64,000 bases of DNA from Planctomycetota bacterium (GTDB lineage Bacteria > Planctomycetota > Planctomycetia > Pirellulales > Lacipirellulaceae), in NCBI GenBank assembly GCA_013152205.1, contig JAADGV010000054.1, positions 124,001 to 188,000 on the forward strand, written 5' to 3'. Position numbers and translations under genes: made by a program. Positions 1-64,000 of the stretch are shown here, in pieces. A model generated the notes under the pieces. The model saw nothing but the letters and a program-made list of their open reading frames with translations. It searched no databases and was not told where the DNA came from. Within the stretch, counting starts at the first letter, position 1. Every line of letters begins with the position of its first letter.

Positions 1-506
1 ATCCCGACGGTGAACAGGCCGTTAACGTCTCGGTGGAACCCCTCGTCGTCGAAGGCCATCGCGTGCTGGCGGCTGATACCCTGGATGAGTGCCACGGTTT
101 CGTCACCGCGTTGGTGCGGGATACTCTCGACTCGGCCAACCGGGAAAATGTGGACATTCTCGGGCAGTTCGACACTGGCAGGCCAAGAATCGCTGGGATC
201 GGCGTCTCCACAGGCCCAGTAAACGGCCACGCCATGCTGATTCAAACGCTGAAACTGCTCGGTAAGGAACACAATCGCTCGCGGGCCGACACGATCGAAA
301 TCGACCACATCACCGGAGAGCAGCAGCGCATCGGCCCCTTCGGCGAGAACCGTCTCGAAAACCTGCAAAGCAGCTAGAAATGGGGCTTCTAGAAATAATT
401 CACGGAGATTTTCGGGGACTTCTGCGACACCACCTAGCGGGCACTCCAAGTGAAAATCACTGGCGTGAACAAAGCGAAGCGAGGGCTGAGAAGGGGCTTG
501 AGACAT
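1..506 (-). CDS. SbcD/YhaO-like metallophosphoesterase (DNA repair exonuclease family), N-terminal part
   Basis: Reading the minus strand from an ATG at 506, preceded by AGGAGG, gives an open frame that runs off the left edge. The protein contains RFVHASDFHL near residue 10-20 (metal-binding D-x-H of calcineurin-like phosphoesterases) and LLLSGDVVD (the GD motif), followed by GPRAIVFLTEQFQRL. This order is that of SbcD/YhaO-type nucleases, which usually work with an AAA/SMC-like partner in DNA double-strand break processing. About 168 residues are visible; the C-terminal part and any partner gene lie outside. The usual third motif GNHD reads CGDAD here, so the metal site is atypical. The family call is firm; nuclease activity is inference. 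Confidence 0.8.
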   Translation of the reverse strand, partial: MSQAPSQPSLRFVHASDFHLECPLGGVAEVPENLRELFLEAPFLAALQVFETVLAEGADALLLSGDVVDFDRVGPRAIVFLTEQFQRLNQHGVAVYWACGDADPSDSWPASVELPENVHIFPVGRVESIPHQRGDETVALIQGISRQHAMAFDDEGFHRDVNGLFTVG

Positions 507-846
507 TCTACGCCTCCTTGCGTGCGCACCAAACAGGGGCGGCAACGCAGTGTGCGGGGCTGCGTGCCTTGAAAAATCCATTCCTCGTCGCGGCAGTCTA
601 CCCTGGATTGCCCGACTGGCCAACTTCAGCTTTTGTCTTTGGAAACCAAAGAAGTGGGTCTCGCTCGAGGGAGGATCATGGTAAATTGGGGCGCTAGCGG
701 CCAACCAGCTTGACAAAGTCTGCTAGGATAGGCCAAAATCCGCGCCTGCAACGAGTTTGTGCTGGTATTGTGCAGCAGTAGCCTACAGGAATTAAGGTAA
801 CTGCTAGCAGGTTTTCAATTCGAGTCGAGGTTAAAAGGTAGTGAAG
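507..846. other. Intergenic region without a clear gene
   Basis: This 340-bp gap lies between the divergent starts of the phosphoesterase (minus) and the acidic protein (plus), so it should hold promoters for both. A TTGACA hexamer occurs at 710-715, but no convincing -10 lies at the right distance. The short open frames here show no recognisable protein. Confidence 0.5.
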
Positions 847-1188
847 ATGGAGTACGGAAATACGGCGACAATCGAACCTCCCGAAGGCGAAATCGGTCAA
901 CCCTTGAAGAGAGGGGCCATCGCTTGGGCGTCAAACTCGATCTATGCCGAAGGCACCGAAGGCACCGAGGGCGACGATTCGTTTGACGACTTTGATGATG
1001 AGTTCGATGACGACTTTGATGATGATTTCGACGACGATTTCGAAGAAGACTGGGACGACGACCTCACTGAGGACGAAGAATTTCCAGACACTTTCGGCGG
1101 AGACAAAGACGGTGAAGACAAAGAAGATACCAAGGTAGATTCTCCTAAGTCGCCCTTCAAAAGCGATCCCGATTTCGACACCGCCTAG
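847..1188 (+). CDS. Small Asp/Glu-rich acidic protein
   Basis: The 113-residue product has an ordinary N-terminus followed by a run of repeated DDFDD-type units at about residues 40-80, then a Glu/Asp/Lys-rich tail. I chose ATG 847 over GTG 841 because AAAAGG lies at suitable spacing. No family is recognised. Such extremely acidic repeats often bind divalent cations or act as disordered spacers, but no function can be assigned. The stop codon TAG lies on the edge of a palindromic element (1187-1290), so the original C-terminus may have been longer. The minus-strand Ser-rich and Val/Ile-rich frames across the same repeat are shadows of it. Confidence 0.6.
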   Translation: MEYGNTATIEPPEGEIGQPLKRGAIAWASNSIYAEGTEGTEGDDSFDDFDDEFDDDFDDDFDDDFEEDWDDDLTEDEEFPDTFGGDKDGEDKEDTKVDSPKSPFKSDPDFDTA

Positions 1189-1290
1189 TGCTTTGTCACA
1201 AGCCTTTTTTCGGATAGCGATCTTGTTTCCTACCTGCAAATTCAGCTTGTACAAGATCACTACCCGAAAATTAGATGTTGTCAAAGCACT
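1187..1290. repeat. 104-bp near-perfect hairpin element (MITE-like)
   Basis: The ends AGTGCTTTG (1187-1195) and CAAAGCACT (1282-1290) are perfect inverted repeats. Inside, TTTTCGGATAGCGATCTTGT is matched 18 of 20 by the complement of ACAAGATCACTACCCGAAAA. The whole segment can fold into one long hairpin. It contributes the last two bases of the stop codon of the acidic ORF and ends 64 bp before the ileS start. It carries no coding capacity, which fits a miniature inverted-repeat element; no target duplication is obvious. Confidence 0.6.
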
Positions 1291-1354
1291 CGTGAAAAGT
1301 CGGACGTCCAGGGGCTAGAGTCCTGAGCCAAACGTGGGCTGACTCTTTTTGGCT

Positions 1355-4300
1355 ATGGACTCTCGACTCTCTGCCCTGGACCCCAACATGTTTCCTGCCG
1401 TCGATAAGAGAGAAAGTTTTTCGCAACGTGAACTTGCCATCGGTGAATTCTGGAAGTCTCAGGGCATCTACAAAAAATCACTAGCGGCCCGAGCCGAGGC
1501 GCCGCCGTTCGTATTCTACGAAGGCCCCCCCACAGCCAACGGTATGCCTCACCCCGGGCATTGCCTAACCCGTGCAATTAAAGACGTCTTTCCCCGTTAT
1601 CGCACGATGCGCGGATTTCGTTGCGAGCGCAAGGCGGGATGGGACACGCATGGGTTGCCGGTTGAAGTTGAGGTGTGCAAAGAGCTTGGCATCCATTCCA
1701 AAGAAGAGATCGAAGCCTACGGCATTGAACCGTTCATCCAAAAATGCCAACAGAGCGTCTGGCGGTACATGCAGGAATGGGAACGCCTGACCGAGCGGAT
1801 TGGTTTTTGGGTCAACCTCGAAGAAGCCTACGTCACTTACCACCAAAGCTACGTGGAAAGCGTCTGGTGGTCGCTGAAAACGCTGTTCGACCGAGACTTG
1901 CTCTACCAAGGCCATAAAATCGTCTGGTGGTGGGCACAGGGCGGCACAGCCCTATCGGCCGGCGAGGTGGGGCAGGGCTACCGCGAGGTGGCCGACCCGA
2001 GTGTGTTCGTAAAATTCCCGCTGCTGGACGACGACGGCAACAAGACCGATACGTCGCTGCTGGTCTGGACCACGACGCCATGGACGCTGCCAAGTAACCA
2101 GTTTGTAGCTGTGCATCCTGATATCTTGTACGCGACCGTTATCGATGGCGAGACGGGCGATAAGCTGGTGATGGCCAAAGACTTGGTCGAGACAATCGCG
2201 GGAAAAATGAAACGCGAGCTTGAGGTTGTGGAAACGTGCAAAGGCGCAGAGCTTGTCGGCAAACGATATTTGCCGCCCTTTGATTGTTTCTATCGAAAGT
2301 ATGGAAAAACCACTGCAAGTCTTCAGAGATTAGATTTCGGAGGCAGTGACTTAGAAGACCTTGCGGAAATGCAAGTCAGCAGGGGGCTGTCTCAGTCCGG
2401 CTTGGGGACCGAAACCGTCGGGAGAGTAATAAATCGATACAAAGAGTTATACGAACAATCGAATACGGCTTCGATCGCTTGGCGAATCGTTCCTGCTGGG
2501 TTTGTGACGACCGAAAGCGGTTCGGGTATCGTCCATCAGGCACCTGCATTTGGTGAAGTTGATTACGATGTACTTCGAGATCAGAAGGTCCGCTTTGAAG
2601 GTGATGGCCCGCAACTTATTAACTGCGTTGCCCCGACAGGAAAATTCACCGACGAGGCCCCTGAGTTCGTCCGTGGTCGTTGGGTAAAAGATTGCGACAA
2701 AGACATCAACCGCGATCTCAAACAACGTGGTCTGCTCTATCACCTTGAACAGTATCGCCACGACTATCCGTTCTGTTGGCGAGCCGAGGAAGATCCGCTT
2801 ATTCAATATCCGCGCGAAAGCTGGTTCATCCGTACGACTTCGTACAAAGACCAGATGCTTGAGAACAACAGCAAGATCAATTGGCTGCCCGAGCATATCA
2901 AGGATGGGCGATTTGGTAAGTTCCTGGGGTCGAACGTCGATTGGGCGTTAAGCCGTGAGCGGTATTGGGGCACGCCGTTGCCAATTTGGGTTTGTCAGGA
3001 AACGGGCCAGAAGGAAGCCATCGGCAGCTACGAAGAGTTACTCGACAAACCGGGCATCACGGGAACGGAAGTCTGGGACGAAGCCAAAGCAGCGAACCCT
3101 GAATTGCCGGACGATCTTCGGGTTCATAAGCCGTATATCGATGCGGTGACCTACGATTCGCCATTTGCCAAGAGTGCGCGGATGGAGCGCGTCACCGAGG
3201 TGATCGACTGCTGGTACGATTCGGGAGCGATGCCATTCGCCCAATGGGGCTATCGGGGCCAAGAATCCGGCCCAGAACGCGAGCGTTTCGAGAGCCAATT
3301 CCCCGCCGACTTTATCAGCGAAGCGCTCGACCAAACTCGCGGGTGGTTTTATAGCCAGTTAGCGATTAGCACGTTGCTTTGGGGAAATGACGAAGCACGA
3401 ATGACGAATGACGAACCAAAAAATTCGACATTCGACATTCGACATTCGTCATTCCCCTACCCTCATCCTTTCCGCAACTGCATCGTCCTCGGCCTTATGC
3501 TCGGCGAAGATGGGCAGAAGATGTCCAAGAGTAAGCGGAACTATCGCAACCCGAGCGAAATCTTTGACCTCTACGGTGCCGATGCCCTCCGCTGGTATCT
3601 GTTTGCCAATCAGCCGCCATGGACTTCCATCCGCTATAGCGAACAGTCGATCAAAGACAGCATTCCCGAGTTCCTACTTCGGCTTTGGAACGTCTACAGC
3701 TTTTTTACTATCTATGCCAATATCGATGAATTCGAACCTGGGGAAGAGGTCGGAGGTCAGAGGTCAGAGGTCGGTGAGTTGGACGCTGTGGAACTTTCTG
3801 CTGCAAAATCCTATCGTCCTGCCGCCGATCGGAGTGAGCTTGATCGTTGGATTCTCAGCGAACTGAATACCACCGTGGCGAAGGTGGTCGAGCGGATGGA
3901 CGAGTACGACAACTACGTGGCCTGTCAGGCAATCACGGAGTTTGTCGACGCCCTTTCCAACTGGTATGTCCGCCGTAGTCGCGATCGGTTTTGGGCCAGC
4001 GACAAGCGATCGCCTGAAAAGTTGGACGCCTATTGGACGCTTTACGAATGTTTGCTTACCACCAGCAAGCTGATTGCACCGTTTGTACCGTTTTTGGCTG
4101 AAAGCCTTTGGCAAAAACTTGCCGTGTCGGTATTTGGCGACCGTGTTGCCGAGAGCGTTCACCTTTGCGATTATCCGACTAGCGACGCGACAGCAACTGA
4201 CGAAGCCCTTTCGGCACGCATGAATTTGGTGCGGCACATTTCTTCGCTGGGCCGTCAGGCACGCAGCAGCGCCGAGCTTAAAGTTCGTCAACCTCTGGCG

Positions 4301-4957
4301 AGCGTGCAAGTTATTCTGGCTGATACTACCCACAAAGATTGGCTTATTGAACACGCCGCTGTGATCGCCGATGAACTTAACGTCAAGCAAGTGGAATATA
4401 GCGACGAGCCAGACAAGTACGTCCAACACGAAGTGCTACCCAACTTCAAGCTACTCGGCCCTAAGCTTGGCAAACTGATGCCCAAGCTCAAGCCGGCGCT
4501 GAACAAAGAAAACGCAGCCGAGCTTCTGGCTAATTTTCGCGACAACGGCAAGGTCAACGTCACGGTCGAAGGCCAAGAACTGGAGCTTCTGCCCGAGGAA
4601 GTAGAAGTGCGCATCAAAGCCCGCGAGGGCTGGACGGCGGCGAACGCCAAAGGAGTGGTGGTGGTACTGGCCACTGAGCTAACTGACGAACTAGTTGCCG
4701 AAGGCTGGATGCGAGATTTGGTTCGTGTTATCCAAGACCAGCGAAAAGAAATGGGCTGCGAATTCACAGACCGAATCGAAATCGGCATCGTCGCCGAGGC
4801 GGAGAAAGTCAAAAAAGCCATCGAGATGTTTAGCGACTACCTCGCTGAAGAGACCTTGGCAAATAGCGTTACTCAACAAACTATCGAAGGTGTCGCGGGG
4901 AGTAGCGTAAAGATTGGTGACCATGAGGCTACGCTGACCATTCGAGTAGCCCGATGA
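1355..4957 (+). CDS. ileS: Isoleucyl-tRNA synthetase, type 2
   Basis: The enzyme attaches isoleucine to tRNA-Ile in the cytoplasm. The 1200-residue product has the class I signature HPGH at about residues 66-69 (context [14 protein letters not shown]) and KMSKS at about 722-726. Its length, WDTHGLPVE and the KMSKSKRNY context resemble the eukaryote-like IleRS type 2 rather than the E. coli type. The editing domain ends with the [20 protein letters not shown] region. ATG 1355 is preferred to an upstream TTG at 1349. Oddities are a roughly 55-residue insertion in the editing domain (about 311-369) and two in-frame segments made of repeat DNA (3385-3457 and 3745-3773). The gene overlaps purN by 4 bp (ATGA). 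Confidence 0.96.
3385..3457 (+). repeat. Palindromic repeat inserted in frame in ileS
   Basis: GAATGACGAATG (3399-3410) and CATTCGTCATTC (3443-3454) are perfect inverted repeats, and the second arm is preceded by tandem TTCGACA units. The segment encodes about 24 residues (around 678-701, [11 protein letters not shown] followed by [10 protein letters not shown]) just upstream of the KMSKS loop. The same word family recurs in non-coding DNA at 59379-59416 and 62131-62162, which identifies it as an interspersed repeat and not part of the ancestral synthetase. Confidence 0.75.
3745..3773 (+). repeat. Short tandem GGTCAGA repeat in ileS
   Basis: Tandem units of the form GAGGTCGGAGGTCAGAGGTC are translated in frame as [11 protein letters not shown], near residue 798, in the linker before the anticodon-binding domain. 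The repetitive codons and low complexity mark it as an expansion or a second repeat insertion. Confidence 0.55.
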
Positions 4958-5598
4958 ACGAGCGTGCCTCAAAGCAAGATCCCCTTCGCCTAGCAGTGCT
5001 CATCTCGGGCAGTGGGCGCACTCTAAAAAACTTCATTGATCTGGCCGCTGAGGGGCAGTTGCCCGTCGATATTCGCCTCGTGATTTCTAGCACTGCGAAG
5101 GCGACTGGGCTGCGTCATGCAGAACACGCTGCCATCCCGACCCAAGTTCACCTCAGCAGCAAGTACGAATCCGCAGAGGCCTACGGTGCTGCGATCTTCG
5201 ACGCCTGCCGTGCTGCTGACGTTGATTATGTGGTCATGGCTGGCTTCCTTAAACTCGCGCCAGTGCCCGGTGATTTTGAGGGTCGGGTGATTAACATTCA
5301 CCCCTCGCTCATCCCCGCCTTTTGCGGGCACGGCATGTACGGTCACCGCGTCCACCAAGCCGTTCTCGACTTAGGAGCCAAGGTCACTGGCTGCACCGTT
5401 CATTTTGTCGACAATCAGTACGATCATGGCCCAATCATTTGGCAGCAACCTGTTCCGGTATTCGAAGGCGATACGGCCGAGACGCTTGCCGATCGCGTTT
5501 TCGAAATCGAAGCAGAAGCCTATCCTCATGTTCTGCGGCTTTTGGCCGCTGGTAAGGTCGAACTCGACGAACGCAAAGTAACCGTTAACACCAGATAA
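4954..5598 (+). CDS. purN: Phosphoribosylglycinamide formyltransferase
   Basis: PurN transfers a formyl group from 10-formyltetrahydrofolate to GAR in de novo purine synthesis. The 214-residue product has the N-terminal [12 protein letters not shown] loop, the catalytic segment [11 protein letters not shown] with Asn114 and His116, and the later acidic residue in QYDHGP (Asp157), the three positions expected in the family. Length is typical. The ATG overlaps the ileS stop by four bases, so the two are probably cotranscribed and translationally coupled. FCGHGMYG after the HPS loop is the usual substrate-binding stretch (LPxFxGxxxxG) in slightly altered form. Confidence 0.95.
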
Positions 5599-5620
5599 TT
5601 CTTTCGACTGGAGAGTCTAA

Positions 5621-6292
5621 GTGTCGAGCAAAGCAGACCAGCTTAAAGCCGAGATATGCGAAATTGGACTTCGACTCTACAGTCGCGGCTTGGTTGCCGG
5701 TAGCGATGGCAATATCACCGCCCGACTTAGCGAAACCGAAGTGCTTTGCACACCCACGATGCAATGCAAGGGCCGCCTAAGCCCAGACGATATCTGTCTT
5801 GTCGACATGGAAGGCAACCAGCTTGCTGGCGACAAAAAACGAACCAGCGAAGTATTGCTACATCTGGAAGTCATGAAAGCGCGGCCTGATGTCCACAGCG
5901 TTATCCATTGTCATGCTCCGCATGCAACGGCCTTCGCGGTCGCAGGAATTCCCGTTCCGCGTGCTGCGATGCCCGAAGCTGAATTTTTCTTTGGCGAAAT
6001 ACCAACAGCCCCTTACGAAACGCCGGGCACAGCCGCCTTTGCAGATACTATTTTGCCCTATGTTCAGCGTACCAACGTCTGCCTACTCGCCAACCATGGC
6101 ACGGTCACTTATGGTGAAGACCTAGAGCAAGCGTACAACTTCACCGAAATACTCGATGCCTACTGTAGAATTCTTCTATTGGCGGCTCCTCTCGGCCCGA
6201 TCAATTCGATTCCCGCAGACAAGTGCAAAGAACTTGCGGATCTTCAAGTGTCGTCAGGCCTAGCCCCACCGGCCTTGAGCAACAAACCATAA
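5621..6292 (+). CDS. Class II aldolase/adducin family protein
   Basis: The 223-residue product begins at GTG 5621, with CTGGAGAG upstream. It matches the zinc-dependent class II aldolase fold: SDGNITAR near residue 27, HCHAPH (His96 and His98 as metal ligands) and ANHGT (His159 as third ligand). Members cleave sugar phosphates such as fuculose-1-phosphate or act on methylthioribulose phosphate; the substrate is not predictable here. It follows purN by 22 bp and precedes the deacetylase by 39 bp, so a short operon is likely. Family confidence is high, specific activity low. Confidence 0.9.
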   Translation: MSSKADQLKAEICEIGLRLYSRGLVAGSDGNITARLSETEVLCTPTMQCKGRLSPDDICLVDMEGNQLAGDKKRTSEVLLHLEVMKARPDVHSVIHCHAPHATAFAVAGIPVPRAAMPEAEFFFGEIPTAPYETPGTAAFADTILPYVQRTNVCLLANHGTVTYGEDLEQAYNFTEILDAYCRILLLAAPLGPINSIPADKCKELADLQVSSGLAPPALSNKP

Positions 6293-6331
6293 ACTTTTGT
6301 ACAACACGCAATAAAAATCCCCTCGACTTAT

Positions 6332-7066
<735 letters not shown>

Positions 7067-7150
7067 CGAACCGCCCACCCGAGTCCGTTGCGTTATCCAC
7101 CAACTTCGATGTACAGCTGTTCATCCAAAAACCGTCACCAAGAGAAAAAT

Positions 7151-7222
<72 letters not shown>

Positions 7223-7500
7223 ATTTTCTTTTGTTTTACGATTTCAGGAAGAAAAGCGTTTTTGGGGCAACTCAAACAGAGGCTACACCCGTTGCGACTC
7301 CCGATGGAATTAAGCTCGCCGAGCATCAGAGGATAACGCGACGTCTTTGACCGAGACGCATTCTACACGGCTCTGGAAGCTTGCGAAACCCTCCCCAGGA
7401 GACTTCCTGCGGTAGGGCAGTTTAAGGCCAAACGGCGAAAAATCGGCTTGATTTAGTGGCCAATGTCCAAGGCCTATCAATGAGTTACTGAGGTCGGCGT

Positions 7501-7800
7501 TTAGCTTTGGTTGCAGAGTTCTTGGAGGCGTTGCCAAGTGTAAAGGCCGGCGTTGTGGCCGTCAGACCATTGGATGCGGATAGCGTAGTTGCCAACGAGT
7601 TCCATTTTTTCGAGGGTGATATTTCCTGGCACCGAAGCGGGGTCGAGGATGCGCTCGCCTGTCCACTCGTTGACGCAGTGGGCACATTCGCATTGTCTGC
7701 GGAGGTAGACAAACGATAAATCAACGCTTTCGGCCCCCCAGGAAATTTGCAGTACGCCCTGGTCGCGGATAGCACGGATATCGGACGGGACCAATGTCAT
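7501..7800 (-). CDS. DUF971 domain-containing protein
   Basis: The 99-residue product contains the full DUF971 pattern: an N-terminal ISWGAESVDLSFVYLRRQC segment, CAHCVNEWTGER in the middle and IQWSDGHNAGLYTWQRL near the end. This small fold also forms the N-terminal domain of gamma-butyrobetaine hydroxylase-like proteins and is often found near iron-sulfur assembly genes; its own function is not settled. Its start overlaps the stop of the upstream DUF1499 gene by 4 bp, so the two are translated together. Confidence 0.9.
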   Translation of the reverse strand: MTLVPSDIRAIRDQGVLQISWGAESVDLSFVYLRRQCECAHCVNEWTGERILDPASVPGNITLEKMELVGNYAIRIQWSDGHNAGLYTWQRLQELCNQS

Positions 7801-8276
7801 TTCACAGTCCTAGCGTAAGCGGCAGTGATTTTTTCCATCCGTTTTCGATTCGCTCCAAAATCGGAATGGCCTACCCGCGAGGCAGACCGAAAGTGGATAA
7901 GCTGCTCGGATTCGTTGGCGTAGAATTCGACATCGTCGACAAAGCGAAAAAACGTGCTGGTGAACTCAGCGTGTAAGTAGTCTGGCGTGCTGGTGACCAT
8001 TTTTGCGTTTGAAAATTTAGAGATAACTTGCTGTAAACGAGAGATTGCCTCGGTTGCTGAGCCAGCAAGGGGGATCGGCTCCATTTTATGTTGCGAATCG
8101 GTGGCCTCCGAAGAAACCGCGTTGGGAGAGCTTGGACAAACGGCGAGATGGCCATCGTGGACGCCAAGGTTGTCTGGCTGGCGGGCTGAAAAGCTCATTA
8201 TTGCTAGAGTAATTACGCCGATGAGGGGAATAGCGAGCGCGATTTTTAGGACAAACTTTTTTCTTCGGGTTGCCAT
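7797..8276 (-). CDS. DUF1499 domain-containing protein
   Basis: The 159-residue product starts with a basic N-terminus and one hydrophobic segment (about residues 10-28), suggesting membrane attachment or export. The rest matches DUF1499: CPSSPNAVSS near the start of the domain, ISRLQQVISKF, YLHAEFTSTFFRFVDDVEFY and the C-terminal IHFRSASRVGHSDFGANRKRME stretch. The biochemical role is unknown. It is the first gene of a two-gene unit with the DUF971 protein. Confidence 0.88.
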   Translation of the reverse strand: MATRRKKFVLKIALAIPLIGVITLAIMSFSARQPDNLGVHDGHLAVCPSSPNAVSSEATDSQHKMEPIPLAGSATEAISRLQQVISKFSNAKMVTSTPDYLHAEFTSTFFRFVDDVEFYANESEQLIHFRSASRVGHSDFGANRKRMEKITAAYARTVK

Positions 8277-8750
8277 CGAGGTTGCTGCTTTTGCTGACTT
8301 GAGTTACTGGCCGGCTATGGTACGGACGCCCAACAGAGGCTCTATTTTAGCAAGAAATGTGAGACCAGTTTTTTACCATTCTGAGCTTCGGGTTTCTAGG
8401 TCTACTGTTCGATATGGATTGATTGAATCGAAGTGATGGTGTATCAGAGACTTTCATCATAGCGAATTGTACGAAAGACGCTGAATGATTGAGCGTCGTT
8501 TGAGTTGCCTAAGGAGGCTTTTTTTGAGGAATGCCAGAGTGAGTCCTTCGGTCTTTCGTGGTGTCGAGGATCGAATTGAGCGGTTTGTCGAGCCCTTTGC
8601 CTGATGTCTGGTACGGACGGAACTACGGGAACATGTCATGACCATTGCCACAGAAAGTTGTTACCATTGAACTTCGAGAGAAGACAAATCCAGAACCGTA
8701 GAAATAGGCACGTACTTCATTTTTTTCTGCATCGATCAAGGAATCGTTGA
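8277..8750. other. Intergenic region between divergent genes
   Basis: This 474-bp gap separates the DUF1499 gene (minus) and the creatininase gene (plus). A small stem GACGCT/AGCGTC lies at 8478-8497, followed by a short GC stem and T-run near 8507-8525; this is too weak to call a terminator. No protein-like frame was recognised. Confidence 0.4.
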
Positions 8751-9515
8751 ATGCCCGGTCGTCCCTATGTATTGGCAGAAACCTCTTATAAAACCGTTCA
8801 GCAAACCGGCTACGAGGTCGCTGTTTTGCCGTGGGGCGCGACTGAGGCCCATAACTACCACTTGCCCTACGCCACCGACAATTTCGAGGCGGAATATACC
8901 GCCATCGAAGCCGCCCGTCGAGCTTGGGAGCGAGATGCCCGCGTGATCGTCTTGCCCACTCTGCCCTTCGGGGTCAACACTCAGCAGCTCGACATCCCGC
9001 TCACTATCAACATGAATCCGTCTACCCAGGCACACGTCCTGGCAGATGTGATCCAAAGTTTAGAGCCGCACAGCATCCGCAAGCTGGTGATCTTCAACTT
9101 TCATGGCGGCAACAACTTCCGGCAAATGATCCGCCAAGCTCAGGCGAACACCTCGCTCTTTCTCTGCGCCGTCGATGGCCACGCAGCCGTCCCGACAGCC
9201 GATTATTTCGACGAAGCAGGTGATCACGCCAACGAGATGGAGACCAGCCTGCTCTTGCACCTTACGCCCGACTTGGTCTTGCCACTCAGCGAAGCAGGCC
9301 CAGGCACCGCCAAACAATTCCGTGTTCCCGCATTTCGCGAAGGCTGGGCTTGGGCTCCTCGCCACTGGACACAAGTCACAGCCGACACCGGCATCGGCAA
9401 CCCCTCAGCCGCAACAGCAGAAAAAGGCGAGCGATACTTCGACGCCGTCGCAGAAAAAATTGCCGACTTCTTCGTCGACCTGGCAGCAGCCGACCCAGAA
9501 AATATGTACCAGTGA
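8751..9515 (+). CDS. Creatininase family protein
   Basis: The 254-residue product follows the creatininase/arfA pattern: LPWGATEAHNYHLPYATD (acidic and His metal ligands) at about residues 25-42, LPTLPFGVN, then FNFHGGNN and the later DHANEMETSLLLHL with metal-binding His and Glu. Members are metal-dependent amidohydrolases acting on creatinine, formamides or precursors of redox cofactors. No cofactor-biosynthesis neighbours are visible, so the substrate is open. Length is normal for the family. Confidence 0.9.
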   Translation: MPGRPYVLAETSYKTVQQTGYEVAVLPWGATEAHNYHLPYATDNFEAEYTAIEAARRAWERDARVIVLPTLPFGVNTQQLDIPLTINMNPSTQAHVLADVIQSLEPHSIRKLVIFNFHGGNNFRQMIRQAQANTSLFLCAVDGHAAVPTADYFDEAGDHANEMETSLLLHLTPDLVLPLSEAGPGTAKQFRVPAFREGWAWAPRHWTQVTADTGIGNPSAATAEKGERYFDAVAEKIADFFVDLAAADPENMYQ

Positions 9516-9673
9516 GAGAGAAGGTCCGTGAATCTGGAATTCAGTACACTCTCCAAGCTTCGCGCTCCGCTCTTGACCATCGAGCCATACTGCTAGCACT
9601 TCCTAAGCGATCTTGACTCAAACGAGCGAATCGAAAAAATCAGGTCCTTCAGTAGTCCGTCAATCTGAATTGA

Positions 9674-9754
<81 letters not shown>

Positions 9755-9865
9755 ACGGAACTCCTCAATGCAACCTGACGAACCCTAGCGTTAGTTACAC
9801 GCTGACCCGACAACGAAGTCGGCCCCGTATCTTGTTCTTACCCCGTGCAAATGGAGGTGCACATC

Positions 9866-10477
9866 ATGAAACGCGACCTAGATCTAGCGCGGCAACTGCT
9901 ACTCAATATCGAAAACCGTGGCACAGACTGCTCGGTGAGTGTTCTACGTTCTGGCCCCGAACATGAAACCGACGAGCGTATCCGCCACCACCTGCGTCTA
10001 CTCATCGATGCTGGTCTTCTTAAAGAAATCGATCGTACCAGTTCCGGTATCCCCTGTGTTCGCATGACTCATGACGGACACGAGTTAATTGAACTCGCTC
10101 GCCACGAAACTCGTTGGCGCGAAGCCAAATGGATTTGCCAAGATCGGATCGGCGGGCTCTCGCTCTCGGTGATTCGTGGCATTCTCCTACGCTGGGCGAT
10201 CGGTGGTGCCCCTCGCGCCCGCCATGCTTACGCGGCGCGTTCGCTTCGTTACGCTCCCGAGCGTTATGCGCCAGAACCCCACCGCGAAGGTGCTGCCTAT
10301 CGAATCGATCGATTCGAGGACTACGATGTCATCAACAACGATCGCACACGGTATGTACGCGTCGAACCGGTCGTCGACCAACCGAGCGATCGTTGGGGAC
10401 GCGATGGGATCGATTTGGACGGCGATGGAATCGTCGATCTTGAATACGACTCCTCGCTACCGTCCCATCTGATCTAG
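9866..10477 (+). CDS. DUF2513 domain-containing protein
   Basis: The start is ATG 9866, with GGAGG at 9853-9857. Residues 1-100 (MKRDLDLARQLLLNIE, then HHLRLLIDAGLLKEID and MTHDGHELIELAR) match DUF2513, a winged-helix-like fold often found in phage and defence islands. A helix-like patch IRGILLRWAIGG follows. The C-terminal half is Arg/Tyr/Asp-rich and ends with an EF-hand-like DLDGDGIVDLEYD loop that DUF2513 proteins usually lack. Function is unknown. The gene stands alone and is closed by a clear terminator. Confidence 0.75.
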   Translation: MKRDLDLARQLLLNIENRGTDCSVSVLRSGPEHETDERIRHHLRLLIDAGLLKEIDRTSSGIPCVRMTHDGHELIELARHETRWREAKWICQDRIGGLSLSVIRGILLRWAIGGAPRARHAYAARSLRYAPERYAPEPHREGAAYRIDRFEDYDVINNDRTRYVRVEPVVDQPSDRWGRDGIDLDGDGIVDLEYDSSLPSHLI

Positions 10478-10525
10478 TGCAAAGATGCATCAACGGTTGG
10501 CTGCCTGCGAGAGCCAACACTTCAA

Positions 10526-10558
10526 GGGCGCTGTTCCTTCCAGAGCAGCGCCCTTTTT
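10526..10558 (+). terminator. Rho-independent terminator after DUF2513 gene
   Basis: GGGCGCTG (10526-10533) pairs perfectly with CAGCGCCC (10546-10553), and TTTTT follows. Confidence 0.85.
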
Positions 10559-10592
10559 AAGGTTCTCCAACTAAAAGGAAAGGAGCCTCACG

Positions 10593-11126
10593 ATGCGATT
10601 ACTAACGAGCCCAACGCTTCCCCCGTGTTGGCAACAATCTACGGCCTGCAAAATCGCTTTCCTGCTTTTATCCGTCTGCTTTGGTTCGGTCGCTTACTCA
10701 GCCGAGCCAACTCCCTCGGCCCCACAAGACGCGACCTATCCGACGCCCCCGCCGGGCATTGCACAAGAAATTGCTGATATCCAACGACGACTCGGCGGAT
10801 CGATTGTCGAAGGTCGGCAACTACTTGCGCCGTCTCCTCCATTCGTTCCGCATGTTTCAGAACCACGGTTTCATGCAGGCAGGCACATGCCGACAATTGA
10901 AGCCCCACTTGCTCCTCCCCTCGATGCTTCGGGAGAAAAAAAGTCGCCCGCCGAACAAAAAGTTGAACTATTGCGGACTGCCGCCGCCCAACTCGACGTT
11001 ACCGCATCGCAACTAGAGTCGACCGACCTTTACACACAGGCAGACGCCCTTCGCAAAACGGCCCAAGACTTTCGGCTAGAAGCAAGAAAGCTACGCTCGC
11101 AACAAGCAGAGGCCCCTACTCAGTAG
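10593..11126 (+). CDS. Exported hypothetical protein
   Basis: The 177-residue product is preceded by AAAGGAG. A signal peptide occupies about residues 1-41 (hydrophobic core IAFLLLSVCFGSVAYS, likely cleavage after SA). The mature part is Pro-rich and ends in a helical stretch (about 120-170) of heptad-like Leu/Ala and Arg/Lys/Glu, suggesting a short coiled coil. I do not recognise a family. It lies upstream of the pilus/secretion ATPase genes but is separated from them by a repeat, so a link is unproven. Confidence 0.7.
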   Translation: MRLLTSPTLPPCWQQSTACKIAFLLLSVCFGSVAYSAEPTPSAPQDATYPTPPPGIAQEIADIQRRLGGSIVEGRQLLAPSPPFVPHVSEPRFHAGRHMPTIEAPLAPPLDASGEKKSPAEQKVELLRTAAAQLDVTASQLESTDLYTQADALRKTAQDFRLEARKLRSQQAEAPTQ

Positions 11127-11203
11127 CCCCAGAAACTGCCGAGAAAACGGCAAATCACACCCGCATGGGTGCCGGACGATTGCCAAGTCACTGGTTTTTG
11201 TAA

Positions 11204-11282
11204 TAGCCGCAGGCGGAAGCCGCGGTTTTTTCAGGCTCGACCAAAGCTTCAGCTGCGGCAAATAACATGACTTTGCAATCCT
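11204..11282. repeat. TAGCCGCAGGCGGAAGC palindromic repeat, copy 1
   Basis: TAGCCGCAGGCGGAAGCCGC is followed by a T-run, CAGGCTCGACC and a return arm ending GCTGCGGC. Related copies are at 34299-34373 and 40619-40673. A flank of the form ATGACTTTGC is conserved with the 34.3-kb copy. It fills much of the 345-bp gap before the first GspE gene. Confidence 0.6.
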
Positions 11283-11471
11283 TCTGTGCATGGGTGGGCA
11301 TCTTGCACTAGCCTAGCTATTATGGAGGTAAGGCTGGGCGTGCCCCGTAGCCAATCAGGAGCAAGGGGGCTCTGGCAAGCCACCTGCCTCACCCTCTTCG
11401 GTATCCAGCCTCGTCCACACGGAACACCGCACTTTTTCAGAGAACAACTGCGAACAGAGAAAACAGCCCCT

Positions 11472-13172
11472 ATGGCCAACCTCGGTAATTATCTCATCAA
11501 ATCGGGAGTCCTCGGTCCTGAGCAACTTCAGGAAGCCGAGACCGTAGCCTCGTCGCGCAAACTCCCGCTGCAAGACGCCATCATACAACTCGAATACGCC
11601 TCGGCTGAGCAGATATGGCGGGCCATGGCAAAGCTGCATGGCTACGAATATTACGACCTCGATAATGTTCCGATCCCGCCAGAAGTTGTTGAGTTGGTTC
11701 CCGAGTCGGTCGCGCGCGAAAATGCGGTGATCCCTTTTGCCGAAGAAGATGGTCGGCTCAAGGTCGTTGTCAGCGACCCCAACGATTTTGAAACCTTCGA
11801 CAAGCTGAAGTTCATTCTCAACCGCGACATCGAAGTCTGCGTTTCAACCAAAGAGAAAATTCTCGAAGCGATTAACCGTAATTACGGCCAAACGGAGGGT
11901 GAAAGTGCCGACTCGATGTTGCAAGAGTTCACTGACACTGCCATCGATTTCACCGAAACCGAAGACGATGGCGGTTCGGACGACGACGAAGTTGTCGACG
12001 AAAGCAGCGCCCCCATTGTTCGGCTTATTCAACTCATGATCACCGAGGCCGTTCAACTCCGGGCCTCAGATATCCACGTCGAACCTTTCGAAGACCGTGT
12101 ACGAATCCGTTACCGCATTGATGGTGTGCTGATCGAACGCGATAGCCCGCCACGTCGCCTACTGTCCGCCTTGCTCTCGCGTATCAAAATTCTCGCCAAG
12201 ATGGATATCGCCGAGCGACGCCGTACCCAGGACGGTCGTATCAAAATCACGGCAGGGGGCAAAGAACTTGACCTACGTGTCAACATGCTGCCCACCAGCC
12301 ACGGCCAGTCGTGCGTCATGCGACTGCTGGACAAAGACAACATCAAAGTAGGTGTCCGACAACTGGGGCTCTCCGAAGGCGATTTCCGAACCTTTCGCAA
12401 CCTGATCCGTCGCCCCAATGGTATTCTGCTGGTGACAGGCCCCACAGGCTCCGGCAAGACGACTACCCTCTACGCCGCTCTCAACGAGCTAAACCGCCCA
12501 GATCGCAAGATTATTACTGCCGAAGACCCCGTCGAATACTATCTGCCAGGCATCAACCAAGTAGAAGTTCGCCACAGCATTGGCCTCGATTTCTCGAAAA
12601 TCATCAAGGCAATGCTTCGCCAAGCCCCCAATATCATCCTGGTTGGCGAAATGCGCGACCACGAAACCGCCTCGATGGGTATTCAAGCTTCGCTCACAGG
12701 GCATCTGGTTTTTAGCACTCTCCACACCAACGATGCCCCTGGCGCTGTCACCCGAATGGTCGATATGGGCGTGCCCGCCTATTTAGTGGCCGGTAGCGTC
12801 ATCGGAATTATGGCCCAACGCCTCGTTCGGGTGATTTGTACCAAATGTAAACAGCCATTTACGCCCACCGATGCCCAGATCGAAACCGCCCAAATTACGC
12901 CTGAACAAGTAGCTGAAGCCACATTTATGAAAGGTGCGGGCTGCTCGCATTGTGGAAATAGCGGTTATCGCGGCCGATTAGGCATCTTCGAGCTCATGAC
13001 CATGACCGCCAAAGTCCGAGAGTTAGCCTTTGCCGGAGCCTCAACCCAGGATCTCCGCAAAGCGGCCATAAAGAATGGTATGACAACACTTTACGACGAT
13101 GGCATCCGGAAAGTCCTCCAGGGAATCACAACCCTAGACGAAGTCTTCCGGGTCTCCAAAATTTCGGAGTAA
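11472..13172 (+). CDS. gspE: GspE/PilB family assembly ATPase, first copy
   Basis: This hexameric ATPase would power pseudopilus or pilus extension at the cytoplasmic face of the inner membrane. I chose ATG 11472 (MANLGNYLIKSG) over a frame opening at 11286, because homology begins there. The 566-residue product has the N-terminal MshEN/GspE domain (about 1-150), an acidic linker, the Walker A GPTGSGKT at 323-330, the Asp box, ILVGEMRD (Walker B), STLHTNDA (His box) and a zinc tetracysteine CTKC (456-459)/CSHC (491-494). It heads the cluster with PilT, a second GspE and GspF. Confidence 0.93.
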   Translation: MANLGNYLIKSGVLGPEQLQEAETVASSRKLPLQDAIIQLEYASAEQIWRAMAKLHGYEYYDLDNVPIPPEVVELVPESVARENAVIPFAEEDGRLKVVVSDPNDFETFDKLKFILNRDIEVCVSTKEKILEAINRNYGQTEGESADSMLQEFTDTAIDFTETEDDGGSDDDEVVDESSAPIVRLIQLMITEAVQLRASDIHVEPFEDRVRIRYRIDGVLIERDSPPRRLLSALLSRIKILAKMDIAERRRTQDGRIKITAGGKELDLRVNMLPTSHGQSCVMRLLDKDNIKVGVRQLGLSEGDFRTFRNLIRRPNGILLVTGPTGSGKTTTLYAALNELNRPDRKIITAEDPVEYYLPGINQVEVRHSIGLDFSKIIKAMLRQAPNIILVGEMRDHETASMGIQASLTGHLVFSTLHTNDAPGAVTRMVDMGVPAYLVAGSVIGIMAQRLVRVICTKCKQPFTPTDAQIETAQITPEQVAEATFMKGAGCSHCGNSGYRGRLGIFELMTMTAKVRELAFAGASTQDLRKAAIKNGMTTLYDDGIRKVLQGITTLDEVFRVSKISE

Positions 13173-13680
13173 ACCGCCCTTCTGCGGCTAGTCGTCTCTC
13201 ATTTTTCCGAAAGTTGTGATTAGAATTGGAGAAGGCGTGCGAAATATCTCGCTGGGCCGCCGGGATAGACTCCACAAGACACCCGTCGTGGGCGATTTAT
13301 CTCGTTAGAATGGTTGAGTTTAGTACACTTATCGGGAATAATTTCACCGGCGGGAACTGCCTACGATCGGTCTCCAACAAACAGCGACTAGTTCCGAACC
13401 GGCAACAGTTGATCGGGCGGTTTGCTTTTCTTGGAGCGAGGTTGGTACAAGTTGTCACTTTGGGAACATTCCACATGCGTCGTCTGGAACTGCGACGTGT
13501 CGCCCCAAGGTTTTTTTGTACCGACGAATTGTTGCCAAATGCAACAACAGGCGATCAAGGACGAGCTACCGCTGGCTAACGATTGGATTACGTGAGAAAT
13601 ACCTTCAGACTCCTTTACCCTTTCGTGTAAGTCAGTCCGTTGGCAATCGTTAGGAAGATAGGAATAAGGAAGAGGCAATC
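13173..13680. other. 508-bp gap between gspE and pilT
   Basis: Frames of 90-117 codons exist here on both strands (13226-13579 plus, 13388-13678 minus), but neither has protein-like composition, a recognisable domain or a good ribosome site. The pilT ribosome site GGAAGAGG lies just before 13681. The gap is long for an operon interior, so pilT may have its own promoter. Confidence 0.4.
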
Positions 13681-14784
13681 ATGGGTACCATACTTATCGA
13701 TAAACTGCTTGCTGCTCAGGTAAAGCAGAACGCAAGCGATTTGCATATCACGGTCGGCCAACCGCCCGTGTTGCGGCTCCACGGGCGCATGCAAAAGCTC
13801 AAGACCAAAGTCCTTGAGGCTTCTGACACCATGGGCCTGATGAAAAGCATCACGCCCGACCGTTGCCAGCAAGAATTCCAAGAAACCGGTAGTACCGACT
13901 TCGGATTCGCCTTTGGCGACCAAGCGCGTTTTCGTGTCTCGGTCTTTCGCCAACGCGGCAATGTTGCTCTCGTCTTGCGGCAAATCCCGGTCGACTTGAT
14001 GTCAATGGAACAACTCTCCGTCCCGACGATCTTCAAAGACCTTATCATGCGTCCTCGAGGGCTAATCCTGGTCACCGGGCCTACCGGTTCCGGCAAATCC
14101 ACCTCGCTCGCCGCAATGGTCGACTATATCAACGATACGGTTGATCACCACATCATCACCATCGAAGACCCCATCGAGTTCTACCACAACCACAAGAAAT
14201 CGACGATCAACCAACGCGAAGTTGGCACCGATGTCACCTCGTTTGCCGAAGCCATTCGGCGTGCCCTTCGACAAGACCCCGACGTCATCCTCGTTGGCGA
14301 GATGCGCGACCTCGAAACCATCGAAGCGGCTATCACCGCCGCTGAAACAGGTCACGTTGTTTTCGGCACGCTGCATACGTCGAGCGCCGCCGGTACGATC
14401 AACCGCGTGATCGATGTTTTCCCCACCAACCAGCAAGACCAGATTCGCACCCAATTGGCGACTTCGATTATTGGCATCCTAGCCCAACAGCTTTGCCCAC
14501 GTATCGGAGGGGGCCGTATTGCTGCGTTCGAAACGTTGGTCGTCACTCCCGGTATCGCCAACTTGATTCGCGAAAACAAAATCTTCCGTATTACCTCGGC
14601 AATCCAAACCGGTTCGAAGCACGGCATGCAGTTGCTCGACGACCACCTTTTCTCGCACTGGAAAGACGAACTCGTCACCAAAGAAGATGTACTCGCCAAA
14701 GCCAATACCCCCGACGAATTAGCAAAACGAATTGCCGCAGCTGAGCGCGGGGCATTCGAAGAAGACCCCGACGCGATGGAATAG
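13681..14784 (+). CDS. pilT: PilT family twitching/retraction ATPase
   Basis: The 367-residue product matches PilT throughout: ASDLHITVGQPPVLRLHG at the N-terminus, Walker A GPTGSGKS at 133-140, ITIEDPIEF (Asp box), ILVGEMRDLET (Walker B), FGTLHTSSA (His box) and a C-terminal retraction domain with IAAFE and IRENKI. It lacks the tetracysteine zinc site of GspE/PilB. In type IV pili PilT depolymerises the filament. Its presence between two GspE genes suggests that this machine can retract, unlike a classical type II secretion system. Confidence 0.94.
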   Translation: MGTILIDKLLAAQVKQNASDLHITVGQPPVLRLHGRMQKLKTKVLEASDTMGLMKSITPDRCQQEFQETGSTDFGFAFGDQARFRVSVFRQRGNVALVLRQIPVDLMSMEQLSVPTIFKDLIMRPRGLILVTGPTGSGKSTSLAAMVDYINDTVDHHIITIEDPIEFYHNHKKSTINQREVGTDVTSFAEAIRRALRQDPDVILVGEMRDLETIEAAITAAETGHVVFGTLHTSSAAGTINRVIDVFPTNQQDQIRTQLATSIIGILAQQLCPRIGGGRIAAFETLVVTPGIANLIRENKIFRITSAIQTGSKHGMQLLDDHLFSHWKDELVTKEDVLAKANTPDELAKRIAAAERGAFEEDPDAME

Positions 14785-14848
14785 CCGTCGCCCCCGGCGA
14801 CTTCGCCCTTCAATACACACACCTAAAACCTAAAGATAGCAGACAACC

Positions 14849-16564
14849 ATGGCCTTACGTCGAATTGGTCAAATCCTGGTCGACCTCGGATACGTCTCCG
14901 ACGAGCAACTCGAATTATTGCTCGATGAGCAAAAAGAACGCCCTGGCCAAATGCTCGGTCAAGTGGCCATGGACATGGGCCTCATCACCGACGACCAACT
15001 TGCCCAAGCCCTGGGCGAGCAAATGTCGCTGCGTACCGTCGGCCTCGGCGACCTTACCATCAAGCCCGAGGTTCTCGAAAAAGTCACCGAGCCGATGGCG
15101 CAAATGTATCGCATCGTCCCCATCGAATTCGAGGACGATACACTCACCGTTGCCATGTGCGACCCACAAAACCTCGGCGTACAAGACGAGCTTCGCACCT
15201 TCCTCGGTTTCAATATCGCTGTTGTGGTCGCAACCGAGCCGGCCGTTATTGCTGCCCTCGACCGATACTACGGCGAAAACACCGAAAGCGTCGAAAGCAT
15301 TGTTTCCGACCTGGAAGCCGACACCGACCTGGCCGCCGCAGTTGCTGCTGCCGAAAGTGGCGCGGTCGACCTCACCAGTGTCGAAGCGCTCGCCGACAGT
15401 GCCCCCGTGCGAAAACTGCTCAACATGGTCCTCTTGCTGGCCATCAAAGATCACGCCAGCGATTTACACTTCGAACCTTTCGAAGACGAGTTCCGAATTC
15501 GTATCAAAGCCGACGGCGTCTTGTACGAAATGGTGCCCCCGCCGCGCCACTTGGCTTTTGCCATCACCACGCGCATCAAAGTCATGGCCGACCTCGACAT
15601 TGCCGAACGCCGACTCCCCCAAGACGGACGGATCGAACTCAATGTCGGCGGACACCCGGTCGACCTTCGCGTTAGCGTTCTCCCCACCATGTTCGGCGAA
15701 AGCGTCGTCATGCGGGTACTCGACCGTTCCGTCGTTTCGCTCGACCTGGGCAACGTCGGCATGGACGACGACATGATGGCCATCTTCCGCGATGTCATCT
15801 CCAAGCCCAATGGTATTGTCCTTGTCACTGGCCCTACCGGATCGGGAAAAACCACGACGCTTTACTCCGCGCTCAACGAACTCAATTGCATCGAAGACAA
15901 ACTCATCACCACCGAAGATCCGGTGGAGTACGACATGGATGGCATCATCCAAGTGCCCATCGATGCTTCGATCGGCAATACCTTTGCCGTTTGCCTACGG
16001 GCAATTCTCCGCCAAGACCCCGACAAAATCTTGGTGGGCGAAATCCGCGATATCGAAACGGCCGAAATTGCTATCCAAGCTTCGCTTACCGGCCACATCG
16101 TATTCAGCACGCTGCATACCAACGACGCCCCAAGCACCATCACACGTCTCAAAGACATGGGCGTGCCGACGTTCCTCCTCACGGCAACGGTCGAAGCGAT
16201 CCTTGCCCAACGTCTGGTACGCCGCGTTTGTACGAAGTGTCGCGAAGAATATGCCCCCTCGCGCGAGATACTCGACGACCTCGAGCTTACCCCCAAAGAC
16301 CTCAAAGGCAAGAAATTCTACCGCGGCGGGGGCTGCGAAAACTGCAATAGTACCGGCTACAAAGGTCGCGTCGGCCTATTCGAACTGATGATTATGAACA
16401 ACGCGCTTCGCGAATTGATTATGCAAAATGCCTCGACCGACGAACTCCGCAAAGTTGCCCAAAAAAGCGGTATGATTACCCTACGAGATGCCGGCATGGC
16501 CGCCGCCTATCAAGGTATTACAACGCCCGAAGAAGTCATCCGAGAAACCATCGTCGATGCGTAG
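14849..16564 (+). CDS. gspE: GspE/PilB family assembly ATPase, second copy
   Basis: The 571-residue paralogue of the 11.5-kb gene has the same architecture: GspE N-terminal domain (MALRRIGQILVDLGYVSDEQL, with GQMLGQVAMDMGLI), an Ala/Asp-rich linker, Walker A GPTGSGKT at 328-335, ILVGEIRDIETAE, STLHTNDAPS and zinc cysteines CTKC and CENCNSTGYKGR. It starts 64 bp after pilT. The high third-position G+C makes long false frames in all other phases here (for example 14865-15776). Two extension ATPases in one cluster could serve different filaments or form a mixed motor. Confidence 0.93.
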   Translation: MALRRIGQILVDLGYVSDEQLELLLDEQKERPGQMLGQVAMDMGLITDDQLAQALGEQMSLRTVGLGDLTIKPEVLEKVTEPMAQMYRIVPIEFEDDTLTVAMCDPQNLGVQDELRTFLGFNIAVVVATEPAVIAALDRYYGENTESVESIVSDLEADTDLAAAVAAAESGAVDLTSVEALADSAPVRKLLNMVLLLAIKDHASDLHFEPFEDEFRIRIKADGVLYEMVPPPRHLAFAITTRIKVMADLDIAERRLPQDGRIELNVGGHPVDLRVSVLPTMFGESVVMRVLDRSVVSLDLGNVGMDDDMMAIFRDVISKPNGIVLVTGPTGSGKTTTLYSALNELNCIEDKLITTEDPVEYDMDGIIQVPIDASIGNTFAVCLRAILRQDPDKILVGEIRDIETAEIAIQASLTGHIVFSTLHTNDAPSTITRLKDMGVPTFLLTATVEAILAQRLVRRVCTKCREEYAPSREILDDLELTPKDLKGKKFYRGGGCENCNSTGYKGRVGLFELMIMNNALRELIMQNASTDELRKVAQKSGMITLRDAGMAAAYQGITTPEEVIRETIVDA

Positions 16565-16599
16565 GTAGGGGAGGGGAGAGGTCAGAGAAATTTATCAAT

Positions 16600-16700
16600 A
16601 GTTATTTTTCAATCGTCATTGGTCATTGGAAATGGGAAAGAAGGATGAGAGGGAAACAGATGGCCAATGAAAAATGAGAATTAACAAATGACAAATGCTT
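16600..16700. repeat. CATTGG/CCAATG inverted repeat tract
   Basis: TCATTGGTCATTGG in the left half and GGCCAATGAAAAATGA in the right half are inverted and surrounded by other ATGACAAATG-type words. It fills the gap between the second gspE and gspF. Confidence 0.45.
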
Positions 16701-16762
16701 TACGCCAACTTCCTGGGCGAAACTAATTCCCTAAACAACCCCCAACCCCGCTCCCCCCTGCT

Positions 16763-18088
16763 ATGCCCACTTTTCAATTTGAAGCGATGGATTCGACCGG
16801 CGCTGAGATCAAAGATGTGATCGATGCGGCCACCGAAGAAGATGCGCAGGCAACCATTCGGCAGATGGGCTACTTCGTCACGAAGATCTCTGTCAAAAAA
16901 GCCCGCAAACAAGCGACCGCGGCAAAAGGCGGAAAAAAACGCGGCTTCGTCTTTGGGGGCGTCAGCTCAAAGGATCTCACCGCTTTCACCCGACAGCTTT
17001 CGATCCTTCAAGATGCAGGCTTGCCCATCCTCCGCAGCCTCCGAATTCTGGGCGAACAAGCCAAGCCAGGACGCCTCAAATACTCGGTCGAAGACACCTG
17101 TGAAGCCATTGAAAGCGGCGACACCCTCTCCGAAGGATTGGCCAAGTGCCCCAAAGCCTTCGATCGACTCTACGTCAACATGATCAAAGCCGGCGAAGCG
17201 GGCGGTGCTCTCGAACTGATCCTCCAACGTCTCGCCGACTTCAAAGAACGGTCCGAATCGCTCAAGCGGAAAGTAAAGGGCGCGATGATCTACCCGATCG
17301 TCGTTATCTCGGTCGCCGTCGGTATCCTTACCTTCATCATGATCAGCGTGGTTCCTTCTTTTGTCGAAATCTTTGCCGATTTCGATCTCGAACTACCGCC
17401 CATGACGATCGCCCTCATGGCTTTCTCCAATTGGTGTGTCAACTATTGGTATCTCATACCCGGCGTACCGATTACCGTTTGGCTTACCATCAAACTCATT
17501 CGCAAGTTCAAAGCGGGACGCGCTGGCTGGGACCAATTCATTATCAAAGTTCCCATCTTTGGAAACTTGATCGAAAAAAATATCATGGCCCGTACGTCGC
17601 GGACCCTCGGCACACTCATTGCCAGCGGCGTTCCTATTCTCGAAGCTCTCAACATTACCCGCGAAACCAGCGGCAACGCTGTCTTCGAAAAACTATACGC
17701 CCGTGTCAGCGAACGCATCCGAGAGGGCGATTCCATTGCCCAACCCTTGAAAGAGTATTCACGACTCTCTTTTCATCCGGTCGCTCTGTTTTTCTGGATC
17801 TGCTTCATCGGCGGACCGATCGGCATATTGATCTACATGATGAAATACCGCCAGCGAGTGGTCGACGATATCGTGGTCAACATGGTCGACGTCGGCGAAG
17901 AAACGGGCGAACTCGATACCATGCTCTACAAAGTCGCAGACACCTACGACGAAGAAGTCGCCGTACTTACCGACGGGCTCACCAAACTGATGGAGCCGTT
18001 GCTCATCCTGTTCCTCGGTGGTGCAGTCGGTTTTATCGTGATCGCGCTGTTTGTCCCACTCGTATCACTCATCGAGGGCCTGGCCTAA
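16763..18088 (+). CDS. gspF: GspF/PilC inner-membrane platform protein
   Basis: The 441-residue product has the two GspF domains expected of the platform that couples the ATPase to pilin extraction. The first carries FTRQLSILQDAGLPILRSL (about 75-95) and MIKAGEAGGALE; the second carries ARTSRTLGTLIASGVPILEAL and VGEETGELDTMLYKVADTYDEEV. Membrane segments lie at about 172-197, 217-245 and 415-437. An extra hydrophobic stretch (about 337-360) sits inside the second domain just before VNMVDVGEETGEL, where most GspF proteins have only a short FP loop. Long frames in other phases (17146-18132) are shadows. Confidence 0.93.
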   Translation: MPTFQFEAMDSTGAEIKDVIDAATEEDAQATIRQMGYFVTKISVKKARKQATAAKGGKKRGFVFGGVSSKDLTAFTRQLSILQDAGLPILRSLRILGEQAKPGRLKYSVEDTCEAIESGDTLSEGLAKCPKAFDRLYVNMIKAGEAGGALELILQRLADFKERSESLKRKVKGAMIYPIVVISVAVGILTFIMISVVPSFVEIFADFDLELPPMTIALMAFSNWCVNYWYLIPGVPITVWLTIKLIRKFKAGRAGWDQFIIKVPIFGNLIEKNIMARTSRTLGTLIASGVPILEALNITRETSGNAVFEKLYARVSERIREGDSIAQPLKEYSRLSFHPVALFFWICFIGGPIGILIYMMKYRQRVVDDIVVNMVDVGEETGELDTMLYKVADTYDEEVAVLTDGLTKLMEPLLILFLGGAVGFIVIALFVPLVSLIEGLA

Positions 18089-18130
18089 AAAGAGCGGCCC
18101 GAAGCTGCTGGAACCACAAAATAATAAATT

Positions 18131-18208
18131 GAACCACAGAGGACGCGGAGGAACACGGAGTGCTTGAAAAAAACTTTTCTCTGCGTCCCTCCGCGCCCTC
18201 TGTGGTGA
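18131..18208. repeat. GAACCACAGAGGACGCGG hairpin repeat, copy 1
   Basis: The left arm (GAACCACAGAGGACGCGGAG) is complementary to the right arm ending CTCCGCGCCCTCTGTGG, with an A/T-rich loop. Diverged relatives are at 35454-35537 and, with a longer loop, 58147-58332. It immediately follows gspF and could act as a processing or end structure in the transcript. Confidence 0.65.
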
Positions 18209-18258
18209 TCCTTTTTTCCTAAACTTTGGTAGATTCGCCCTACTATTTTTTGAAAGAA

Positions 18259-18336
18259 GAAACCGCCAATAATCACAAATCTGTTTTTTCGCCTGCTTTC
18301 ACTTATTAGCGTGTATTAGCGCTGATTAGCGGTTCC
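18259..18336. repeat. ATTAGCG-type repeat, copy 1, within a 611-bp gene-free gap
   Basis: TATTAGCG-like words (ATTAGCGTG, TATTAGCGC, GATTAGCGG) end in GGTTCC, with a partial inverted arm GAAACCGCC on the left. A fuller copy is at 61909-62002. The gap between gspF and the first pseudopilin (18089-18699) holds this and the preceding hairpin; the rest shows no gene. Confidence 0.5.
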
Positions 18337-18699
18337 CCCTTTTTGTTTGCGGCCAAAGGCCGCGCTGTGAACTCTGTGGCTACACAATTGAAGGAACTGC
18401 TCTAAACACGACCGATCGCAATTTGAGAGGCCCCCCGCCAGTGGAGGCAGAAACCAACGCTCGGGTGTTCGATTGTGCTACAACCGGGCCCCCTCGGGCG
18501 GTTTACAGAAAAAAACCACGCTTGACGCAGAATTCCCTCACCAGGGACAATAAAAGACTAATGCCCTCAATTTCAAGGGGTTTGGTTACTATTTCCATCG
18601 CTAAAATCGCATCTCGAGGGCTTGCCGGCCGACTTGCATAACTGATTGCGCACGGAATTTGCGTATCTATCGCTCAAAACACTAGGAGGAGATCTACCC

Positions 18700-19854
18700 A
18701 TGGCTTCAAATCAAAATGAGACAAGCCAATTCAGAATGCCGAATGCGGAATGTAGCCGCGATCTTACAGATCGCCGGAGGCTCCCGCGCTGCATCGCATC
18801 GCCGCTACAGGCAACCCGAAATCCAAAATCCGCATTCACCCTGACCGAGCTTCTGGTGGTGATCACCATCATCGCCGTCTTGGCCAGTCTCATCACCGTC
18901 GCCGTCGGCAACGCCCTCCGCAAAGCCAAACAAGCCGCCATCACACTCGAAATCCAACAACTCAGCGGCTCCTTCGAGGATTTTAAGAACGAATACGGAG
19001 CCTACCCGCCTAATGGGATGAATCCAGGCACTGGCATCAACAACCTCCTGGGAAACGAGATTTCTCCCATCGTGTTGAGTGATTTTAGACGCATGTTTAG
19101 AAAGGCGTTTCCACGTCACCAGGAAGATCAAGCCTTGCTTGACCGTTTAGCAGGCATAGGTGCATCGCCATTACCCGGAGGTATGACAGCCGCTGAGGCA
19201 ATGGTCTTCTGGCTGGGCGGTTTTAGTAGCGACCCACAGTTTCCGCTTTCCGGCCCTGGCGGCCCTTCGTTTGCAGATCGCACTACAGACGCTGACAATC
19301 TCTTGCTACGTGACGACGAAATATTAGAAGGCCGCAATCGCCGCTATGACTTTGACCTAGGCCGACTCGGGCCTCGCAATGCGGATGGTGTTTTTCATGA
19401 CGCGGATAATGGCGGCGAGGGAAGGTATATTATCTATACCATCGGTGGTGTTGATCGCCGTATTAACTTCTGGCAATACGCTCCCAATGCTTTCGAGCAG
19501 CCGTTGGTGTACATCGATGTCTCGCGGCATACGCCCGAAGCATACGACATGCCTGCCCTGGGACCGATGGGAACCATGCCTATGGTCCACGCCCTTGAAA
19601 AATTGAGGGAAGGTGTTTCGGCACCTATTAATCGCAGTGATTTGGTATTCGTAAACCAGGGGAAATTCCAAATTCTTCACGCTGGCATCGACGACGCTTG
19701 GGGGACTTTTAGGCAAATGAGCCTCTCCATGCAGGTTGCTGACGGTAATGACTATCTCCAGGTGATTAGGTTCCCCGATGGCCCGTTCATCGGCGACATT
19801 GCCGACACCGTGGGGAATTTTGGAATCGGAACTTTGGCGGACGAGCAAGAATGA
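18700..19854 (+). CDS. Type II secretion/pilin-like prepilin 1 (GspG-like)
   Basis: The start is ATG 18700, with AGGAGG at 18684-18689. After an unusually long 45-residue leader comes AFTLTELLVVITIIAVLASL, the type III signal with Phe+1 and Glu+5, processed by a prepilin peptidase (Ala rather than Gly at -1). The following helix and FEDFKNEYGAYPPNG resemble GspG, but the 384-residue length is far above typical GspG. The leader is translated from repeat DNA (CAGAATGCCGAATGCGGAATG and a TCTTACAGA palindrome). It overlaps the next gene by ATGA and is the first of five linked pilin-like genes. Confidence 0.88.
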   Translation: MASNQNETSQFRMPNAECSRDLTDRRRLPRCIASPLQATRNPKSAFTLTELLVVITIIAVLASLITVAVGNALRKAKQAAITLEIQQLSGSFEDFKNEYGAYPPNGMNPGTGINNLLGNEISPIVLSDFRRMFRKAFPRHQEDQALLDRLAGIGASPLPGGMTAAEAMVFWLGGFSSDPQFPLSGPGGPSFADRTTDADNLLLRDDEILEGRNRRYDFDLGRLGPRNADGVFHDADNGGEGRYIIYTIGGVDRRINFWQYAPNAFEQPLVYIDVSRHTPEAYDMPALGPMGTMPMVHALEKLREGVSAPINRSDLVFVNQGKFQILHAGIDDAWGTFRQMSLSMQVADGNDYLQVIRFPDGPFIGDIADTVGNFGIGTLADEQE

Positions 19855-20975
19855 ATACCCAAAGCGGAAAGACGAAAGTGGAAAGCCGATTTAGCCGCGA
19901 TGCTACGCATCGCCGGCGATGCGTAGCATCGCGGCTACAAACACTCCACACTCCACGCTCTCCCTTCCGCATTCCGCATTCCGACTTCCGACTTGGCCTA
20001 ACCCTCATCGAGTTGCTCGTCACCATCACCATCATTGCCACACTCAGCGCCGCCTTCCTCGGCGCCAGCCAAAGCGCAATGGAAGCCGCCCGAGCAGCAA
20101 GAACAAAAACCACCATCGGAAAAATACACGGCCTACTCATGGAACAATGGGCTTCGTATGCCACCCGTCGCGTGGATGTGGATACGAGCGCTTTTGCCAA
20201 TCTCACCGGCCAACAATTGGCTGAGATCCGATTAGCAGCCACTAGAAGCTTAATGAAGCTTGAAATGCCTGACCGATGGAGCGATCTACTTGGTGGTAGC
20301 ACTGCAATTAGTGGCGCAGTTAATAATGCCCTCCCTGGGTCACCTGCTGCATTGCCTCCACAAGTTAAACCCCTAGGACTGCCGTTTCCAGGACTTCCGG
20401 CCCCATTATTGTCGGCCACTCAATTTGGTAATTTACGAGTCACTTATCCATCACTCGCAAAAGCGTATTTACGCCGCTACAACAACCTTACACCCCCGGA
20501 TACAAGTGACATCACGAAAAATCAAGGCGCCGAGTGCCTTTACATGATTATCATGTTAGCCACCGGTGATGGCGAGGCACGCACATTTTTCGGCCCGCAA
20601 GACATAGGCGACACCGACGGCGATGGTGCCCCTGAGTTCCTTGATGGATGGGGGCAGCCGATTCAATTTATCCGCTGGCCAGCGGGTTTCGCACTTAGCT
20701 CATTGATGTCTGGTGACCCTGACACGGATCACGATTCGTTTGACCATTTTAGACGCGACCTTAGTGCATACAGGCTTGTCCCGCTGATTTACTCCGCGGG
20801 TCCAGATGCCGTTAGCGATCTGGTTGAAGGTGAGAATGCCGAAGTTGGTTTGGCCCCCTATCTTTTTGCATATGGTACAGCGAATCTCCAAATGGGCACT
20901 CCGTATGATGACAACTCAGATGGCGACGAAAACTGGCACGACAACATTCACAACCACTTGCAAGACAACCGGTAG
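19851..20975 (+). CDS. Prepilin-like protein 2
   Basis: The 374-residue product has a 49-residue leader ending RLG, then LTLIELLVTITIIATLSAAF with Glu+5, so cleavage after Gly49 is expected. The globular part is planctomycete-specific, with Asp-rich segments (DTDGDGAPEFLDGWGQ). The leader contains the translation of a perfect 46-bp palindrome at 19892-19937. No alternative start codon lies between the palindrome and the signal, so the palindrome must be translated. The start overlaps the stop of prepilin 1 (ATGA). Confidence 0.85.
   Translation: MNTQSGKTKVESRFSRDATHRRRCVASRLQTLHTPRSPFRIPHSDFRLGLTLIELLVTITIIATLSAAFLGASQSAMEAARAARTKTTIGKIHGLLMEQWASYATRRVDVDTSAFANLTGQQLAEIRLAATRSLMKLEMPDRWSDLLGGSTAISGAVNNALPGSPAALPPQVKPLGLPFPGLPAPLLSATQFGNLRVTYPSLAKAYLRRYNNLTPPDTSDITKNQGAECLYMIIMLATGDGEARTFFGPQDIGDTDGDGAPEFLDGWGQPIQFIRWPAGFALSSLMSGDPDTDHDSFDHFRRDLSAYRLVPLIYSAGPDAVSDLVEGENAEVGLAPYLFAYGTANLQMGTPYDDNSDGDENWHDNIHNHLQDNR
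19892..19937. repeat. Perfect 46-bp palindrome inside a prepilin leader
   Basis: TAGCCGCGATGCTACGCATC and the 3 bases after it are followed immediately by their exact reverse complement; the centre lies between 19914 and 19915, with no loop. It is coding for prepilin 2 (reading FSRDATHRRRCVASRLQ). Imperfect relatives (CCGCGATCTTACAGATCG) occur in the leaders of prepilins 1 and 4. Confidence 0.9.
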
Positions 20976-20981
20976 GGATGT

Positions 20982-22328
20982 TTGATGTTTAATGTGAAAT
21001 GGTTAATGTTTGAAAGCAGAGGTTGCCCGCGGTCGCAGTGCGCGCCTCGCACATCAACAATCAAACATCAAACATCAAACATCAAACGCCCCGCGTTGAC
21101 CCTCATCGAATTGCTAGTCGTTATCATCATCCTCACAACGCTGGTGGCCGGGGTGATTCCGGTTTTGTCGCCGAACAACGATGCCCGAAAAATCCGCGAA
21201 GCCTCGCGCGGCTTGCAAAGCTACATCATGCTAGCCCAATCCAAAGCCGCCCAAACCGGCCGCCCCCACGGCATCGCCTTCCGAGAATCGGCCCCCGGCG
21301 TCGCCCTCGACGTCTTTCAGTTGGAAGTCCCACCACCCTTTGCGGGGTTTAGTAGTGCATCAGCGGCACGAATCATTCGAGAAGAGTTTCCAGCCGGTTC
21401 AGGCACTTTTAGGTACTACGTGCAGTTTATTTTGGCTGATACGGCAACAGGGATTCCCCCCGTCGCTTTTCCGCCGATTCTAGACTATCAACGCGATCCG
21501 GTCCCTCCCCGTTTTGTGCGCTACAAAGACGAAGTCACCATAGCTGGCACCAGATACCGATTGATTGATAAAGATTTTGACGGGAATGGAACACAGGAAA
21601 CCATTATCCCCGACGATGGTTTCTATAACATCGATATTACAATTAACAATCATAGAGAGTGGACTTTTCTTTGTGAGCCGGTCAACAACTCCGATCAAAC
21701 ATTGGCTTATGTTTATTCATACCTATCTGGCGGAAACACTTACAGCCTGACGGCCCCCAAACAGCACCAAATCATCCGTCAACCGGTTAACTCACCCGAA
21801 TCGCCCTACCAGCTACCAGCCGGCGTTGCGATTGATATGCAAGGCTCGGTCACCGAAGGGAGCAGCGTCCCCGGTCGATTTCCTACGAACAGTTCTTTAT
21901 TCGTACCCGGGGGAACACTCGACACCGTCGGCATCATGTTTTCGCCTACGGGTAGTGTGAGCAGCGTTTATCTCAACGGCACTTTGCTAACCAGCGTCTC
22001 GCGGCTCGTGCTGTTGATGGGCCGCGTCGAAAACGGGGGGCTCATTGGCGGCCCCACAGGCCCACCCGCTTACAATAACGCCGAATGGACTATTGCTTCG
22101 GGCGCTTCGAACGACGTACTTTCAGAACTGCAAGAAAAAATCAACTGGCTAAATCTCGACACTCGTTGGCTTTCGATAGCCGCCAGCTCGGGCCGCGTCG
22201 TTGTTACCGAAAATGCTTTTGTAGACGCAAGGGCTTTTGGAGGCGATCCTGCCCTCTTGCAAGTCGAACGACAACTCGAAGCGGCCCACCAGTTTGCTCA
22301 TGAGATGAAGACAGGGGGCGGAGGATGA
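20982..22328 (+). CDS. Prepilin-like protein 3 (GspH-like)
   Basis: The 448-residue product has a leader of about 38 residues followed by ALTLIELLVVIIILTTLVAGVIPVLSP, a class III signal with Glu+5. Downstream, DARKIREASRGLQSYIMLAQSKAAQTGRPHGI resembles the GspH/FimT minor pseudopilin helix. The leader is built from ATCAAACATCAAACATC repeats, and an inverted TTTGATGTTTAATG lies at the start codon. It starts 6 bp after prepilin 2 and overlaps prepilin 4 by ATGA, so all belong to one transcript. Confidence 0.86.
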   Translation: MMFNVKWLMFESRGCPRSQCAPRTSTIKHQTSNIKRPALTLIELLVVIIILTTLVAGVIPVLSPNNDARKIREASRGLQSYIMLAQSKAAQTGRPHGIAFRESAPGVALDVFQLEVPPPFAGFSSASAARIIREEFPAGSGTFRYYVQFILADTATGIPPVAFPPILDYQRDPVPPRFVRYKDEVTIAGTRYRLIDKDFDGNGTQETIIPDDGFYNIDITINNHREWTFLCEPVNNSDQTLAYVYSYLSGGNTYSLTAPKQHQIIRQPVNSPESPYQLPAGVAIDMQGSVTEGSSVPGRFPTNSSLFVPGGTLDTVGIMFSPTGSVSSVYLNGTLLTSVSRLVLLMGRVENGGLIGGPTGPPAYNNAEWTIASGASNDVLSELQEKINWLNLDTRWLSIAASSGRVVVTENAFVDARAFGGDPALLQVERQLEAAHQFAHEMKTGGGG

Positions 22329-23695
22329 TCGTGCGAATGCAGAATGCAAAATGCGAAATGCGGAATGCAAATAACCGCCGCGACCGTACAGCCAATAACC
22401 GCGATCTTACAGATCGCCGGAGAAACACCACACTGCGCCAACTTCCGCAATCCGCCCCTTTCCCACTGGAGACAGGGCGCAATCCGAATTCACCGCGAAA
22501 CGCAATCTCGCTGGTCGAAATCCTCGTCTCGCTGTTCGTCCTACTGTTCGGCCTAATGGGCGTCGCCGCCATCTTCCCGGTCGGCAACCACTATGTGGTC
22601 GAAGGCGAAAAGTTCGACCTGGGCAGCAACCTCTCGCAAAACGCCTTCGAAGAACTCGGCTGCCGCGGCATGTTACGGCCCGAATTTTGGTGGTATGCCG
22701 ATCAACTTAACGCCGCTACGCCTGGGGCTCCGATGATGACCGCTGGGAGATTTCCCACCAACGACCCGGGGCATGCATTTGTGATTGACCCGCTTGGCGG
22801 AGCCGAAACATCGGTGATACCTGCAGAGCGGACTCATTTTCCTTGGTTTGCAAATGCTGGGGTAAATTCTTGGCCAGGGCCAGGGCCAGGTACTTTGACA
22901 TACCCAACTACCACAGGAATTCCTCTCCCAACAACACTCTGGCCTGTACGACGGCTCACATTGCTGCAAGCCGGGGGCCTGCCTTTCACTACTCAAGTCG
23001 CCGAGACCATCTTCCGGCTTCGCGACGATTTAGTTGTCGCTCAGCCCGAAGAAGACGATCGGCCCAGTATTCAAACGTGGGATATCAATAATAATGGTAC
23101 GGCCAACGACACAACCGATGACACCCTGCTGCGTCGTCAGTACAAGGGCGACTACACCTGGCTCGCCACCGTGGTGCCGACCACCCCACAAGCTCTTGCT
23201 GCCTTGCAACCCACCGACCCGGGCAACGCCTATGCCAACTACCGATACGACGTCTCGGTAGTCGTCTTCCGCAAACGCGACGTCACGCCCTCCCTGGCAA
23301 GCGAACGGCTGATTAAGGCTGAAATTGAGAGCGATGGCAACCTTATCCTTTTCAGCGACACAGGTGATGCTCAAGTAGATATTCAAAATGTCGACGCAGC
23401 GGTCGAAGACGTTCGCCCCGGCAATTGGATCGCCCTGGCCGGCGTCAACCAAGTCACCGGCGCTTTTATGATGAAATGGTATCGCCTGCTGTCGCTCGAT
23501 AAAGATACCAGCAGCATAATAGTGCCAAGTTTCGGTACAGGCTCCCCGCAACAAGGCCGTTTCGCCATGCTCGACGGCCCTGAATGGCCCAGTAATTCAT
23601 ATATCAATCTCCGAGCCATCATTTTGCCCGGAGCCATCAGCGTCACCACCCAAGAGCTAACCATGGAGGGCGGCTCGCTACGAAGTTTTGAATGA
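22325..23695 (+). CDS. Prepilin-like protein 4 (GspI/GspJ-like)
   Basis: The 456-residue product has the longest leader of the set, about 60 residues, before ISLVEILVSLFVLLFGLMGVAAIFPVG with Glu+5 (Ala at -1). No ATG, GTG or TTG lies between the repeat-derived leader and the signal, so the leader is obligatory. It consists of AATGCAAAATGCGAAATGCGG-type repeats followed by a CGATCTTACAGATCG palindrome. FGLMGVAAIFPVG with LSQNAFEELGCRG is characteristic of planctomycete minor pseudopilins. Its start overlaps prepilin 3. Confidence 0.85.
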   Translation: MIVRMQNAKCEMRNANNRRDRTANNRDLTDRRRNTTLRQLPQSAPFPLETGRNPNSPRNAISLVEILVSLFVLLFGLMGVAAIFPVGNHYVVEGEKFDLGSNLSQNAFEELGCRGMLRPEFWWYADQLNAATPGAPMMTAGRFPTNDPGHAFVIDPLGGAETSVIPAERTHFPWFANAGVNSWPGPGPGTLTYPTTTGIPLPTTLWPVRRLTLLQAGGLPFTTQVAETIFRLRDDLVVAQPEEDDRPSIQTWDINNNGTANDTTDDTLLRRQYKGDYTWLATVVPTTPQALAALQPTDPGNAYANYRYDVSVVVFRKRDVTPSLASERLIKAEIESDGNLILFSDTGDAQVDIQNVDAAVEDVRPGNWIALAGVNQVTGAFMMKWYRLLSLDKDTSSIIVPSFGTGSPQQGRFAMLDGPEWPSNSYINLRAIILPGAISVTTQELTMEGGSLRSFE

Positions 23696-23698
23696 GAT

Positions 23699-23772
23699 GT
23701 TTGATGTGAGATTTAAGAATTAAGATCGAGAAAATCTTCGATCATAAATCTCAAATCAAACATCAAAAGAGG
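23699..23772. repeat. TTTGATGT/ACATCAAA inverted repeat between prepilin 4 and gspK
   Basis: TTTGATGTGAGATTT pairs with AAATCTC and AACATCAAA on the right, with a nested GATCGAGAAAATCTTCGATC stem between them. It uses the same words as the leader of prepilin 3. Confidence 0.55.
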
Positions 23773-23840
23773 GGCAAAGAGTCCGGCAGAGTCGCCGGCA
23801 GAGTCGCGCCCGTAAGGAAGCGACCAAAGAAAGCAAAACC

Positions 23841-26800
23841 ATGAATAAAAAACAAAAAATAGGCGCTAGACATAAGTCGCTAGGCGCTAGTTTTTTCAGG
23901 TCACGCAGCAGCGCTCAACACACAGCTAGCGCCCAGCGCCCAGCATCTAGCGCCGCTCCTGCCTCTTCTCGCCGCGGCATCCTCCTGCTAGTCGTGCTGA
24001 GCATGCTCACGCTGTTTCTGATGATCGGCACCGCATACATCGTCACGTCCAACCAATACCGTCGCGCCCAAAAAACCTACGCCCGCGCAACCCAGGCAGC
24101 CAACGCTCCGGGCAAGCAGGGCCACCTCCTCAGCGAGGTGATGAACCAACTGCTACGCGACACCAACAACGAATTCAGCAACCTACGCTACCACAGCCTG
24201 CTACGCGACGTGTATGGCAACGATGGGTTCACAGGCGAGGTTAGCAACGCCGCTTGGGCGCCAAACACAGGCCAGCAAATTCTGCAATTTAAGCTTCCCG
24301 GGCTAACCGATCAGTTCGGCAATCTGGCAACGCTCAGTTCGATTAACAATGTGTTTAACGGCTTGGTGTTAACATTCCTCGATGGCTCTTCCCGTGGCCA
24401 AAGCACTCGCATCGTTGGCTATTTCGACGATGGCGTTGATAAAGTCTTTCGCGTGATAAGCGTACCACTCGCCAACGGTCAAACGCTGGCAACCCCGGGC
24501 AATCTCGACGGCTCACGCATCCTCATCAACGGCCGACCGTTCAACGGCACTGGCGTGGGATACAACCCAGACCCGACTGCGCCAGTAGGGTCGGCTCGAC
24601 TAAATGCAGTTGAATCGATAACGGTTGACGGGTCTCCGGTCGACGTACCAATCGCGTTGATGCCCAATGCGACATTCTTTGATTTTTCGAACGTTTCTAC
24701 GGCTGGCTACCTTCCGAGCAATAACTCTTGGGTTGGCCAAGGCGGCAGCGACGAATCGTACGACATTCCCGATTTCCAAAACATGGCACTGGCAATGCTG
24801 CCGTTGAATCCCGGTGAAAGAGCTGACTCAACCGGACAGGTCTTAGTCGAGGTGGATCCTGGGCCAGACGGAATGCTTGGGACAACAGACGACATCCAGC
24901 GACCGTTAATTATCCCATCGTTCCACCGCCCAGCGTTGTTGAACTATTGGCGGCAGCAACTACTTACGGCCGGTAGTACGTCATTAGAAGTCGAACCCAG
25001 TTTACTTCGCAAGGTACTGTTGCGACCAAACTGGTGGGACCATCCTAATTTCACTGGCAGCAATCCCGATCTGGCCAATACGGCTCAGTTGTTTGCTACT
25101 GCCTTGCGGAACAACAACACAACCGAGATAGCAAATCAGTCGGACATTTTGCTTAACTCGATGATCTACGGCCCATGGGATGTCGACAACGACAACGATG
25201 GCATTCGCGACAGCGTCTGGGTAGATTTTGGCGCCTCGGTGATGAAAGGCCCCGATGGCCGAATGGTAAAACCGCTAGCCGCCATCCTAGTGCTCGACAT
25301 GGGCGGACGGTTGAATCTCAATGCCCACGGGACGCTTGAGATGGTGAAAGCGGCTGGCAACTTACCCATAGCCAAAAGCCTAGCAGGCGGAACCCTAAGT
25401 GACGCACTAGCACGAGGCCAAGGCTGGGGCCCGGCGGAAATTAGTTTGCAGTCTGTGGTAGACAATCGTTTTGAAGTATTGCTTCAAGGCGTCGACACGA
25501 CCATTTCCAAATTTGGTGGTGGCGCCCCATTTTACGACCAAGCTTACGCTGGGAGATACGGGCTAATAAACACCATCACCAACAGAGTGCCTGGCATAAG
25601 CGGTCAATTCGGCCTTCAAGCCCAACTAAAAACGCAAGGCATTCCGAGAACTGCGAATGGAATGCTTGCCGGCAACACCATTTTGGGTAACTACGCCTCG
25701 CCACCCGACCTGTTGGGCCGGTATGCGTTGGGACTAAACAACTTCGGTCAGCCCGCTTATGAAGTGATCGACGACACGGGAACATTCGATGGTGTCGCAC
25801 TCGATCGCAATTCGCCCTACGAGCTAAATCTATCGACCAACGGACCGCGAGGGAGCAGCACCACAACCAACGACGGTGCGTTTTCGATAGCCGAGATGGA
25901 ACGCCTCTTACGAGCCTACGACGTCGACGCCGGAACCTTGCCGCCGCGAATCTGGGAACTGGCCAATGGATTTTTCCCAAATGCAACGGCAACGACGCCT
26001 GACACCACCGAGCTAAACCAATGGCGCACGTTGCTCACCACCGACAGCTACGACATGCCGGTGCCAAACGCGGTGTTGCCCGAATGGGTGAGAAATGGCC
26101 CCGACGGTATTGCCAACAATGCCGACGATTTTCTGCGAGTCATGGGCAGACCCCCAGTCCGCGCATCGTTTGCTGATCTTCTGGATTACCGACTGCGGGT
26201 AGGACTAGGTGCCGCTGATTCAGCCTTCCTCAATCCAGTCACATTCAACGCACGTCCCGCCTCTGATCCTAAGAAGAGACTGCTCCGTAGCGAAATGTCA
26301 AAACTCCTCGCCCCCGACCTCGCCGATGGCCTACGGCTCGATATCAACCGAGCAATCGGCAACGGTCGCGACGATAACAATCCCGGCGACCCCGGCTACG
26401 GCGTAGTCGACGAACCGGGCGAGAACGAAGGCGCTTTTTGGATACTTGATAGCACGAGCCCCACGCCAGTTGGTACGTCTGCATTTGTGATGCCAGCAAA
26501 CGGTCAGATTCGCGACGACATCGACCGCGATGGCCTAGACGCTACGGACAATGGAACACCAAATGACATTGAACCTTGGGAACGTGGCGACCTCGACGGC
26601 TCAGGCTCTATCGACACACTGGACGAACGCGTTGCCGTTCACAACTACCGTCGCCAGCTTTTGGCCCGGCATCTTTACGTGATGGCCATGGCGCTGGTCG
26701 ATCCGCCGCCTGCCGCAATGACAGACGCCGACAAAAACAAGCGGGCACGTCGCCTGGCCCAATGGGCGATCAACATCGTCGACTTCCGCGACCCCGACAA

Positions 26801-29800
26801 CTGCATGACGGCGTTCGAGTATGATTCCGACCCGTTCGATGGATGGGATATTGCAATCGATGGCATCCCCGATGCCGCCTATCTTGCTGCCAATCAGAGG
26901 CAATTAGTCTGGGGCTGCGAACGGCCTGAGCTACTCATCACCGAGACACTCGCTTGGCACGATCGCCGTACGACCGACGAAACCACCGGGATTGAATCGT
27001 CGAGCTTCGTCAATGGCCAAGCCCAACCGGCGGCTTTAGTCACCGACCCAATAAATACCCCGCCCGACCAAGATTACGATCAACTCTATCGCCCCCGCGG
27101 CGCAGCCTTCATCGAAATTCACGCCCCTTATCCCGCGAACCCAGCCGCCAACGCGGATACGCACGACAAGACGGGCGGTATCGACCAGGGCATCAATATT
27201 TCGGCTATTGCAGGCACCTCGCCCGTCTGGCGAATTGCCGTCCACCAACGCCCAGCAAACGTAACACCCCTTGAATGTGCGGACTGGGATCCCGACGCAC
27301 CAGACAAAGCCGACCAACCGTTGACTACGATGGACCGCTGCATTTACATGGCGCCCATGCCTGACATCACCACAGCAGCCGCTTCATTGCAGGCTATCAA
27401 CGCCAGCGAAGACGCCACAGCGCCGGTCATCGAATATTTCACCACGCTACCAGTGCCCACCATACGTCCAGGCCGATTTTTGGTGATTGGTTCTGGCGAA
27501 AAACAAGACGGAATGGGCAACAAGATAACACCTCAAACAGGCCCTGGCATCTATGCATCGGAGATTGGTAGCTTAAACCCAATGGCTGGTGGCACCATAC
27601 GCCGCCGCATTGAACTCAATACCAACAACCTAATGACACCCGTCAAATACGTCGAGCCAAATGATCAAACTCCTCTAAAAGGCAACGAAATTGCTTTTGT
27701 AGACCCAGGTCCCGATGGTATTGCTGGAACGGCTGATGACCTCACTCGCGCCATTTGCGACGCGGCGGTCATTACCCACGCCGTGGTCCGAGATCCCAAC
27801 ACTGGCAATCCCACTTCGTATCAGCGTCGTTTTACCTTTACCGAGCCAGCCAGAGGCTACCCCGGCGACCCGAGTGTTCCTATCACAGGGCCATCCTATG
27901 TCGCCGACCCCCCTCCTGCTTCTACTATTAATGGGGAAGGCCGGTATGGTAATGTTGCGACTGCAGCCGCCTACGACACGCCACACGACGATGCCCGCGT
28001 GAACGAGGTTCGCCTACAGTCTGGTGCCCTCGTCGACGAAATTCGTCTACGACTCCCCAACAATCCAAGCGCTCAGCGGATTGTCGAATCCTACAGCATG
28101 GTCTACCTGCAACGGCTGGCCAATCCACTCTTGCCGTTCAATAACCTCACCAATCCTTATCGCACGGTCGATACGATGTCGGTGAATGTGACCGTGTTCA
28201 ACGGGGCTCCCGGCGACGCCGGTCAGGCCCCCGGCGAAAAACGGTTTAATGGCGCTCAAGTGGTTCAATATCCCAATACGAATGCCACCCAGCATTTTGC
28301 CAGCCTACAGCGCGGCCTCGTAGCGACTAGCCTCAATGGAGTTGAAGCCAATCTCTTCGGCAACGAACCTCCATCAGCCTTAGTTGGACAACCTACCGCT
28401 TCTCAAGCACCTCCACCCATCGGAGTCTACGACCGTGGCTTTGCCCCGACTGGTCATACAATCAACGTTATTCCCGACTTCACTCTTGGGGCAATCAACC
28501 ATACTTTCTTATCAACTGCGGATCAAACAGCCTTACTTTCACGAAATGACGCCAACATGGCTACTCTCGATGGAATAACCCCCACGCAACCCTACCCTTG
28601 GCTCACCTGGAACAACCGCCCCTACATTAGCGGAAATGAACTGATGCTGGTCCCTCGAAGCCGTTCGTCACAATTGTTGCGCGAGTTTTCGGGAGAAGCG
28701 AACCAGATCAACCTTTATGCCGCAGCGAATGTACCAATCAAAAACCGAACGGTTGACAACCGTCCGGCCTATGTCCCACAAAGCAAACAGGGAACATTCG
28801 GCCACTTGCCAAATATGTACCTCTCAGAAAATCCCTCCGCAAACAAGCTACCCGACGTAGTTGCTGGCCTGTCGCGGGTGCTGGAATACATCCAAGTCCC
28901 CAGCCGGTTTGTCGGCACCGAAACCTGGCTCAACCCGGCTATGTTTGGCCAACAAATTAGCGACGCCACGGATGCCCGCATGAATCGCCAGCCGCCATTT
29001 AACCGCATCTCCAGCTACCGCGAGCCGGGGCGTGTGAATCTTAATACGATCGTACATCCTGATGTTTGGGATGGGGGGATTTTGCACCGGACGTTGCTAT
29101 CTCCCAATAACTATGATCCGTTGACTGGTCATAGTGGCCCACTGTTTGTCGACACGGTTAACGGTAAACAAGGCATCCTCGAAAGCCGGCGAGGTTACGC
29201 TGGTGTGGATCTAACCACGGGAGCGGTCGATGCATTCCTAGACAACAGCATGCTACCGTTAGACCCCAACGTCCCCACTTTCTTTGCCAATCCGTTCCGG
29301 TCACCCGATGCGGGAAATTTAGTTCCGCTTCCCCAGTTACGGAGGCAAGGTACCGACTGTCAGTTGCAGCGCAGTGAAAAACTGCCTCAGATTACTCAGG
29401 CAGGGGGGATGCTAGACCCGACACTCACAGACGCAACGCCTTCGGAACTCAAACCAGGCGGGTCGCCGCTTATGGGCGGGGTTAGGGCAACCGCCTATAA
29501 CAGCACGGTCCGCAACCCCTACTTCCGCCTCCAACCGATGACCCGGCTATCAAATCTCACCACGACACGCTCAAACGTGTACGCCATCTGGGTGACGGTT
29601 GGGTTTTTTGAAGTGGAAGAATCGCCAAATGAAAATGATTTTATTACAAACAATGGTTTGACCGCAGGCCCTGCAGCAACTGCCCTTTACAAAAAAGTCT
29701 ATCCCGAGGGCTACACCCTCGGCCAAGAAGCAGGCAGCGAGACGGGCGACATTCGCCGGATTCGTGAGTTTGCTATTATCGACCGAACGATCCCCGTGGG

Positions 29801-29864
29801 ATTTGAACCAGGAAAGAACCACAACGTCGAACGGGCGGTCCGTTTGCGAAGGCGAATTGAGTGA
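23841..29864 (+). CDS. Giant GspK/PilX-like protein (2007 residues)
   Basis: After a 46-residue, Ser/Ala-rich leader comes GILLLVVLSMLTLFLMIGTAYIVTSNQYRRAQ, which resembles the N-terminus of GspK (no Glu+5). GspK normally has about 320 residues and caps the pseudopilus tip; here the periplasmic part is about six times longer. It contains repeated Asp/Gly loops (GPDGMLGTTDDI about 340, GPDGIANNADDF, GPDGIAGTADDL) and a dockerin-like DLDGSGSIDTLDERVAV near 916, which suggest calcium binding. The leader has GGCGCTAG/CTAGCGCC repeats. It could be a tip protein or adhesin of the first filament; this is inference. Confidence 0.8.
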   Translation: MNKKQKIGARHKSLGASFFRSRSSAQHTASAQRPASSAAPASSRRGILLLVVLSMLTLFLMIGTAYIVTSNQYRRAQKTYARATQAANAPGKQGHLLSEVMNQLLRDTNNEFSNLRYHSLLRDVYGNDGFTGEVSNAAWAPNTGQQILQFKLPGLTDQFGNLATLSSINNVFNGLVLTFLDGSSRGQSTRIVGYFDDGVDKVFRVISVPLANGQTLATPGNLDGSRILINGRPFNGTGVGYNPDPTAPVGSARLNAVESITVDGSPVDVPIALMPNATFFDFSNVSTAGYLPSNNSWVGQGGSDESYDIPDFQNMALAMLPLNPGERADSTGQVLVEVDPGPDGMLGTTDDIQRPLIIPSFHRPALLNYWRQQLLTAGSTSLEVEPSLLRKVLLRPNWWDHPNFTGSNPDLANTAQLFATALRNNNTTEIANQSDILLNSMIYGPWDVDNDNDGIRDSVWVDFGASVMKGPDGRMVKPLAAILVLDMGGRLNLNAHGTLEMVKAAGNLPIAKSLAGGTLSDALARGQGWGPAEISLQSVVDNRFEVLLQGVDTTISKFGGGAPFYDQAYAGRYGLINTITNRVPGISGQFGLQAQLKTQGIPRTANGMLAGNTILGNYASPPDLLGRYALGLNNFGQPAYEVIDDTGTFDGVALDRNSPYELNLSTNGPRGSSTTTNDGAFSIAEMERLLRAYDVDAGTLPPRIWELANGFFPNATATTPDTTELNQWRTLLTTDSYDMPVPNAVLPEWVRNGPDGIANNADDFLRVMGRPPVRASFADLLDYRLRVGLGAADSAFLNPVTFNARPASDPKKRLLRSEMSKLLAPDLADGLRLDINRAIGNGRDDNNPGDPGYGVVDEPGENEGAFWILDSTSPTPVGTSAFVMPANGQIRDDIDRDGLDATDNGTPNDIEPWERGDLDGSGSIDTLDERVAVHNYRRQLLARHLYVMAMALVDPPPAAMTDADKNKRARRLAQWAINIVDFRDPDNCMTAFEYDSDPFDGWDIAIDGIPDAAYLAANQRQLVWGCERPELLITETLAWHDRRTTDETTGIESSSFVNGQAQPAALVTDPINTPPDQDYDQLYRPRGAAFIEIHAPYPANPAANADTHDKTGGIDQGINISAIAGTSPVWRIAVHQRPANVTPLECADWDPDAPDKADQPLTTMDRCIYMAPMPDITTAAASLQAINASEDATAPVIEYFTTLPVPTIRPGRFLVIGSGEKQDGMGNKITPQTGPGIYASEIGSLNPMAGGTIRRRIELNTNNLMTPVKYVEPNDQTPLKGNEIAFVDPGPDGIAGTADDLTRAICDAAVITHAVVRDPNTGNPTSYQRRFTFTEPARGYPGDPSVPITGPSYVADPPPASTINGEGRYGNVATAAAYDTPHDDARVNEVRLQSGALVDEIRLRLPNNPSAQRIVESYSMVYLQRLANPLLPFNNLTNPYRTVDTMSVNVTVFNGAPGDAGQAPGEKRFNGAQVVQYPNTNATQHFASLQRGLVATSLNGVEANLFGNEPPSALVGQPTASQAPPPIGVYDRGFAPTGHTINVIPDFTLGAINHTFLSTADQTALLSRNDANMATLDGITPTQPYPWLTWNNRPYISGNELMLVPRSRSSQLLREFSGEANQINLYAAANVPIKNRTVDNRPAYVPQSKQGTFGHLPNMYLSENPSANKLPDVVAGLSRVLEYIQVPSRFVGTETWLNPAMFGQQISDATDARMNRQPPFNRISSYREPGRVNLNTIVHPDVWDGGILHRTLLSPNNYDPLTGHSGPLFVDTVNGKQGILESRRGYAGVDLTTGAVDAFLDNSMLPLDPNVPTFFANPFRSPDAGNLVPLPQLRRQGTDCQLQRSEKLPQITQAGGMLDPTLTDATPSELKPGGSPLMGGVRATAYNSTVRNPYFRLQPMTRLSNLTTTRSNVYAIWVTVGFFEVEESPNENDFITNNGLTAGPAATALYKKVYPEGYTLGQEAGSETGDIRRIREFAIIDRTIPVGFEPGKNHNVERAVRLRRRIE

Positions 29865-29901
29865 GAAGGCATGAGAAGCGCTAGTTGCTGTGTGGATTGA
29901 C

Positions 29902-29983
<82 letters not shown>

Positions 29984-30020
29984 AGAAACAAGTTTATTGA
30001 GACGCTAGTTACCGCGTGAA

Positions 30021-30081
30021 TCGCCAAAACCAGCGCCTAACAACCAGCGCCTAGCGCCTATTTCCGTCCGCAGGACGGAAA
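30021..30081. repeat. GCGCCTAG repeats and a TTTCCGTCC hairpin
   Basis: Three CAGCGCCTA-type words (the family seen in the gspK leader and at 62165-62185) are followed by a perfect hairpin TTTCCGTCC-GCA-GGACGGAAA at 30061-30081. The hairpin has no T-run and lies just upstream of a candidate promoter. Confidence 0.5.
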
Positions 30082-30085
30082 ATCG

Positions 30086-30115
30086 TTGACAAAACCCGCG
30101 TTTCGTGGGAATGAT
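30086..30115 (+). promoter_or_regulatory. Candidate sigma-70 promoter for the PEP-CTERM gene
   Basis: A perfect TTGACA (30086-30091) is followed after 18 bp by AATGAT. A small CACGACC/GGTCGTG hairpin at 30150-30171 lies between it and the start codon. The -10 is weak, so this is tentative. Confidence 0.35.
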
Positions 30116-30201
30116 AGAGTGGTGTCAGTAGTGCAATTAACAAGGGGTTCACGACCGTTACAGGGGTCGTGTTGAGGTTGGAACAAACGAGAGGCAATTC
30201 A

Positions 30202-32127
30202 ATGCAGAGTCTAAAACCAGCGGGATGGTTCTATAATTACCGTCCCCAATTTCCAGGCACACTTCTGTTGGCCATGCTGACCACAGGGGTTTTCCTTTTT
30301 GGCGCACAGCCTCGGGCCAATGCTGCGGTGTTTGCCTCAGGCGATGTCTTGCCTCAACAGGAATTCACCAATGTCAACATCGGCGGGCAGATGGTAACCC
30401 TTTGGGTGCCCAACCTTCCCAGTGCTGGTGGACAAGTTACCGACGATGGTACACCAACAGGCACAGCGGCCGACCTCATCGTGGGTGGCACAGGCATGTT
30501 CTCGGGTACCATACTCGAAAACGGCACACCGGTCAGCACGACCATGGGCATCGTCACCATCAACAGCCCCACCAACACTCTGCCCTTGATTGCTCCCAAT
30601 ATCAACATCGGCCAAAATAGTAACGGCATCGGCCGTGTCAGCCTTAACGACTTTGGCACTACGATGATCGCAGAGACGCTGCTCACCATTGGTGACGAAG
30701 GCCAAGGCGAATTACGCATCACCAACGGCTCGCGCGTCAACGTCGGCACCTACGACCCAATTGATTTCCGTTACGAGAATGGCGAAACCATTATCGGCAG
30801 CCAAACAGATACCACAGGTACCAACCAGTACATCTCTGAAGGCATCGTCGTCATGGATGGGTTTGGTTCCCTTCTGGAAACGGACACGCTTATGGTCGCC
30901 GACGAGGGCTTAGGCACCATCGAGCTTTCTGGCCAAGCCAATCTTGTGACTCTCGATTCCACCCTGGGCGACACGGCTGGCTCTCTGGGCCGGGTGACTC
31001 TCACAGGCCTAGGCACCCGTTGGAACAATGTTGAATTCGACTCAGGCGGCGGTAGCAATGCCGGTAAAATCATCATTGGCAACAACGGTTCGGGAATCGT
31101 AGACATCAACGATCAGGCACTTGTGGTCGCTGACATCGTCGAAATCAACCCAACCAGCTTCGTCAATCTGGCTGGTGGGACGCTCTTCACGAACAACGCC
31201 ATCATTAACAGCGGGGTTATCCGCGGTAGCGGACGTATCGAAAGCGATTTGACCCTCAATGGCACCGGCGATCTTCGCAATACAGCTGACGTGAACAACG
31301 TTCGCGAATACCTTTACGTGACCGGTATCGTCACCAACGACGGGACCATCGAATCGATCGGTGGCGAAATGGAATTCGAGTCCGCCGTAACCAATAACCT
31401 CGAAATCATTGCTCGCGACGCCATCATGCGATTCAATGGCGGACTCGTCAATAACGGATCGCTCTCGGTAGGTGGTAACACGATCATACATGGCAGTATC
31501 ACCGGGACAAGCGGTATCACGGTGTTGACCGACAGCGCGGTTACGCTCGTGGGAGACATCACATTCTCGTCCGGTAGTATCCTTAGCTTGGCAATCGGCG
31601 CTGCACCGGGAACTCTCGATATCACGGGCTCGGCTGACCTAACCGGTGCACTGTTCGACTTGAATTACTCGGCGGGCGTGATGTCGCAACCAGGCGACTC
31701 ATACCAAATCTTTCAGGCAAACGGCGGGATTCTCGGGTTCATTGGCGCTGTGGCAACGGCGGATAGTCGCATTTGGGATATCACACAAAGCGGCAACACG
31801 CTGATCGCAACAGCAACCGGCGCGATTGCAATGCCCGTGGGCGCTGACTTCAATGGCGACGGGATCGTCAATGGACTGGATCTAAGCATCTGGGAAGCAA
31901 ACCTCGGCACCATCGGTGGCGTCCCGCCAGTACCCGGCGATGCTGATGGCGATGGCGACGTTGACGGAGCAGATTTCATGAGAATCCAAATGGATTTAGG
32001 CGGACCACCAACACCCGCCATCGCGGCAGGAGGCGCAGCCGTGGTGCCCGAACCCTCCTCGGCCCTGCTCCTCGTCCTCGGCAGCCTGTTGGTTGGTACG
32101 GGTTCACTCGGCCGCAGACGCCGCTAA
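30202..32127 (+). CDS. PEP-CTERM surface protein with dockerin-like repeats
   Basis: I chose ATG 30202 (MQSLKPAGWF) with GAGAGG upstream, 641 residues. A signal peptide ends near residue 50 (ANA). The body is rich in Gly/Asn/Thr beta-strand repeats of the autotransporter-like type (LTIGDEGQGELRITNG, GKIIIGNNGSGIVDI). Near the C-terminus are two dockerin type I-like calcium loops, DFNGDGIVNGLDLSIW and DADGDGDVDGADFMRI, then VPEPSSALLLVLGSLLVG and RRRR: the PEP-CTERM sorting signal recognised by exosortase. It is probably exported, processed and surface-bound. No exosortase gene is in the window. Confidence 0.9.
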   Translation: MQSLKPAGWFYNYRPQFPGTLLLAMLTTGVFLFGAQPRANAAVFASGDVLPQQEFTNVNIGGQMVTLWVPNLPSAGGQVTDDGTPTGTAADLIVGGTGMFSGTILENGTPVSTTMGIVTINSPTNTLPLIAPNINIGQNSNGIGRVSLNDFGTTMIAETLLTIGDEGQGELRITNGSRVNVGTYDPIDFRYENGETIIGSQTDTTGTNQYISEGIVVMDGFGSLLETDTLMVADEGLGTIELSGQANLVTLDSTLGDTAGSLGRVTLTGLGTRWNNVEFDSGGGSNAGKIIIGNNGSGIVDINDQALVVADIVEINPTSFVNLAGGTLFTNNAIINSGVIRGSGRIESDLTLNGTGDLRNTADVNNVREYLYVTGIVTNDGTIESIGGEMEFESAVTNNLEIIARDAIMRFNGGLVNNGSLSVGGNTIIHGSITGTSGITVLTDSAVTLVGDITFSSGSILSLAIGAAPGTLDITGSADLTGALFDLNYSAGVMSQPGDSYQIFQANGGILGFIGAVATADSRIWDITQSGNTLIATATGAIAMPVGADFNGDGIVNGLDLSIWEANLGTIGGVPPVPGDADGDGDVDGADFMRIQMDLGGPPTPAIAAGGAAVVPEPSSALLLVLGSLLVGTGSLGRRRR

Positions 32128-32164
32128 CTTTCGTTCATGTGACTACAAAAAAAATGGCCCAAAA

Positions 32165-32719
32165 ATGACCAACGTCGAACCACGGCAGGGAGTTAGCCGA
32201 GGCGAGACCTTTGCGCTCGCTGGCTTGGCAATAGTTGCCGCTTTTCTGCTCTGGCCCAAGAGCCAGGGCGGCCCTGTCCCGTCGGACGATCGCGTCCCGT
32301 TACCTCCGCTGATGGCCCAAGGTTGGCTCAATTCCGACGGCCCGGTATCAAAAGAGTCGCTAGCAGGAAAAATCGTGGTCATCGATTTCTGGGCCACTTG
32401 GTGCCCACCCTGCCGTGCAGCGATGCCCGAATTGGCCAAGCTCTACGCCCAATACAAACCAATGGGCGTCGAGTTCGTCGGCCTGACCCCAGAACGCGAA
32501 GAAGACCGCGAATCCATCGAAGCCTTCATCGCCACAGTCGACGGCTTCGACTGGCCGGTAGGCTATGGCGCGAACCCTACCTTCGATATGCTCTCGATTC
32601 AAGCGCTGCCCACCGTCTACGTTTTCGGCCCTGATGGCGGCTCGATTTGGATGGGTAATCATCTGGATGGAATAGCCGAAATCCTCGACCAAACCCTCGC
32701 CACCATGCCAGCCAAGTAA
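32165..32719 (+). CDS. TlpA-like thiol-disulfide oxidoreductase, membrane-anchored
   Basis: The start ATG 32165 gives 184 residues. One hydrophobic segment near residues 16-30 (FALAGLAIVAAFLLW) anchors it, and the rest is a thioredoxin fold with active site FWATWCPPCRA, MPELAKLYAQY, VEFVGL and the cis-Pro segment ALPTVYVFG. Such proteins reduce or isomerise disulfides in the periplasm or cell envelope. It lies 37 bp after the PEP-CTERM gene and may help that protein or others fold. No strong ribosome site is seen. Confidence 0.88.
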   Translation: MTNVEPRQGVSRGETFALAGLAIVAAFLLWPKSQGGPVPSDDRVPLPPLMAQGWLNSDGPVSKESLAGKIVVIDFWATWCPPCRAAMPELAKLYAQYKPMGVEFVGLTPEREEDRESIEAFIATVDGFDWPVGYGANPTFDMLSIQALPTVYVFGPDGGSIWMGNHLDGIAEILDQTLATMPAK

Positions 32720-32859
32720 TACTTCAGCGGACGGAGGCAAGGTGGCATTGCTGGCGCCTGTTTTGCTACCACGCTCGCTAAAAAAGCGAGGGAAGTGGCT
32801 TCCTGTCCCAATAATTTGCTATCGCGGGCAACATTTCTTCACAATTTGTTATCGAAAGC

Positions 32860-32887
32860 TTGACGGACTGGTAGGAACTACTACACT
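32860..32887 (+). promoter_or_regulatory. Candidate promoter for the triple-hairpin leader
   Basis: TTGACG (32860-32865) and TACACT (32882-32887) are separated by 16 bp. Transcription would start near 32894 and run through the three hairpin units into the PEP-CTERM gene at 33490, giving a leader of about 600 nt. Confidence 0.45.
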
Positions 32888-32990
32888 GGGGGTATACGAC
32901 TAATGGCCGTATTCGCCTTGTGGCGGTGGCCTACTACAACCAAGGATTCGATCTAATCAAGTTCGTCCGATAATTTCGCAGTTTTTTGCA

Positions 32991-33079
32991 GGTAACGCTA
33001 ATTAGAGCGATTTTCAGAGTCTTTTTTCTCCCGTCCGTGGTGGATGGTGGGTAGAAAGGTTCTGAAAGTCGCTTTTTTT
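32991..33079 (+). promoter_or_regulatory. Tandem box-hairpin-T-run unit 1
   Basis: The box GGTAACGCTAATTA (32991-33004) is followed by GCGATTTTCAGA (33007-33018). That arm pairs with TCTGAAAGTCGC (33061-33072) over 12 bp with one G-U, and TTTTTTT (33073-33079) follows. By shape this is an intrinsic terminator. With units 2 and 3 it forms a series in front of the 33.5-kb gene. Confidence 0.75.
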
Positions 33080-33121
33080 GTGTCCTTTGTGCGGAAATAT
33101 CAAATAACAAAACTGAAAACA

Positions 33122-33215
33122 GGTAACGCTAATTACAGAGAGCGACTCAAAGAACTTTCCCTTCGCGCCCCCAAAAATGGAGGTGCGTCGAGAGTTCGTT
33201 GAGCCGCTCTTTTTT
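33122..33215 (+). promoter_or_regulatory. Tandem box-hairpin-T-run unit 2
   Basis: The identical box GGTAACGCTAATTA (33122-33135) precedes AGAGCGACTCAAAGAACTTT. That arm pairs with the complement ending GTTGAGCCGCTCT (33191-33210) over about 19 of 21 positions (counting one G-U pair), and a T-run ends at 33215. The stem sequence differs from unit 1 while the box is unchanged, so the box and the fold, not the stem bases, are conserved. Confidence 0.75.
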
Positions 33216-33288
33216 GTTAGACCGAGAAGGACGGACGCCGTGTGCGGCGAGGGTTCTTGTCGGAAAACGAAAAGTTTGAGTTGGAAAA

Positions 33289-33385
33289 GGAAACGCTAAT
33301 TAACTAAACGACGCTAGAAATTTCACGACCGGCAGTTCGCCATGCGCGATCCGCCCGACGAGGAATTTTCATGCGTCGTTTTTTT
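33289..33385 (+). promoter_or_regulatory. Tandem box-hairpin-T-run unit 3
   Basis: The box GGAAACGCTAATTA (33289-33302) differs from the other two at one base. AAACGACGC (33306-33314) pairs with GCGTCGTTT (33373-33381), the stem extends through AGAAATTTC/GGAATTTTC, and a T-run ends at 33385. The remaining leader to the start codon (104 nt) has another GC-rich stem-forming stretch near 33408-33465. Confidence 0.75.
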
Positions 33386-33489
33386 GTGGATTAGCGAGTT
33401 GGAGAGACCCGGAAAACCTTGGAAAGCCAGACGAACGCTGGTGGGTTTCCCGGAGTAAATCGGGGGTTGTTGTACTAACTTGGAGATGT

Positions 33490-34179
33490 ATGCTCATGTT
33501 GACGAAAAAGAATAGTTTTATGTTTCACAATCGGGCGATTGTGTTGGTGTTGGTTTCCGGAATGATCTGCGCGGGGCCGCTGGCCGCCAGTACCATTGAG
33601 ATTCAGTTTACCGGCTTAGATATCGAATACGTTGACGACGCCATCATAAATGTAGATCCTGGGCTAGGCGACCCTGACCCACTCAATACCGTGACCTTCC
33701 TCTTAGACGGAGTCGTGGTAGGAAGTCTTATGACGGACATCTCGATAGAGCTAAGCATACCTAGCGTAGTTGATATCGATATTGCGGGAGATACCGTAGC
33801 AAGTGCAACCGGCGGGATCATGGATTTCGATTTTGGGGGCGGCGACTTCCTGGACTTAGATTTAGGCAGCGTTAGCGTGACCTATGTCGACATCCTAGGC
33901 ATCTTTCAGTTTGCCTTTGGTGGCTCTGCCGCCGATGTGGTTGGTCAATCGCTTCCCTTTGGCCTTAGTTTGGACGGTGACGTATCCGTTTCGTTCTCGA
34001 CCCAGATCAGTCCTGGGAGCTTAATCGATGACGGTACGTTTATCACCGAATTCGCTGCCTCTGGCACTGGCGAAATAGAAGGTATCGGTATCCCAGAACC
34101 AACAACGCTGGCCCTGGCGATGCTTGGACTGATTTCTATCTCGCGAAGCTCGCTTTCAGGAAAAAATTCCTTAAGGTAG
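33490..34179 (+). CDS. PEP-CTERM protein, small
   Basis: The 229-residue product has a signal peptide (hydrophobic AIVLVLVSGMICAGPLAAS, about residues 14-32). The body is very rich in Asp, Gly, Val and Ile (DFDFGGGDFLDLDLGSVSV), suggesting beta-strands and cation binding. The C-terminus IPEPTTLALAMLGLISISR is a PEP-CTERM signal with a short basic tail. GGAG at 33482-33485 serves ATG 33490 or, with better spacing, ATG 33496. Function is unknown. It is notable for its long, structured leader and clear terminator, a self-contained regulated unit. Confidence 0.82.
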   Translation: MLMLTKKNSFMFHNRAIVLVLVSGMICAGPLAASTIEIQFTGLDIEYVDDAIINVDPGLGDPDPLNTVTFLLDGVVVGSLMTDISIELSIPSVVDIDIAGDTVASATGGIMDFDFGGGDFLDLDLGSVSVTYVDILGIFQFAFGGSAADVVGQSLPFGLSLDGDVSVSFSTQISPGSLIDDGTFITEFAASGTGEIEGIGIPEPTTLALAMLGLISISRSSLSGKNSLR

Positions 34180-34219
34180 CTATTTCGCCAATTCAAGGCG
34201 AACTCCCAAAAAAATACTC

Positions 34220-34258
34220 ATGCAGGCTGGAGTCCCAATCTCCGGCCTGCATTTTTTT
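34220..34258 (+). terminator. Rho-independent terminator after the small PEP-CTERM gene
   Basis: ATGCAGGCTGGAG (34220-34232) pairs with CTCCGGCCTGCAT (34240-34252) over 13 bp with one G-U, followed by a T-run to 34258. Confidence 0.9.
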
Positions 34259-34298
34259 GGCTCTCCAGGCCGCGGTAAGGTCACAAGTTCCGTTGTTC

Positions 34299-34373
34299 TA
34301 GCCGCAAGCGGAAGCTGCCGTTGATCCCGAAAAACCGCCGCTTCCGCCCGCGGATAGTATGACTTTGCGATGC
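34299..34373. repeat. TAGCCGCAAGCGGAAGC palindromic repeat, copy 2
   Basis: TAGCCGCAAGCGGAAGCTGC is followed by GATCCCGAAAAACC and the return arm GCCGCTTCCGC, then ATGACTTTGC as in the 11.2-kb copy. Confidence 0.6.
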
Positions 34374-34479
34374 CACGGCTATCAGGGTAGAATCAGGCCG
34401 AGCATAATGATTTCAATGCCGTCTGCCGCCTCCTCGGCAGAACGAGTTTCTTACGACCGTTTAACTGGAGTTTGCTGAA

Positions 34480-35436
34480 ATGAACCGAATTTGTCGCCTT
34501 GCTTTGCCTCAACTGTCCCTGCTTGCCGCTTGCCTCATCGTCTCGCCTCTTTCGGCTGGCGCTCCTCAGGCAGAACAAGACAAAGACGGCGTGACGATCA
34601 CCATCGATGGCAAAATGTTCACTCGTTACCTCTACAAATCGGGGGCCAAGCCAATTTTGTGGCCGATTGTCGGCCCGACCGGCAAAGAAATGACTCGCGG
34701 CTACCCCATGCGAGACGTAATCGCCTCCGAAAAAAAAGATCACATCCATCATCGCTCGTTTTGGTTTACCCACGGAGATGTCAACGGAATCAGCTTCTGG
34801 CACGAGCAAGGCGAAAATGGCAACATTGTTCAACGTGATATTAACGTCGAACAGGACGATCAGGGGGTAGTGATCTCAACCACGAACGATTGGATGGGCC
34901 CCAAAGGCAAGAAACAATGCGAAGACGCTCGCGTACTCCGGTTCCGATCCGATGAAAAGCAGCGATGGATTGATGTCGAACTCACCGTTACGGCCAGCGC
35001 TGGCCCAGTTGAATTTGGGGATACCAAAGAGGGTTGCTTCGGAGTGCGGGTAGCCGGCACGATGCGAACCGAACAGAAAGGCGGCGGAAAGATTACCAAT
35101 AGCGAGGGCCAAACCAACGTCGCCGCCTGGGGCAAGCCAGCCGCCTGGGTCGATTACACTGGCCCGGTCGATGGCGAAACCGTCGGCATCGCCATCTTCA
35201 ACCATCCCAGCAGCTTCCGATTTCCCTCCTACTGGCACGTACGCACCTACGGCCTCTTCACCGCCAACCCCTTTGGCTTACACGATTTCAAAGGCGAAGA
35301 ATTCGACAGTTCCTATAGCATGAAGCCGGGCGAATCCTTTACGCTACGCTACCGTGTACTGTTCCATTCCGGCGACACCAAGCAAGCCCATATTGCCGAA
35401 GAGTACGAAAAGTACGCCACAAAAAAGGCCGAATAA
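34480..35436 (+). CDS. DUF6807 (PmoA-like) family secreted protein
   Basis: The 318-residue product has a signal peptide (about 1-28, ending LSAGA) and the features of the DUF6807 family, labelled PmoA in planctomycete genomes: TRYLYKSGAKPILWPIVGPTGKEMTRGYPM, DHIHHRSFWFTHGDVNG, SFWHEQGE and HPSSFRFPSYWHVRTYGLFTANPFG. The PmoA label is historical; these are not methane monooxygenase subunits and their activity is not established. GGAG precedes the start. It lies ahead of sugar-type oxidoreductases, a common setting for the family, so a carbohydrate-related role is plausible. Confidence 0.85.
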   Translation: MNRICRLALPQLSLLAACLIVSPLSAGAPQAEQDKDGVTITIDGKMFTRYLYKSGAKPILWPIVGPTGKEMTRGYPMRDVIASEKKDHIHHRSFWFTHGDVNGISFWHEQGENGNIVQRDINVEQDDQGVVISTTNDWMGPKGKKQCEDARVLRFRSDEKQRWIDVELTVTASAGPVEFGDTKEGCFGVRVAGTMRTEQKGGGKITNSEGQTNVAAWGKPAAWVDYTGPVDGETVGIAIFNHPSSFRFPSYWHVRTYGLFTANPFGLHDFKGEEFDSSYSMKPGESFTLRYRVLFHSGDTKQAHIAEEYEKYATKKAE

Positions 35437-35453
35437 CCTATTTGAAAAAGGTT

Positions 35454-35537
35454 GAACCACAAAGGACACGAAGAGCACTATGGGGTTGGAGGACTATTGA
35501 ATTCTATTCTTTGTGTCCTTGGTGATCTTTGTGGTTC
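35454..35537. repeat. GAACCACAAAGGACAC hairpin repeat, copy 2
   Basis: The left arm GAACCACAAAGGACACGAAG and right arm GTGTCCTTGGTGATCTTTGT...GTTC are inverted. It is related to 18131-18208. Confidence 0.6.
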
Positions 35538-35668
35538 ATTTTCGGTTCATCACCTGCAACGGTTACAATTTTTTTGTAACTCCCCCCGACTAGCCAACCA
35601 ACTCGCCAAAGCGTAAGTTACCGGCTCTCACGTTTCTCAAACAAACGACTGATTAAAGACGCTTGCCA

Positions 35669-36664
35669 ATGGGACGATCAGCGGTTCAAACTCCTGTCAA
35701 AATTGGCGTGGTCGGCCTAGGAAACTTCGGCCAACAACACGCCAAAACGCTTGCCGGCTTAGCCGAAGCCGAGCTAGTCGCTGTGGTTGACAAGAACGCT
35801 GGTTTACTTCAAGCCGCACAGCGCCAGTTCCCAAACGCCACCTCAAGTTCAGACCTAGAGCAAACACTCACAGATTCCGATGCCGAGGCCTGGGTAGTTG
35901 CCACCTCCACAGCAGCCCATGTGCCAATCACCAAGCAACTGCTCGCTGCCGGCAAGCCGGTACTGCTCGAAAAACCTGTCGCAGAAAGCTTAGCCGAAGC
36001 TGAGGCACTTGCACCGCTCGTTCAACCGAATTCAGGCAACCTGATGCTGGGGCATATCCTGCTCTTCAGCACCGAGTTCCTCCAGCTTCAGCAAGAGGTC
36101 GACCAGCGAGGCCCAATCGCCTACCTCGACTTTGTTCGCCATCGCCCGACGACAACACTCCAAAACTTTCCCGGCGAAAGCCCCTTTCACCTCACCATGG
36201 TCCACGACCTCTACATGGCCCAAGTGCTGTTGAAGCGAGCAGAACCCGAAATTTTTCAGGCCCAAATACATCGCAACCAGACTGGCGACTGCGACTTGGC
36301 CTCCGCTCAACTGCAATGGCCCAACGGTACACTGGCATCGTTCACCGCTTCGTTTATGACTCCCGCCGGAATGCCGAGCGATGGTTTTGATCGGCTAGAA
36401 GTGTTTGGCGAAGGTTGGGCCTCGCGAATGCGAGCCAACCCCCGTCCACTGACGGTTTGGGACGAAAAAACAACTTCACCGCTTGGCCTAGAAATCTACG
36501 CAGATCAGCAACTCCCTTCGGGCATGTTGGCCGAACAGTTACGCTGCTTTTGCCGAGTCGTCCGCGGCGAACACGAAGTCCCCGCCGGCGCCACGTATCA
36601 AGACGCACTCCAAGTGCTCAGTTGGTTGGAAAAATTGGAAGCTCAAATCGCGACGTCCGCTTGA
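35669..36664 (+). CDS. Gfo/Idh/MocA family oxidoreductase (cytoplasmic)
   Basis: ATG 35669 is preferred to an upstream TTG at 35663. The 331-residue product has the Rossmann motif VKIGVVGLGNFGQQHAKTL at the N-terminus, LVAVVDKN, and the EKPVAES motif (about residue 100) with the catalytic-type Lys of NAD(P)-dependent sugar dehydrogenases; MVHDLYMAQVLL follows in the C-terminal domain. There is no export signal. The substrate is probably a polyol or sugar derivative. It is 15 bp upstream of an aminotransferase and part of the transporter-amidohydrolase group. Confidence 0.9.
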   Translation: MGRSAVQTPVKIGVVGLGNFGQQHAKTLAGLAEAELVAVVDKNAGLLQAAQRQFPNATSSSDLEQTLTDSDAEAWVVATSTAAHVPITKQLLAAGKPVLLEKPVAESLAEAEALAPLVQPNSGNLMLGHILLFSTEFLQLQQEVDQRGPIAYLDFVRHRPTTTLQNFPGESPFHLTMVHDLYMAQVLLKRAEPEIFQAQIHRNQTGDCDLASAQLQWPNGTLASFTASFMTPAGMPSDGFDRLEVFGEGWASRMRANPRPLTVWDEKTTSPLGLEIYADQQLPSGMLAEQLRCFCRVVRGEHEVPAGATYQDALQVLSWLEKLEAQIATSA

Positions 36665-36679
36665 TGGATCCCCAATAAC

Positions 36680-37810
36680 ATGCTGACTGAAAGTTCCCGC
36701 CAACAAGATTTCCCTTCTCTCGCAGGAAAGGTCTATCTCAACACCGCCGCCGAAGGAATTCCTCCGCGGCAAGTCATTGATGCGCTGAGTCAGTATGCTG
36801 GCGATAAAACACTAGGAATGGACGGGCGAGCGCTGCACGAAGCTCGCTGGAGGTCGGTCAGAGAACGCACCGCGATTGCCTATGGGCTCTCGCCCGAGGA
36901 AATCGGCATCTGCTCCTGTTCCTCCGAGGCCTACAACTTGGCCGCACTGGCCTTGCAACTACGCGAAGGCGACGAAGTTGTTATCAACGATCTCGATTTC
37001 CCCGCAGGCGCCACTCCCTGGCTACAACCATCGTGTCCTGCAACGGTAAAAATATGGCGCAGCCGCGAGGGCGCACTGCGTGTGGACGATTTGATTCCGC
37101 TGCTAAGCCCCAAAACCCGCTTGGTTACCGTCTCTTTGGTCAGTTTTTTCAACGGCTACAAAATTCCGCTCCCTGCGATCACCGAAGCCATACGTAAACA
37201 TTCCTCCTCGCTCATCGCACTGGATGTCACCCAAGCCTTGGGACGTATCCCGCTTGACCTGACCGACGTCGATCTAATTGTCAGCTCAACCCACAAGTGG
37301 ATTCTCGCTAGCCACGGCGGCGGGTTGGTTGGCGTGCCTGCCAGGGTAAACGAAAAATGGACCGTACCTGCCGGCGGCTGGTTCAACCTAGAAAACGCCT
37401 TTGAAGCCGATCGCTTCGAGCAGACCAAGACAAAGCCTGGCGCTGCAAGTTTCTCGGTCGGCATGCCGAACTACCCGGCCATCTATGCCATCGACGCTGG
37501 CTTGAAATACAATCAGGCGGTGGGAGTTGAAGCCATCGACGAACATTGCCGTCCGATGATCCAATTCTTGCTGGACGAATTACAGCAAATGCCCGTCGAA
37601 ATGCTAACCCCCACCGAGCCAGAAAGCTTGGCCGGAATCGTCGCTTGGCGGCATCCTAAGGCCGAATTCCTGTACAACACGCTGCACGAGCAGAATATCC
37701 ATGTCATGTATCATTCAGGTCGTCTCCGCGTAGCCGTTCATGGCTACAATACCGAGCAAGACATCCGGCGGCTTGTGCAGTCGTTGCATGACGCACTGAA
37801 GCAAATTTGA
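36680..37810 (+). CDS. Class V aminotransferase (PLP-dependent)
   Basis: The 376-residue product shows the class V pattern: VYLNTAAEGIPP at the N-terminus, EEIGICSCSSEAYNLAALAL, SLVSFFNGYKIPL, IALDVTQALGRIPLDL and the PLP-binding lysine in SSTHKWILA (Lys206). The C-terminus has HNYG-type elements (RLRVAVHGYNTEQDI). Members include cysteine desulfurase-like enzymes, kynureninase-like enzymes and transaminases; the lack of a reactive-Cys loop argues against desulfurase. It follows the oxidoreductase by 15 bp, so both probably act on one pathway. Confidence 0.88.
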   Translation: MLTESSRQQDFPSLAGKVYLNTAAEGIPPRQVIDALSQYAGDKTLGMDGRALHEARWRSVRERTAIAYGLSPEEIGICSCSSEAYNLAALALQLREGDEVVINDLDFPAGATPWLQPSCPATVKIWRSREGALRVDDLIPLLSPKTRLVTVSLVSFFNGYKIPLPAITEAIRKHSSSLIALDVTQALGRIPLDLTDVDLIVSSTHKWILASHGGGLVGVPARVNEKWTVPAGGWFNLENAFEADRFEQTKTKPGAASFSVGMPNYPAIYAIDAGLKYNQAVGVEAIDEHCRPMIQFLLDELQQMPVEMLTPTEPESLAGIVAWRHPKAEFLYNTLHEQNIHVMYHSGRLRVAVHGYNTEQDIRRLVQSLHDALKQI

Positions 37811-37849
37811 ACTAACAATTAGACGAGTTGCCAAAGGCGAGACAATTCC

Positions 37850-39424
37850 ATGGACGAACCGATTCATTTTATTTCCAACTTTTCTACCCTCGACTGGGTA
37901 ATTGTTTCTGCCTATCTCGCAGGAACAGTCGCAATTGGCCTCTATGCCAACCGGTATATCAAAGATATGGCCGACTACATCGTGGCAGGTCGTTCGCTCA
38001 ATTCCTACATCTCGGTCGCCTCGATGCTCGGTTCAGAGATCGGCTTGGTCACCGTCATGTACACAGCCCAAAAAGGATACACGGGCGGGTTTGCCGCCTT
38101 CCATATCGGCTTGGTCGCGGGCGTGTCATGCTTTCTGATTGGTCTGACCGGCTTCATTGTCGTCCCGCTTCGCCGAACGGGAGTGATGACCATCCCCGAA
38201 TTCTACGGCAAACGATTTGGTACCGGCGTCCGCGTCTACGGGGGCATCATACTTGCCCTAGCGGGTATCTTGAACATGGGCGTCTACTTGAAGGCAGGCG
38301 GGATATTCGTCACCTCGCTCACCGGAATGACCGATCCCAACGCAGTGAACATCGTGATGACCATTCTCATCTCGTTGGTGTTAGCCTACACCATCCTCGG
38401 GGGAATGGTTTCGGTGGTGATCACCGATTACATTCAGTTTGTCGTTCTTTCGTTCGGCATGATCTTTATGTGCCTGTTCTGTGTAACCCATTTTGGCTGG
38501 GAGAACATTGTGGAAACCGTCAAACAAATCCACGGCCCTGCTGGCTTCGATCCACTCCATCAATCCGGGTTTGGCTTGTCCTACGTGGTCTGGATGATTC
38601 TTACTTTTGGGTTAATCTCGTGCGCCGTTTGGCCAACCGCCATCATGCGTGTCTGTTCTGCAAAAGATACACAAGTCGTCAAGAAACTCTACCGTTGGTC
38701 GTCGATTGGATTCATGACTCGTTTTATCATTCCTCAATTTTTGGGCATCTGTGCGCTCACCTTCCTTTGGCAACAAGCGGGCGCAGGCAGCGCCTACTTC
38801 ACGGCGGATGGCGCGTTGATCGACAACCCCGAAGAAACTTTGCGTGCCATGCCGATTTTGTTGAGTCAGATTCTTCCCACGGGGCTGATCGGCCTTGTCG
38901 CGGCAGGAATGCTGGCTGCCTTCATGTCGACCCACGATAGCTATCTACTCTGTTGGGCGTCAGTGATTGTCGAAGATGTGGTAAACCCCGTAGCAGGAGG
39001 CAACCTCTCAACAAAGGTAAGGCTGATACTCGCCCGATCTTTTATCTTTCTCACCGGAGCTTTCTTGCTCGTCTGGAGTATCTGGTATCCAATGGGCCAA
39101 GATATGCTCGACTACCTCGCGGTCACTGGGGCCGTGTACTTTACCGGAGCCTTTGCCGTGCTACTGTTTGGCCTCTATTGGCGCAAGGCAAGTCGAATAG
39201 GGGCTTATGCGGCGTTGACGGCAGGTGTTGCTGCGCTGACTGGCTTAACTCCGGTTCGAGACGCTTTGTACCTCACTGAAGAAAATCTCGGTTTCGAACT
39301 TACTGGAACGCATGTCGGTCTGACAACGACCGTGCTCGCACTCGTCTTAATGGTTGTCTGCTCGTTGCTGTTTCCCGACGGGGGAAACGAACCATCTAAT
39401 AAAGCCAATAGCGAAGGGAATTGA
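37850..39424 (+). CDS. Sodium:solute symporter (SSS) family transporter
   Basis: The 524-residue protein has about 13 predicted membrane segments. Typical SSS features are the N-terminal WVIVSAYLAGTVAIGLYA, DYIVAGRSLNSYISVASMLGSEIG, GGMVSVVITDYIQFVVL and the later LIGLVAAGMLAAFMSTHDSYLL. It would import an organic solute with sodium across the inner membrane. The gene is 39 bp after the aminotransferase and 2 bp before a 53-codon membrane ORF, as seen for SSS transporters with a small partner. The substrate is unknown. Confidence 0.92.
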   Translation: MDEPIHFISNFSTLDWVIVSAYLAGTVAIGLYANRYIKDMADYIVAGRSLNSYISVASMLGSEIGLVTVMYTAQKGYTGGFAAFHIGLVAGVSCFLIGLTGFIVVPLRRTGVMTIPEFYGKRFGTGVRVYGGIILALAGILNMGVYLKAGGIFVTSLTGMTDPNAVNIVMTILISLVLAYTILGGMVSVVITDYIQFVVLSFGMIFMCLFCVTHFGWENIVETVKQIHGPAGFDPLHQSGFGLSYVVWMILTFGLISCAVWPTAIMRVCSAKDTQVVKKLYRWSSIGFMTRFIIPQFLGICALTFLWQQAGAGSAYFTADGALIDNPEETLRAMPILLSQILPTGLIGLVAAGMLAAFMSTHDSYLLCWASVIVEDVVNPVAGGNLSTKVRLILARSFIFLTGAFLLVWSIWYPMGQDMLDYLAVTGAVYFTGAFAVLLFGLYWRKASRIGAYAALTAGVAALTGLTPVRDALYLTEENLGFELTGTHVGLTTTVLALVLMVVCSLLFPDGGNEPSNKANSEGN

Positions 39425-39426
39425 AT

Positions 39427-39588
39427 ATGGATGCTTGGGTAACTTTCTGGGGCTGGGTACTCGTTATCGTCTTGCTGGTATATGCCGGCTTGGCCGTGGC
39501 GATCACGATTGGCGGATTTTTTGACGTCAAAGAAATGCTAACCGCCATCGACGAACAACATCATACCGACGATCACGAAGAGGAATAA
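39427..39588 (+). CDS. Small membrane protein, probable symporter accessory subunit
   Basis: A 53-codon frame starts 2 bp after the symporter stop. The product has one hydrophobic helix (WVTFWGWVLVIVLLVYAGLA, about residues 4-23, extending to about 30) and an acidic, His-rich tail ending HHTDDHEEE. Its position and single helix match small accessory proteins that accompany some SSS transporters; sequence similarity to a named family was not established. The His/Asp tail could bind metal. It is too short for a standard ORF cutoff. Confidence 0.75.
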   Translation: MDAWVTFWGWVLVIVLLVYAGLAVAITIGGFFDVKEMLTAIDEQHHTDDHEEE

Positions 39589-39623
39589 TCAGGCAAGCTG
39601 TTCAGTCACACGGGTTAAATAAA

Positions 39624-40613
39624 GTGTCAATAATAAACAAAACGCCAACATCGCCCATTGCCGATACTCCGATCACACGCCGAAACTGGCTGGCAAATGC
39701 GGCAGGCACCGCAGCTGCCACGACGTTAATGAGTTCCGTACCACTTTCCCAAACCAAAGGTGCCAAGCCCGATATGGACAAACACCCCTGGATCGACGCG
39801 CATAGCCATGTCTGGACGCACGAAGTCGACAAGTATCCGCTGGCCAATGGTTACACAGTTAAAGATCTCCAACCACCGTTTACCGAGAAAGAACTACTCG
39901 AAGTTGCGAATGCAAGCGGTGTCGGCCGCGTGGTCCTGATTCACCACCACCCGTTTTATGGATGGGACAGCTCCTATATGCTCGACGTCGCTGCACGGAT
40001 GCCAGAGACTTTTCGTGTAGTTGGTACGGTCGACAATCTGACCGAAAATCCAGGCGAGCAAATGCGCAGCTTGCTCAAGCAGCATGTCACCGGCTTCCGC
40101 ATCACCTCAGGCATTCACAAGAAGAAATGGCTAGCCGGTGGGATGGACGAAATGTGGCGTATGGCTGCTGAGACCCGCCAGAGCATCTGCTGTTTGATCA
40201 ATCCCGACGAAATTGAACAGATCGACGCCATGTGCGTCAAACATCCCGAGACGCCCGTGGTCATCGACCACTTCGCCCGTGTTGGCGTCGATGGCCAGTT
40301 TCGCGATGCCGACGTCCAGGCCCTTTGTGGGCTCGCGCGGCACAAACACATGGTGCTAAAAATCTCGGCTTACTACGCGCTAGGAAAAAAGAAACCACCG
40401 TATACCGATCTGGTGCCGAGGATCCGCCAAGCATTCGACGCCTACGGTCCAGAGCGGCTCATGTGGGCCAGCGATTCGCCTTATCAACTCGGCGGCGATA
40501 ATACCTACGAAGACTCGATTGCCCTGGTGCGAGACCGTATTGATTTCCTATCCGACAGCGACCGCGAATGGCTGTTGCGGAAAACCGCTGAAAGAGTCTT
40601 CTTTTATGTTTAG
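39624..40613 (+). CDS. Amidohydrolase family protein with Tat signal
   Basis: The GTG start at 39624 gives 329 residues. The N-terminus has a twin-arginine motif (TRRNWLANAAGTAAATTLM), pointing to Tat export. The mature part is a TIM-barrel amidohydrolase 2: WIDAHSHVW (metal-binding HxH), VVLIHHHP, VIDHFARVG and the late catalytic Asp in MWASDSPYQ. Such enzymes hydrolyse lactones (for example sugar lactones) or decarboxylate aromatic acids. Next to an aldose-type dehydrogenase and a transporter, a lactonase role is the more natural guess. Confidence 0.87.
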   Translation: MSIINKTPTSPIADTPITRRNWLANAAGTAAATTLMSSVPLSQTKGAKPDMDKHPWIDAHSHVWTHEVDKYPLANGYTVKDLQPPFTEKELLEVANASGVGRVVLIHHHPFYGWDSSYMLDVAARMPETFRVVGTVDNLTENPGEQMRSLLKQHVTGFRITSGIHKKKWLAGGMDEMWRMAAETRQSICCLINPDEIEQIDAMCVKHPETPVVIDHFARVGVDGQFRDADVQALCGLARHKHMVLKISAYYALGKKKPPYTDLVPRIRQAFDAYGPERLMWASDSPYQLGGDNTYEDSIALVRDRIDFLSDSDREWLLRKTAERVFFYV

Positions 40614-40618
40614 GATAG

Positions 40619-40673
40619 TAGCCGCAAGCGGAAGCTGCGGTCGAGCCTGAAAAACCGCGGCTTCCACCTGCAA
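40619..40673. repeat. TAGCCGCAAGCGGAAGC palindromic repeat, copy 3
   Basis: TAGCCGCAAGCGGAAGCTGC is followed by GTCGAGCCTGAAAAACC and GCGGCTTCCACCTGC. CGAGCCTGAAAAA is the complement of the loop segment in the 11.2-kb copy, showing that the copies sit in either orientation. Confidence 0.6.
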
Positions 40674-40812
40674 CTACTGAGAAAAAACTGTTGCTTACAA
40701 ACTAAGCCCAAGGTAGCATCAGTCGACTAGAGTTGTAACATCCTGCATCCATATCTCGGCATTTGCCGACCGAATCAATAATTTCTGATCGTTCACTCGG
40801 AGGCTATCGACG

Positions 40813-42174
40813 ATGAAAACGCGACGCGAGTTCCTCAAACATTCAGCCACAACTGGGGCTTTGATTTCCACGCCATATATCTGGACGAGTTCCTACGCCC
40901 GAGCACACGACCTCAATAGCAAACTGAAGGTCGCAGCCATCGGTGTTGGTGGAAGCCGAGGCCGCTACAACCAAGGTGGCCATATTGCCCGTCGAGCCGC
41001 CGAGTTGGGCACAATGGTTGCCGTCTGCGATGTCGACGATCTACACACCGCCGAATTCAATAACGACCTTGGCGGCAAGCTCAACATGTATCGCGACTAT
41101 CGCGAACTGCTAGAGAAAGAAAAGCCCGAGGTTGTGACCGTTGGTACTCCAGACCATTGGCATGTGCCAATTTCGATTGCTGCCTTGCGTGCCGGTGCCG
41201 ATGTCTATTGCGAAAAACCGCTGACGCTGACCATCCAAGAAGGCATCGACATCAGCAAAGTTGTCGAAGAGACGGGCCGCGTTTTCCAGGTGGGTACTCA
41301 GCAACGTAGCAGCAATGAGAATCGTTTCCTCAAAGCAATCGCCATCGTTCAAAGCGGTCGCCTAGGTAAAAACGTCAACGCCTATGTCGCTATCGGTGGT
41401 GCGCCCGGCGAAGGGCCATTCCAGTCAACGGCGGTTCCTGAAGGACTCGATTGGGAAATGTGGGTTGGCCCAGCTCCGGCAGCTGAATACTCAGAGGAGC
41501 GCCGCAAGATGTTCCGGTGGTGGTACGAGTATTCCGGCGGCAAGATGACCGACTGGGGGGCCCATCACATCGATATCGCCCAATGGGCCCTTGGTCACGA
41601 TCACTCCGGCCCCGTTGAGGTTTCTGCCTCCGGCAAGTTTCCACCCATCGTGCCAGACCACTTCAATTGGGACGCCTACCTTGACGGAGATATCTCGTTG
41701 CCCAGTGGCTATAACACTGTCACCGAGTTCAGTATCGACCTCAAGTATGAGAATGGTGCCGTCATGAGTGTCAACAGCCACTACAAACGTGAAGGCGGCA
41801 TTGACTTTGAAAACGGAATCTTATTCGAGGGCGACGCGGGCCGAATCTTTGTCAACCGAGGCAAACTCGAAGGTAAGCCCGTAGATAACCTTAGCGAAAA
41901 AGACAACGCCGAACTCGAAACGCGGATTACCAAACTCTACAAAGGCAAAAAACCAGGCCACCACATGCGGAACTTTTTCGAGTGTATCGAAGACCGCGAG
42001 CAGCCGATTTCCGATGTTTTTACCCACCATCGAACAATGACATCCTGTCACCTGTGCAATATCGCACTGATGTTAGGACGCGATCTGAAATGGGATCCAA
42101 AGCAGCAAACCTTTGTCGGCGACGACCAAGCCAATGCGCTGAAGTCTCGCAAGAGCCGCGAGGTAAAGGCCTAG
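40813..42174 (+). CDS. Gfo/Idh/MocA family oxidoreductase with Tat signal
   Basis: The 453-residue product begins MKTRREFLKHSATTGALI, a twin-arginine signal of the type abundant in planctomycetes. After the signal comes the Rossmann segment KVAAIGVGGSRGRYNQGGH, AVCDVDD, VTVGTPDHWHVPI and EKPLTLT (about residue 138). The C-terminal half contains WWYEYSGGKMTDWGAHHIDIAQWALG, typical of exported Gfo/Idh/MocA proteins. Folding with a tightly bound cofactor before export is the usual explanation for the Tat signal. The substrate is unknown, probably a sugar or inositol-type compound. Confidence 0.91.
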   Translation: MKTRREFLKHSATTGALISTPYIWTSSYARAHDLNSKLKVAAIGVGGSRGRYNQGGHIARRAAELGTMVAVCDVDDLHTAEFNNDLGGKLNMYRDYRELLEKEKPEVVTVGTPDHWHVPISIAALRAGADVYCEKPLTLTIQEGIDISKVVEETGRVFQVGTQQRSSNENRFLKAIAIVQSGRLGKNVNAYVAIGGAPGEGPFQSTAVPEGLDWEMWVGPAPAAEYSEERRKMFRWWYEYSGGKMTDWGAHHIDIAQWALGHDHSGPVEVSASGKFPPIVPDHFNWDAYLDGDISLPSGYNTVTEFSIDLKYENGAVMSVNSHYKREGGIDFENGILFEGDAGRIFVNRGKLEGKPVDNLSEKDNAELETRITKLYKGKKPGHHMRNFFECIEDREQPISDVFTHHRTMTSCHLCNIALMLGRDLKWDPKQQTFVGDDQANALKSRKSREVKA

Positions 42175-42220
42175 TCACTGTTAGGGGAGAGAAACTGAAT
42201 ACCCCTTTTTTATGGTTCTT

Positions 42221-42605
42221 CAGGAATTTTAGTGGCTGAACATTCATCGAAGCAGCAAAGCTGCTTCTGCCCCAACGGGGCAAAACATCATAGCCTAGGG
42301 CAAGGCAAGCGAGCGTAGCGAGGCTTGCCGCCGCCCTAGGTATAAGTTTGTCTATAAGTCTTCGGCCGAGTTTGTAGCTCAGCCGATCAACGGCACGTAG
42401 CCGAGGCCGAAATTCATCCGCGGATTGATTTCGGCCTCGGCTACGCTCCGTTATTAAATTACGCCGTCCTCTCGGACGATTGTTTGGTTGCTTACTGCCC
42501 CGGGCGACGCCAACCTTTGCTGCGCTTCGGTTGGCTTTGCCCTGGGCTAACATATTTTGCCCCTTTCAGGGCATTTGTGGGTTCACCTGGCCACTAAAAT
42601 GCCTG
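42221..42605. mobile_element. 385-bp structured element with terminal inverted repeats, copy 1
   Basis: The ends CAGGAATTTTAGTGGC (42221-42236) and GCCACTAAAATGCCTG (42590-42605) are inverted with one mismatch in 16. Inside are several strong stems, including CCTAGGGCAAGGCAAGC with its return arm GCTTGCCGCCGCCCTAGG, and GAAGCAGCAAAGCTGCTTC. A 19-bp direct repeat, CTGAATACCCCTTTTTTAT, lies at 42195-42213 and 42603-42621, resembling a long target duplication. No transposase is encoded. A diverged copy is at 51100-51478. The element fills most of the 548-bp gap before the sulfatase. Confidence 0.7.
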
Positions 42606-42722
42606 AATACCCCTTTTTTATTGATGTGTGCATCAGAAACTTTACTTGGTCCAAGCATTCACTCGCTAAATCCGGCACTCCCGTTGGTCGGCCTGTCGTT
42701 TTCTGGCGCATACATCAATAGT

Positions 42723-44207
42723 TCAGTGCATTCGTGGTACTCGCCGTTGATCTTTGAAATGTAGCTGCTTGATACCAGCCGGGGCTTGCTTCGCGTCGGC
42801 AATGCGGTCGTGGAGTTGCTTAGCCAATTTTTCTTTGACCGCCGCATGATCGGGGTTGTTTGCCAGATTTATCAATTCTTGGCTATCCGATTGATGATCG
42901 TAAAGCTCGGCACCGTCTGCCCCTTTCTCTCCCCACTCAGTATACCGGTAGCGTGGGGTGCGAATGCTGTAGCCAGGAGCAAATTGTACACATTGTGTAA
43001 AGGCCGACGTGCGGAGCGTAACCAGCGGGTCCTTTAAGGCGGGGGCCAGGCTGACCCCGGAGAGATACTCTGGAGCAGTCAAACCACACAATTCAGCAAG
43101 TGTGGGATAGAAGTCGACCATCTCTGCCGGAGTTTTCGCCACTTGATTCAATGCGGTGGTCCCTGGCCCGGCGATGATCAACGGCACACGAGCCGCATTC
43201 TCAAACAGCGTTAGCTTTTGCCAATGCCCATGCTCTCCCATGTGATAACCGTGGTCTGAGGTAAACACGACAATCGTATTTTTTGCGAGGCCTGTTTCGT
43301 CAAGCGCATCGAGAATTCTTCCCAGTTGTGCATCGGCAAAAGTAATCGAAGCATAGTAAGCCTGAATTGTTTGCCGAGCTAAATCCTCGGATAAATTAAC
43401 CTGGTCTTTTCGGCTGACCGATGTCCGCGCCGGTTTAGGCAACGTTTCGCGATATCCAGCAGGAATTTTTGGAATAACCAGCTTTTCTCGCGGGTACATA
43501 TCGAAATATTTCTTCGGCGCAACGTACGGTGTATGCGGCCGAAAGAGACCAACGGCTAGAAAGAACGGCTTATCCTTTTTCGCATCATGTTGCTTGAGTA
43601 GCTCGACAGCCTCGGTTGCCGCAATACCGTCGGTTTGCTCTCGATCCGTTCCTTCCGCTGCTAGCCAACTTAGCGTCCCCCCAAAGTATCCTGGTCTGAG
43701 GGAAAAGATTAAGTGCTCTTCATCCTTGTCTCGTCCGCGAGGGTTAATCGTGTGGTCCCAAGAATAGGGATCATCATGCCCGCCCGTGCCAATACGTCTG
43801 GGAACATCGTAGTGATAGACTTTTCCGATCCGGGTTGCAAAGTACCCCTGCTTACGAAACATCTGCGACATGGTCAAAACATTGGGCGTGTGCTCCCGGA
43901 TATAAACTCGATTGGTCTGAACCAATGTTTGGTCTGGATAGAGACCGGTCATAAACGACGCTCGACTAGGCCCACACAACGGATACTGGCAGCAGGCATT
44001 CTCGAAACGCACGCCACGCCGTGCCAACCGATCGATATTTGGCGATTGAACAAGCGGATGGCCGTAGCAAGCCAGGTCGCAGTTCAAGTCGTCACAGATT
44101 AGAAACAGCACATTGGGTTTCGCCTGAGCAGCTTCCTCGCCGCAGGCATCGTTGCTAAGCCAAACGCTAAGCAAACTGATAATCAACACTAGATGAATAC
44201 GTATCAT
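42723..44207 (-). CDS. Secreted sulfatase, iduronate-2-sulfatase-like
   Basis: I chose ATG 44207 (ribosome site GGGGAG) over an upstream start; the product has 494 residues. A signal peptide covers about 1-24. The alkaline-phosphatase/sulfatase fold shows NVLFLICDDLN (metal-binding Asp pair), the modification motif LCGPSRASFMTG (Cys78 becoming formylglycine), VVFTSDHGYHMGEHG and KLTLFENAARVPLI. It removes sulfate esters, probably from sulfated polysaccharides. It is convergent with the upstream group and has no maturase beside it. The substrate class is inferred from general resemblance. Confidence 0.92.
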   Translation of the reverse strand: MIRIHLVLIISLLSVWLSNDACGEEAAQAKPNVLFLICDDLNCDLACYGHPLVQSPNIDRLARRGVRFENACCQYPLCGPSRASFMTGLYPDQTLVQTNRVYIREHTPNVLTMSQMFRKQGYFATRIGKVYHYDVPRRIGTGGHDDPYSWDHTINPRGRDKDEEHLIFSLRPGYFGGTLSWLAAEGTDREQTDGIAATEAVELLKQHDAKKDKPFFLAVGLFRPHTPYVAPKKYFDMYPREKLVIPKIPAGYRETLPKPARTSVSRKDQVNLSEDLARQTIQAYYASITFADAQLGRILDALDETGLAKNTIVVFTSDHGYHMGEHGHWQKLTLFENAARVPLIIAGPGTTALNQVAKTPAEMVDFYPTLAELCGLTAPEYLSGVSLAPALKDPLVTLRTSAFTQCVQFAPGYSIRTPRYRYTEWGEKGADGAELYDHQSDSQELINLANNPDHAAVKEKLAKQLHDRIADAKQAPAGIKQLHFKDQRRVPRMH

Positions 44208-44468
44208 GCTAACTCCCCTGCGGTGCGAACGAGTCATACTAGCCCGACGAGCTAGTGCTGGTTTTGAAACAAGCCTAATATCTCTAGATCAGGTTGTCGC
44301 CTGCTTCCGGGTAGTTTACAAGAGGCAGGCAAACAACATCAAGTTGCAACTAGGCATCATTGTGCGTGATGATGTCGTACTGAAAATACGTTTGTCGACT
44401 GCTTGCAACAAGTAGCCTCTTCGTTGAGCGACTTAAAAAAAATATTCCCTCAGTCGTGGATGAAACGT

Positions 44469-44496
44469 TTGACATTCGGTGGTCGTGACATAGGTT
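44469..44496 (+). promoter_or_regulatory. Candidate promoter upstream of the c-di-GMP riboswitch
   Basis: A perfect TTGACA (44469-44474) is followed after 16 bp by TAGGTT. It would place the riboswitch in the transcript leader. The -10 is weak, so the call is tentative. Confidence 0.4.
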
Positions 44497-44654
44497 TCAT
44501 GTGGAGTCGGAACGACAGGTAGTCAGACGGCCCCAACGGTGAGCGCTGCAGGCGCCTACCAGCTAAGCTTCTCTTCTCCTTGATCAGTTCTGATTTCTCA
44601 CGGATGTCCTAGGTGAGAGCGGTGAAGCACCAATGAGCCTGCTGCGTCATCATC

Positions 44655-44738
44655 CTCGATAAAGGCAAACCGATCGTCAGGTCGGGGCGCAAAGCTTGGG
44701 GACGGCGACTTAAACATCGACGTTCGCCCGGTTGCCGA
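44655..44738 (+). promoter_or_regulatory. c-di-GMP-I (GEMM) riboswitch
   Basis: The aptamer pattern is clear. GGCAAACC (44663-44670) pairs through GGCAA with TTGCC (44731-44735). CCGATC-GTCA-GGTCGG forms the second stem. The conserved GGGGCGCAAAGC (44683-44694) follows, then a third stem GGCGA/TCGCC and CCCGGTTGCCG. These are the invariant blocks of the GEMM-I class, which binds cyclic di-GMP. It lies about 225 nt upstream of flp, so c-di-GMP probably controls the Tad pilus genes. No obvious terminator follows; the mechanism (translation or processing) is open. Confidence 0.85.
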
Positions 44739-44962
44739 AAGGATGCACGATTCGCGACGCAGCGAACCGCGGCCTTACGAGGTGATACGCACTTTTCGTG
44801 TTAGTTTTTCAGGTTTGAGTATTGCAACTTGCAGGTTCGTTCAGACGACTAGTCTGGGCCGTAATGCTTAAACCAAATACCGGGAGCAACACTTTTTCGC
44901 TCCTGACAACCTTGTAGGGTGTCGGCCCCTTGTGGGCGGACGCCGAGAACCGGAGGATTTCT

Positions 44963-45136
44963 ATGAAGAATCTCACTAAGAAGGTACAACGTTTCCTCGT
45001 CTCGGAAGATGGTCCCACCGCGGTGGAATACGCCGTTATGTTGGCGTTGATCGTGATTGTGTGTTTGACTGCGGTCCGTGCTATCGGCACGAACGCTGCC
45101 GTCAAGTTCCAAGAGGCTGCTACTGCCCTGGAATAA
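44963..45136 (+). CDS. flp: Flp/Fap-type pilin
   Basis: The 57-residue product starts at ATG 44963 with GGAGG at 44952-44956. The class IVb signal is SEDGPTAVEYAVMLALIVIVC: cleavage after Gly, Glu+5 and Tyr+6, then a hydrophobic helix, with a short tail FQEAATALE. It is the major subunit of the adhesive Tad pilus and would be cut by the CpaA-type peptidase encoded downstream. It follows the riboswitch and is closed by a strong terminator, which would favour a high pilin-to-machinery ratio. Confidence 0.93.
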   Translation: MKNLTKKVQRFLVSEDGPTAVEYAVMLALIVIVCLTAVRAIGTNAAVKFQEAATALE

Positions 45137-45235
45137 ACCACCGCTGGTATAAGTTGACACCCTATTTGGTTCTAGGGCCATCGGGCCATCAGACGGCTGG
45201 TCCCGCCCTAAAGCAAAGAATAGATGCGACTTTTG

Positions 45236-45271
45236 ATCCTCTCGGGGCACTTGCCCCGAGAGGATTTTTTT
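45236..45271 (+). terminator. Strong hairpin terminator after flp
   Basis: ATCCTCTCGGGGCA (45236-45249) pairs perfectly with TGCCCCGAGAGGAT (45252-45265), followed by a run of T to 45271. Partial read-through would let the assembly genes be expressed at a lower level than the pilin. Confidence 0.92.
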
Positions 45272-45427
45272 GGTGACGCTTGTAGGGATTAACGTGTTTG
45301 GACGATCGGCGAGAACCACGCGAGTTCTCGACTTGCTTCTGTAAAACGTAAGCTATGCTTCGTTAGTTGAGCCGAAGTACGGACTTAAATAACCGTTGTT
45401 GAAACGCTGAAAAGAAAGGCAAGAACC

Positions 45428-45538
45428 ATGCTAAACATGATTCCTGAGGAGCTATTTGCTACGGCCTTTCAATTGGCAGCCTTCTGCATCACGGCTTTTA
45501 CTGCTTTGGTCGCGTGTCTGTTTGTGCCGCGTGGCTAA
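45428..45538 (+). CDS. 36-residue hydrophobic peptide between flp and cpaA
   Basis: An ATG frame with GAAAGG upstream encodes a 36-residue peptide, with a polar start (MLNMIPEEL) and one membrane helix (about residues 10-33) ending in VPRG. It lies in the Tad locus after the flp terminator and 57 bp before cpaA. No family is recognised. The ribosome site and position suggest a real small membrane protein; composition alone could be chance. Confidence 0.5.
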   Translation: MLNMIPEELFATAFQLAAFCITAFTALVACLFVPRG

Positions 45539-45595
45539 ACGGCTTGGCATCCACCTATACACACGTATTTCTTCCAGTCACCCAAATGCAGCGAG

Positions 45596-46180
45596 ATGAC
45601 AACCATGCCCGAATATAGTGAAACCCTTAGCTGGTTTGCCGAGACATGGCACGTTTGGTTAGTAACCGTTATCCTCATTGTCGCAGCCGTTATCGACGGG
45701 CTACAACTTCGAGTTCCCAACTGGCTCACCTTTCCGATGATTATCAGTGGCTGGGTCTACAGCGTCGTTTTGTCGCCCTACCCTGGCTGGGAAGGCCTTT
45801 GGTATAGCCTCATTGGTACCGTGGTTGGTTTGGCCGTGTTGCTACCGGCTTACGCGATTGGCGGGATGGGAGCCGGAGACGTCAAGCTAATGGCTGGCAT
45901 CGGCGCCTGGATGTGGGGAACCGTTACTTTGTTTGCCTTCGCTGCCTCTGCTATCGTTGGCGGCGTTATCGCTGTCGCGATGATCTTATGGAGAGGAGCT
46001 TGGGGTAAGCACCAAGCGCAGTTCTTCTATATCCTCGACGAAATTACCACCGTAAAAGATCCCGAAAAACTGGCGGAGATTGCCGCCGAGCGTAAATCCC
46101 AAATGTTCCTGCTGCCCTACGGTATTCCCATGGCAATAGGCACCATTGCCTACTTCGCCTGGAACGGAATGCAGCTCTGA
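45596..46180 (+). CDS. cpaA: Prepilin peptidase, A24 family (CpaA/TadV-like)
   Basis: The 194-residue inner-membrane aspartic protease has about five membrane segments. The two catalytic aspartates are Asp34 in AAVIDGLQLRVPNWLT and Asp95 in GGMGAGDVKLMAG (GxGD motif). It lacks the N-terminal methylase domain of PilD, as expected for the Tad type. Its likely main substrate is the Flp pilin encoded just upstream. A start at the in-frame ATG 45605 is also possible. Whether it also processes the pseudopilins of the 18-29 kb cluster is unknown; no other peptidase is in the window. Confidence 0.93.
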   Translation: MTTMPEYSETLSWFAETWHVWLVTVILIVAAVIDGLQLRVPNWLTFPMIISGWVYSVVLSPYPGWEGLWYSLIGTVVGLAVLLPAYAIGGMGAGDVKLMAGIGAWMWGTVTLFAFAASAIVGGVIAVAMILWRGAWGKHQAQFFYILDEITTVKDPEKLAEIAAERKSQMFLLPYGIPMAIGTIAYFAWNGMQL

Positions 46181-46498
46181 ACCTGCTAGCAAAACGTGGC
46201 AATCGAACGACGAAGTACCCATTCTGCTCGATTAGTCTGGATGGTTTATATCAAACGTGCCGAAGAAAACGACAAGCTAGATAGCCAATCTCCGAAAGAG
46301 GGCTGTGCCCTTGCGAGATGTCCGCGGTTATCGCACAGCAGATTGAAATGAAGAAAGGTTGGTTTTGCTGCGACTGGTTTACCAGAGAATGGCAAGCCTA
46401 GCAGTGGATTCGTGCGAATCGATTGATTCGCGGCAAAATAGTGTGGCGGCATCGCTACACGCTATGGCAGATAAAATCTGACCTCATGCCGGGGGGGT
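46181..46498. other. 318-bp gap between cpaA and cpaB
   Basis: No gene-like frame or strong terminator is seen. GGGGGG lies directly before the cpaB start (46491-46498) and may be its ribosome site. A promoter for cpaB is possible but not identifiable. Confidence 0.35.
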
Positions 46499-47545
46499 AT
46501 GATGCGTCCAAAATCGTTAATCTTATTGGCTCTTGCGCTAGGCTGCGGCCTGGTTGCTTCGATTGGCATTAGCCAAATTCTCGATGGCAAAAGCAAGGCT
46601 GTCGTCGAAACAGTGCCTATCTACGTTGCGCTACAAAACATCAACTTAGGCGACCCTGTGGACGATAGCATGGTCTCTCTCCAGGAATGGCCCAAGGACA
46701 AAGTTCCGCTTGGCGCTATCACCGAGTGGGAAGAGATCGAAGATCGTCGGCCTCGGGCGGTTATCTTCGATGGCGAGCCACTGCTCGACGGTAAGTTTTT
46801 GCCCAAGGGGCAATCTCACGATCCGATTTCTGGCATTCCTTCAGGCATGAGGTTGAAGACCGTATCGGTCGATGCTCGAAAGAGTGCTGCCGGCCTGCTT
46901 AGCCCTGGCGACCGGGTTGACCTCCAACTATTCGTTGAACGTAACGAGCGAAAGAGTATCCCTCTTTCCGTTACTAAAATCATCCTACAAAACATTCGTG
47001 TTTTTGCCGTTGATCAAGCGGTACAACGCTCTGCTGATGGGGCCGAAGCTCGTACGGTTGCCAAGACGGTTTCTTTGATCGTCACTCCGCAGCAGGCAAA
47101 CCGAATTACCACAGCCGAGAATCTTGGCGAAATTAGCTTGATTCCTCGACATCCCGACGATGATAAAATCGTAGACGATTGGGAACAATCAATCGACGAT
47201 CTCCTAGCTCGAAGCGATGCCAATAGTCGCAAACGCGAACAAGGCGCCAAGGAAGAAAAAGAAACACCTGCCCCCGGGTTGATGGGTATGATCCAAGGGG
47301 CACTCCAGCAAACTGATCCACCCTTCAAAATGACCGTGATCTACCCCGATGAGGTCCGTGAGTTGCAGTTCTCTAACGAGACCGGCGAACCCATAAACCC
47401 AGAGAGCAATAGTGCTGCTGGGCAGGATTTTGGAGCGGCAGCAGGGACAGTCGGAACTGGGGCAGAGCCGAGTTCTCCGCCTGACAGCCAGCCCGATGCC
47501 GATGCAGACGACAACGATTTTCCCATTGATTTGAAACAAAAGTAA
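46499..47545 (+). CDS. cpaB: Flp pilus assembly protein CpaB/RcpC
   Basis: The 348-residue product has a single N-terminal membrane anchor (LILLALALGCGLVASIGISQIL, about 6-27), a SAF-type domain (IYVALQNINLGDPVDDSMV to GEPLLDGKFLPKG) and the RcpC/CpaB domain with MRLKTVSVDARKSAAGLLSPGDRVDLQLF and VTPQQANRITTAENLGEISL. The tail (about 245-348) is charged and low in complexity. CpaB is a periplasmic component that stabilises the Tad secretin. It may start at the adjacent ATG 46502. Confidence 0.92.
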   Translation: MMRPKSLILLALALGCGLVASIGISQILDGKSKAVVETVPIYVALQNINLGDPVDDSMVSLQEWPKDKVPLGAITEWEEIEDRRPRAVIFDGEPLLDGKFLPKGQSHDPISGIPSGMRLKTVSVDARKSAAGLLSPGDRVDLQLFVERNERKSIPLSVTKIILQNIRVFAVDQAVQRSADGAEARTVAKTVSLIVTPQQANRITTAENLGEISLIPRHPDDDKIVDDWEQSIDDLLARSDANSRKREQGAKEEKETPAPGLMGMIQGALQQTDPPFKMTVIYPDEVRELQFSNETGEPINPESNSAAGQDFGAAAGTVGTGAEPSSPPDSQPDADADDNDFPIDLKQK

Positions 47546-47671
47546 TTAAAGTAATTTAACGACTATTCCAGGTTCGGGGCAGGGACGTCTCTAACCTACA
47601 CGGTTAGCCAGTTTACCCTCACAAGGTGTTGGTAGCTGGCCCGTCGGTTTCAACGCGAAGGAAGTACAAGG

Positions 47672-49453
47672 ATGTACGTCAACAATTCTCCGCGCACGCC
47701 TAGCAATTTCAGGTCCGCGCTAATTCGATTGACCTATGGACTAGTTGGCATACTAGCCCTCTCCGATAGCACCGTCTTCGCCCAATCGAATGTGATACGT
47801 AATATCACGGGCAGCACCGAGCGCATGGAGATGACGGTTAACTCAAGCCGAATCCTCACGCTCGAAAAGCGCATTCCCCGCATGGTGGTCAACAACCCCG
47901 ACCTCGTGACCGTTACCGCGATCAGTGCCAATCAAATCCAGCTAGCAGCCCGCAAGCCTGGTGTTACCCAGGTCAACCTGTGGGATGAAGATGGCAATGT
48001 CTTTACCGTGGACGTCACAATCTATGGTGATGTCCGCGAACTACAGCTTGCACTCAAGCGGTTGTTCCCCCAATCGTCGGTCAACGTAGTTCGTCTAACC
48101 AACAGCCTGGTGCTGGAAGGTTTTGTCGAACGCCCCGAGGCCGTCAGCCCGATCATCCGACTCGCAGAAGATTACGCACCGAAAGTCATCAACAACATCA
48201 CCGTAGGCGGCGTCCAACAGGTGCTTTTGAAAGTAAAGGTAATGGAGGTCTCGCGGACCAAGCTGCGAAATCTAGGCGTCGACTGGGCACAGATCAGCGG
48301 CTCTAGCTTTGTTTCCTCAAGTATCTCAGGTCTAATTTCTTCGGTCTCCTCATCTAACACTGGAGTTTCCGTTAGCGCAAGCGGTGATACAATGCGGTTT
48401 GGAGTGGTTAACGGCAACAATTCGTTTTTCGCTTTCCTCGAAGCTTTAGAGCAAAACAACGTCGCCAAGATCCTTGCCGATCCAACAATCGTCGCGATCA
48501 GTGGCCGTCCAGCACACTTCAATGTTGGTGGCGAATTGCCGATCGTTATCCCGTCGGGGCTTGGTCAAGCAACAGTCGAGTACAAAGCGTTCGGCACGCA
48601 GGTCGACTTCCTGCCCATCGTGCTAGGCAACGGAAATATTCGCCTCGAAGTACGGCCGCGAGTAAGCGAAATCGATGATACTCGAAGCATTGAAGTCCAA
48701 GGGTTTACCGTTCCTGCGTTGAAAGTTCGCGAAGTCGATACCGGCGTCGAGCTAAAAGCTGGGCAAACCTTGGCCTTAGCTGGTCTAGTACAAACTCGTG
48801 TCGATGCCTTGGAACGTAGCGTGCCCTATCTTGGTAATCTACCCTATATCGGGGCTGCCTTTCGGTCGGTAAAAGAACAAGTCAACGAGATCGAACTGTT
48901 GATTCTCGTCACCCCCGAATTCGTGGATGGCATGGAGCCACACCAAGTACCGACCTGTGGCCCCGGGATGGAATCAATTTCGCCTACCAATAAACAGCTT
49001 TACTTCGGGGGGCATCTTGAAGTTCCTGCCAACGGACCATGTGGACCTGGTGGCGGTTGCAACATCCATGGTGGTTTTGGCAGCGAGTGTTCCAATGCAC
49101 CTGTTGGTATGTCCGTGTTAGCCAGCGACGGGCGGACTGGACAAGTCGTCGAATCATACAGCGAGCCTGTCGAGGTTCAAACGCCTATCCCGATGCCAGC
49201 ACTGCCTGAGCAACCGGCGATCGAAGCTCCTCCTGTCTTGCAGCCTGCAGCTCCAAGACTAGAGGCCCCAGCTATTCCGCAACCGCTGAAACCTGACCCA
49301 AATGCGATGAAACAACCGACACCCAGGTTTCGAAACCAAGTGCCTGCTCAATTTAGTCGCGAAAAATTGCCGCACCGAAGCGCTCAACGTCAACCAACAA
49401 CCGGTACAACAACCCCAGGGCTTATTGGCCCTCTTGGATACGACGTCGAATAG
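47672..49453 (+). CDS. cpaC: Tad secretin, CpaC/RcpA-like
   Basis: The 593-residue outer-membrane channel protein has a signal peptide (about 1-37, ending VFA), then the pilus N-terminal domain (RILTLEKRIPRMVVNNPDLVTVTAISANQIQLAARKPGVTQVNLWD), a BON-type segment and the secretin domain (QVLLKVKVMEVSRTKLRNLGVDW to IELLILVTPEFVDGMEP). VALERSVPYLGNLPYIGAAFRS-type signatures are present. After the domain, residues 430-593 form a Cys/Gly then Pro/Gln-rich extension that RcpA proteins usually lack, possibly for anchoring to the planctomycete envelope. It is 126 bp after cpaB and followed by a terminator-like structure. Confidence 0.92.
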   Translation: MYVNNSPRTPSNFRSALIRLTYGLVGILALSDSTVFAQSNVIRNITGSTERMEMTVNSSRILTLEKRIPRMVVNNPDLVTVTAISANQIQLAARKPGVTQVNLWDEDGNVFTVDVTIYGDVRELQLALKRLFPQSSVNVVRLTNSLVLEGFVERPEAVSPIIRLAEDYAPKVINNITVGGVQQVLLKVKVMEVSRTKLRNLGVDWAQISGSSFVSSSISGLISSVSSSNTGVSVSASGDTMRFGVVNGNNSFFAFLEALEQNNVAKILADPTIVAISGRPAHFNVGGELPIVIPSGLGQATVEYKAFGTQVDFLPIVLGNGNIRLEVRPRVSEIDDTRSIEVQGFTVPALKVREVDTGVELKAGQTLALAGLVQTRVDALERSVPYLGNLPYIGAAFRSVKEQVNEIELLILVTPEFVDGMEPHQVPTCGPGMESISPTNKQLYFGGHLEVPANGPCGPGGGCNIHGGFGSECSNAPVGMSVLASDGRTGQVVESYSEPVEVQTPIPMPALPEQPAIEAPPVLQPAAPRLEAPAIPQPLKPDPNAMKQPTPRFRNQVPAQFSREKLPHRSAQRQPTTGTTTPGLIGPLGYDVE

Positions 49454-49505
49454 TAGACCACGTTAGCACGAAGAAAAGAAAAGCCTTTATCAAGGCAGTT
49501 CGTAG

Positions 49506-49577
49506 GGTGGGAGGTTCTGTCGGCAGATTGAGCTTACCATTCCGAGTTATTTTAACGCCGACAGGTTCACCCACCTT
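49506..49577 (+). terminator. Terminator-like structure after the secretin gene
   Basis: AGGGTGGGAGGTTCTGTCGGC near 49506-49526 pairs imperfectly with GCCGACAGGTTCACCCACC before a T-run around 49575-49582. The hairpin is long, with a large loop. It sits in the 333-bp gap before cpaE, which otherwise holds an ATTCGCG-type repeat and no gene. Confidence 0.6.
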
Positions 49578-49786
49578 TTTTTCGGTACCCAGAAGGTGAG
49601 GGTTTCATATCCACTGTACAGGAAATAAATTCACCGGCACAAACCAGTACAAGACGAAAGTCAAATATGCGAATAAACAAGCATTTTCGCGTCTATTCGC
49701 GTGATTCGCGGGCTCCTTTTTACGGCATACGCTGATATTTAGAATCACTACCGCGACTCTGGCTCCTGAGAATCCCAAGCGAAATT

Positions 49787-50989
49787 ATGGCTAACGCACT
49801 CCGTATTGCAATTGTTGATCCCAACGACGTTACCAGGGAAAGCCTGAAGGGTGCCCTATTGGGCTTAGACTCCGTATGGCTTGAAGCAGAATGCTCGCGA
49901 TACGAATTCTTTATTGATGTTATCGAGCAGACCAAGGCAGATATTGGCCTCATCGCAATGGATAGCGACCCGGCACGGGCGATTCAGCTTGTGTCCGAGG
50001 TAGCCGACCAAGCACCGACGTGTACACTCCTCGTTTCCAGTGGCTCAACAGATGGCCGACTAATTTTGGAATCGATGCGAGCCGGGGCAAAGGAATTTCT
50101 GACCGAACCGCTGAAAGCAGAAGACCTTTCCGCAGCACTACAACGAGTCAATCGTCAAAGTTCGATTGGCAATGAGACCCGTGACCAAGGGTGCAAGGTA
50201 ATTTCGGTTGCTGGGGCAACAGGGGGCGTTGGAACATCCAGTATTGCAGTCAACCTTGCCTGTTCATTAGCTGCCGACCCAGACAATTCAGTAGTATTGA
50301 TCGATCTAGACATCGCCTTAGGAGATGCCGACGTTTTTCTCGACACCATCCCCGAGTATACACTGGCAGACGTTGCTCAGAATGTCGAACGTCTAGATCT
50401 GACCCTGCTCAAAAAATCGCTCACAAAGCACTCTTCAGGGCTACACTTGCTACCACGCCCGGTTCAATTAGAAGACGCAAGGCTCATCACTCCCGATAGC
50501 CTGCAACGTGTCATTGGTCTGCTCAAGACCTCGTTTACCCATTTGGTTCTTGATGCGTCGAAAAGCTATAGCGAACTCGACATGCAAGCATTTCACATGT
50601 CGGATGATACGCTGATGGTAACTCAGCTCGATTTGCCATGCTTGCGAAATGTGGTGCGTTTGATGATGACCTTCGACGACGACCCTGAATTACGCGATAA
50701 AGTAAAAATCGTGGTCAATCGGGTTGGTCAGGAAAGCGGACAGATCAGTCTGAAAAAAGCCCAAGAAACCATCGGACGCGATATCTATTGGCAGGTGCCA
50801 AACGACTACAAAGTCATGGTCGAAGTTCGCAATAACGGTGTCCCGTTATTGCAACAAGCCCCCAAAGCAGCGATTACCAGCTCGATCTGCCAACTTGGCG
50901 ACGCGCTTTGTAATAAACAACCTAGCGACGAGGACGCCCGCGATTCAAAAAGCCGGCGCTGGCTCAGTCTATGGCCTGCGAAGGGGTAA
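49787..50989 (+). CDS. cpaE: CpaE/TadZ-like pilus localisation protein
   Basis: The 400-residue product has an atypical receiver domain (about 1-125: IAIVDPNDVTRESLKGAL, LIAMDSDPA, MRAGAKEFLTEPL) and a MinD/ParA-type domain. The P-loop is GATGGVGTSSIAVNL (about 143-157), lacking the signature lysines of true ParA (KGGVGKT). This degeneration is normal in CpaE, so weak or absent ATPase is expected. The switch segment VVLIDLDIALGDADVFLD is intact. CpaE/TadZ positions the Tad machine at a pole or hub. It is the last gene before the inserted element. Confidence 0.9.
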   Translation: MANALRIAIVDPNDVTRESLKGALLGLDSVWLEAECSRYEFFIDVIEQTKADIGLIAMDSDPARAIQLVSEVADQAPTCTLLVSSGSTDGRLILESMRAGAKEFLTEPLKAEDLSAALQRVNRQSSIGNETRDQGCKVISVAGATGGVGTSSIAVNLACSLAADPDNSVVLIDLDIALGDADVFLDTIPEYTLADVAQNVERLDLTLLKKSLTKHSSGLHLLPRPVQLEDARLITPDSLQRVIGLLKTSFTHLVLDASKSYSELDMQAFHMSDDTLMVTQLDLPCLRNVVRLMMTFDDDPELRDKVKIVVNRVGQESGQISLKKAQETIGRDIYWQVPNDYKVMVEVRNNGVPLLQQAPKAAITSSICQLGDALCNKQPSDEDARDSKSRRWLSLWPAKG

Positions 50990-51036
50990 TTCAAAAAAAA
51001 CTTCGGCATTTCCCCTCGGGCAGGAAAACCAAATCC

Positions 51037-51097
51037 GTTAGCGATGTCGGCCACGACATCCCCCGCCAAAACACTCTTGCCAACAGAAAAAGGGTTC
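51037..51097. repeat. GTTAGCGATGTCGGCCACGAC repeat, copy 1
   Basis: The core word CGTTAGCGNTGTCGGCNACGA is followed by a CATCC-rich stretch, CAAAACAC and CAGAAAAAG. Read on the minus strand it gives DVVADIAN; in its relatives DVVADTANE. It lies directly after cpaE and is one of four copies at 51.0, 57.1, 58.0 and 59.3 kb. Confidence 0.7.
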
Positions 51098-51099
51098 GT

Positions 51100-51478
51100 C
51101 AGGATTTTAGTGGCCGAACATTGCACCGAAGCAGCAAAGCTGCTTCTGCCCTGAAGGGGCAAAACTATGTCAGCCTAGGGCAAGGCAAGCGAGCATCGCG
51201 AGCCTTGCCGCCGCCCTAGGTTTAATTTGCCTGGGATCCTCGACCGAGTTTCTCGCTCAGCCAATCAACGGTACACAGCCGAGGCCGAAACTCACCCGCA
51301 TCTTGATTTCGTCCTCGGCAACGCTCTGTGGTTAAATTACGCCGTCTTCTCGAACGATTGTTTGATTGCTTACTAACCCAGGACGTGAAAACCCTATCGG
51401 GTTGGGTAGCTTTGCCAAGTTCCGCTTCGGCTAAGCTGCAACGGTAAATCTCTCTATACCAGTGCCGCTAAAATCCGC
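51100..51478. mobile_element. 379-bp structured element with terminal inverted repeats, copy 2
   Basis: The left end CAGGATTTTAGTGGC (51100-51114) and right end GCCGCTAAAATCCGC (51464-51478) are inverted. The interior is collinear with 42221-42605: GAAGCAGCAAAGCTGCTTC, CAGCCTAGGGCAAGGCAAGC and CGAGCCTTGCCGCCGCCC, ACAGCCGAGGCCGAAAC and AAATTACGCCGTC all recur. It separates cpaE from cpaF within a 753-bp gap. No direct repeat is obvious at this copy. Confidence 0.7.
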
Positions 51479-51742
51479 ACAGGCCCTACATTCCTTTTGG
51501 GATACTTCTTTGCCTTTACCCGGCGATCGATCTGGCAGTGATCGTGTCAGGGATGAGCTATGTTTGCATGACGCAGACTTTTTCAATAGGCGAAAGGTTA
51601 CCGGACCGACATCGACTTTATCAAAGCCGCTTAGGTTCCCTTTTAATACAAGCTGTTGGCTAGCCAAAGTCACTTTCGACGGTCAAGGATATCCGTTCGA
51701 GAGTCAGACACATTGCGAATTAGCGGACTAAGGACATAAACG

Positions 51743-53068
51743 ATGACCAAACTCAACACCACCATGCCCTCCATGGCTTCCCAGGACAAGGAAGCCGAGT
51801 TCGAGAAGCTCAAGCAGAGCATCCACTCAAAGTTAGTCGATAAGCTCGACCTGACTCACGTCGGCGAGTTGGAAGGCGATGTGCTGCGGCGAGAGATACG
51901 CCTGGTCGTCGAACACCTTTGCGATACCGAAAATACATTCCTCAATCGAACCGAACGCGATCGACTCATTGACGAGGTACTCGACGAGACTTTTGGCCTC
52001 GGTCCGTTAGAGATGCTCCTGAATGATCCGGCGATCAGCGAAATTATGATCAATGGCCCGAAAGCGGTCTTTGTCGAAAGTGGTGGCAACTTACAGAAAT
52101 CAAATGTTACATTTCGAGATGACAAACACCTGATGCAGATTATCGACCGTATCGTGTCGAAGGTCGGTCGTCGAGTCGACGAAGTCTGCCCGATGGTCGA
52201 CGCTCGTTTGCCAGACGGTTCTCGTGTGAATGCGATCATTCCACCCCTTGCGCTGGACGGCCCTAGCGTGACCATCCGACGTTTCGGCTCCAATCCATTG
52301 AAGCTGGAAGATCTGCTCAATTACAAAAGCGTGACGCCCGAGATGGTTATGCTACTCGAAGGTGCCATGAAAGCACACTTGAATATCATCATCTCCGGCG
52401 GTACTGGCTCTGGTAAAACCACGCTGCTCAATACCTTGTCGAGTTTTATCTCGAACGATGAGCGTATTGTGACCATCGAGGATGCCGCGGAATTGCAGCT
52501 ACAACAAACACATATTGTTCGCCTGGAAACCCGCCCGCCGAATATCGAGGGCAAGGGGCGGATCACAGCAACCGACTTAGTACGCAACTGCCTGCGTATG
52601 CGGCCCGATCGAATCATCATTGGGGAATGTCGTGGTGCTGAAACGCTCGACATGCTTCAGGCGATGAACACCGGCCACGATGGCTCGCTAACCACTTGCC
52701 ATGCCAATACACCTCGCGACGCGATTGCCCGACTAGAAACCATGATCATGATGGGCGGTTTCGACATGCCTCTTCGCGCAATGCGAACTCAAATTGCCAG
52801 TGCCGTAAATTTGATTGTCCAGGTAAACCGCCTCTCAGGCGGCCCACGAAAAGTGACCGCAATCACCGAAATTTTGGGCATGGAGCAAGAGACGATTGTC
52901 ATGCAAGACATCTTCAAATACGAGCAAGAAGGCGTCGACGAGAATGGTCGAGCCGTAGGCTACTTCATGTCGACCGGCATTCGGCCAACCTTTATTTCAC
53001 GCCTCGAAGCAAACGGAGTGCGGCTACCGGCCAGTGCTTTCCGCGAACGGGTAATGCTTCGCGACTAA
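51743..53068 (+). CDS. cpaF: Tad pilus assembly ATPase CpaF/TadA
   Basis: The 441-residue secretion ATPase of the VirB11/CpaF type drives Flp pilus assembly at the inner membrane. An N-terminal helical region (about 20-100) precedes LGPLEMLLNDPAISEIMIN, PDGSRVNAIIPPLALDGP, Walker A GGTGSGKT at 219-226, IVTIEDAAELQLQQ, PDRIIIGECRGAE (Walker B) and LTTCHANTPRDA (His box). No zinc cysteines are present, as expected for CpaF. It follows the inserted element, so it may need its own promoter; none was clear. Confidence 0.95.
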   Translation: MTKLNTTMPSMASQDKEAEFEKLKQSIHSKLVDKLDLTHVGELEGDVLRREIRLVVEHLCDTENTFLNRTERDRLIDEVLDETFGLGPLEMLLNDPAISEIMINGPKAVFVESGGNLQKSNVTFRDDKHLMQIIDRIVSKVGRRVDEVCPMVDARLPDGSRVNAIIPPLALDGPSVTIRRFGSNPLKLEDLLNYKSVTPEMVMLLEGAMKAHLNIIISGGTGSGKTTLLNTLSSFISNDERIVTIEDAAELQLQQTHIVRLETRPPNIEGKGRITATDLVRNCLRMRPDRIIIGECRGAETLDMLQAMNTGHDGSLTTCHANTPRDAIARLETMIMMGGFDMPLRAMRTQIASAVNLIVQVNRLSGGPRKVTAITEILGMEQETIVMQDIFKYEQEGVDENGRAVGYFMSTGIRPTFISRLEANGVRLPASAFRERVMLRD

Positions 53069-53188
53069 AGCAGAATATCGCCTGTCGGGGGAATTCAGAG
53101 GGGGCCCCTGGCAGGTTTTTATTATACCAGTCTTATTCTTTCCTAAAACGATTAAGATTCAACTAACATTCTTTTTTGTGAGTCGATC

Positions 53189-54157
53189 ATGCTTCCTAGC
53201 ATTCTGATCATCGGAGCAGTTTTCGTAGGAGTGGTTACGCTAATTGTTGGCGCTGCAATGATATGGCGTGATAAGTCGGTCTTGCAAATGGAAGATCGGC
53301 TGAGCAGCCTAACAAACAAAGGCGACCTGGTAGACCCTGCCAATCTCTCCCAAATTGCTCAATTAGTTTCTAAAAACAACGGAACGAAATCCGGAATTGA
53401 GGCCGTACTGTCCAACTGGCTTAACCTGAGCCGGTTGTTTCAGCAAGCTGAAGTCGATATGTCGGTTGCCAAATTCGCTGGGATCTGCCTAGGAATTGGT
53501 ACCGCCGCAGCCAGTCTGAGCGGTTATGCAGGACTGCATCTCGGCATTGCTCCGGTTGTTGGTCTTTCTTTTGGCACACTACCACTGCTGTGGTTGCTAC
53601 ATCGCCGCAAGAGGCGTTTTAAGAGATTTGCTGCCCAACTATCTGATGCACTCGAACTGATCGCCCGCGCCTTGCGAGCTGGACACAGCTTAGCAGCAGG
53701 CTTTCATTTGGTATGCCAAGAAAGCTCCGACCCGATTGCCAAAGAGTTCGGGCAGGTCTTCGAAGAACAAAACCTGGGCATCCCGTTTGAAGAGGCACTG
53801 GAAAATCTGACCGAGCGAATACCTAATCTCGATCTCAAATTCTTTGCCACAGCAATCATTCTACAGCGACAGACGGGTGGCGATCTTGCAGAAATTTTAG
53901 ACAAAATTGGCCGGCTGATTCGCGAACGCTTTCAGATTCGAGGGCAAGTGCAAGCCCTGACTGGCGAAGGCCGCTTGTCGGGTGTGGTGCTTCTGGCCCT
54001 TCCACCGGTGCTGTTCGTTACCGTATATCGCATGAACCCTGAGTACCTGATGCTGCTCTTCACCGACGAACTTGGCAAAAAAATGCTAGTTGGCGGGATC
54101 GTGATGCAAGTCATTGGGGCACTAGTGATTCGTAAAATCGTCAACATCCGAGTATGA
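53189..54157 (+). CDS. tadB: Tad platform protein TadB (type II secretion F family)
   Basis: The 322-residue protein has an N-terminal membrane helix (SILIIGAVFVGVVTLIVGAAMIW), a hydrophobic pair around residues 95-135, the GspF domain (FAAQLSDALELIARALRAGHSLAAGF, EEQNLGIPFEEALENLTERIPNLDLKFFATAIILQRQTGGDLAEILD) and C-terminal helices (LLALPPVLFVTVYRMNP, IVMQVIGALVIRKIV). With TadC it forms the inner-membrane platform for CpaF. It is 120 bp after cpaF and 1 bp before tadC. Confidence 0.93.
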   Translation: MLPSILIIGAVFVGVVTLIVGAAMIWRDKSVLQMEDRLSSLTNKGDLVDPANLSQIAQLVSKNNGTKSGIEAVLSNWLNLSRLFQQAEVDMSVAKFAGICLGIGTAAASLSGYAGLHLGIAPVVGLSFGTLPLLWLLHRRKRRFKRFAAQLSDALELIARALRAGHSLAAGFHLVCQESSDPIAKEFGQVFEEQNLGIPFEEALENLTERIPNLDLKFFATAIILQRQTGGDLAEILDKIGRLIRERFQIRGQVQALTGEGRLSGVVLLALPPVLFVTVYRMNPEYLMLLFTDELGKKMLVGGIVMQVIGALVIRKIVNIRV

Positions 54158-54158
54158 C

Positions 54159-55118
54159 ATGCCTATTATCCTAGCAGAACTTATTTCTTCGTCTCTGATG
54201 ACCCGCCTGGCCGTTTTCGGTGCGGCGGCTGCTGGCGTGTGGTGGTTGCTTGATTTTCTCGCTACCCGAAAACCTCGTGCGGAGCAACGCCTCGACGACA
54301 TTCGCGAACCCAATGCGCGGAAGTCCGACCTCCTAGGCGGTAGCCTCGGCGCAGGAGCGATGGCAAAGGTCTTAGAGAAAGCTTCGCCAGCACTGGCCAA
54401 ACCGTTGTTGCCGAAAACTAGCGAAGAAGTCAGTAAGGCGAAGAACAAGCTCGATCAGGCAGGCTTTCGGACCGAGAATGCGACCGAAATCTATTGGTCG
54501 CTGAAAATGGTCGGCCTAGTGGTTGGCTTTTTTATTGGCGGCGGTGCCGTCGTGCTAACTCGCGGGCTCAACACAGATTCGTTGACCTACGCAGGCATCA
54601 TTGCTGGCGTTGCTTTCTTCCTACCCGAAGTGATCCTCTGGCTGATCACGAGAAGCCGCAAGGACAACATTTTCTACGGCTTGCCCGACGCACTCGACCT
54701 GATGGTTGTCTGCGTGGAATCGGGGCTAGGTCTCGACCAAGCAATGCGCAAGGTCGCTGAGGAAATGAAGAAGACCTATCGGATCATTGCCGACGAGTTC
54801 AGCTTGTGCAATCTACAATTGCAGATGGGGCGAGCCCGTAACGAGGTCTTACACGACCTGGGAGTCCGAACCGGTGTCGACGATCTGAAATCGCTAGCAG
54901 CAATTCTGATTCAGGCAGACAAGTTTGGCTCAAGTATTGCCCAGGCCCTGCGTGTCCAGAGCGACTCCATGCGTACGCGCCGCAGCCAACTGGCGGAAGA
55001 AAAAGCAGCTAAAACAGCGGTAAAGTTGATCTTCCCGCTAGTTCTTTTCATCTTCCCCGCGATTTTCATCGTCCTCGTCGGGCCAGCTGCTATCACCATG
55101 ATCAACGAGCTGCTGTAA
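54159..55118 (+). CDS. tadC: Tad platform protein TadC (type II secretion F family)
   Basis: The 319-residue protein has an N-terminal helix (about 13-33), helices near 110-165, the GspF core GLPDALDLMVVCVESGLGLDQAMRKVAEEM with LQMGRARNEVLHDLGVRTGVDDLKSLAAILIQADKFGSSIAQALR, and a C-terminal helix LIFPLVLFIFPAIFIVLVGPA that is characteristic of TadC. It starts 1 bp after tadB, so the two are coupled. A 235-bp gap follows before the next gene. Confidence 0.93.
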   Translation: MPIILAELISSSLMTRLAVFGAAAAGVWWLLDFLATRKPRAEQRLDDIREPNARKSDLLGGSLGAGAMAKVLEKASPALAKPLLPKTSEEVSKAKNKLDQAGFRTENATEIYWSLKMVGLVVGFFIGGGAVVLTRGLNTDSLTYAGIIAGVAFFLPEVILWLITRSRKDNIFYGLPDALDLMVVCVESGLGLDQAMRKVAEEMKKTYRIIADEFSLCNLQLQMGRARNEVLHDLGVRTGVDDLKSLAAILIQADKFGSSIAQALRVQSDSMRTRRSQLAEEKAAKTAVKLIFPLVLFIFPAIFIVLVGPAAITMINELL

Positions 55119-55353
55119 GATTGGCCCATATCGGGGATTGGGTAAACCGCGTAGAAAAGTCTGGTTCGACCAGAAGTAACGCAGGGCCAATCTCCATTCT
55201 GACGATACTAACGGTGGATGCGATATGTCCGTTGGTACGGCTGGCTTGGAATACCCCAAGCTACCCGCAGTTGTAGCAACGGTTTTGCTGCACACAGATT
55301 CTGTGTGAAACTGCACAGCATCTTTTCACTCCGCGTCATAGGACCCAGAAGAC

Positions 55354-55938
55354 ATGAGACTTTTAAGCCTTTCTGCGATCGCAATGTTGGCAATCGCTTG
55401 CACCTCATTCAACGCAAATGCACAGTGTGGTGATACCTGCAACCAATGCGGCAGCACACCGATAATGGATGAATTCTGTGCGGTCTACCATGCCAATGTG
55501 AATTGGCCAGCCCAATACATACCGCCGGCACGACGTTCGGTGCTTAGCGCCTACGATTCGATGATAAACAATGGTTGGCGTCGGCAAAATCTGTTAGGCA
55601 CCTACCATTTCGACCCCGGAACCAACGAGCTGACCGATGCTGGTAGACTCAAAGTCAATTGGATTCTATCCCAGACGCCACCTCACCGCCGCAGTATCTT
55701 TGTGCAACGTGGAGCCAGAGAATCGCAGACGGCAACGCGTGTAGCTTCGGTCCATAGCTGGGCTAGCAATATGAGCCCTGCGATTGGGACCGTTGATGTT
55801 AACGATACACACATCGTTGCTGAAGGACGCTCTGCTGGGGCGGTCGACAACATATTTGTCGGTTTTCGAGCCAATCAGCGGCCGCCAGTTCTGCCCGTCA
55901 GCAGTGGTGGAACACAGGCGAATTCAACTGCCCAGTGA
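55354..55938 (+). CDS. Exported hypothetical protein in the Tad locus
   Basis: The 194-residue product has a signal peptide (about 1-24, ending NANA). The mature N-terminus is cysteine-rich (CGDTCNQCGSTP), followed by NWPAQYIPPARRSVLSAYDSMINNGWRRQNLLGTYHFDPGTNELTDAGRLKVNWILSQTP. The latter, with FDPGTNELTDAGRLKV and a later IVAEGRSAG, has a faint OmpA-like periplasmic pattern; I do not regard this as established. It lies between tadC and the TPR gene, so a role in anchoring the pilus in the envelope is plausible. Confidence 0.7.
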   Translation: MRLLSLSAIAMLAIACTSFNANAQCGDTCNQCGSTPIMDEFCAVYHANVNWPAQYIPPARRSVLSAYDSMINNGWRRQNLLGTYHFDPGTNELTDAGRLKVNWILSQTPPHRRSIFVQRGARESQTATRVASVHSWASNMSPAIGTVDVNDTHIVAEGRSAGAVDNIFVGFRANQRPPVLPVSSGGTQANSTAQ

Positions 55939-56028
55939 ACACCTCATTGGAAGCACGCCTCAAGGGGGCCTGACGATTTCGGCCTGATGCCGAATTCGAC
56001 AAAAATTATCGCCAGGGAGGGTGATAAC

Positions 56029-57051
56029 ATGCGCAGCTATTGGTATTTTTTCTTGACCTATGTCGCCGTGACGACTGGATGCACTAGTGGTGGTTTTCCT
56101 GGGGGATCTACAGTCGCCCAGCAGAGTTTCCGCCAGCAGGCACCGATGGCCTCAATGCAGACGGCTGGTCCAAAAACGCCAGGGTTCACGCAGCGAGTGG
56201 CTTCGTCCATCTCGTCGGTGATCCCAGGGATGGGCACTAAAGCCGAAACGCCGGAGCCTCCCTCGACAAAGCTCGACCCGATCTCGCTAGGCTTTGCCTC
56301 GGGGCCGCCGAATGCTGAACTCTACATGTCGATGGCCGAGTTGAGCGATCGGGGGGGCAATGCTGACCACGCTCGGAGCATGTATCAAAAATCGCTCTCG
56401 ATCGAGCCCAACCATCGTGACGCGCTACTAGGATTGGCTCGACTCGAAGATCGACAGGGCCGAATGAACGACGCCTTGCGAATCTATCAACAAGCAGCCG
56501 TGGCACATCCTCGCGACGCGAAGGTGTTAAACGACCTAGCGCTGTGCTACGCACGGACGGGCCAGTTTGCTGCTTCCGCCGAGTTGTTGAATCAGGCTTC
56601 TCTGATTCAACCTCAGAAAAAACTGTATCGAAACAACTTTGCCAAAGTTTTGATCGAGATGAATCGGGTCGACGAAGCGATTTCGCAATTAGCGGTAGTC
56701 CATCCCCCAGCGATCGTGCAGTACAACGTGGGGGTCTTGCTGAACGAACGGGGACGAACGGGCGAAGCAGTCCGTTTTCTGACCGCTGCAACCCACATCG
56801 ACCCGCAGTTACAGGCGGCGAGTACTTTGTTGGCGCAGATCAGTGGCAGTGCAAATCAATTGGCCCAAACTCCGAACCCCGCAGCTAACGACAATATTCT
56901 GCCGACGCCAATGATGCCAGCAACCCAGACGGCTACTCTGCCCTACCCCACCACCAACGCCCCTGCCCAGCCAGCCTACCAGGCAATGCCAGCCGAGACA
57001 GCGCAAGTGCCCGTTAGCGAAATGCCAGTCTTGCTACCACCCGTAAGATGA
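56029..57051 (+). CDS. tadD: TPR lipoprotein-like protein (TadD-like)
   Basis: I chose ATG 56029 (GGGAGG at 56014-56020) over an earlier frame opening; 340 residues. The N-terminus MRSYWYFFLTYVAVTTGCTSGG looks like a lipoprotein signal with Cys18. About residues 90-265 form tetratricopeptide repeats (LYMSMAELSDRGGNADHARSMYQKSLSIEPNHRDALLGLARL and three to four further units). The tail is Pro/Thr/Gln-rich. TadD proteins assist Tad secretin assembly, so position and TPR content fit. It is the last recognisable Tad gene. Confidence 0.85.
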   Translation: MRSYWYFFLTYVAVTTGCTSGGFPGGSTVAQQSFRQQAPMASMQTAGPKTPGFTQRVASSISSVIPGMGTKAETPEPPSTKLDPISLGFASGPPNAELYMSMAELSDRGGNADHARSMYQKSLSIEPNHRDALLGLARLEDRQGRMNDALRIYQQAAVAHPRDAKVLNDLALCYARTGQFAASAELLNQASLIQPQKKLYRNNFAKVLIEMNRVDEAISQLAVVHPPAIVQYNVGVLLNERGRTGEAVRFLTAATHIDPQLQAASTLLAQISGSANQLAQTPNPAANDNILPTPMMPATQTATLPYPTTNAPAQPAYQAMPAETAQVPVSEMPVLLPPVR

Positions 57052-57076
57052 ACGATTGAGCCAATAAAATACAAAA

Positions 57077-57140
57077 CGGATTCGTTAGCGGTGTCGGCAA
57101 CGACATCCACCCACAGAAAATTCATACGAGCAGAAAAAGT
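57077..57140. repeat. GTTAGCGGTGTCGGCAACGAC repeat, copy 2
   Basis: The core is CGGATTCGTTAGCGGTGTC, then GGCAACGACATCCACCC, CAGAAAATTC and GAGCAGAAAAAG. It is the same family as 51037-51097 and follows the TPR gene. Confidence 0.7.
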
Positions 57141-57222
57141 AAAACGCACTAGCCGCGTCGTCCCCGACCGCAGCCACAACCCAAGCATCATACTTCCGAA
57201 TTCCAAATTCCGAATTCAATTC

Positions 57223-57960
57223 TCATCGCCACATGTCGTCGTCGGCAAACGGATTCACCCCGCCGGCCTTCGGCTTGGGAAGCACTTTTAGAACCTGCTC
57301 GGCCAGCCGCAGGTCGTCTCGCGTGGTGATCTTGAGGTTCAGCGGCGACCCCTCGACAACGGTCACTTGCTGCCCAAGCTGTTCCACCAGTGCCGCATCG
57401 TCGGTAGCGGGGCTACTCCCCCGCGCAGCGTAAGCTTGGGCAAGCAGTTCCCGGCGAAATACCTGCGGAGTTTGAGCCTGCCAGAGCCCCGCGCGGCTAA
57501 CGGTCTCGGTAATCAATTTGTCGCTGCCAACACGTTTGAGTGTAGCGACCTCGGGGATGGCCAAAATAGCGGCCCCATTTTTCTCGGCAGCCGAAAAAAC
57601 GGCATCGATCCATTTGTCAGCCAGACAGGGTCGAGCGGCATCGTGAACAGCAACCAAATCGATGTCGTCTTTGACTAACGCCAAGGCGTTCTGTATCGAG
57701 TCCGCCCGTTCGGTCCCGCCACTGCATATCTCCAGACCAAGGATCGCGATATTTGCACCAAACTTGCGGTTGAACTCCTCGCGATCATCGTCAGCCACGG
57801 CGACGATCAATTGCTTTACATCTTTACGAGCCAAAAACCTTTCAGCCGAGTGCAACCAAACGGCCCGACCTGCCAAGGGCGCAAACGGCTTCTTATAGTT
57901 CTTGTCATAAAAACGCCGACTAGCACCAGCAGCAGGCAATATCACAGCATAAGACGACAT
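57223..57960 (-). CDS. ispD: 2-C-methyl-D-erythritol 4-phosphate cytidylyltransferase
   Basis: IspD joins CTP to MEP in the non-mevalonate isoprenoid pathway. The 245-residue product carries the nucleotide-binding ILPAAGASRRF (the G-x-G-x-R loop in slightly altered form), KKPFAPLAGRAVWLHS, ERADSIQNAL, LVAVHDAARPCL, QTPQVFRRELL, DDAALVEQLG and VEGSPLNLKITTRDDL. Length is normal. It is on the opposite strand to the Tad genes and unrelated to them. Repeats flank both ends: the 57.1-kb copy after its stop and the 58.0-kb copy before its start. Confidence 0.95.
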   Translation of the reverse strand: MSSYAVILPAAGASRRFYDKNYKKPFAPLAGRAVWLHSAERFLARKDVKQLIVAVADDDREEFNRKFGANIAILGLEICSGGTERADSIQNALALVKDDIDLVAVHDAARPCLADKWIDAVFSAAEKNGAAILAIPEVATLKRVGSDKLITETVSRAGLWQAQTPQVFRRELLAQAYAARGSSPATDDAALVEQLGQQVTVVEGSPLNLKITTRDDLRLAEQVLKVLPKPKAGGVNPFADDDMWR

Positions 57961-58780
57961 TTTTCGATGCCCTCAATCAAGAAAACCAAACCAAAGCACC
58001 TTCGTTAGCGTTGTCGGCCACGACATCCACCACCAAAACACACTTGCAAACAAAAAAAGCAAGACACCCTAACAGCATAGCAGACAGCAGAATCTCCCAG
58101 CACGGCAAAGTTGCAAGCAAGTTAGCATACAGCGCAGGGTCAAGTTAACCACAACGACACAACGGGCACGACGTGAATCTAGCAAGTAACATTGAAGTCG
58201 TCCCCAAATCAATTCAAAAATGAGAGAGATTTTCACAAGAAACAACACCTTCCGTATTTTGGCAGGTTCCGAACCGTGGAAAATACCTGAAATCTAGTCT
58301 TCTTTCGTCGTGTTCGTTGTGTCGTCGTGGTTCAACCTTTTGCAGTGGTATTTAGATAGGATTTTCTTGGCCAATTTTTCCAGCGCCGATAAGGCTTACC
58401 GCGGTCAGTCATACCGTTTGTGCAGAAACTGCCGTATCGTGTTCTACCTTATTCAGCAGTATCCCGCCGAAGCGATTGTAGCAGGTTCTCAACCAGCGAC
58501 TGCTGTAATGGTTCTAAGAGGTCGGATCAGAACGATCATGCCGTCTCGACGGCTCGACCCGTAACGATCGTAGCAGCCAGTGAACCGTGCGGGATGATAA
58601 TGGCCATCAAGCCAACCACGGATATAGGCCCCCCACTCGTCGATGATCTCTACACGACCACGACACCAAAACCCTCGACATCAAAACTACGACACCAAAA
58701 CATAGCGAGCCCGAAAGGATTTAGGTTTGCACCCGAGGCTACCAACGATCCCTCAACACCTTGCCCACGGAGGTGGCACT
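57961..58780. other. 820-bp repeat-bearing gap between ispD and the 58.8-kb gene
   Basis: This holds copy 3 of the GTTAGCG repeat (57997-58063) and an inverted AACCACAACGACACAAC / GTTGTGTCGTCGTGGTT pair (58147-58332) of the GAACCACA family with a loop of about 150 nt. The frames from 58310 and 58420 are not protein-like. A promoter for ispD should lie at its left end. Confidence 0.45.
57997..58063. repeat. GTTAGCGTTGTCGGCCACGAC repeat, copy 3
   Basis: CTTCGTTAGCGTTGTCGGCC is followed by ACGACATCCACCACC, CAAAACACACTTGC and an A-rich end. It lies about 35 bp upstream of the ispD start, in the same orientation as the other copies. Confidence 0.7.
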
Positions 58781-59224
58781 ATGAACATCGCATACCGCTC
58801 GACTGCTGTACTCGCCCTAACATGCTGTCTATTCCCCGCTGTCGTAAATGCCCAGCAATTGCAACAACCCGCCTCGGTGCTTCCGCTGAAAAGCCTGAAG
58901 CCTCTCCCTACGCGCGGGATTGTAGCCCCTCAAGCTGACGAAGTGCCAACTTGGCTTCTGAAGGCTTCACCATTGATGGCGAGAAAATCAACCAATACAA
59001 CTAGAGTTGCCAGAAAATCAGCTCGCCCTGAAGCACTTCCAAGGGTTGAAACAGAAAACTTTTCCATGCTTGGCGAGATCCGGTTAAGCTATCCCCGACA
59101 CGACGGAGTAGCAGCAACAAAGAGAACTCGCTCTTCGAGAACCTCATCAGACCCATCGATTGAAGTCCCCAACGCTGCCCATGCACGCAACCAAATCGAC
59201 AGGATTTTCTCACAAAGGCGCTAA
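58781..59224 (+). CDS. Exported hypothetical protein
   Basis: The 147-residue product starts at ATG 58781 with GGAGG at 58769-58773. A signal peptide ends at about residue 24 (VVNA, then QQLQQP). The mature part is Pro/Lys/Arg/Ser-rich, very basic and probably disordered, ending NQIDRIFSQRR. No family is recognised. The good ribosome site and signal support a real gene. It is separated from the Tad locus by ispD and repeats. Confidence 0.65.
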   Translation: MNIAYRSTAVLALTCCLFPAVVNAQQLQQPASVLPLKSLKPLPTRGIVAPQADEVPTWLLKASPLMARKSTNTTRVARKSARPEALPRVETENFSMLGEIRLSYPRHDGVAATKRTRSSRTSSDPSIEVPNAAHARNQIDRIFSQRR

Positions 59225-59287
59225 AGAAAGCAAGCCGAGACGCCACATTTTTTCTTGCGAGGGCGTAACTCGATCCCAAAGTAAATT

Positions 59288-59349
59288 CGTTAGCGGTGTC
59301 GGCCACGACATCCTCCCCCCGCAAAACACTCGACGCGAACAGAAAAAGG
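59288..59349. repeat. GTTAGCGGTGTCGGCCACGAC repeat, copy 4
   Basis: ATTCGTTAGCGGTGTCGGCC is followed by ACGACATCCTCC, CAAAACACTCG and CAGAAAAAG. The spacing of the parts matches the other copies. It follows the 58.8-kb gene; AACATTCGTCATTCGG words (as in ileS) come next. Confidence 0.7.
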
Positions 59350-59393
59350 CGATGCCGCTCCATAGTTACTGCTAATTCAACATTCAACATTCG

Positions 59394-59840
59394 TCATTCG
59401 GATTTCGTCATTCCACCCCCCCGTAGCTGCTCCTCGGGAAACCATACGGGAGTAATGGCGTAGCAGCGAAGTCCTTTGCCTTCATCTTCACGTTTGCCAG
59501 TGGTAGGGGCGATCAGCAGTGTTTGACCGGGCTTTAGTAAGTAGGGTGCGTGGTCTTTGAAAAAAACGGTGCGTTTGTTTCGTGGCTTCAACAAAGAGAT
59601 GGTGTTAACGCCCCGATGCCATGTAACGCACCAGATTTGGCAACGCACACGCACCCTACCGACTTGTACGAAGCTATCGTATTCATGGAGCGACGGTAGT
59701 TGAACCTGTTTCTGTTCAACCGTCGCATCTTGGCAGAATATACCACCATACTGGGCCTCCGTCTGGTGTATCCATAAGCATCCAAGCAGTAAGCCAAGGA
59801 ACCAACCCCATACAAGAATATGGGGCAGGCTCCGTTTACT
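59394..59840 (-). pseudogene. Possible damaged gene for an exported protein, interrupted in frame by a repeat
   Basis: An open frame runs from just after a stop at 59841-59843 to 59394 and reads like a signal peptide (VWGWFLGLLLGCLWIHQTEAQ), then QDATVEQKQVQLPSLHEYDSFVQ. Next comes the translation of the 119-bp repeat 59541-59659, then YLLKPGQTLLIAPTTGKREDEGKGLRCYAITPVWFPEEQL. No ATG, GTG or TTG precedes the signal; ATT 59819 or CTG 59828, with GGAG nearby, would be the only starts. The parts on either side of the repeat look like one protein. It is either a pseudogene or a gene with a rare start; the family is unknown. Confidence 0.4.
59541..59659. repeat. GTAGGGTGCGTG repeat, copy 1
   Basis: The ends GTAGGGTGCGTG and CACGCACCCTAC-like (59648-59659) are inverted. 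The interior has AAAAAAACGGTGCGTTTGTTTCG and GGTGTTAACGC..ATGTAACGCACC. The second copy is at 61066-61157. This copy lies within the damaged gene and keeps its frame open. Confidence 0.7.
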
Positions 59841-59860
59841 CTATCAGAGAATAAGCCCGA

Positions 59861-60121
59861 TTATTTTGGCTTCTTCCTACCCAAGTCCCTGCCATTGAAC
59901 CCGCGGAACTTTTTTGGAAGCTGACTAGATTTGCGTAGGTTTTCGAGTCGATGATTCAGATCCTCTTGCTCAAAGCGTTGATCGTTCGGCAATCGCCGAT
60001 TGACGCGTTGGAGCAAGAGGTCTGACAACTCTGGGTTGCGGATAATTGCTTCTGATGATTTGTCCGGAATCTTTTCGTACTCATCAATGAGGATGTTGTC
60101 TCTCGACTTTGGTATTTGCAT
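59861..60121 (-). CDS. Small hypothetical protein
   Basis: The 86-residue product starts at ATG 60121; GAGGGAG lies at proper spacing on the minus strand. It is soluble and charged: acidic in the first half (DEYEKIPDKSSEAIIRNPELSDLLLQRV), basic at the end (FRGFNGRDLGRKKPK). No family is recognised. It lies downstream of the 60.3-kb gene in the same direction, after that gene's terminator. Composition and ribosome site favour a real gene. Confidence 0.5.
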   Translation of the reverse strand: MQIPKSRDNILIDEYEKIPDKSSEAIIRNPELSDLLLQRVNRRLPNDQRFEQEDLNHRLENLRKSSQLPKKFRGFNGRDLGRKKPK

Positions 60122-60201
60122 CTGATAAACTCCCTCGTGTGACCCTCCTTGTAGTTGACGGTCAAAGCCGGACGAGGGTCTGTCATCCGGTGGCCGTCTC
60201 C

Positions 60202-60244
60202 AAAAACAAGCCGCTCAGGTCCATTTGCCCGGTTCTGAGCGGCT
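60202..60244 (-). terminator. Terminator after the 60.3-kb gene
   Basis: AGCCGCTCAG and CTGAGCGGCT form a perfect 10-bp stem (60209-60218 and 60235-60244). On the minus strand it is followed by TTGTTTTTGG, as expected for a terminator of the gene that ends at 60254. Confidence 0.7.
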
Positions 60245-60253
60245 TTGTTATTT

Positions 60254-60664
60254 CTATATGTCGTCAAAGGTGCTTTTCTTCGCCTCCGGTTCGACGCTTG
60301 GTTCATCTACGGCGGATCCTAGTTTGAAGTACAAGAAACCAGATTGATCGTCTCGCTTTAACTCGTATCGGTGTGATTCGGTATAGTCGATTCCGTATTT
60401 ATCGAGAAAATTCTTGGCTGTTAAATAAGTATTTGATGGCTTCTGCTTAATCTGCATCGATCCTTCGACCTTTTCTTTCGCCGGTTCTATCCCCACCACT
60501 TTGCTCTCAGCGTCAAAGTAAAGTACGTAAAATTCGTAATTTTGCAATGAAAATAAGTTAATGGCACCAGAACTAAACCCTATCTGACCAGTCCTCTGCC
60601 GAATGGTTACACGAGCCGTGAAAGAGGCATCTACGTCGGTAAATTTCTCAAAGTTGAATTGCAT
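60254..60664 (-). CDS. Hypothetical protein of a widespread small family
   Basis: The 136-residue product begins MQFNFEKFTDVDASFTARVTI, continues with IGFSSGAINLF, YEFYVLYFDAESKVVGIEP and a YLTAKNFLDKYGIDYTESHRYELKRDD segment, and ends with an acidic tail. From memory, proteins of this pattern occur scattered in many bacteria and phages as lone genes; no activity is known to me. It is followed by a terminator and has lower G+C than the neighbours. A long gene-free stretch lies upstream, so recent gain is possible. Confidence 0.7.
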   Translation of the reverse strand: MQFNFEKFTDVDASFTARVTIRQRTGQIGFSSGAINLFSLQNYEFYVLYFDAESKVVGIEPAKEKVEGSMQIKQKPSNTYLTAKNFLDKYGIDYTESHRYELKRDDQSGFLYFKLGSAVDEPSVEPEAKKSTFDDI

Positions 60665-61065
60665 GCAGTGATATCCTACGTGGTTTGTTCTTTAATTCTA
60701 TTAGATTTCTTCAAAAAAACAACCAATTGCAACGGAATTTATGAAAAATTTACAGTTTCCTTGCCTTGATATCATCCTTCGTTTCTCGACAACTCAATCG
60801 TGAGGCCAAGAAATCGTCTATTTTGGACTATACAGATACGACCGAAAGAAGTCCCCGGCGACTTAGTTGGGTGTAATCTCATATCAGTCAACGAGTTCGG
60901 TTCTTTTCGCCGCTGACGGGGCAGTGGAGGTGGATAGACTCAAGGCATTGCCACAAAAAGAGTTGTGTCCGCCATGCGTTTTACGAGCGATCCGGGACAA
61001 AAGTGGCTGTTCGACGTCTTCGAAACCCTCCTGCACCCCACCGCCTACAGCCGCATCCGCAGTCC

Positions 61066-61157
61066 GTAGGGTGCGTGATCGTAGAAAAAACAGTACGTTC
61101 GTTTCGCTGTTTTAAGGTTGGTGCCGGTGTTAACGCATCATGCCCTTGTAACGCACC
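61066..61157. repeat. GTAGGGTGCGTG repeat, copy 2
   Basis: GTAGGGTGCGTGATCGTAGA is followed by AAAACAGTACGTTCGTTTCG and GGTGTTAACGCATCATGCCC...TAACGCACC. It is collinear with 59541-59633 but lies in non-coding DNA. Confidence 0.7.
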
Positions 61158-61259
61158 TTTCAGGCCACGCATTAGGTTGGGTTTCGCTTCGCTGCACACA
61201 GGCTACAGGCTGGGCAAGCCAAACAGGGGCGCCCAAAAATTTGAAACTACTCTCAAAGT

Positions 61260-61602
61260 CAGTAGTTCCAAATTTGGTGTGCAAACAGCATAGGACGTAA
61301 GTCCTTACGCCGAAGGCGTTTCACACCATAGCCCAGGGTCGCCGCGCAGCGGCGCACCCTGGGTTGCGAGTCTCCAAAATACCTCAACCCTGAAAGGGTT
61401 GCACAATCCTCGTGCTATCAAAGAATCACCTAGAAAACAGGATGTTTCGAGTTGTAGAACCCTTTCAGGGTTCTCTTGTTCTCAATCCATGGTTACCCAG
61501 GGTGGCGCAGCTACGCCGCTTACCCTGGGCTACGATGTGAAACCCCTTCGGGGTACTCGACTTACAGCAAGCCTTCTGATTGACCCAAATTTGGAACTAC
61601 TG
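61260..61602. mobile_element. 343-bp structured element with perfect terminal inverted repeats
   Basis: The ends CAGTAGTTCCAAATTTGG (61260-61277) and CCAAATTTGGAACTACTG (61585-61602) are exact inverted repeats of 18 bp. The interior has strong stems: CCCAGGGT...ACCCTGGG twice, AACCCTGAAAGGGTT, AGAACCCTTTCAGGGTTCT and ACCCCTTCGGGGT. No protein is encoded. In size and design it resembles the 42.2/51.1-kb element but shares no clear end sequence with it. Confidence 0.7.
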
Positions 61603-61908
61603 AATCTGGTATTCCAGATGAAAACGCTAGCAGCCATCATGGGTTTCCATTAGTTCTCCCGATGACGGAGAACAAACGATCTACATCGGGCCGTTGCCGA
61701 GTTGCAAATACGCTGGAAAACAAACGGTTTGAAAAGGGTTAACGGCGTTGAGTGTCGCCCATCAATTCAGGTTTTATGGACCAATAGCCTGTCACCACAT
61801 CATACCGGCCAAACCAAAAACCTATCCCGTAAATCCTGTCAAAAAAATAGTTTGCCTACGGCTACACCAACCGTGTCAACGACATTTATTGGCCATTACC
61901 CAAAAAGG

Positions 61909-62002
61909 GGAACCGCTAATGAACACTGAAACACGCTAATAGGTGAAGCAGGCGAAAAAACAGGTTTGAGATCAGCGCGTATCAGCGTTCATAAGCGGTT
62001 TC
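61909..62002. repeat. ATTAGCG-type hairpin repeat, copy 2
   Basis: GGAACCGCTAATGAACACTG (61909-61928) pairs with TCAGCGTTCATAAGCGGTTT (61982-62001), with CGCTAAT words and GCGAAAAAACAGG between. The loop words match those at 18259-18336. Confidence 0.6.
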
Positions 62003-62367
62003 TTTTTCAAAAAACTCTGCTGTCTCCGCCGTCTCTGCGAGAAACACCCCCGGCCAAATTTAACAGTTGAAATTGGGCCACCACATCTGGGACAATAGCG
62101 ATCAGCTTTTAGCCGTTAGCGATCAGATTTTTCGTCATTCGTCATTCAGATTTCGTCATTTCCCAGCGCCTAACGCCCAACAACTACCAACCCAAAATGG
62201 ACAAAACCCCAGTCCCAAACCCCTATTTCCCTAGTCCCCAACCCTCAATATTGTCCACCTCAATGGAATTTCCAGCAATTCGTGCCAAAACTAAACCACT
62301 AAACACTTCTATTGCAGCACCAAGCAACACAATTTTGTCCATTATGTCATCTCAAACCCGGCCACAA

Positions 62368-64000
62368 TTACTCGACCGCAATAAACTGCAGGGCGTCTGC
62401 GATCACGTACCCGTCGGTGTCGGTGTTGCCGATCGTCACGATCGCTTCGCCGGCCTCGAAGGCGTAGGTGCCGAGAGTTCCAAATGCACCCTCAGGGGGC
62501 TTGCGGCGTTGGTTGACATAAACCGTGGTGGTCTCCCCTCCGTGTCGAATCGTGACCGGCACGTTGCTCGCTCGGTTAGTGCTTGCCGACCACGCCAGTC
62601 GAACTTCATACTTGCCCGCTTCGAGAAGCTTAACGCGATAGATCGCCGCCTGTTGCCCTTTCGCCTGATTGCTATCGTGCCGGTAGCCAACGCCAATAAA
62701 GGGGGCGGTTGCGCGGCTGAAACTGTCGAACCCTTCGTGATCGATAACGACATCGTCGACCACAATGCCCTTGAGCGTCTCGGGATTGATACCGACGATG
62801 GTCGTCCGTTTCGGACCAGTCCATACAAGAACTTGCCGGTCTTTGAGCAGCCGCTCTTCCAGTTTGCCAAAGTCGATATCCTGCACCGCAACGTCCGATT
62901 CAACCGCAAGAACAGCAGCCGTGGCCGCCGATTGACCCAGCACCATAAACACCGGCTCCATCCGAATCGAGCCAAATGCCATGTGTGAAGCACTCAAACA
63001 AACCGGCACGAAAAGATTAGTACACTCCGATTTTTTAGGAATGATCGAGCCATAATCAATGGGATAAGGAGAAAAACCACCGACCTGCACATCGCCTTCA
63101 TTTTTCACATAGCCATCGGCATCCACATACCGCTGGACATTGTGCGAATCCATCGTGTAAGCAGCAAGACTGATTGGCCGCTTGGCGATTTCTTGGCCTT
63201 GGCAATGGCGTTGAGTCATCACGTAGTCGCCAACCATGCGTCGAGCTTCGCGAATGTAAAGCTGTTGTTGCCAACCATTTTCACGCTCAAACTCATCCTT
63301 GCAGGTACCCCAACGCGAAATTTCGTCCCGTACATGCTTGGGCACACGAGGGTGATTCGCAAAAGTCCAGATCAAACCACGTTGATAGGAAAGGTGGCGA
63401 GCAACGATCTTCTCACGATCGTCGTAGCTTGCTTCGGGATAATCGTAATTCTGGCCAATGAAATCGGTCGAGAAACCTCGGTTGTTGTTCACGTCCGTCT
63501 TGCGATTAGGCATGAAAGTATTCGACCAGGGGATAACCTTTGCCCCCGCCTCGAAATTGCGAAACAATAGTTCATACAATTCCGGTTCGTAGTCAGCCGG
63601 CTTTTCGAAGGGAATGCGATTCTCAGGATGATCGGTAAGACACATGCGAAAACAATAAGTTTGCACGCGTTTGTCCCCGGCTCCTTCCTTGCCTGGACCA
63701 TTGGGGTCGATGCCCGGTAGCAACCCGCTTTTGGGATCGCCGGGCGTTACGTAGGGATCAACCCTAGGGCGAAATTGGTGATGCAACGCGTTACGGGTTT
63801 GTACACCACTGAGGGTTTCACCGTAGATCGAGTTGTCTTCGCGGCCCACGACATAAGACACACCAGCACCGGCCAACAGATCGCCTTCGTAGGTAGCGTC
63901 GATGAAAACACGCCCCCGATACTGCGTACCAGATTCGGTCGTGATCGCAACGATTCGACCATCCTTCAACGAAATCCCTTCGACTCGTGCCTCGCCTTCG
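62368..64000 (-). CDS. FAD-dependent oxidoreductase with golvesin-like C-terminal domain (5' part missing)
   Basis: The frame is open to the right edge, so the start and the FAD-binding GxGxxG lie outside; about 544 residues are visible. VFIDATYEGDLLAGAGVSYVVGRE and RMCLTDHPENRIPF are typical of the planctomycete FAD_oxidored family, as are REARRMVGDYVMTQRHCQG and FVPVCLSASHMAFGSIRMEPVFMVLGQSAATAA. From about residue 410 of the visible part, a beta-sandwich of the golvesin/xanthan-lyase type follows (GVGYRHDS, YRVKLLEAGKYEVRLAW, ADALQFIAVE). Probable secreted or periplasmic enzyme; substrate unknown. Confidence 0.87.
   Translation of the reverse strand, partial: EGEARVEGISLKDGRIVAITTESGTQYRGRVFIDATYEGDLLAGAGVSYVVGREDNSIYGETLSGVQTRNALHHQFRPRVDPYVTPGDPKSGLLPGIDPNGPGKEGAGDKRVQTYCFRMCLTDHPENRIPFEKPADYEPELYELLFRNFEAGAKVIPWSNTFMPNRKTDVNNNRGFSTDFIGQNYDYPEASYDDREKIVARHLSYQRGLIWTFANHPRVPKHVRDEISRWGTCKDEFERENGWQQQLYIREARRMVGDYVMTQRHCQGQEIAKRPISLAAYTMDSHNVQRYVDADGYVKNEGDVQVGGFSPYPIDYGSIIPKKSECTNLFVPVCLSASHMAFGSIRMEPVFMVLGQSAATAAVLAVESDVAVQDIDFGKLEERLLKDRQVLVWTGPKRTTIVGINPETLKGIVVDDVVIDHEGFDSFSRATAPFIGVGYRHDSNQAKGQQAAIYRVKLLEAGKYEVRLAWSASTNRASNVPVTIRHGGETTTVYVNQRRKPPEGAFGTLGTYAFEAGEAIVTIGNTDTDGYVIADALQFIAVE

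Follow-up and report, generated by a model that had tools for sequence, protein, structure and literature searches.

Five consecutive pilin-like genes in a planctomycete genome begin with long leaders made largely of repeat DNA. This raises the question of what kind of repeat fills them, whether it is translated, and why it is kept ahead of a prepilin signal. The window (the whole stretch of DNA that was analysed, 64,000 nucleotides) carries upstream pilus or secretion genes at 13681..18088 (+), followed by the five genes, each with degenerate repeats in its leader.

13681-14784, + strand: PilT-type ATPase, T2SSE family (Pfam)
14849-16564, + strand: ATPase of the PilB/GspE kind (called from sequence and gene order/context only)
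16763-18088, + strand: PilC, T2SSF family (Pfam)
18700..18834, + strand: gene 1 leader, 45 aa; ATG 18700 after AGGAGG, class III signal at 18835
19851..19997, + strand: gene 2 leader, 49 aa; ATG 19851, class III signal at 19998
20985..21095, + strand: gene 3 leader, 37 aa; ATG 20985, class III signal at 21096
22325..22504, + strand: gene 4 leader, 60 aa; ATG 22325 after GGAGG, class III signal at 22505
23841..23975, + strand: gene 5 leader, 45 aa; ATG 23841, class III signal at 23976

ATGA overlaps were found at two junctions, genes 1/2 and genes 3/4. An N_methyl match (Pfam) was obtained for genes 1 to 4 (weak in gene 4, E 0.025) and was not found for gene 5, so genes 4 and 5 are called pilin-like from operon context and orthologues. 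The initial annotation gave leader lengths of about 45, 49, 38, 60 and 46 residues; all five leaders are indeed long, and the lengths were refined to 45, 49, 37, 60 and 45. As in other class III prepilins, these leaders precede the cleavage site, are basic and, in genes 1 to 4, end in G or A before a hydrophobic helix; they differ in their length (37-60 residues), in a composition set by repeats and in being unconserved among orthologues.

All of the repeats named by the initial annotation were located in the five leaders. The repeat parts of this region are as follows.

18728..18752, + strand: left heptamer arm of the gene 1 leader, AATTCAGAATGCCGAATGCGGAATG (GAATGCC/GAATGCG words)
18752..18777, + strand: nested GTAG-tagged palindrome GTAGCCGCGATCTTACAGATCGCCGG, gene 1 leader
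18761-18773, + strand: GATCTTACAGATC, the palindrome named earlier, gene 1 leader
about 18819-18842, + strand: degenerate right arm, gene 1 leader
19861..19889, + strand: left heptamer-like arm, gene 2 leader
19892..19937, + strand: perfect palindrome of 46 bp (dimer of GCCGCGATGCTACGCATCGC units), lying within the loop that the gene 2 heptamer arms enclose
19941..19994, + strand: right heptamer arrays ACACTCC and TTCCGCA, gene 2 leader
20977..21087, + strand: heptamer hairpin GATGTTT...CATCAAA of gene 3, left arm overlapping the start region (fold z -3.8)
22335..22368, + strand: left heptamer arm GAATGCA/GAATGCG, gene 4 leader
22397..22422, + strand: degenerate nested palindrome ACCGCGATCTTACAGATCGCCGG, gene 4 leader, which folds as a stem
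23696..23764, + strand: intercistronic heptamer hairpin, genes 4/5
23862..23954, + strand: heptamer hairpin GGCGCTAG...CTAGCGCC, gene 5 leader (fold z -3.5)

Elsewhere in the window, a near-perfect 30-bp inverted repeat (GGGTGCCACTGTCTGGCTTGCC...) lies just after gene 5 (29902-29981) and draws spurious Rfam microRNA hits, and intergenic hairpins at 18133-18206 and 35453-35538 (ACCACAGAGGACGCGGAGG and ACCACAAAGGACACGAAG) are word-like with a looser period. An Rfam identity for the hairpins was rejected, as hits were sub-threshold and mostly to plant or animal microRNA families.

Each leader had been described as made from a different repeat. The words do differ, but they are better described as one kind of heptameric hairpin, as all five leaders share a single design in which degenerate words of 7-base period are set in inverted repeat (purine-rich arm, loop, pyrimidine-rich arm). 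In the 150 nt before the signal, a period-7 score of at least 10 was reached in 53% of 112 orthologous family leader windows (imperfectly independent through shared ancestry), 0% of mature windows and 0% of dinucleotide shuffles, and only periods 7 and 14 had an effect in these 112 leaders. Across 19 family operons, the leaders (11.9 kb in total) contained 68 arrays, the gaps between genes (3.9 kb) another 12, and the 136 kb that encode mature domains none, at thresholds that miss degenerate copies. Arms match each other better within the same leader than across leaders (mean 17.0 versus 9.8; median rank, 5 of 55), and the purine-rich arm came first in 60 and last in 4 among 76 two-armed hairpins from all loci. 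Hairpin size is roughly 75-150 nt, and the loops often contain TGCGCGC. The vocabulary is limited (AATGCGG, AATCCGC, AAACATC, AATGACG, AGCGCCT and others), with 71% of 264 arrays no more than 1 base from one of 12 words, compared with 5% for random words. Nested heptamer hairpins occur in gene 3 of L070 and gene 2 of L078. Exact copies do not define the repeat: GAATGCGGAATGC is present in exact form only twice in the 4.6-Mb genome, and an exact-copy repeat family was rejected.

The leader repeats lie in an open frame. In the 90 nt before the signal of 59 heptamer-bearing orthologous leaders, 1 in-frame stop was counted, versus 79 in the other two frames. No start codon separates the repeats from the signal in gene 2, 4 or 5, as had been claimed for the first two of these; in genes 2 and 4 the last in-frame starts (GTG 19878 and ATG 22358, respectively) lie within the left-arm repeats, and ATG 23841 is the sole start of gene 5. 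The start of gene 1 (M..NQNE), upstream of the repeats, is kept in this genome, L059, L061 and L070. Translation of the repeats, as initially proposed, is supported by the frame test and the conserved gene 1 start. That the leaders are instead untranslated, with starts near the signal and the repeats serving as 5' untranslated or intercistronic DNA, is scarcely credible. A simple gene caller, based on codon bias, does place three starts at the signal or shortly beyond it (18856, 21096 and 23994 for genes 1, 3 and 5), but the dearth of in-frame stops, the absence from genes 2, 4 and 5 of any start that follows the repeats and precedes the signal, and the conservation of the gene 1 start together with its ribosome site all count against that arrangement.

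The comparison of orthologues proposed in the initial annotation was run, and the leader proved to be near shuffled identity as protein while the mature domains were alike. The last 30 leader residues were mostly at the shuffled level, and the first 100 mature residues were 49-77% identical (22 pairwise comparisons); the main exception was L059, whose gene 3 also carries the word GATGTTT. The orthologues are too distant for a dN/dS estimate, and their leaders cannot be aligned. Repeat words differed between orthologues whose mature domains remained alike. Apart from staying open and basic, the leader peptide appears to be under no selection for its sequence. The median length is 40 residues for leaders with arrays and 27.5 for those without, and net charge is higher in frame (+4.4) than in the other frames (about +3.0). 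Both would be expected if selection favoured a longer leader for its peptide (to gain positive charge or to slow membrane insertion, for instance), with repeats as its raw material. We consider such selection very unlikely, given that the leader sequence is not conserved and that 10-20 residues suffice in several orthologues.

Similar hairpins are found outside pilin genes. Coding-sequence arrays besides the leaders, in the 785 kb of this genome that were compared, lie in ileS, in a tandem uvrA and, once, in an upstream extension of leuS, whose true start probably lies after the array. The ileS arrays lie in the window.

3382..3457, + strand: in-frame heptamer hairpin GAATGAC...ATTCGAC inside ileS (fold z -9.5)
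3746..3772, + strand: in-frame heptamer array GAGGTCA inside ileS

At one position of the ileS loop, about eight different words were found across relatives, and the loop is shorter and wordless in most outgroup families of the order. The tandem (double-length) uvrA of this genome (L112:12373-19455) has seven in-frame heptamer arrays at several loops, and even a genome whose UvrA is 87% identical has different words in its uvrA loops. Site C of the L170 uvrA is a hybrid, with a new left arm and the old word kept in the right arm. The ileS match of one relative (L141; G013:C6:53714-57232) contains one in-frame TAA. Arrays were found in none of the 26 other N-methylation genes of this genome, so they are not general to prepilin signals, nor are they confined to pilins. 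Leaders held 7 arrays in 0.7 kb, versus 21 in 126 kb of intergenic DNA outside the operon, a density about 60 times higher; this gene-wide comparison sampled 785 kb, or ~17%, of the draft genome (130 contigs) and used a home-made gene caller that misplaced three of the five leader-gene starts. A further 415 kb was sampled from G006.

Similar leaders also appear in other phyla. When ~85,000 species were scanned for a single word immediately preceding FTL.E, ten stretches came up, from Omnitrophota, Verrucomicrobia, Deltaproteobacteria, Gammaproteobacteria and a planctomycete. Nine of the ten encode prepilin-type proteins, including gspG twice and the adjacent gspI and gspJ of Microbulbifer taiwanensis (L206). 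The Methylococcaceae stretch (L203), in which the frame ends 19 codons after the motif, is probably a chance match. A 19-base exact pattern matched 7 of 294 genomes of the phylum and is too strict to gauge spread. A search of an open-licence literature library did not find heptamer hairpins reported in prepilin leaders.

Three known systems come close to these repeats. Rickettsia palindromic elements (RPEs; Ogata 2000, 2002) are presented in PMC10969869 as palindromic DNA that lies in frame in unrelated genes and is predicted to be translated; translated RPEs are on record (PMC10969869), and N-terminal insertions of RPE-1 are reported as expressed (PMC3733652). The leader hairpins resemble them in size (roughly 75-150 nt, for RPEs of ~100-150 bp) and as stop-free, in-frame insertions in protein genes. 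They differ in that each RPE family is conserved in sequence and in the peptide that it encodes, whereas heptamer words vary from copy to copy, the arms have a 7-base period, and one site holds different words in relatives. Neither a family consensus nor a conserved peptide of the RPE kind was found, with 98 different words in 264 arrays and leader peptides near shuffled identity. Repetitive extragenic palindromes (REPs), tagged with GTAG or CGTC, also lie in frame in open reading frames (uvrA and tRNA synthetase genes among them) and at N termini (PMC3733652), as the hairpins do here, and the palindromes nested in leaders 1 and 2 are GTAG tagged. The heptamer arms, in contrast, have neither tag nor fixed sequence: no GTAG tag stands at the stem foot, and the arms open with many words. 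MITEs are marked by terminal inverted repeats and a target-site duplication that match an IS; the heptamer arms are word arrays that share no terminus. The heptamer hairpins were not filed as RPE or REP because consensus peptide and tag were tested and are absent in the heptamer arms. Bacterial heptanucleotide repeats include TAACTGA of Beggiatoaceae (PMC4679880) and the G-rich heptamers of Xanthomonas and Nostoc (PMC4692102), which share with the present repeats a 7-base unit, a mostly intergenic location and a scatter over phyla. Those are direct arrays of one word, whereas here many degenerate words form inverted arms in frame in specific genes; periodicity was seen at 7 and 14 only, and a uniform one-word direct array was not.

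Leaders 1 and 2 also contain small nested palindromes (GTAGCCGCGAT...ATCGC) that resemble REPs in having a GTAG tag, a stem and dispersed copies; matches to the untagged core numbered 33 in the genome versus 5 for the control. They were not found within about 2 kb of the six Y1 genes. Three Y1 genes checked for flanking inverted repeats have other palindromes, and mobilisation by RAYT was rejected, the Y1 genes of this genome being flanked by those other palindromes. Palindromes of the kind that flanks Y1 transposase genes elsewhere in the genome (L209 and L211) are present in the window at 61306-61555 and 42274-42566 (AGCCCAGGGT and CGAAGGCG).

The best explanation, to which we give a probability of roughly 0.6, is that the leaders consist of in-frame palindromic repeats that work like Rickettsia palindromic elements, outside that family, and are kept where an insert is harmless. 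Heptameric hairpins, with words in two inverted arms (usually purine-rich first) and other palindromes sometimes nested in the loop, would settle within genes only at positions where an insert that is in frame and free of stops is harmless. The segment from start codon to cleavage site would be such a place because prepilin peptidase, whose removal of the leader is established for prepilins in general, should remove it here as well; IleRS and UvrA seem to offer further harmless places in their surface loops. The inserts would be translated, and within the genus one word would give way to another at a site that retains its hairpin and its frame. The hairpins may be mobile or be regenerated locally; no mobilising enzyme or recent transposition event was seen for them, which counts against this reading. 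Their persistence may reflect that an insert in frame is less easily deleted than one between genes and that an existing hairpin attracts more.

This reading takes up the earlier suggestion that the cleaved leader is a tolerated landing site, in favour of which are the unconserved leaders, the words that differ between orthologues and the in-frame elements in ileS and uvrA loops. Simple tolerance leaves something unexplained, because arrays are ~60 times denser in these leaders than in ordinary intergenic DNA and are absent from the 26 other N-methylation genes, whose leaders are expected to be cleaved too; both points stand against the best reading. The excess in leaders possibly arises because in-frame inserts resist deletion, because hairpins insert into hairpins, or because the hairpins are of use.

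One such use was put forward in the initial annotation, in which hairpins tune translation along the ATGA-coupled transcript. Hairpins at cistron junctions would act as regulatory RNA that slows or gates the ribosome after initiation and sets the ratio of the five pilins, with structure alone selected and words free to drift. Leaders 2, 3 and 5 do fold strongly (z -7.3, -3.8 and -3.5), two junctions have ATGA overlaps, arms match within leaders and, in L078, L079 and L081, enclose the start codon of gene 1, and the arrays are enriched at junctions of this operon while absent from the 26 other N-methylation genes. Tuning is nevertheless less likely than a landing site, and unlikely overall, because leaders 1 and 4 fold no better than shuffles, about half of the family leaders lack arrays, and the same hairpins sit mid-ileS and mid-uvrA, far from starts, where tuning of initiation cannot apply. 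We give a similarly low chance to hairpins that arise and are rewritten in place, slippage spreading a word along one arm and quasipalindrome template switching copying it to the other, so that the site stays fixed and the word changes. Different words at one site in close relatives, arms that match each other, the hybrid at L170 uvrA site C and the large excess at fixed sites over intergenic DNA are all in keeping with such rewriting, but the vocabulary shared by unrelated sites and other phyla points to copying rather than drift, and nested hairpins point to insertion.

Beyond tolerated in-frame repeats, we tentatively raise a more far-reaching and rather doubtful proposal, that heptameric hairpins form a separate class of elements, selfish or self-rewriting and widely distributed, that have a vocabulary in common and a purine-first polarity. 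Such an element would reoccupy pseudopilin leaders, the IleRS loop and UvrA loops, and would swap its word while keeping complementary arms and an open frame by an undescribed, dedicated mechanism.

For annotation, the starts of such genes may be misplaced and their leaders dropped by automatic methods. For biology, the leaders would add a class of translated repeat DNA beyond that of Rickettsia, located in genes for pili and type II secretion in several phyla, and would make it possible to follow, at fixed sites, how palindromic elements are born, replaced and lost. Two questions become testable: whether repeats can freely occupy a leader that is cleaved off, and by what means a hairpin acquires a new word with its arms still matched.

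Follow-up and report, generated by a model that had tools for sequence, protein, structure and literature searches.

The RNA targets of ANTAR regulators are paired hairpins with hexanucleotide loops. In ANTAR/EutV attenuators, an RNA element common to several genes overlaps or adjoins an intrinsic terminator in the leader, and a trans-acting protein decides whether readthrough occurs (PMC3369931, PMC8934654). Processive antitermination systems, including boxA/nut, put, EAR, RfaH-ops/LoaP and conAn, use a site early in the transcript and overcome serial terminators (PMC8955417); EAR and RfaH/LoaP serve polysaccharide operons, which is the setting of PEP-CTERM biology. The HMP-PP (thiS) riboswitch joins a compact element to an intrinsic terminator and occurs in tandem arrangements; the letters of its loop are conserved, as is a pseudoknotted alternative fold (PMC6478431). 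For PEP-CTERM genes themselves, Haft 2006 (PMC1569441) described a sigma-54 element before proteobacterial members, under PrsK/PrsR-sigma-54 control, and predicted further motifs inside and outside Proteobacteria. In strain GP59 of Methylophaga nitratireducenticrescens, c-di-GMP riboswitches adjoin PEP-CTERM genes (PMC12530212).

Here we analyse a leader within a 64,000-nucleotide stretch of planctomycete DNA (the window), in which three copies of a short box each precede a terminator-like hairpin ahead of a PEP-CTERM gene. As with ANTAR/EutV targets, the element adjoins terminators, is common to several genes and is proposed to be read by a trans-acting protein, but its conserved part is a single-stranded box ahead of one long hairpin. 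An early site and the overcoming of serial terminators are likewise proposed, as in processive antitermination, whereas here each terminator has its own box. The fusion of a compact element to a terminator and the tandem layout recall the HMP-PP riboswitch, yet the loops of the leader vary and no alternative fold was seen. The PrsK/PrsR-sigma-54 system also has a PEP-CTERM-specific cis-element in large upstream non-coding regions; that system, however, consists of an enhancer in the DNA and a -24/-12 promoter and is confined to Proteobacteria, whereas the leader combines a sigma-70-like promoter with RNA hairpins. Like the GP59 riboswitches, the leader is proposed to be an RNA element controlling PEP-CTERM genes, but an Rfam search of the window leader gave no c-di-GMP aptamer match. 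ANTAR attenuators, processive antitermination and the HMP-PP riboswitch are the nearest in design, and each differs from the leader in at least one tested defining feature.

An earlier note on this DNA, made from the letters alone, knew of no RNA class of this design, and that judgement held across Rfam and the full-text literature: the leader belongs to no RNA family described in either. Rfam returned sub-threshold matches alone, mostly miRNA-precursor-like, which we rejected as a long-stem artefact, and a full-text search, with a scope ending at subscription papers, found no description of such a leader. The leader offers, in one planctomycete family, a concrete and testable answer to the prediction of further motifs by Haft et al.

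Architecture of the leader

The three boxes, the three T-tailed hairpins and the upstream promoter proposed in the earlier note were all recovered (Table 1), and comparison with shuffled sequences indicates that they are not due to chance. Within the window, the pattern GGWAACGCTAATTA had six matches at ≤2 mismatches against 0.57 expected (0/100 shuffles reached six), whilst its exact copies across the genome are the three leader boxes alone (control pattern, 0 matches). Hairpins 1, 2 and 3 have folding energies of -41.8, -42.8 and -31.1 kcal/mol; a simple terminator scan of the window did not flag them, because its loop and stem limits are narrow. Fold and T-runs were as the note had described, whereas its stem size of 12-20 bp was an underestimate, with hairpins across the family comprising 22-39 pairs (median span ~81 nt). 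A fourth, degenerate box between the promoter and box 1, absent from the earlier note, is referred to here as box 0.

Table 1. Features of the leader and of the gene that follows it, in window coordinates.
Feature	Position	Strand	Evidence and remarks
Sigma-70-like promoter, TTGACG-N16-TACACT	32860..32887	+	Independent promoter scan; predicted leader start ~32894
Box 0, degenerate, GATTCGATCTAATC, core GATCTAATC	32950..32958	+	~40 nt upstream of box 1; without a hairpin of its own
Box 1, GGTAACGCTAATTA	32991..33004	+	Pattern search
Terminator hairpin 1 with 7-T run (33073-33079)	33004..33079	+	Folding z = -7.7; covariance-model match; lower-stem covariation
Box 2, GGTAACGCTAATTA	33122..33135	+	Pattern search
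Terminator hairpin 2 with 6-T run (33210-33215)	33137..33215	+	Folding z = -7.0; covariance-model match
Box 3, GGAAACGCTAATTA	33289..33302	+	Pattern search
Terminator hairpin 3 with 7-T run (33379-33385)	33306..33385	+	Folding z = -3.3; covariance-model match
104-nt stretch from last terminator to gene	33386..33489	+	Without a recognizable sigma-70 or sigma-54 promoter
PEP-CTERM gene, predicted secreted 229-aa protein with C-terminal sorting motif	33490..34179	+	PF07589 profile and motif

The protein encoded behind the leader matched PF07589 with E = 0.00066 and 20.1 bits (cut-off 20.7), its motif IPEPTTLALAMLGLISISR is clear, and homologues of it lie behind the box-hairpin leader at four other loci (L035, L044, L045 and L094). 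A second PEP-CTERM gene, with dockerin and T5SS/PEP-CTERM repeats, is located directly upstream (30169-32127, + strand); the covariance-model search, which found three forward units in the whole window, placed no unit ahead of it.

Conservation of the box and hairpin

A covariance model was used because the box pattern by itself is unspecific in genomes, with control patterns matching about as often. The first model comprised nine units, from the window genome, G007 and G008, and was refined with 27 units; searches covered the family, the order (397 genomes), the family again and the phylum (392 genomes). In total, 44 units in 27 leaders were retrieved, leaving out one false positive from the phylum search (L103 in G578), an ordinary box-less terminator after an unrelated gene. 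A pattern match in Elusimicrobiales (L065) was also rejected as chance, being at a coding-region edge with no box-adjoining stem like those of Lacipirellulaceae units.

Both covariation and further copies, which the earlier note had named as the check on its proposal, were thereby found. Across the lower stem of 27 units, 90.8% of cells were paired and 13 of 15 pairs had changed on both sides, giving a covariation score of 0.575 against 0.262 ± 0.021 in shuffled alignments (0/500 reached it) and ≤0.19 in slid controls, although fitting the alignment to the model somewhat favours the score. On the nine initial units, aligned by MAFFT without guidance, RNAalifold found 11 of 15 pairs compensated. 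Such stem covariation shows selection on the predicted RNA pairing of the stem.

The box was kept whilst the stems diverged, as the earlier note had observed among the window units. The core letters C, T, A, A and T were present in 44, 43, 43, 42 and 42 of the 44 units, with A at -4 in 39 and G at -1 in 38, and the flanks were at background; some boxes outside the window's genus read AGAACTAATCC. Loops and internal stem letters varied freely among units, as did the box-to-stem distance, usually within about a dozen nt. In folding models of the RNA, the box GGNAACGCUAAU is essentially single-stranded. As the sole conserved, largely unpaired element, it is likely the recognition site for something acting in trans.

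These data bear on two alternatives. The serial terminators could form a constitutive brake that sets low expression or shields the gene, the box tuning pausing or processing without a dedicated regulator, and this would suit hairpins that are strong and long, a unit number varying from 1 to 3 and a layout of promoter and terminators to which no factor has been assigned. We consider such a brake unlikely, given that CTAAT is near-invariant over eight genera of the family despite divergent stems and that conservation is confined to the box, both of which argue for sequence-specific recognition. Alternatively, each box may be a DNA operator at which a transcription factor acts as roadblock or activator, the hairpins being secondary. 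Box 0, which is hairpin-less, lies between the promoter and unit 1 and is partly palindromic in some leaders (TTAGAYCTAA), speaks for an operator; boxes 1-3, however, are non-palindromic and, on one strand only, closely precede a hairpin, and the stem covariation indicates selection on RNA pairing, making a DNA operator very improbable.

Ten of the 27 leaders (window, L033, L036, L037, L040, L042, L043, L046, L047 and L096) have a box 0-type GAYCTAA ahead of their first unit, against 0.53 expected; the fuller form is GAYCTAATC. L092 has a box 0-like sequence immediately ahead of a hairpin. Separately, the start-codon regions of L034, L037 and L042 read GGAGAAGAACTAATG, where a sequence resembling a second box type, AGAACTAAT, coincides in part with the ribosome-binding site and start codon; this overlap could be chance.

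Distribution in Lacipirellulaceae

All but one of the 27 leaders were found in 17 genomes of Lacipirellulaceae, spanning 8 of its 15 genera; the remaining one (G125), from another family of the same order, is a weak case. The unit is present in G004:C1 and in Bythopirellula polymerisocia (NZ_SJPS01000001.1), and strain Pla144 of that species has a leader of two units (L037/L066). Three units were detected in four leaders, two in nine and one in fourteen. As 14 of the 27 leaders have one detected unit, the three-unit form appears not to be essential.

In two further genomes of the window's genus (G007 and G008), the same three units occur in the same order with a PEP-CTERM gene behind them, whilst the upstream genes differ. 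Across these genomes and that of the window, with the box excluded, identity was 75-78% between copies of unit 1 and 66-72% between copies of unit 3, compared with about 48-63% for other unit pairs (52-62% for units of the same genome); for unit 2, the closer resemblance across genomes shows weakly. Units 1 and 3 resemble their orthologous units more than the other units of their own genome, and the three-unit array therefore probably predates the three species, with stems having drifted since. G010 has five leaders (L033, L034, L038, L040 and L043), and the PEP-CTERM gene behind each is a different one. A regulon under a common factor would be expected to look like this, which makes the genome the best place to seek a shared regulator.

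PEP-CTERM target genes

Although leaders were picked by RNA score and not by gene neighbours, all 25 that could be evaluated precede a PEP-CTERM gene (in the other two of the 27 the contig ends too soon), in agreement with the association that the earlier note had proposed. The gene follows directly in 23 of the 25. The target at L096 carries AEP in place of PEP, and at L039 the PEP-CTERM start lies 786 nt further downstream of the last hairpin. A second leader-like start region (GGAGAAGAACCAATG) occurs near the unit 3 hairpin of L039, a layout that suggests either inserted DNA or a gene copy that has decayed.

Carrier genomes of the window's genus have about 30-150 PEP-CTERM matches, yet only 1-5 leaders per genome. 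The target proteins fall into 14 sequence groups by BLASTP, two larger ones having 5 and 8 members, and the leader thus follows a class of genes rather than one gene. Upstream of five leaders from four other genera (L044, L045, L092, L094 and L095) lies a gene of H4MPT-linked C1-transfer type, assigned by profile match at L044 and L045 and by a similar protein start at L092, L094 and L095, and followed by an MfnE-like kinase gene at L044 and L045. Because the same upstream gene recurs, the leader at this site probably reflects long vertical inheritance.

Promoter position

Most of the 27 leaders have a sigma-70-like promoter 31-182 nt ahead of the first unit, with the best TTGACA-TATAAT match in this region reaching a combined shuffle p of ~1e-19; rrn promoters of the window's genus are of the same TTGACA/TAGAAT form. 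No sigma-70 signal was detected in the 90-nt segments ahead of units 2 and 3 (combined p = 0.72) or in the 120 nt that follow the last unit (all loci p = 0.99; window p = 0.34). Since the loci are related, the combined values are not literal, and it is the contrast between regions that matters. Sigma-54 (-24/-12) sites were absent both upstream of the first unit (p = 0.99) and after the last (all loci p = 0.93; window p = 1.0), and the PrsR/sigma-54 PEP-CTERM element was rejected on this basis.

The general layout of an attenuator is present: a promoter, then a G+C-rich hairpin with a U-run, then the gene, all on one strand with no recognizable promoter after the hairpin. With promoter signal upstream of the first unit only, the sole recognizable promoter of the gene, among sigma-70 and sigma-54 types, is predicted to read through every hairpin. 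This agrees with the single leader of a PEP-CTERM gene envisaged in the earlier note.

The note had also raised the possibility that each unit is a separate small RNA, the box being part of a promoter or the 5' end and the hairpin the body and terminator. A box, hairpin and U-run do look like a compact small RNA with its terminator, but the missing promoter signal ahead of units 2 and 3 weakens the idea; units also invariably precede a PEP-CTERM gene in the same orientation, as a leader would, and Hfq is missing from 43 of 44 genomes of the family. Separate small RNAs are quite improbable. An Hfq-dependent small RNA was rejected on the same count of genomes, the lone Hfq-encoding one being a draft at 87% completeness in which the gene is possibly a contaminant.

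Intergenic hairpins with U-runs are common, and the units might be ordinary terminators of the upstream gene that stand before a PEP-CTERM gene by coincidence. The hairpins, however, are separated from the upstream gene by the promoter, the identity of that gene varies by leader, the box is common to the leaders and all evaluable leaders precede PEP-CTERM genes. Refuted by the covariation, the order-wide covariance-model search, the PEP-CTERM targets and the promoter contrast, such a coincidence has negligible probability.

Proposed attenuation and candidate regulators

We propose that positions 32860-33489 form the leader of the gene at 33490 and would act as a serial transcription attenuator. 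Polymerase starting at the single upstream promoter would meet three intrinsic terminators in a row and, without help, stop at one of the three hairpins, leaving the gene off. A factor acting in trans, most probably a protein that binds RNA, would recognize the box and allow polymerase to pass the adjoining hairpin; as passage would be needed at each one, repetition of units would give less leakage and a steeper response. The earlier suggestion of an AND-type switch was overstated, given that the near-identical boxes would be repeats of one input rather than different inputs. Across Lacipirellulaceae, selected PEP-CTERM genes of surface or matrix type appear to be on only if polymerase passes one to three box-preceded hairpins. 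That there is a leader family of this architecture, linked to PEP-CTERM genes, is well supported, and we hold it with high confidence. Among the mechanisms, serial attenuation that a box-binding factor relieves is the likeliest, with a probability a little above even. That the hairpins terminate in vivo, and that a factor exists, binds this RNA and relieves rather than promotes termination, we infer.

Mechanisms based on RNA alone were considered. Upstream RNA showed no excess pairing with the 5' terminator arm over shuffled sequences (p<0.05 in 0/44 units; combined p = 0.53), and this result favours a trans-acting factor. A local antiterminator between the box (CGCT) and the stem (AGCG) is possible in about half of the units and was rejected, being absent where the stem starts AACGAC, with the box unchanged where the stem start changes. 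A leader peptide that terminates at the box, or else at box 0, as a short ORF ending ATC-TAA in the window and G007 might suggest, was also rejected; other leaders were inconsistent and no consistent uORF was present across leaders. With neither a conserved antiterminator pairing in the 44 units nor a conserved leader peptide, an RNA-only attenuator was dismissed.

The box and the base of the stem could instead bind a small molecule as a terminator-embedded riboswitch, serial copies sharpening the response with no protein involved. There are precedents in the tandem arrays of HMP-PP and TPP riboswitches, where a conserved element adjoins terminators set in tandem (PMC6478431), and in the PEP-CTERM genes of GP59 adjoining c-di-GMP riboswitches (PMC12530212). 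Conservation is nevertheless limited to a short box, whereas loops and internal stem vary as they would not in an aptamer; the test of pairing with upstream RNA revealed no competing fold that is conserved, and the leader has no Rfam aptamer match. A riboswitch is rather unlikely, and the HMP-PP type was rejected on the variable loops of the units and their lack of competing pairing with the upstream RNA.

Known protein factors were also rejected. ANTAR domains were found in 0 of 14 genomes of the window's genus. For an RfaH/LoaP-type factor, six leader carriers (G000, G007, G008, G013, G010 and G001) each gave a single NusG match, in draft genomes where genes may be missed. An rrn/lambda boxA read by NusB-S10 differs in sequence, boxA of the genus rrn operons being TGCTCTTTGACA, i.e. 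(T/C)GCTCTTTGACA, and the leader box CGCTAATTA. The leader probably serves a regulator that is not among the known candidates.

For the favoured serial attenuation by a box-binding factor, the varying box-to-stem distance would be awkward for simple steric blocking and fits better a factor acting on polymerase, for which box 0 is possibly a loading site. A second role of the hairpins, in processing or RNA stability, is possible, because stems of -30 to -50 kcal/mol exceed what a terminator needs. More speculatively, we put forward, at clearly less than even confidence, a new planctomycete antitermination system in which a dedicated RNA-binding factor would read serial GGNAACGCUAAU boxes and let polymerase through one hairpin at a time, so that chosen PEP-CTERM matrix proteins would be under near-digital control. 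The leader would then point to a new antitermination factor in a phylum with little-studied transcription control, and leaders with one, two or three near-identical attenuators form a natural series in which to learn how terminator repetition shapes leakage and response steepness.

Elsewhere in the window, a c-di-GMP-I-GGC riboswitch (44655-44740, + strand; 62.7 bits, gathering score 59) precedes a Flp/Tad-pilin-like gene (44963-45137), whose short, 57-aa product matched no NCBIfam model. This pair is predicted to be a second RNA-controlled surface gene of the window, 11 kb from the leader.
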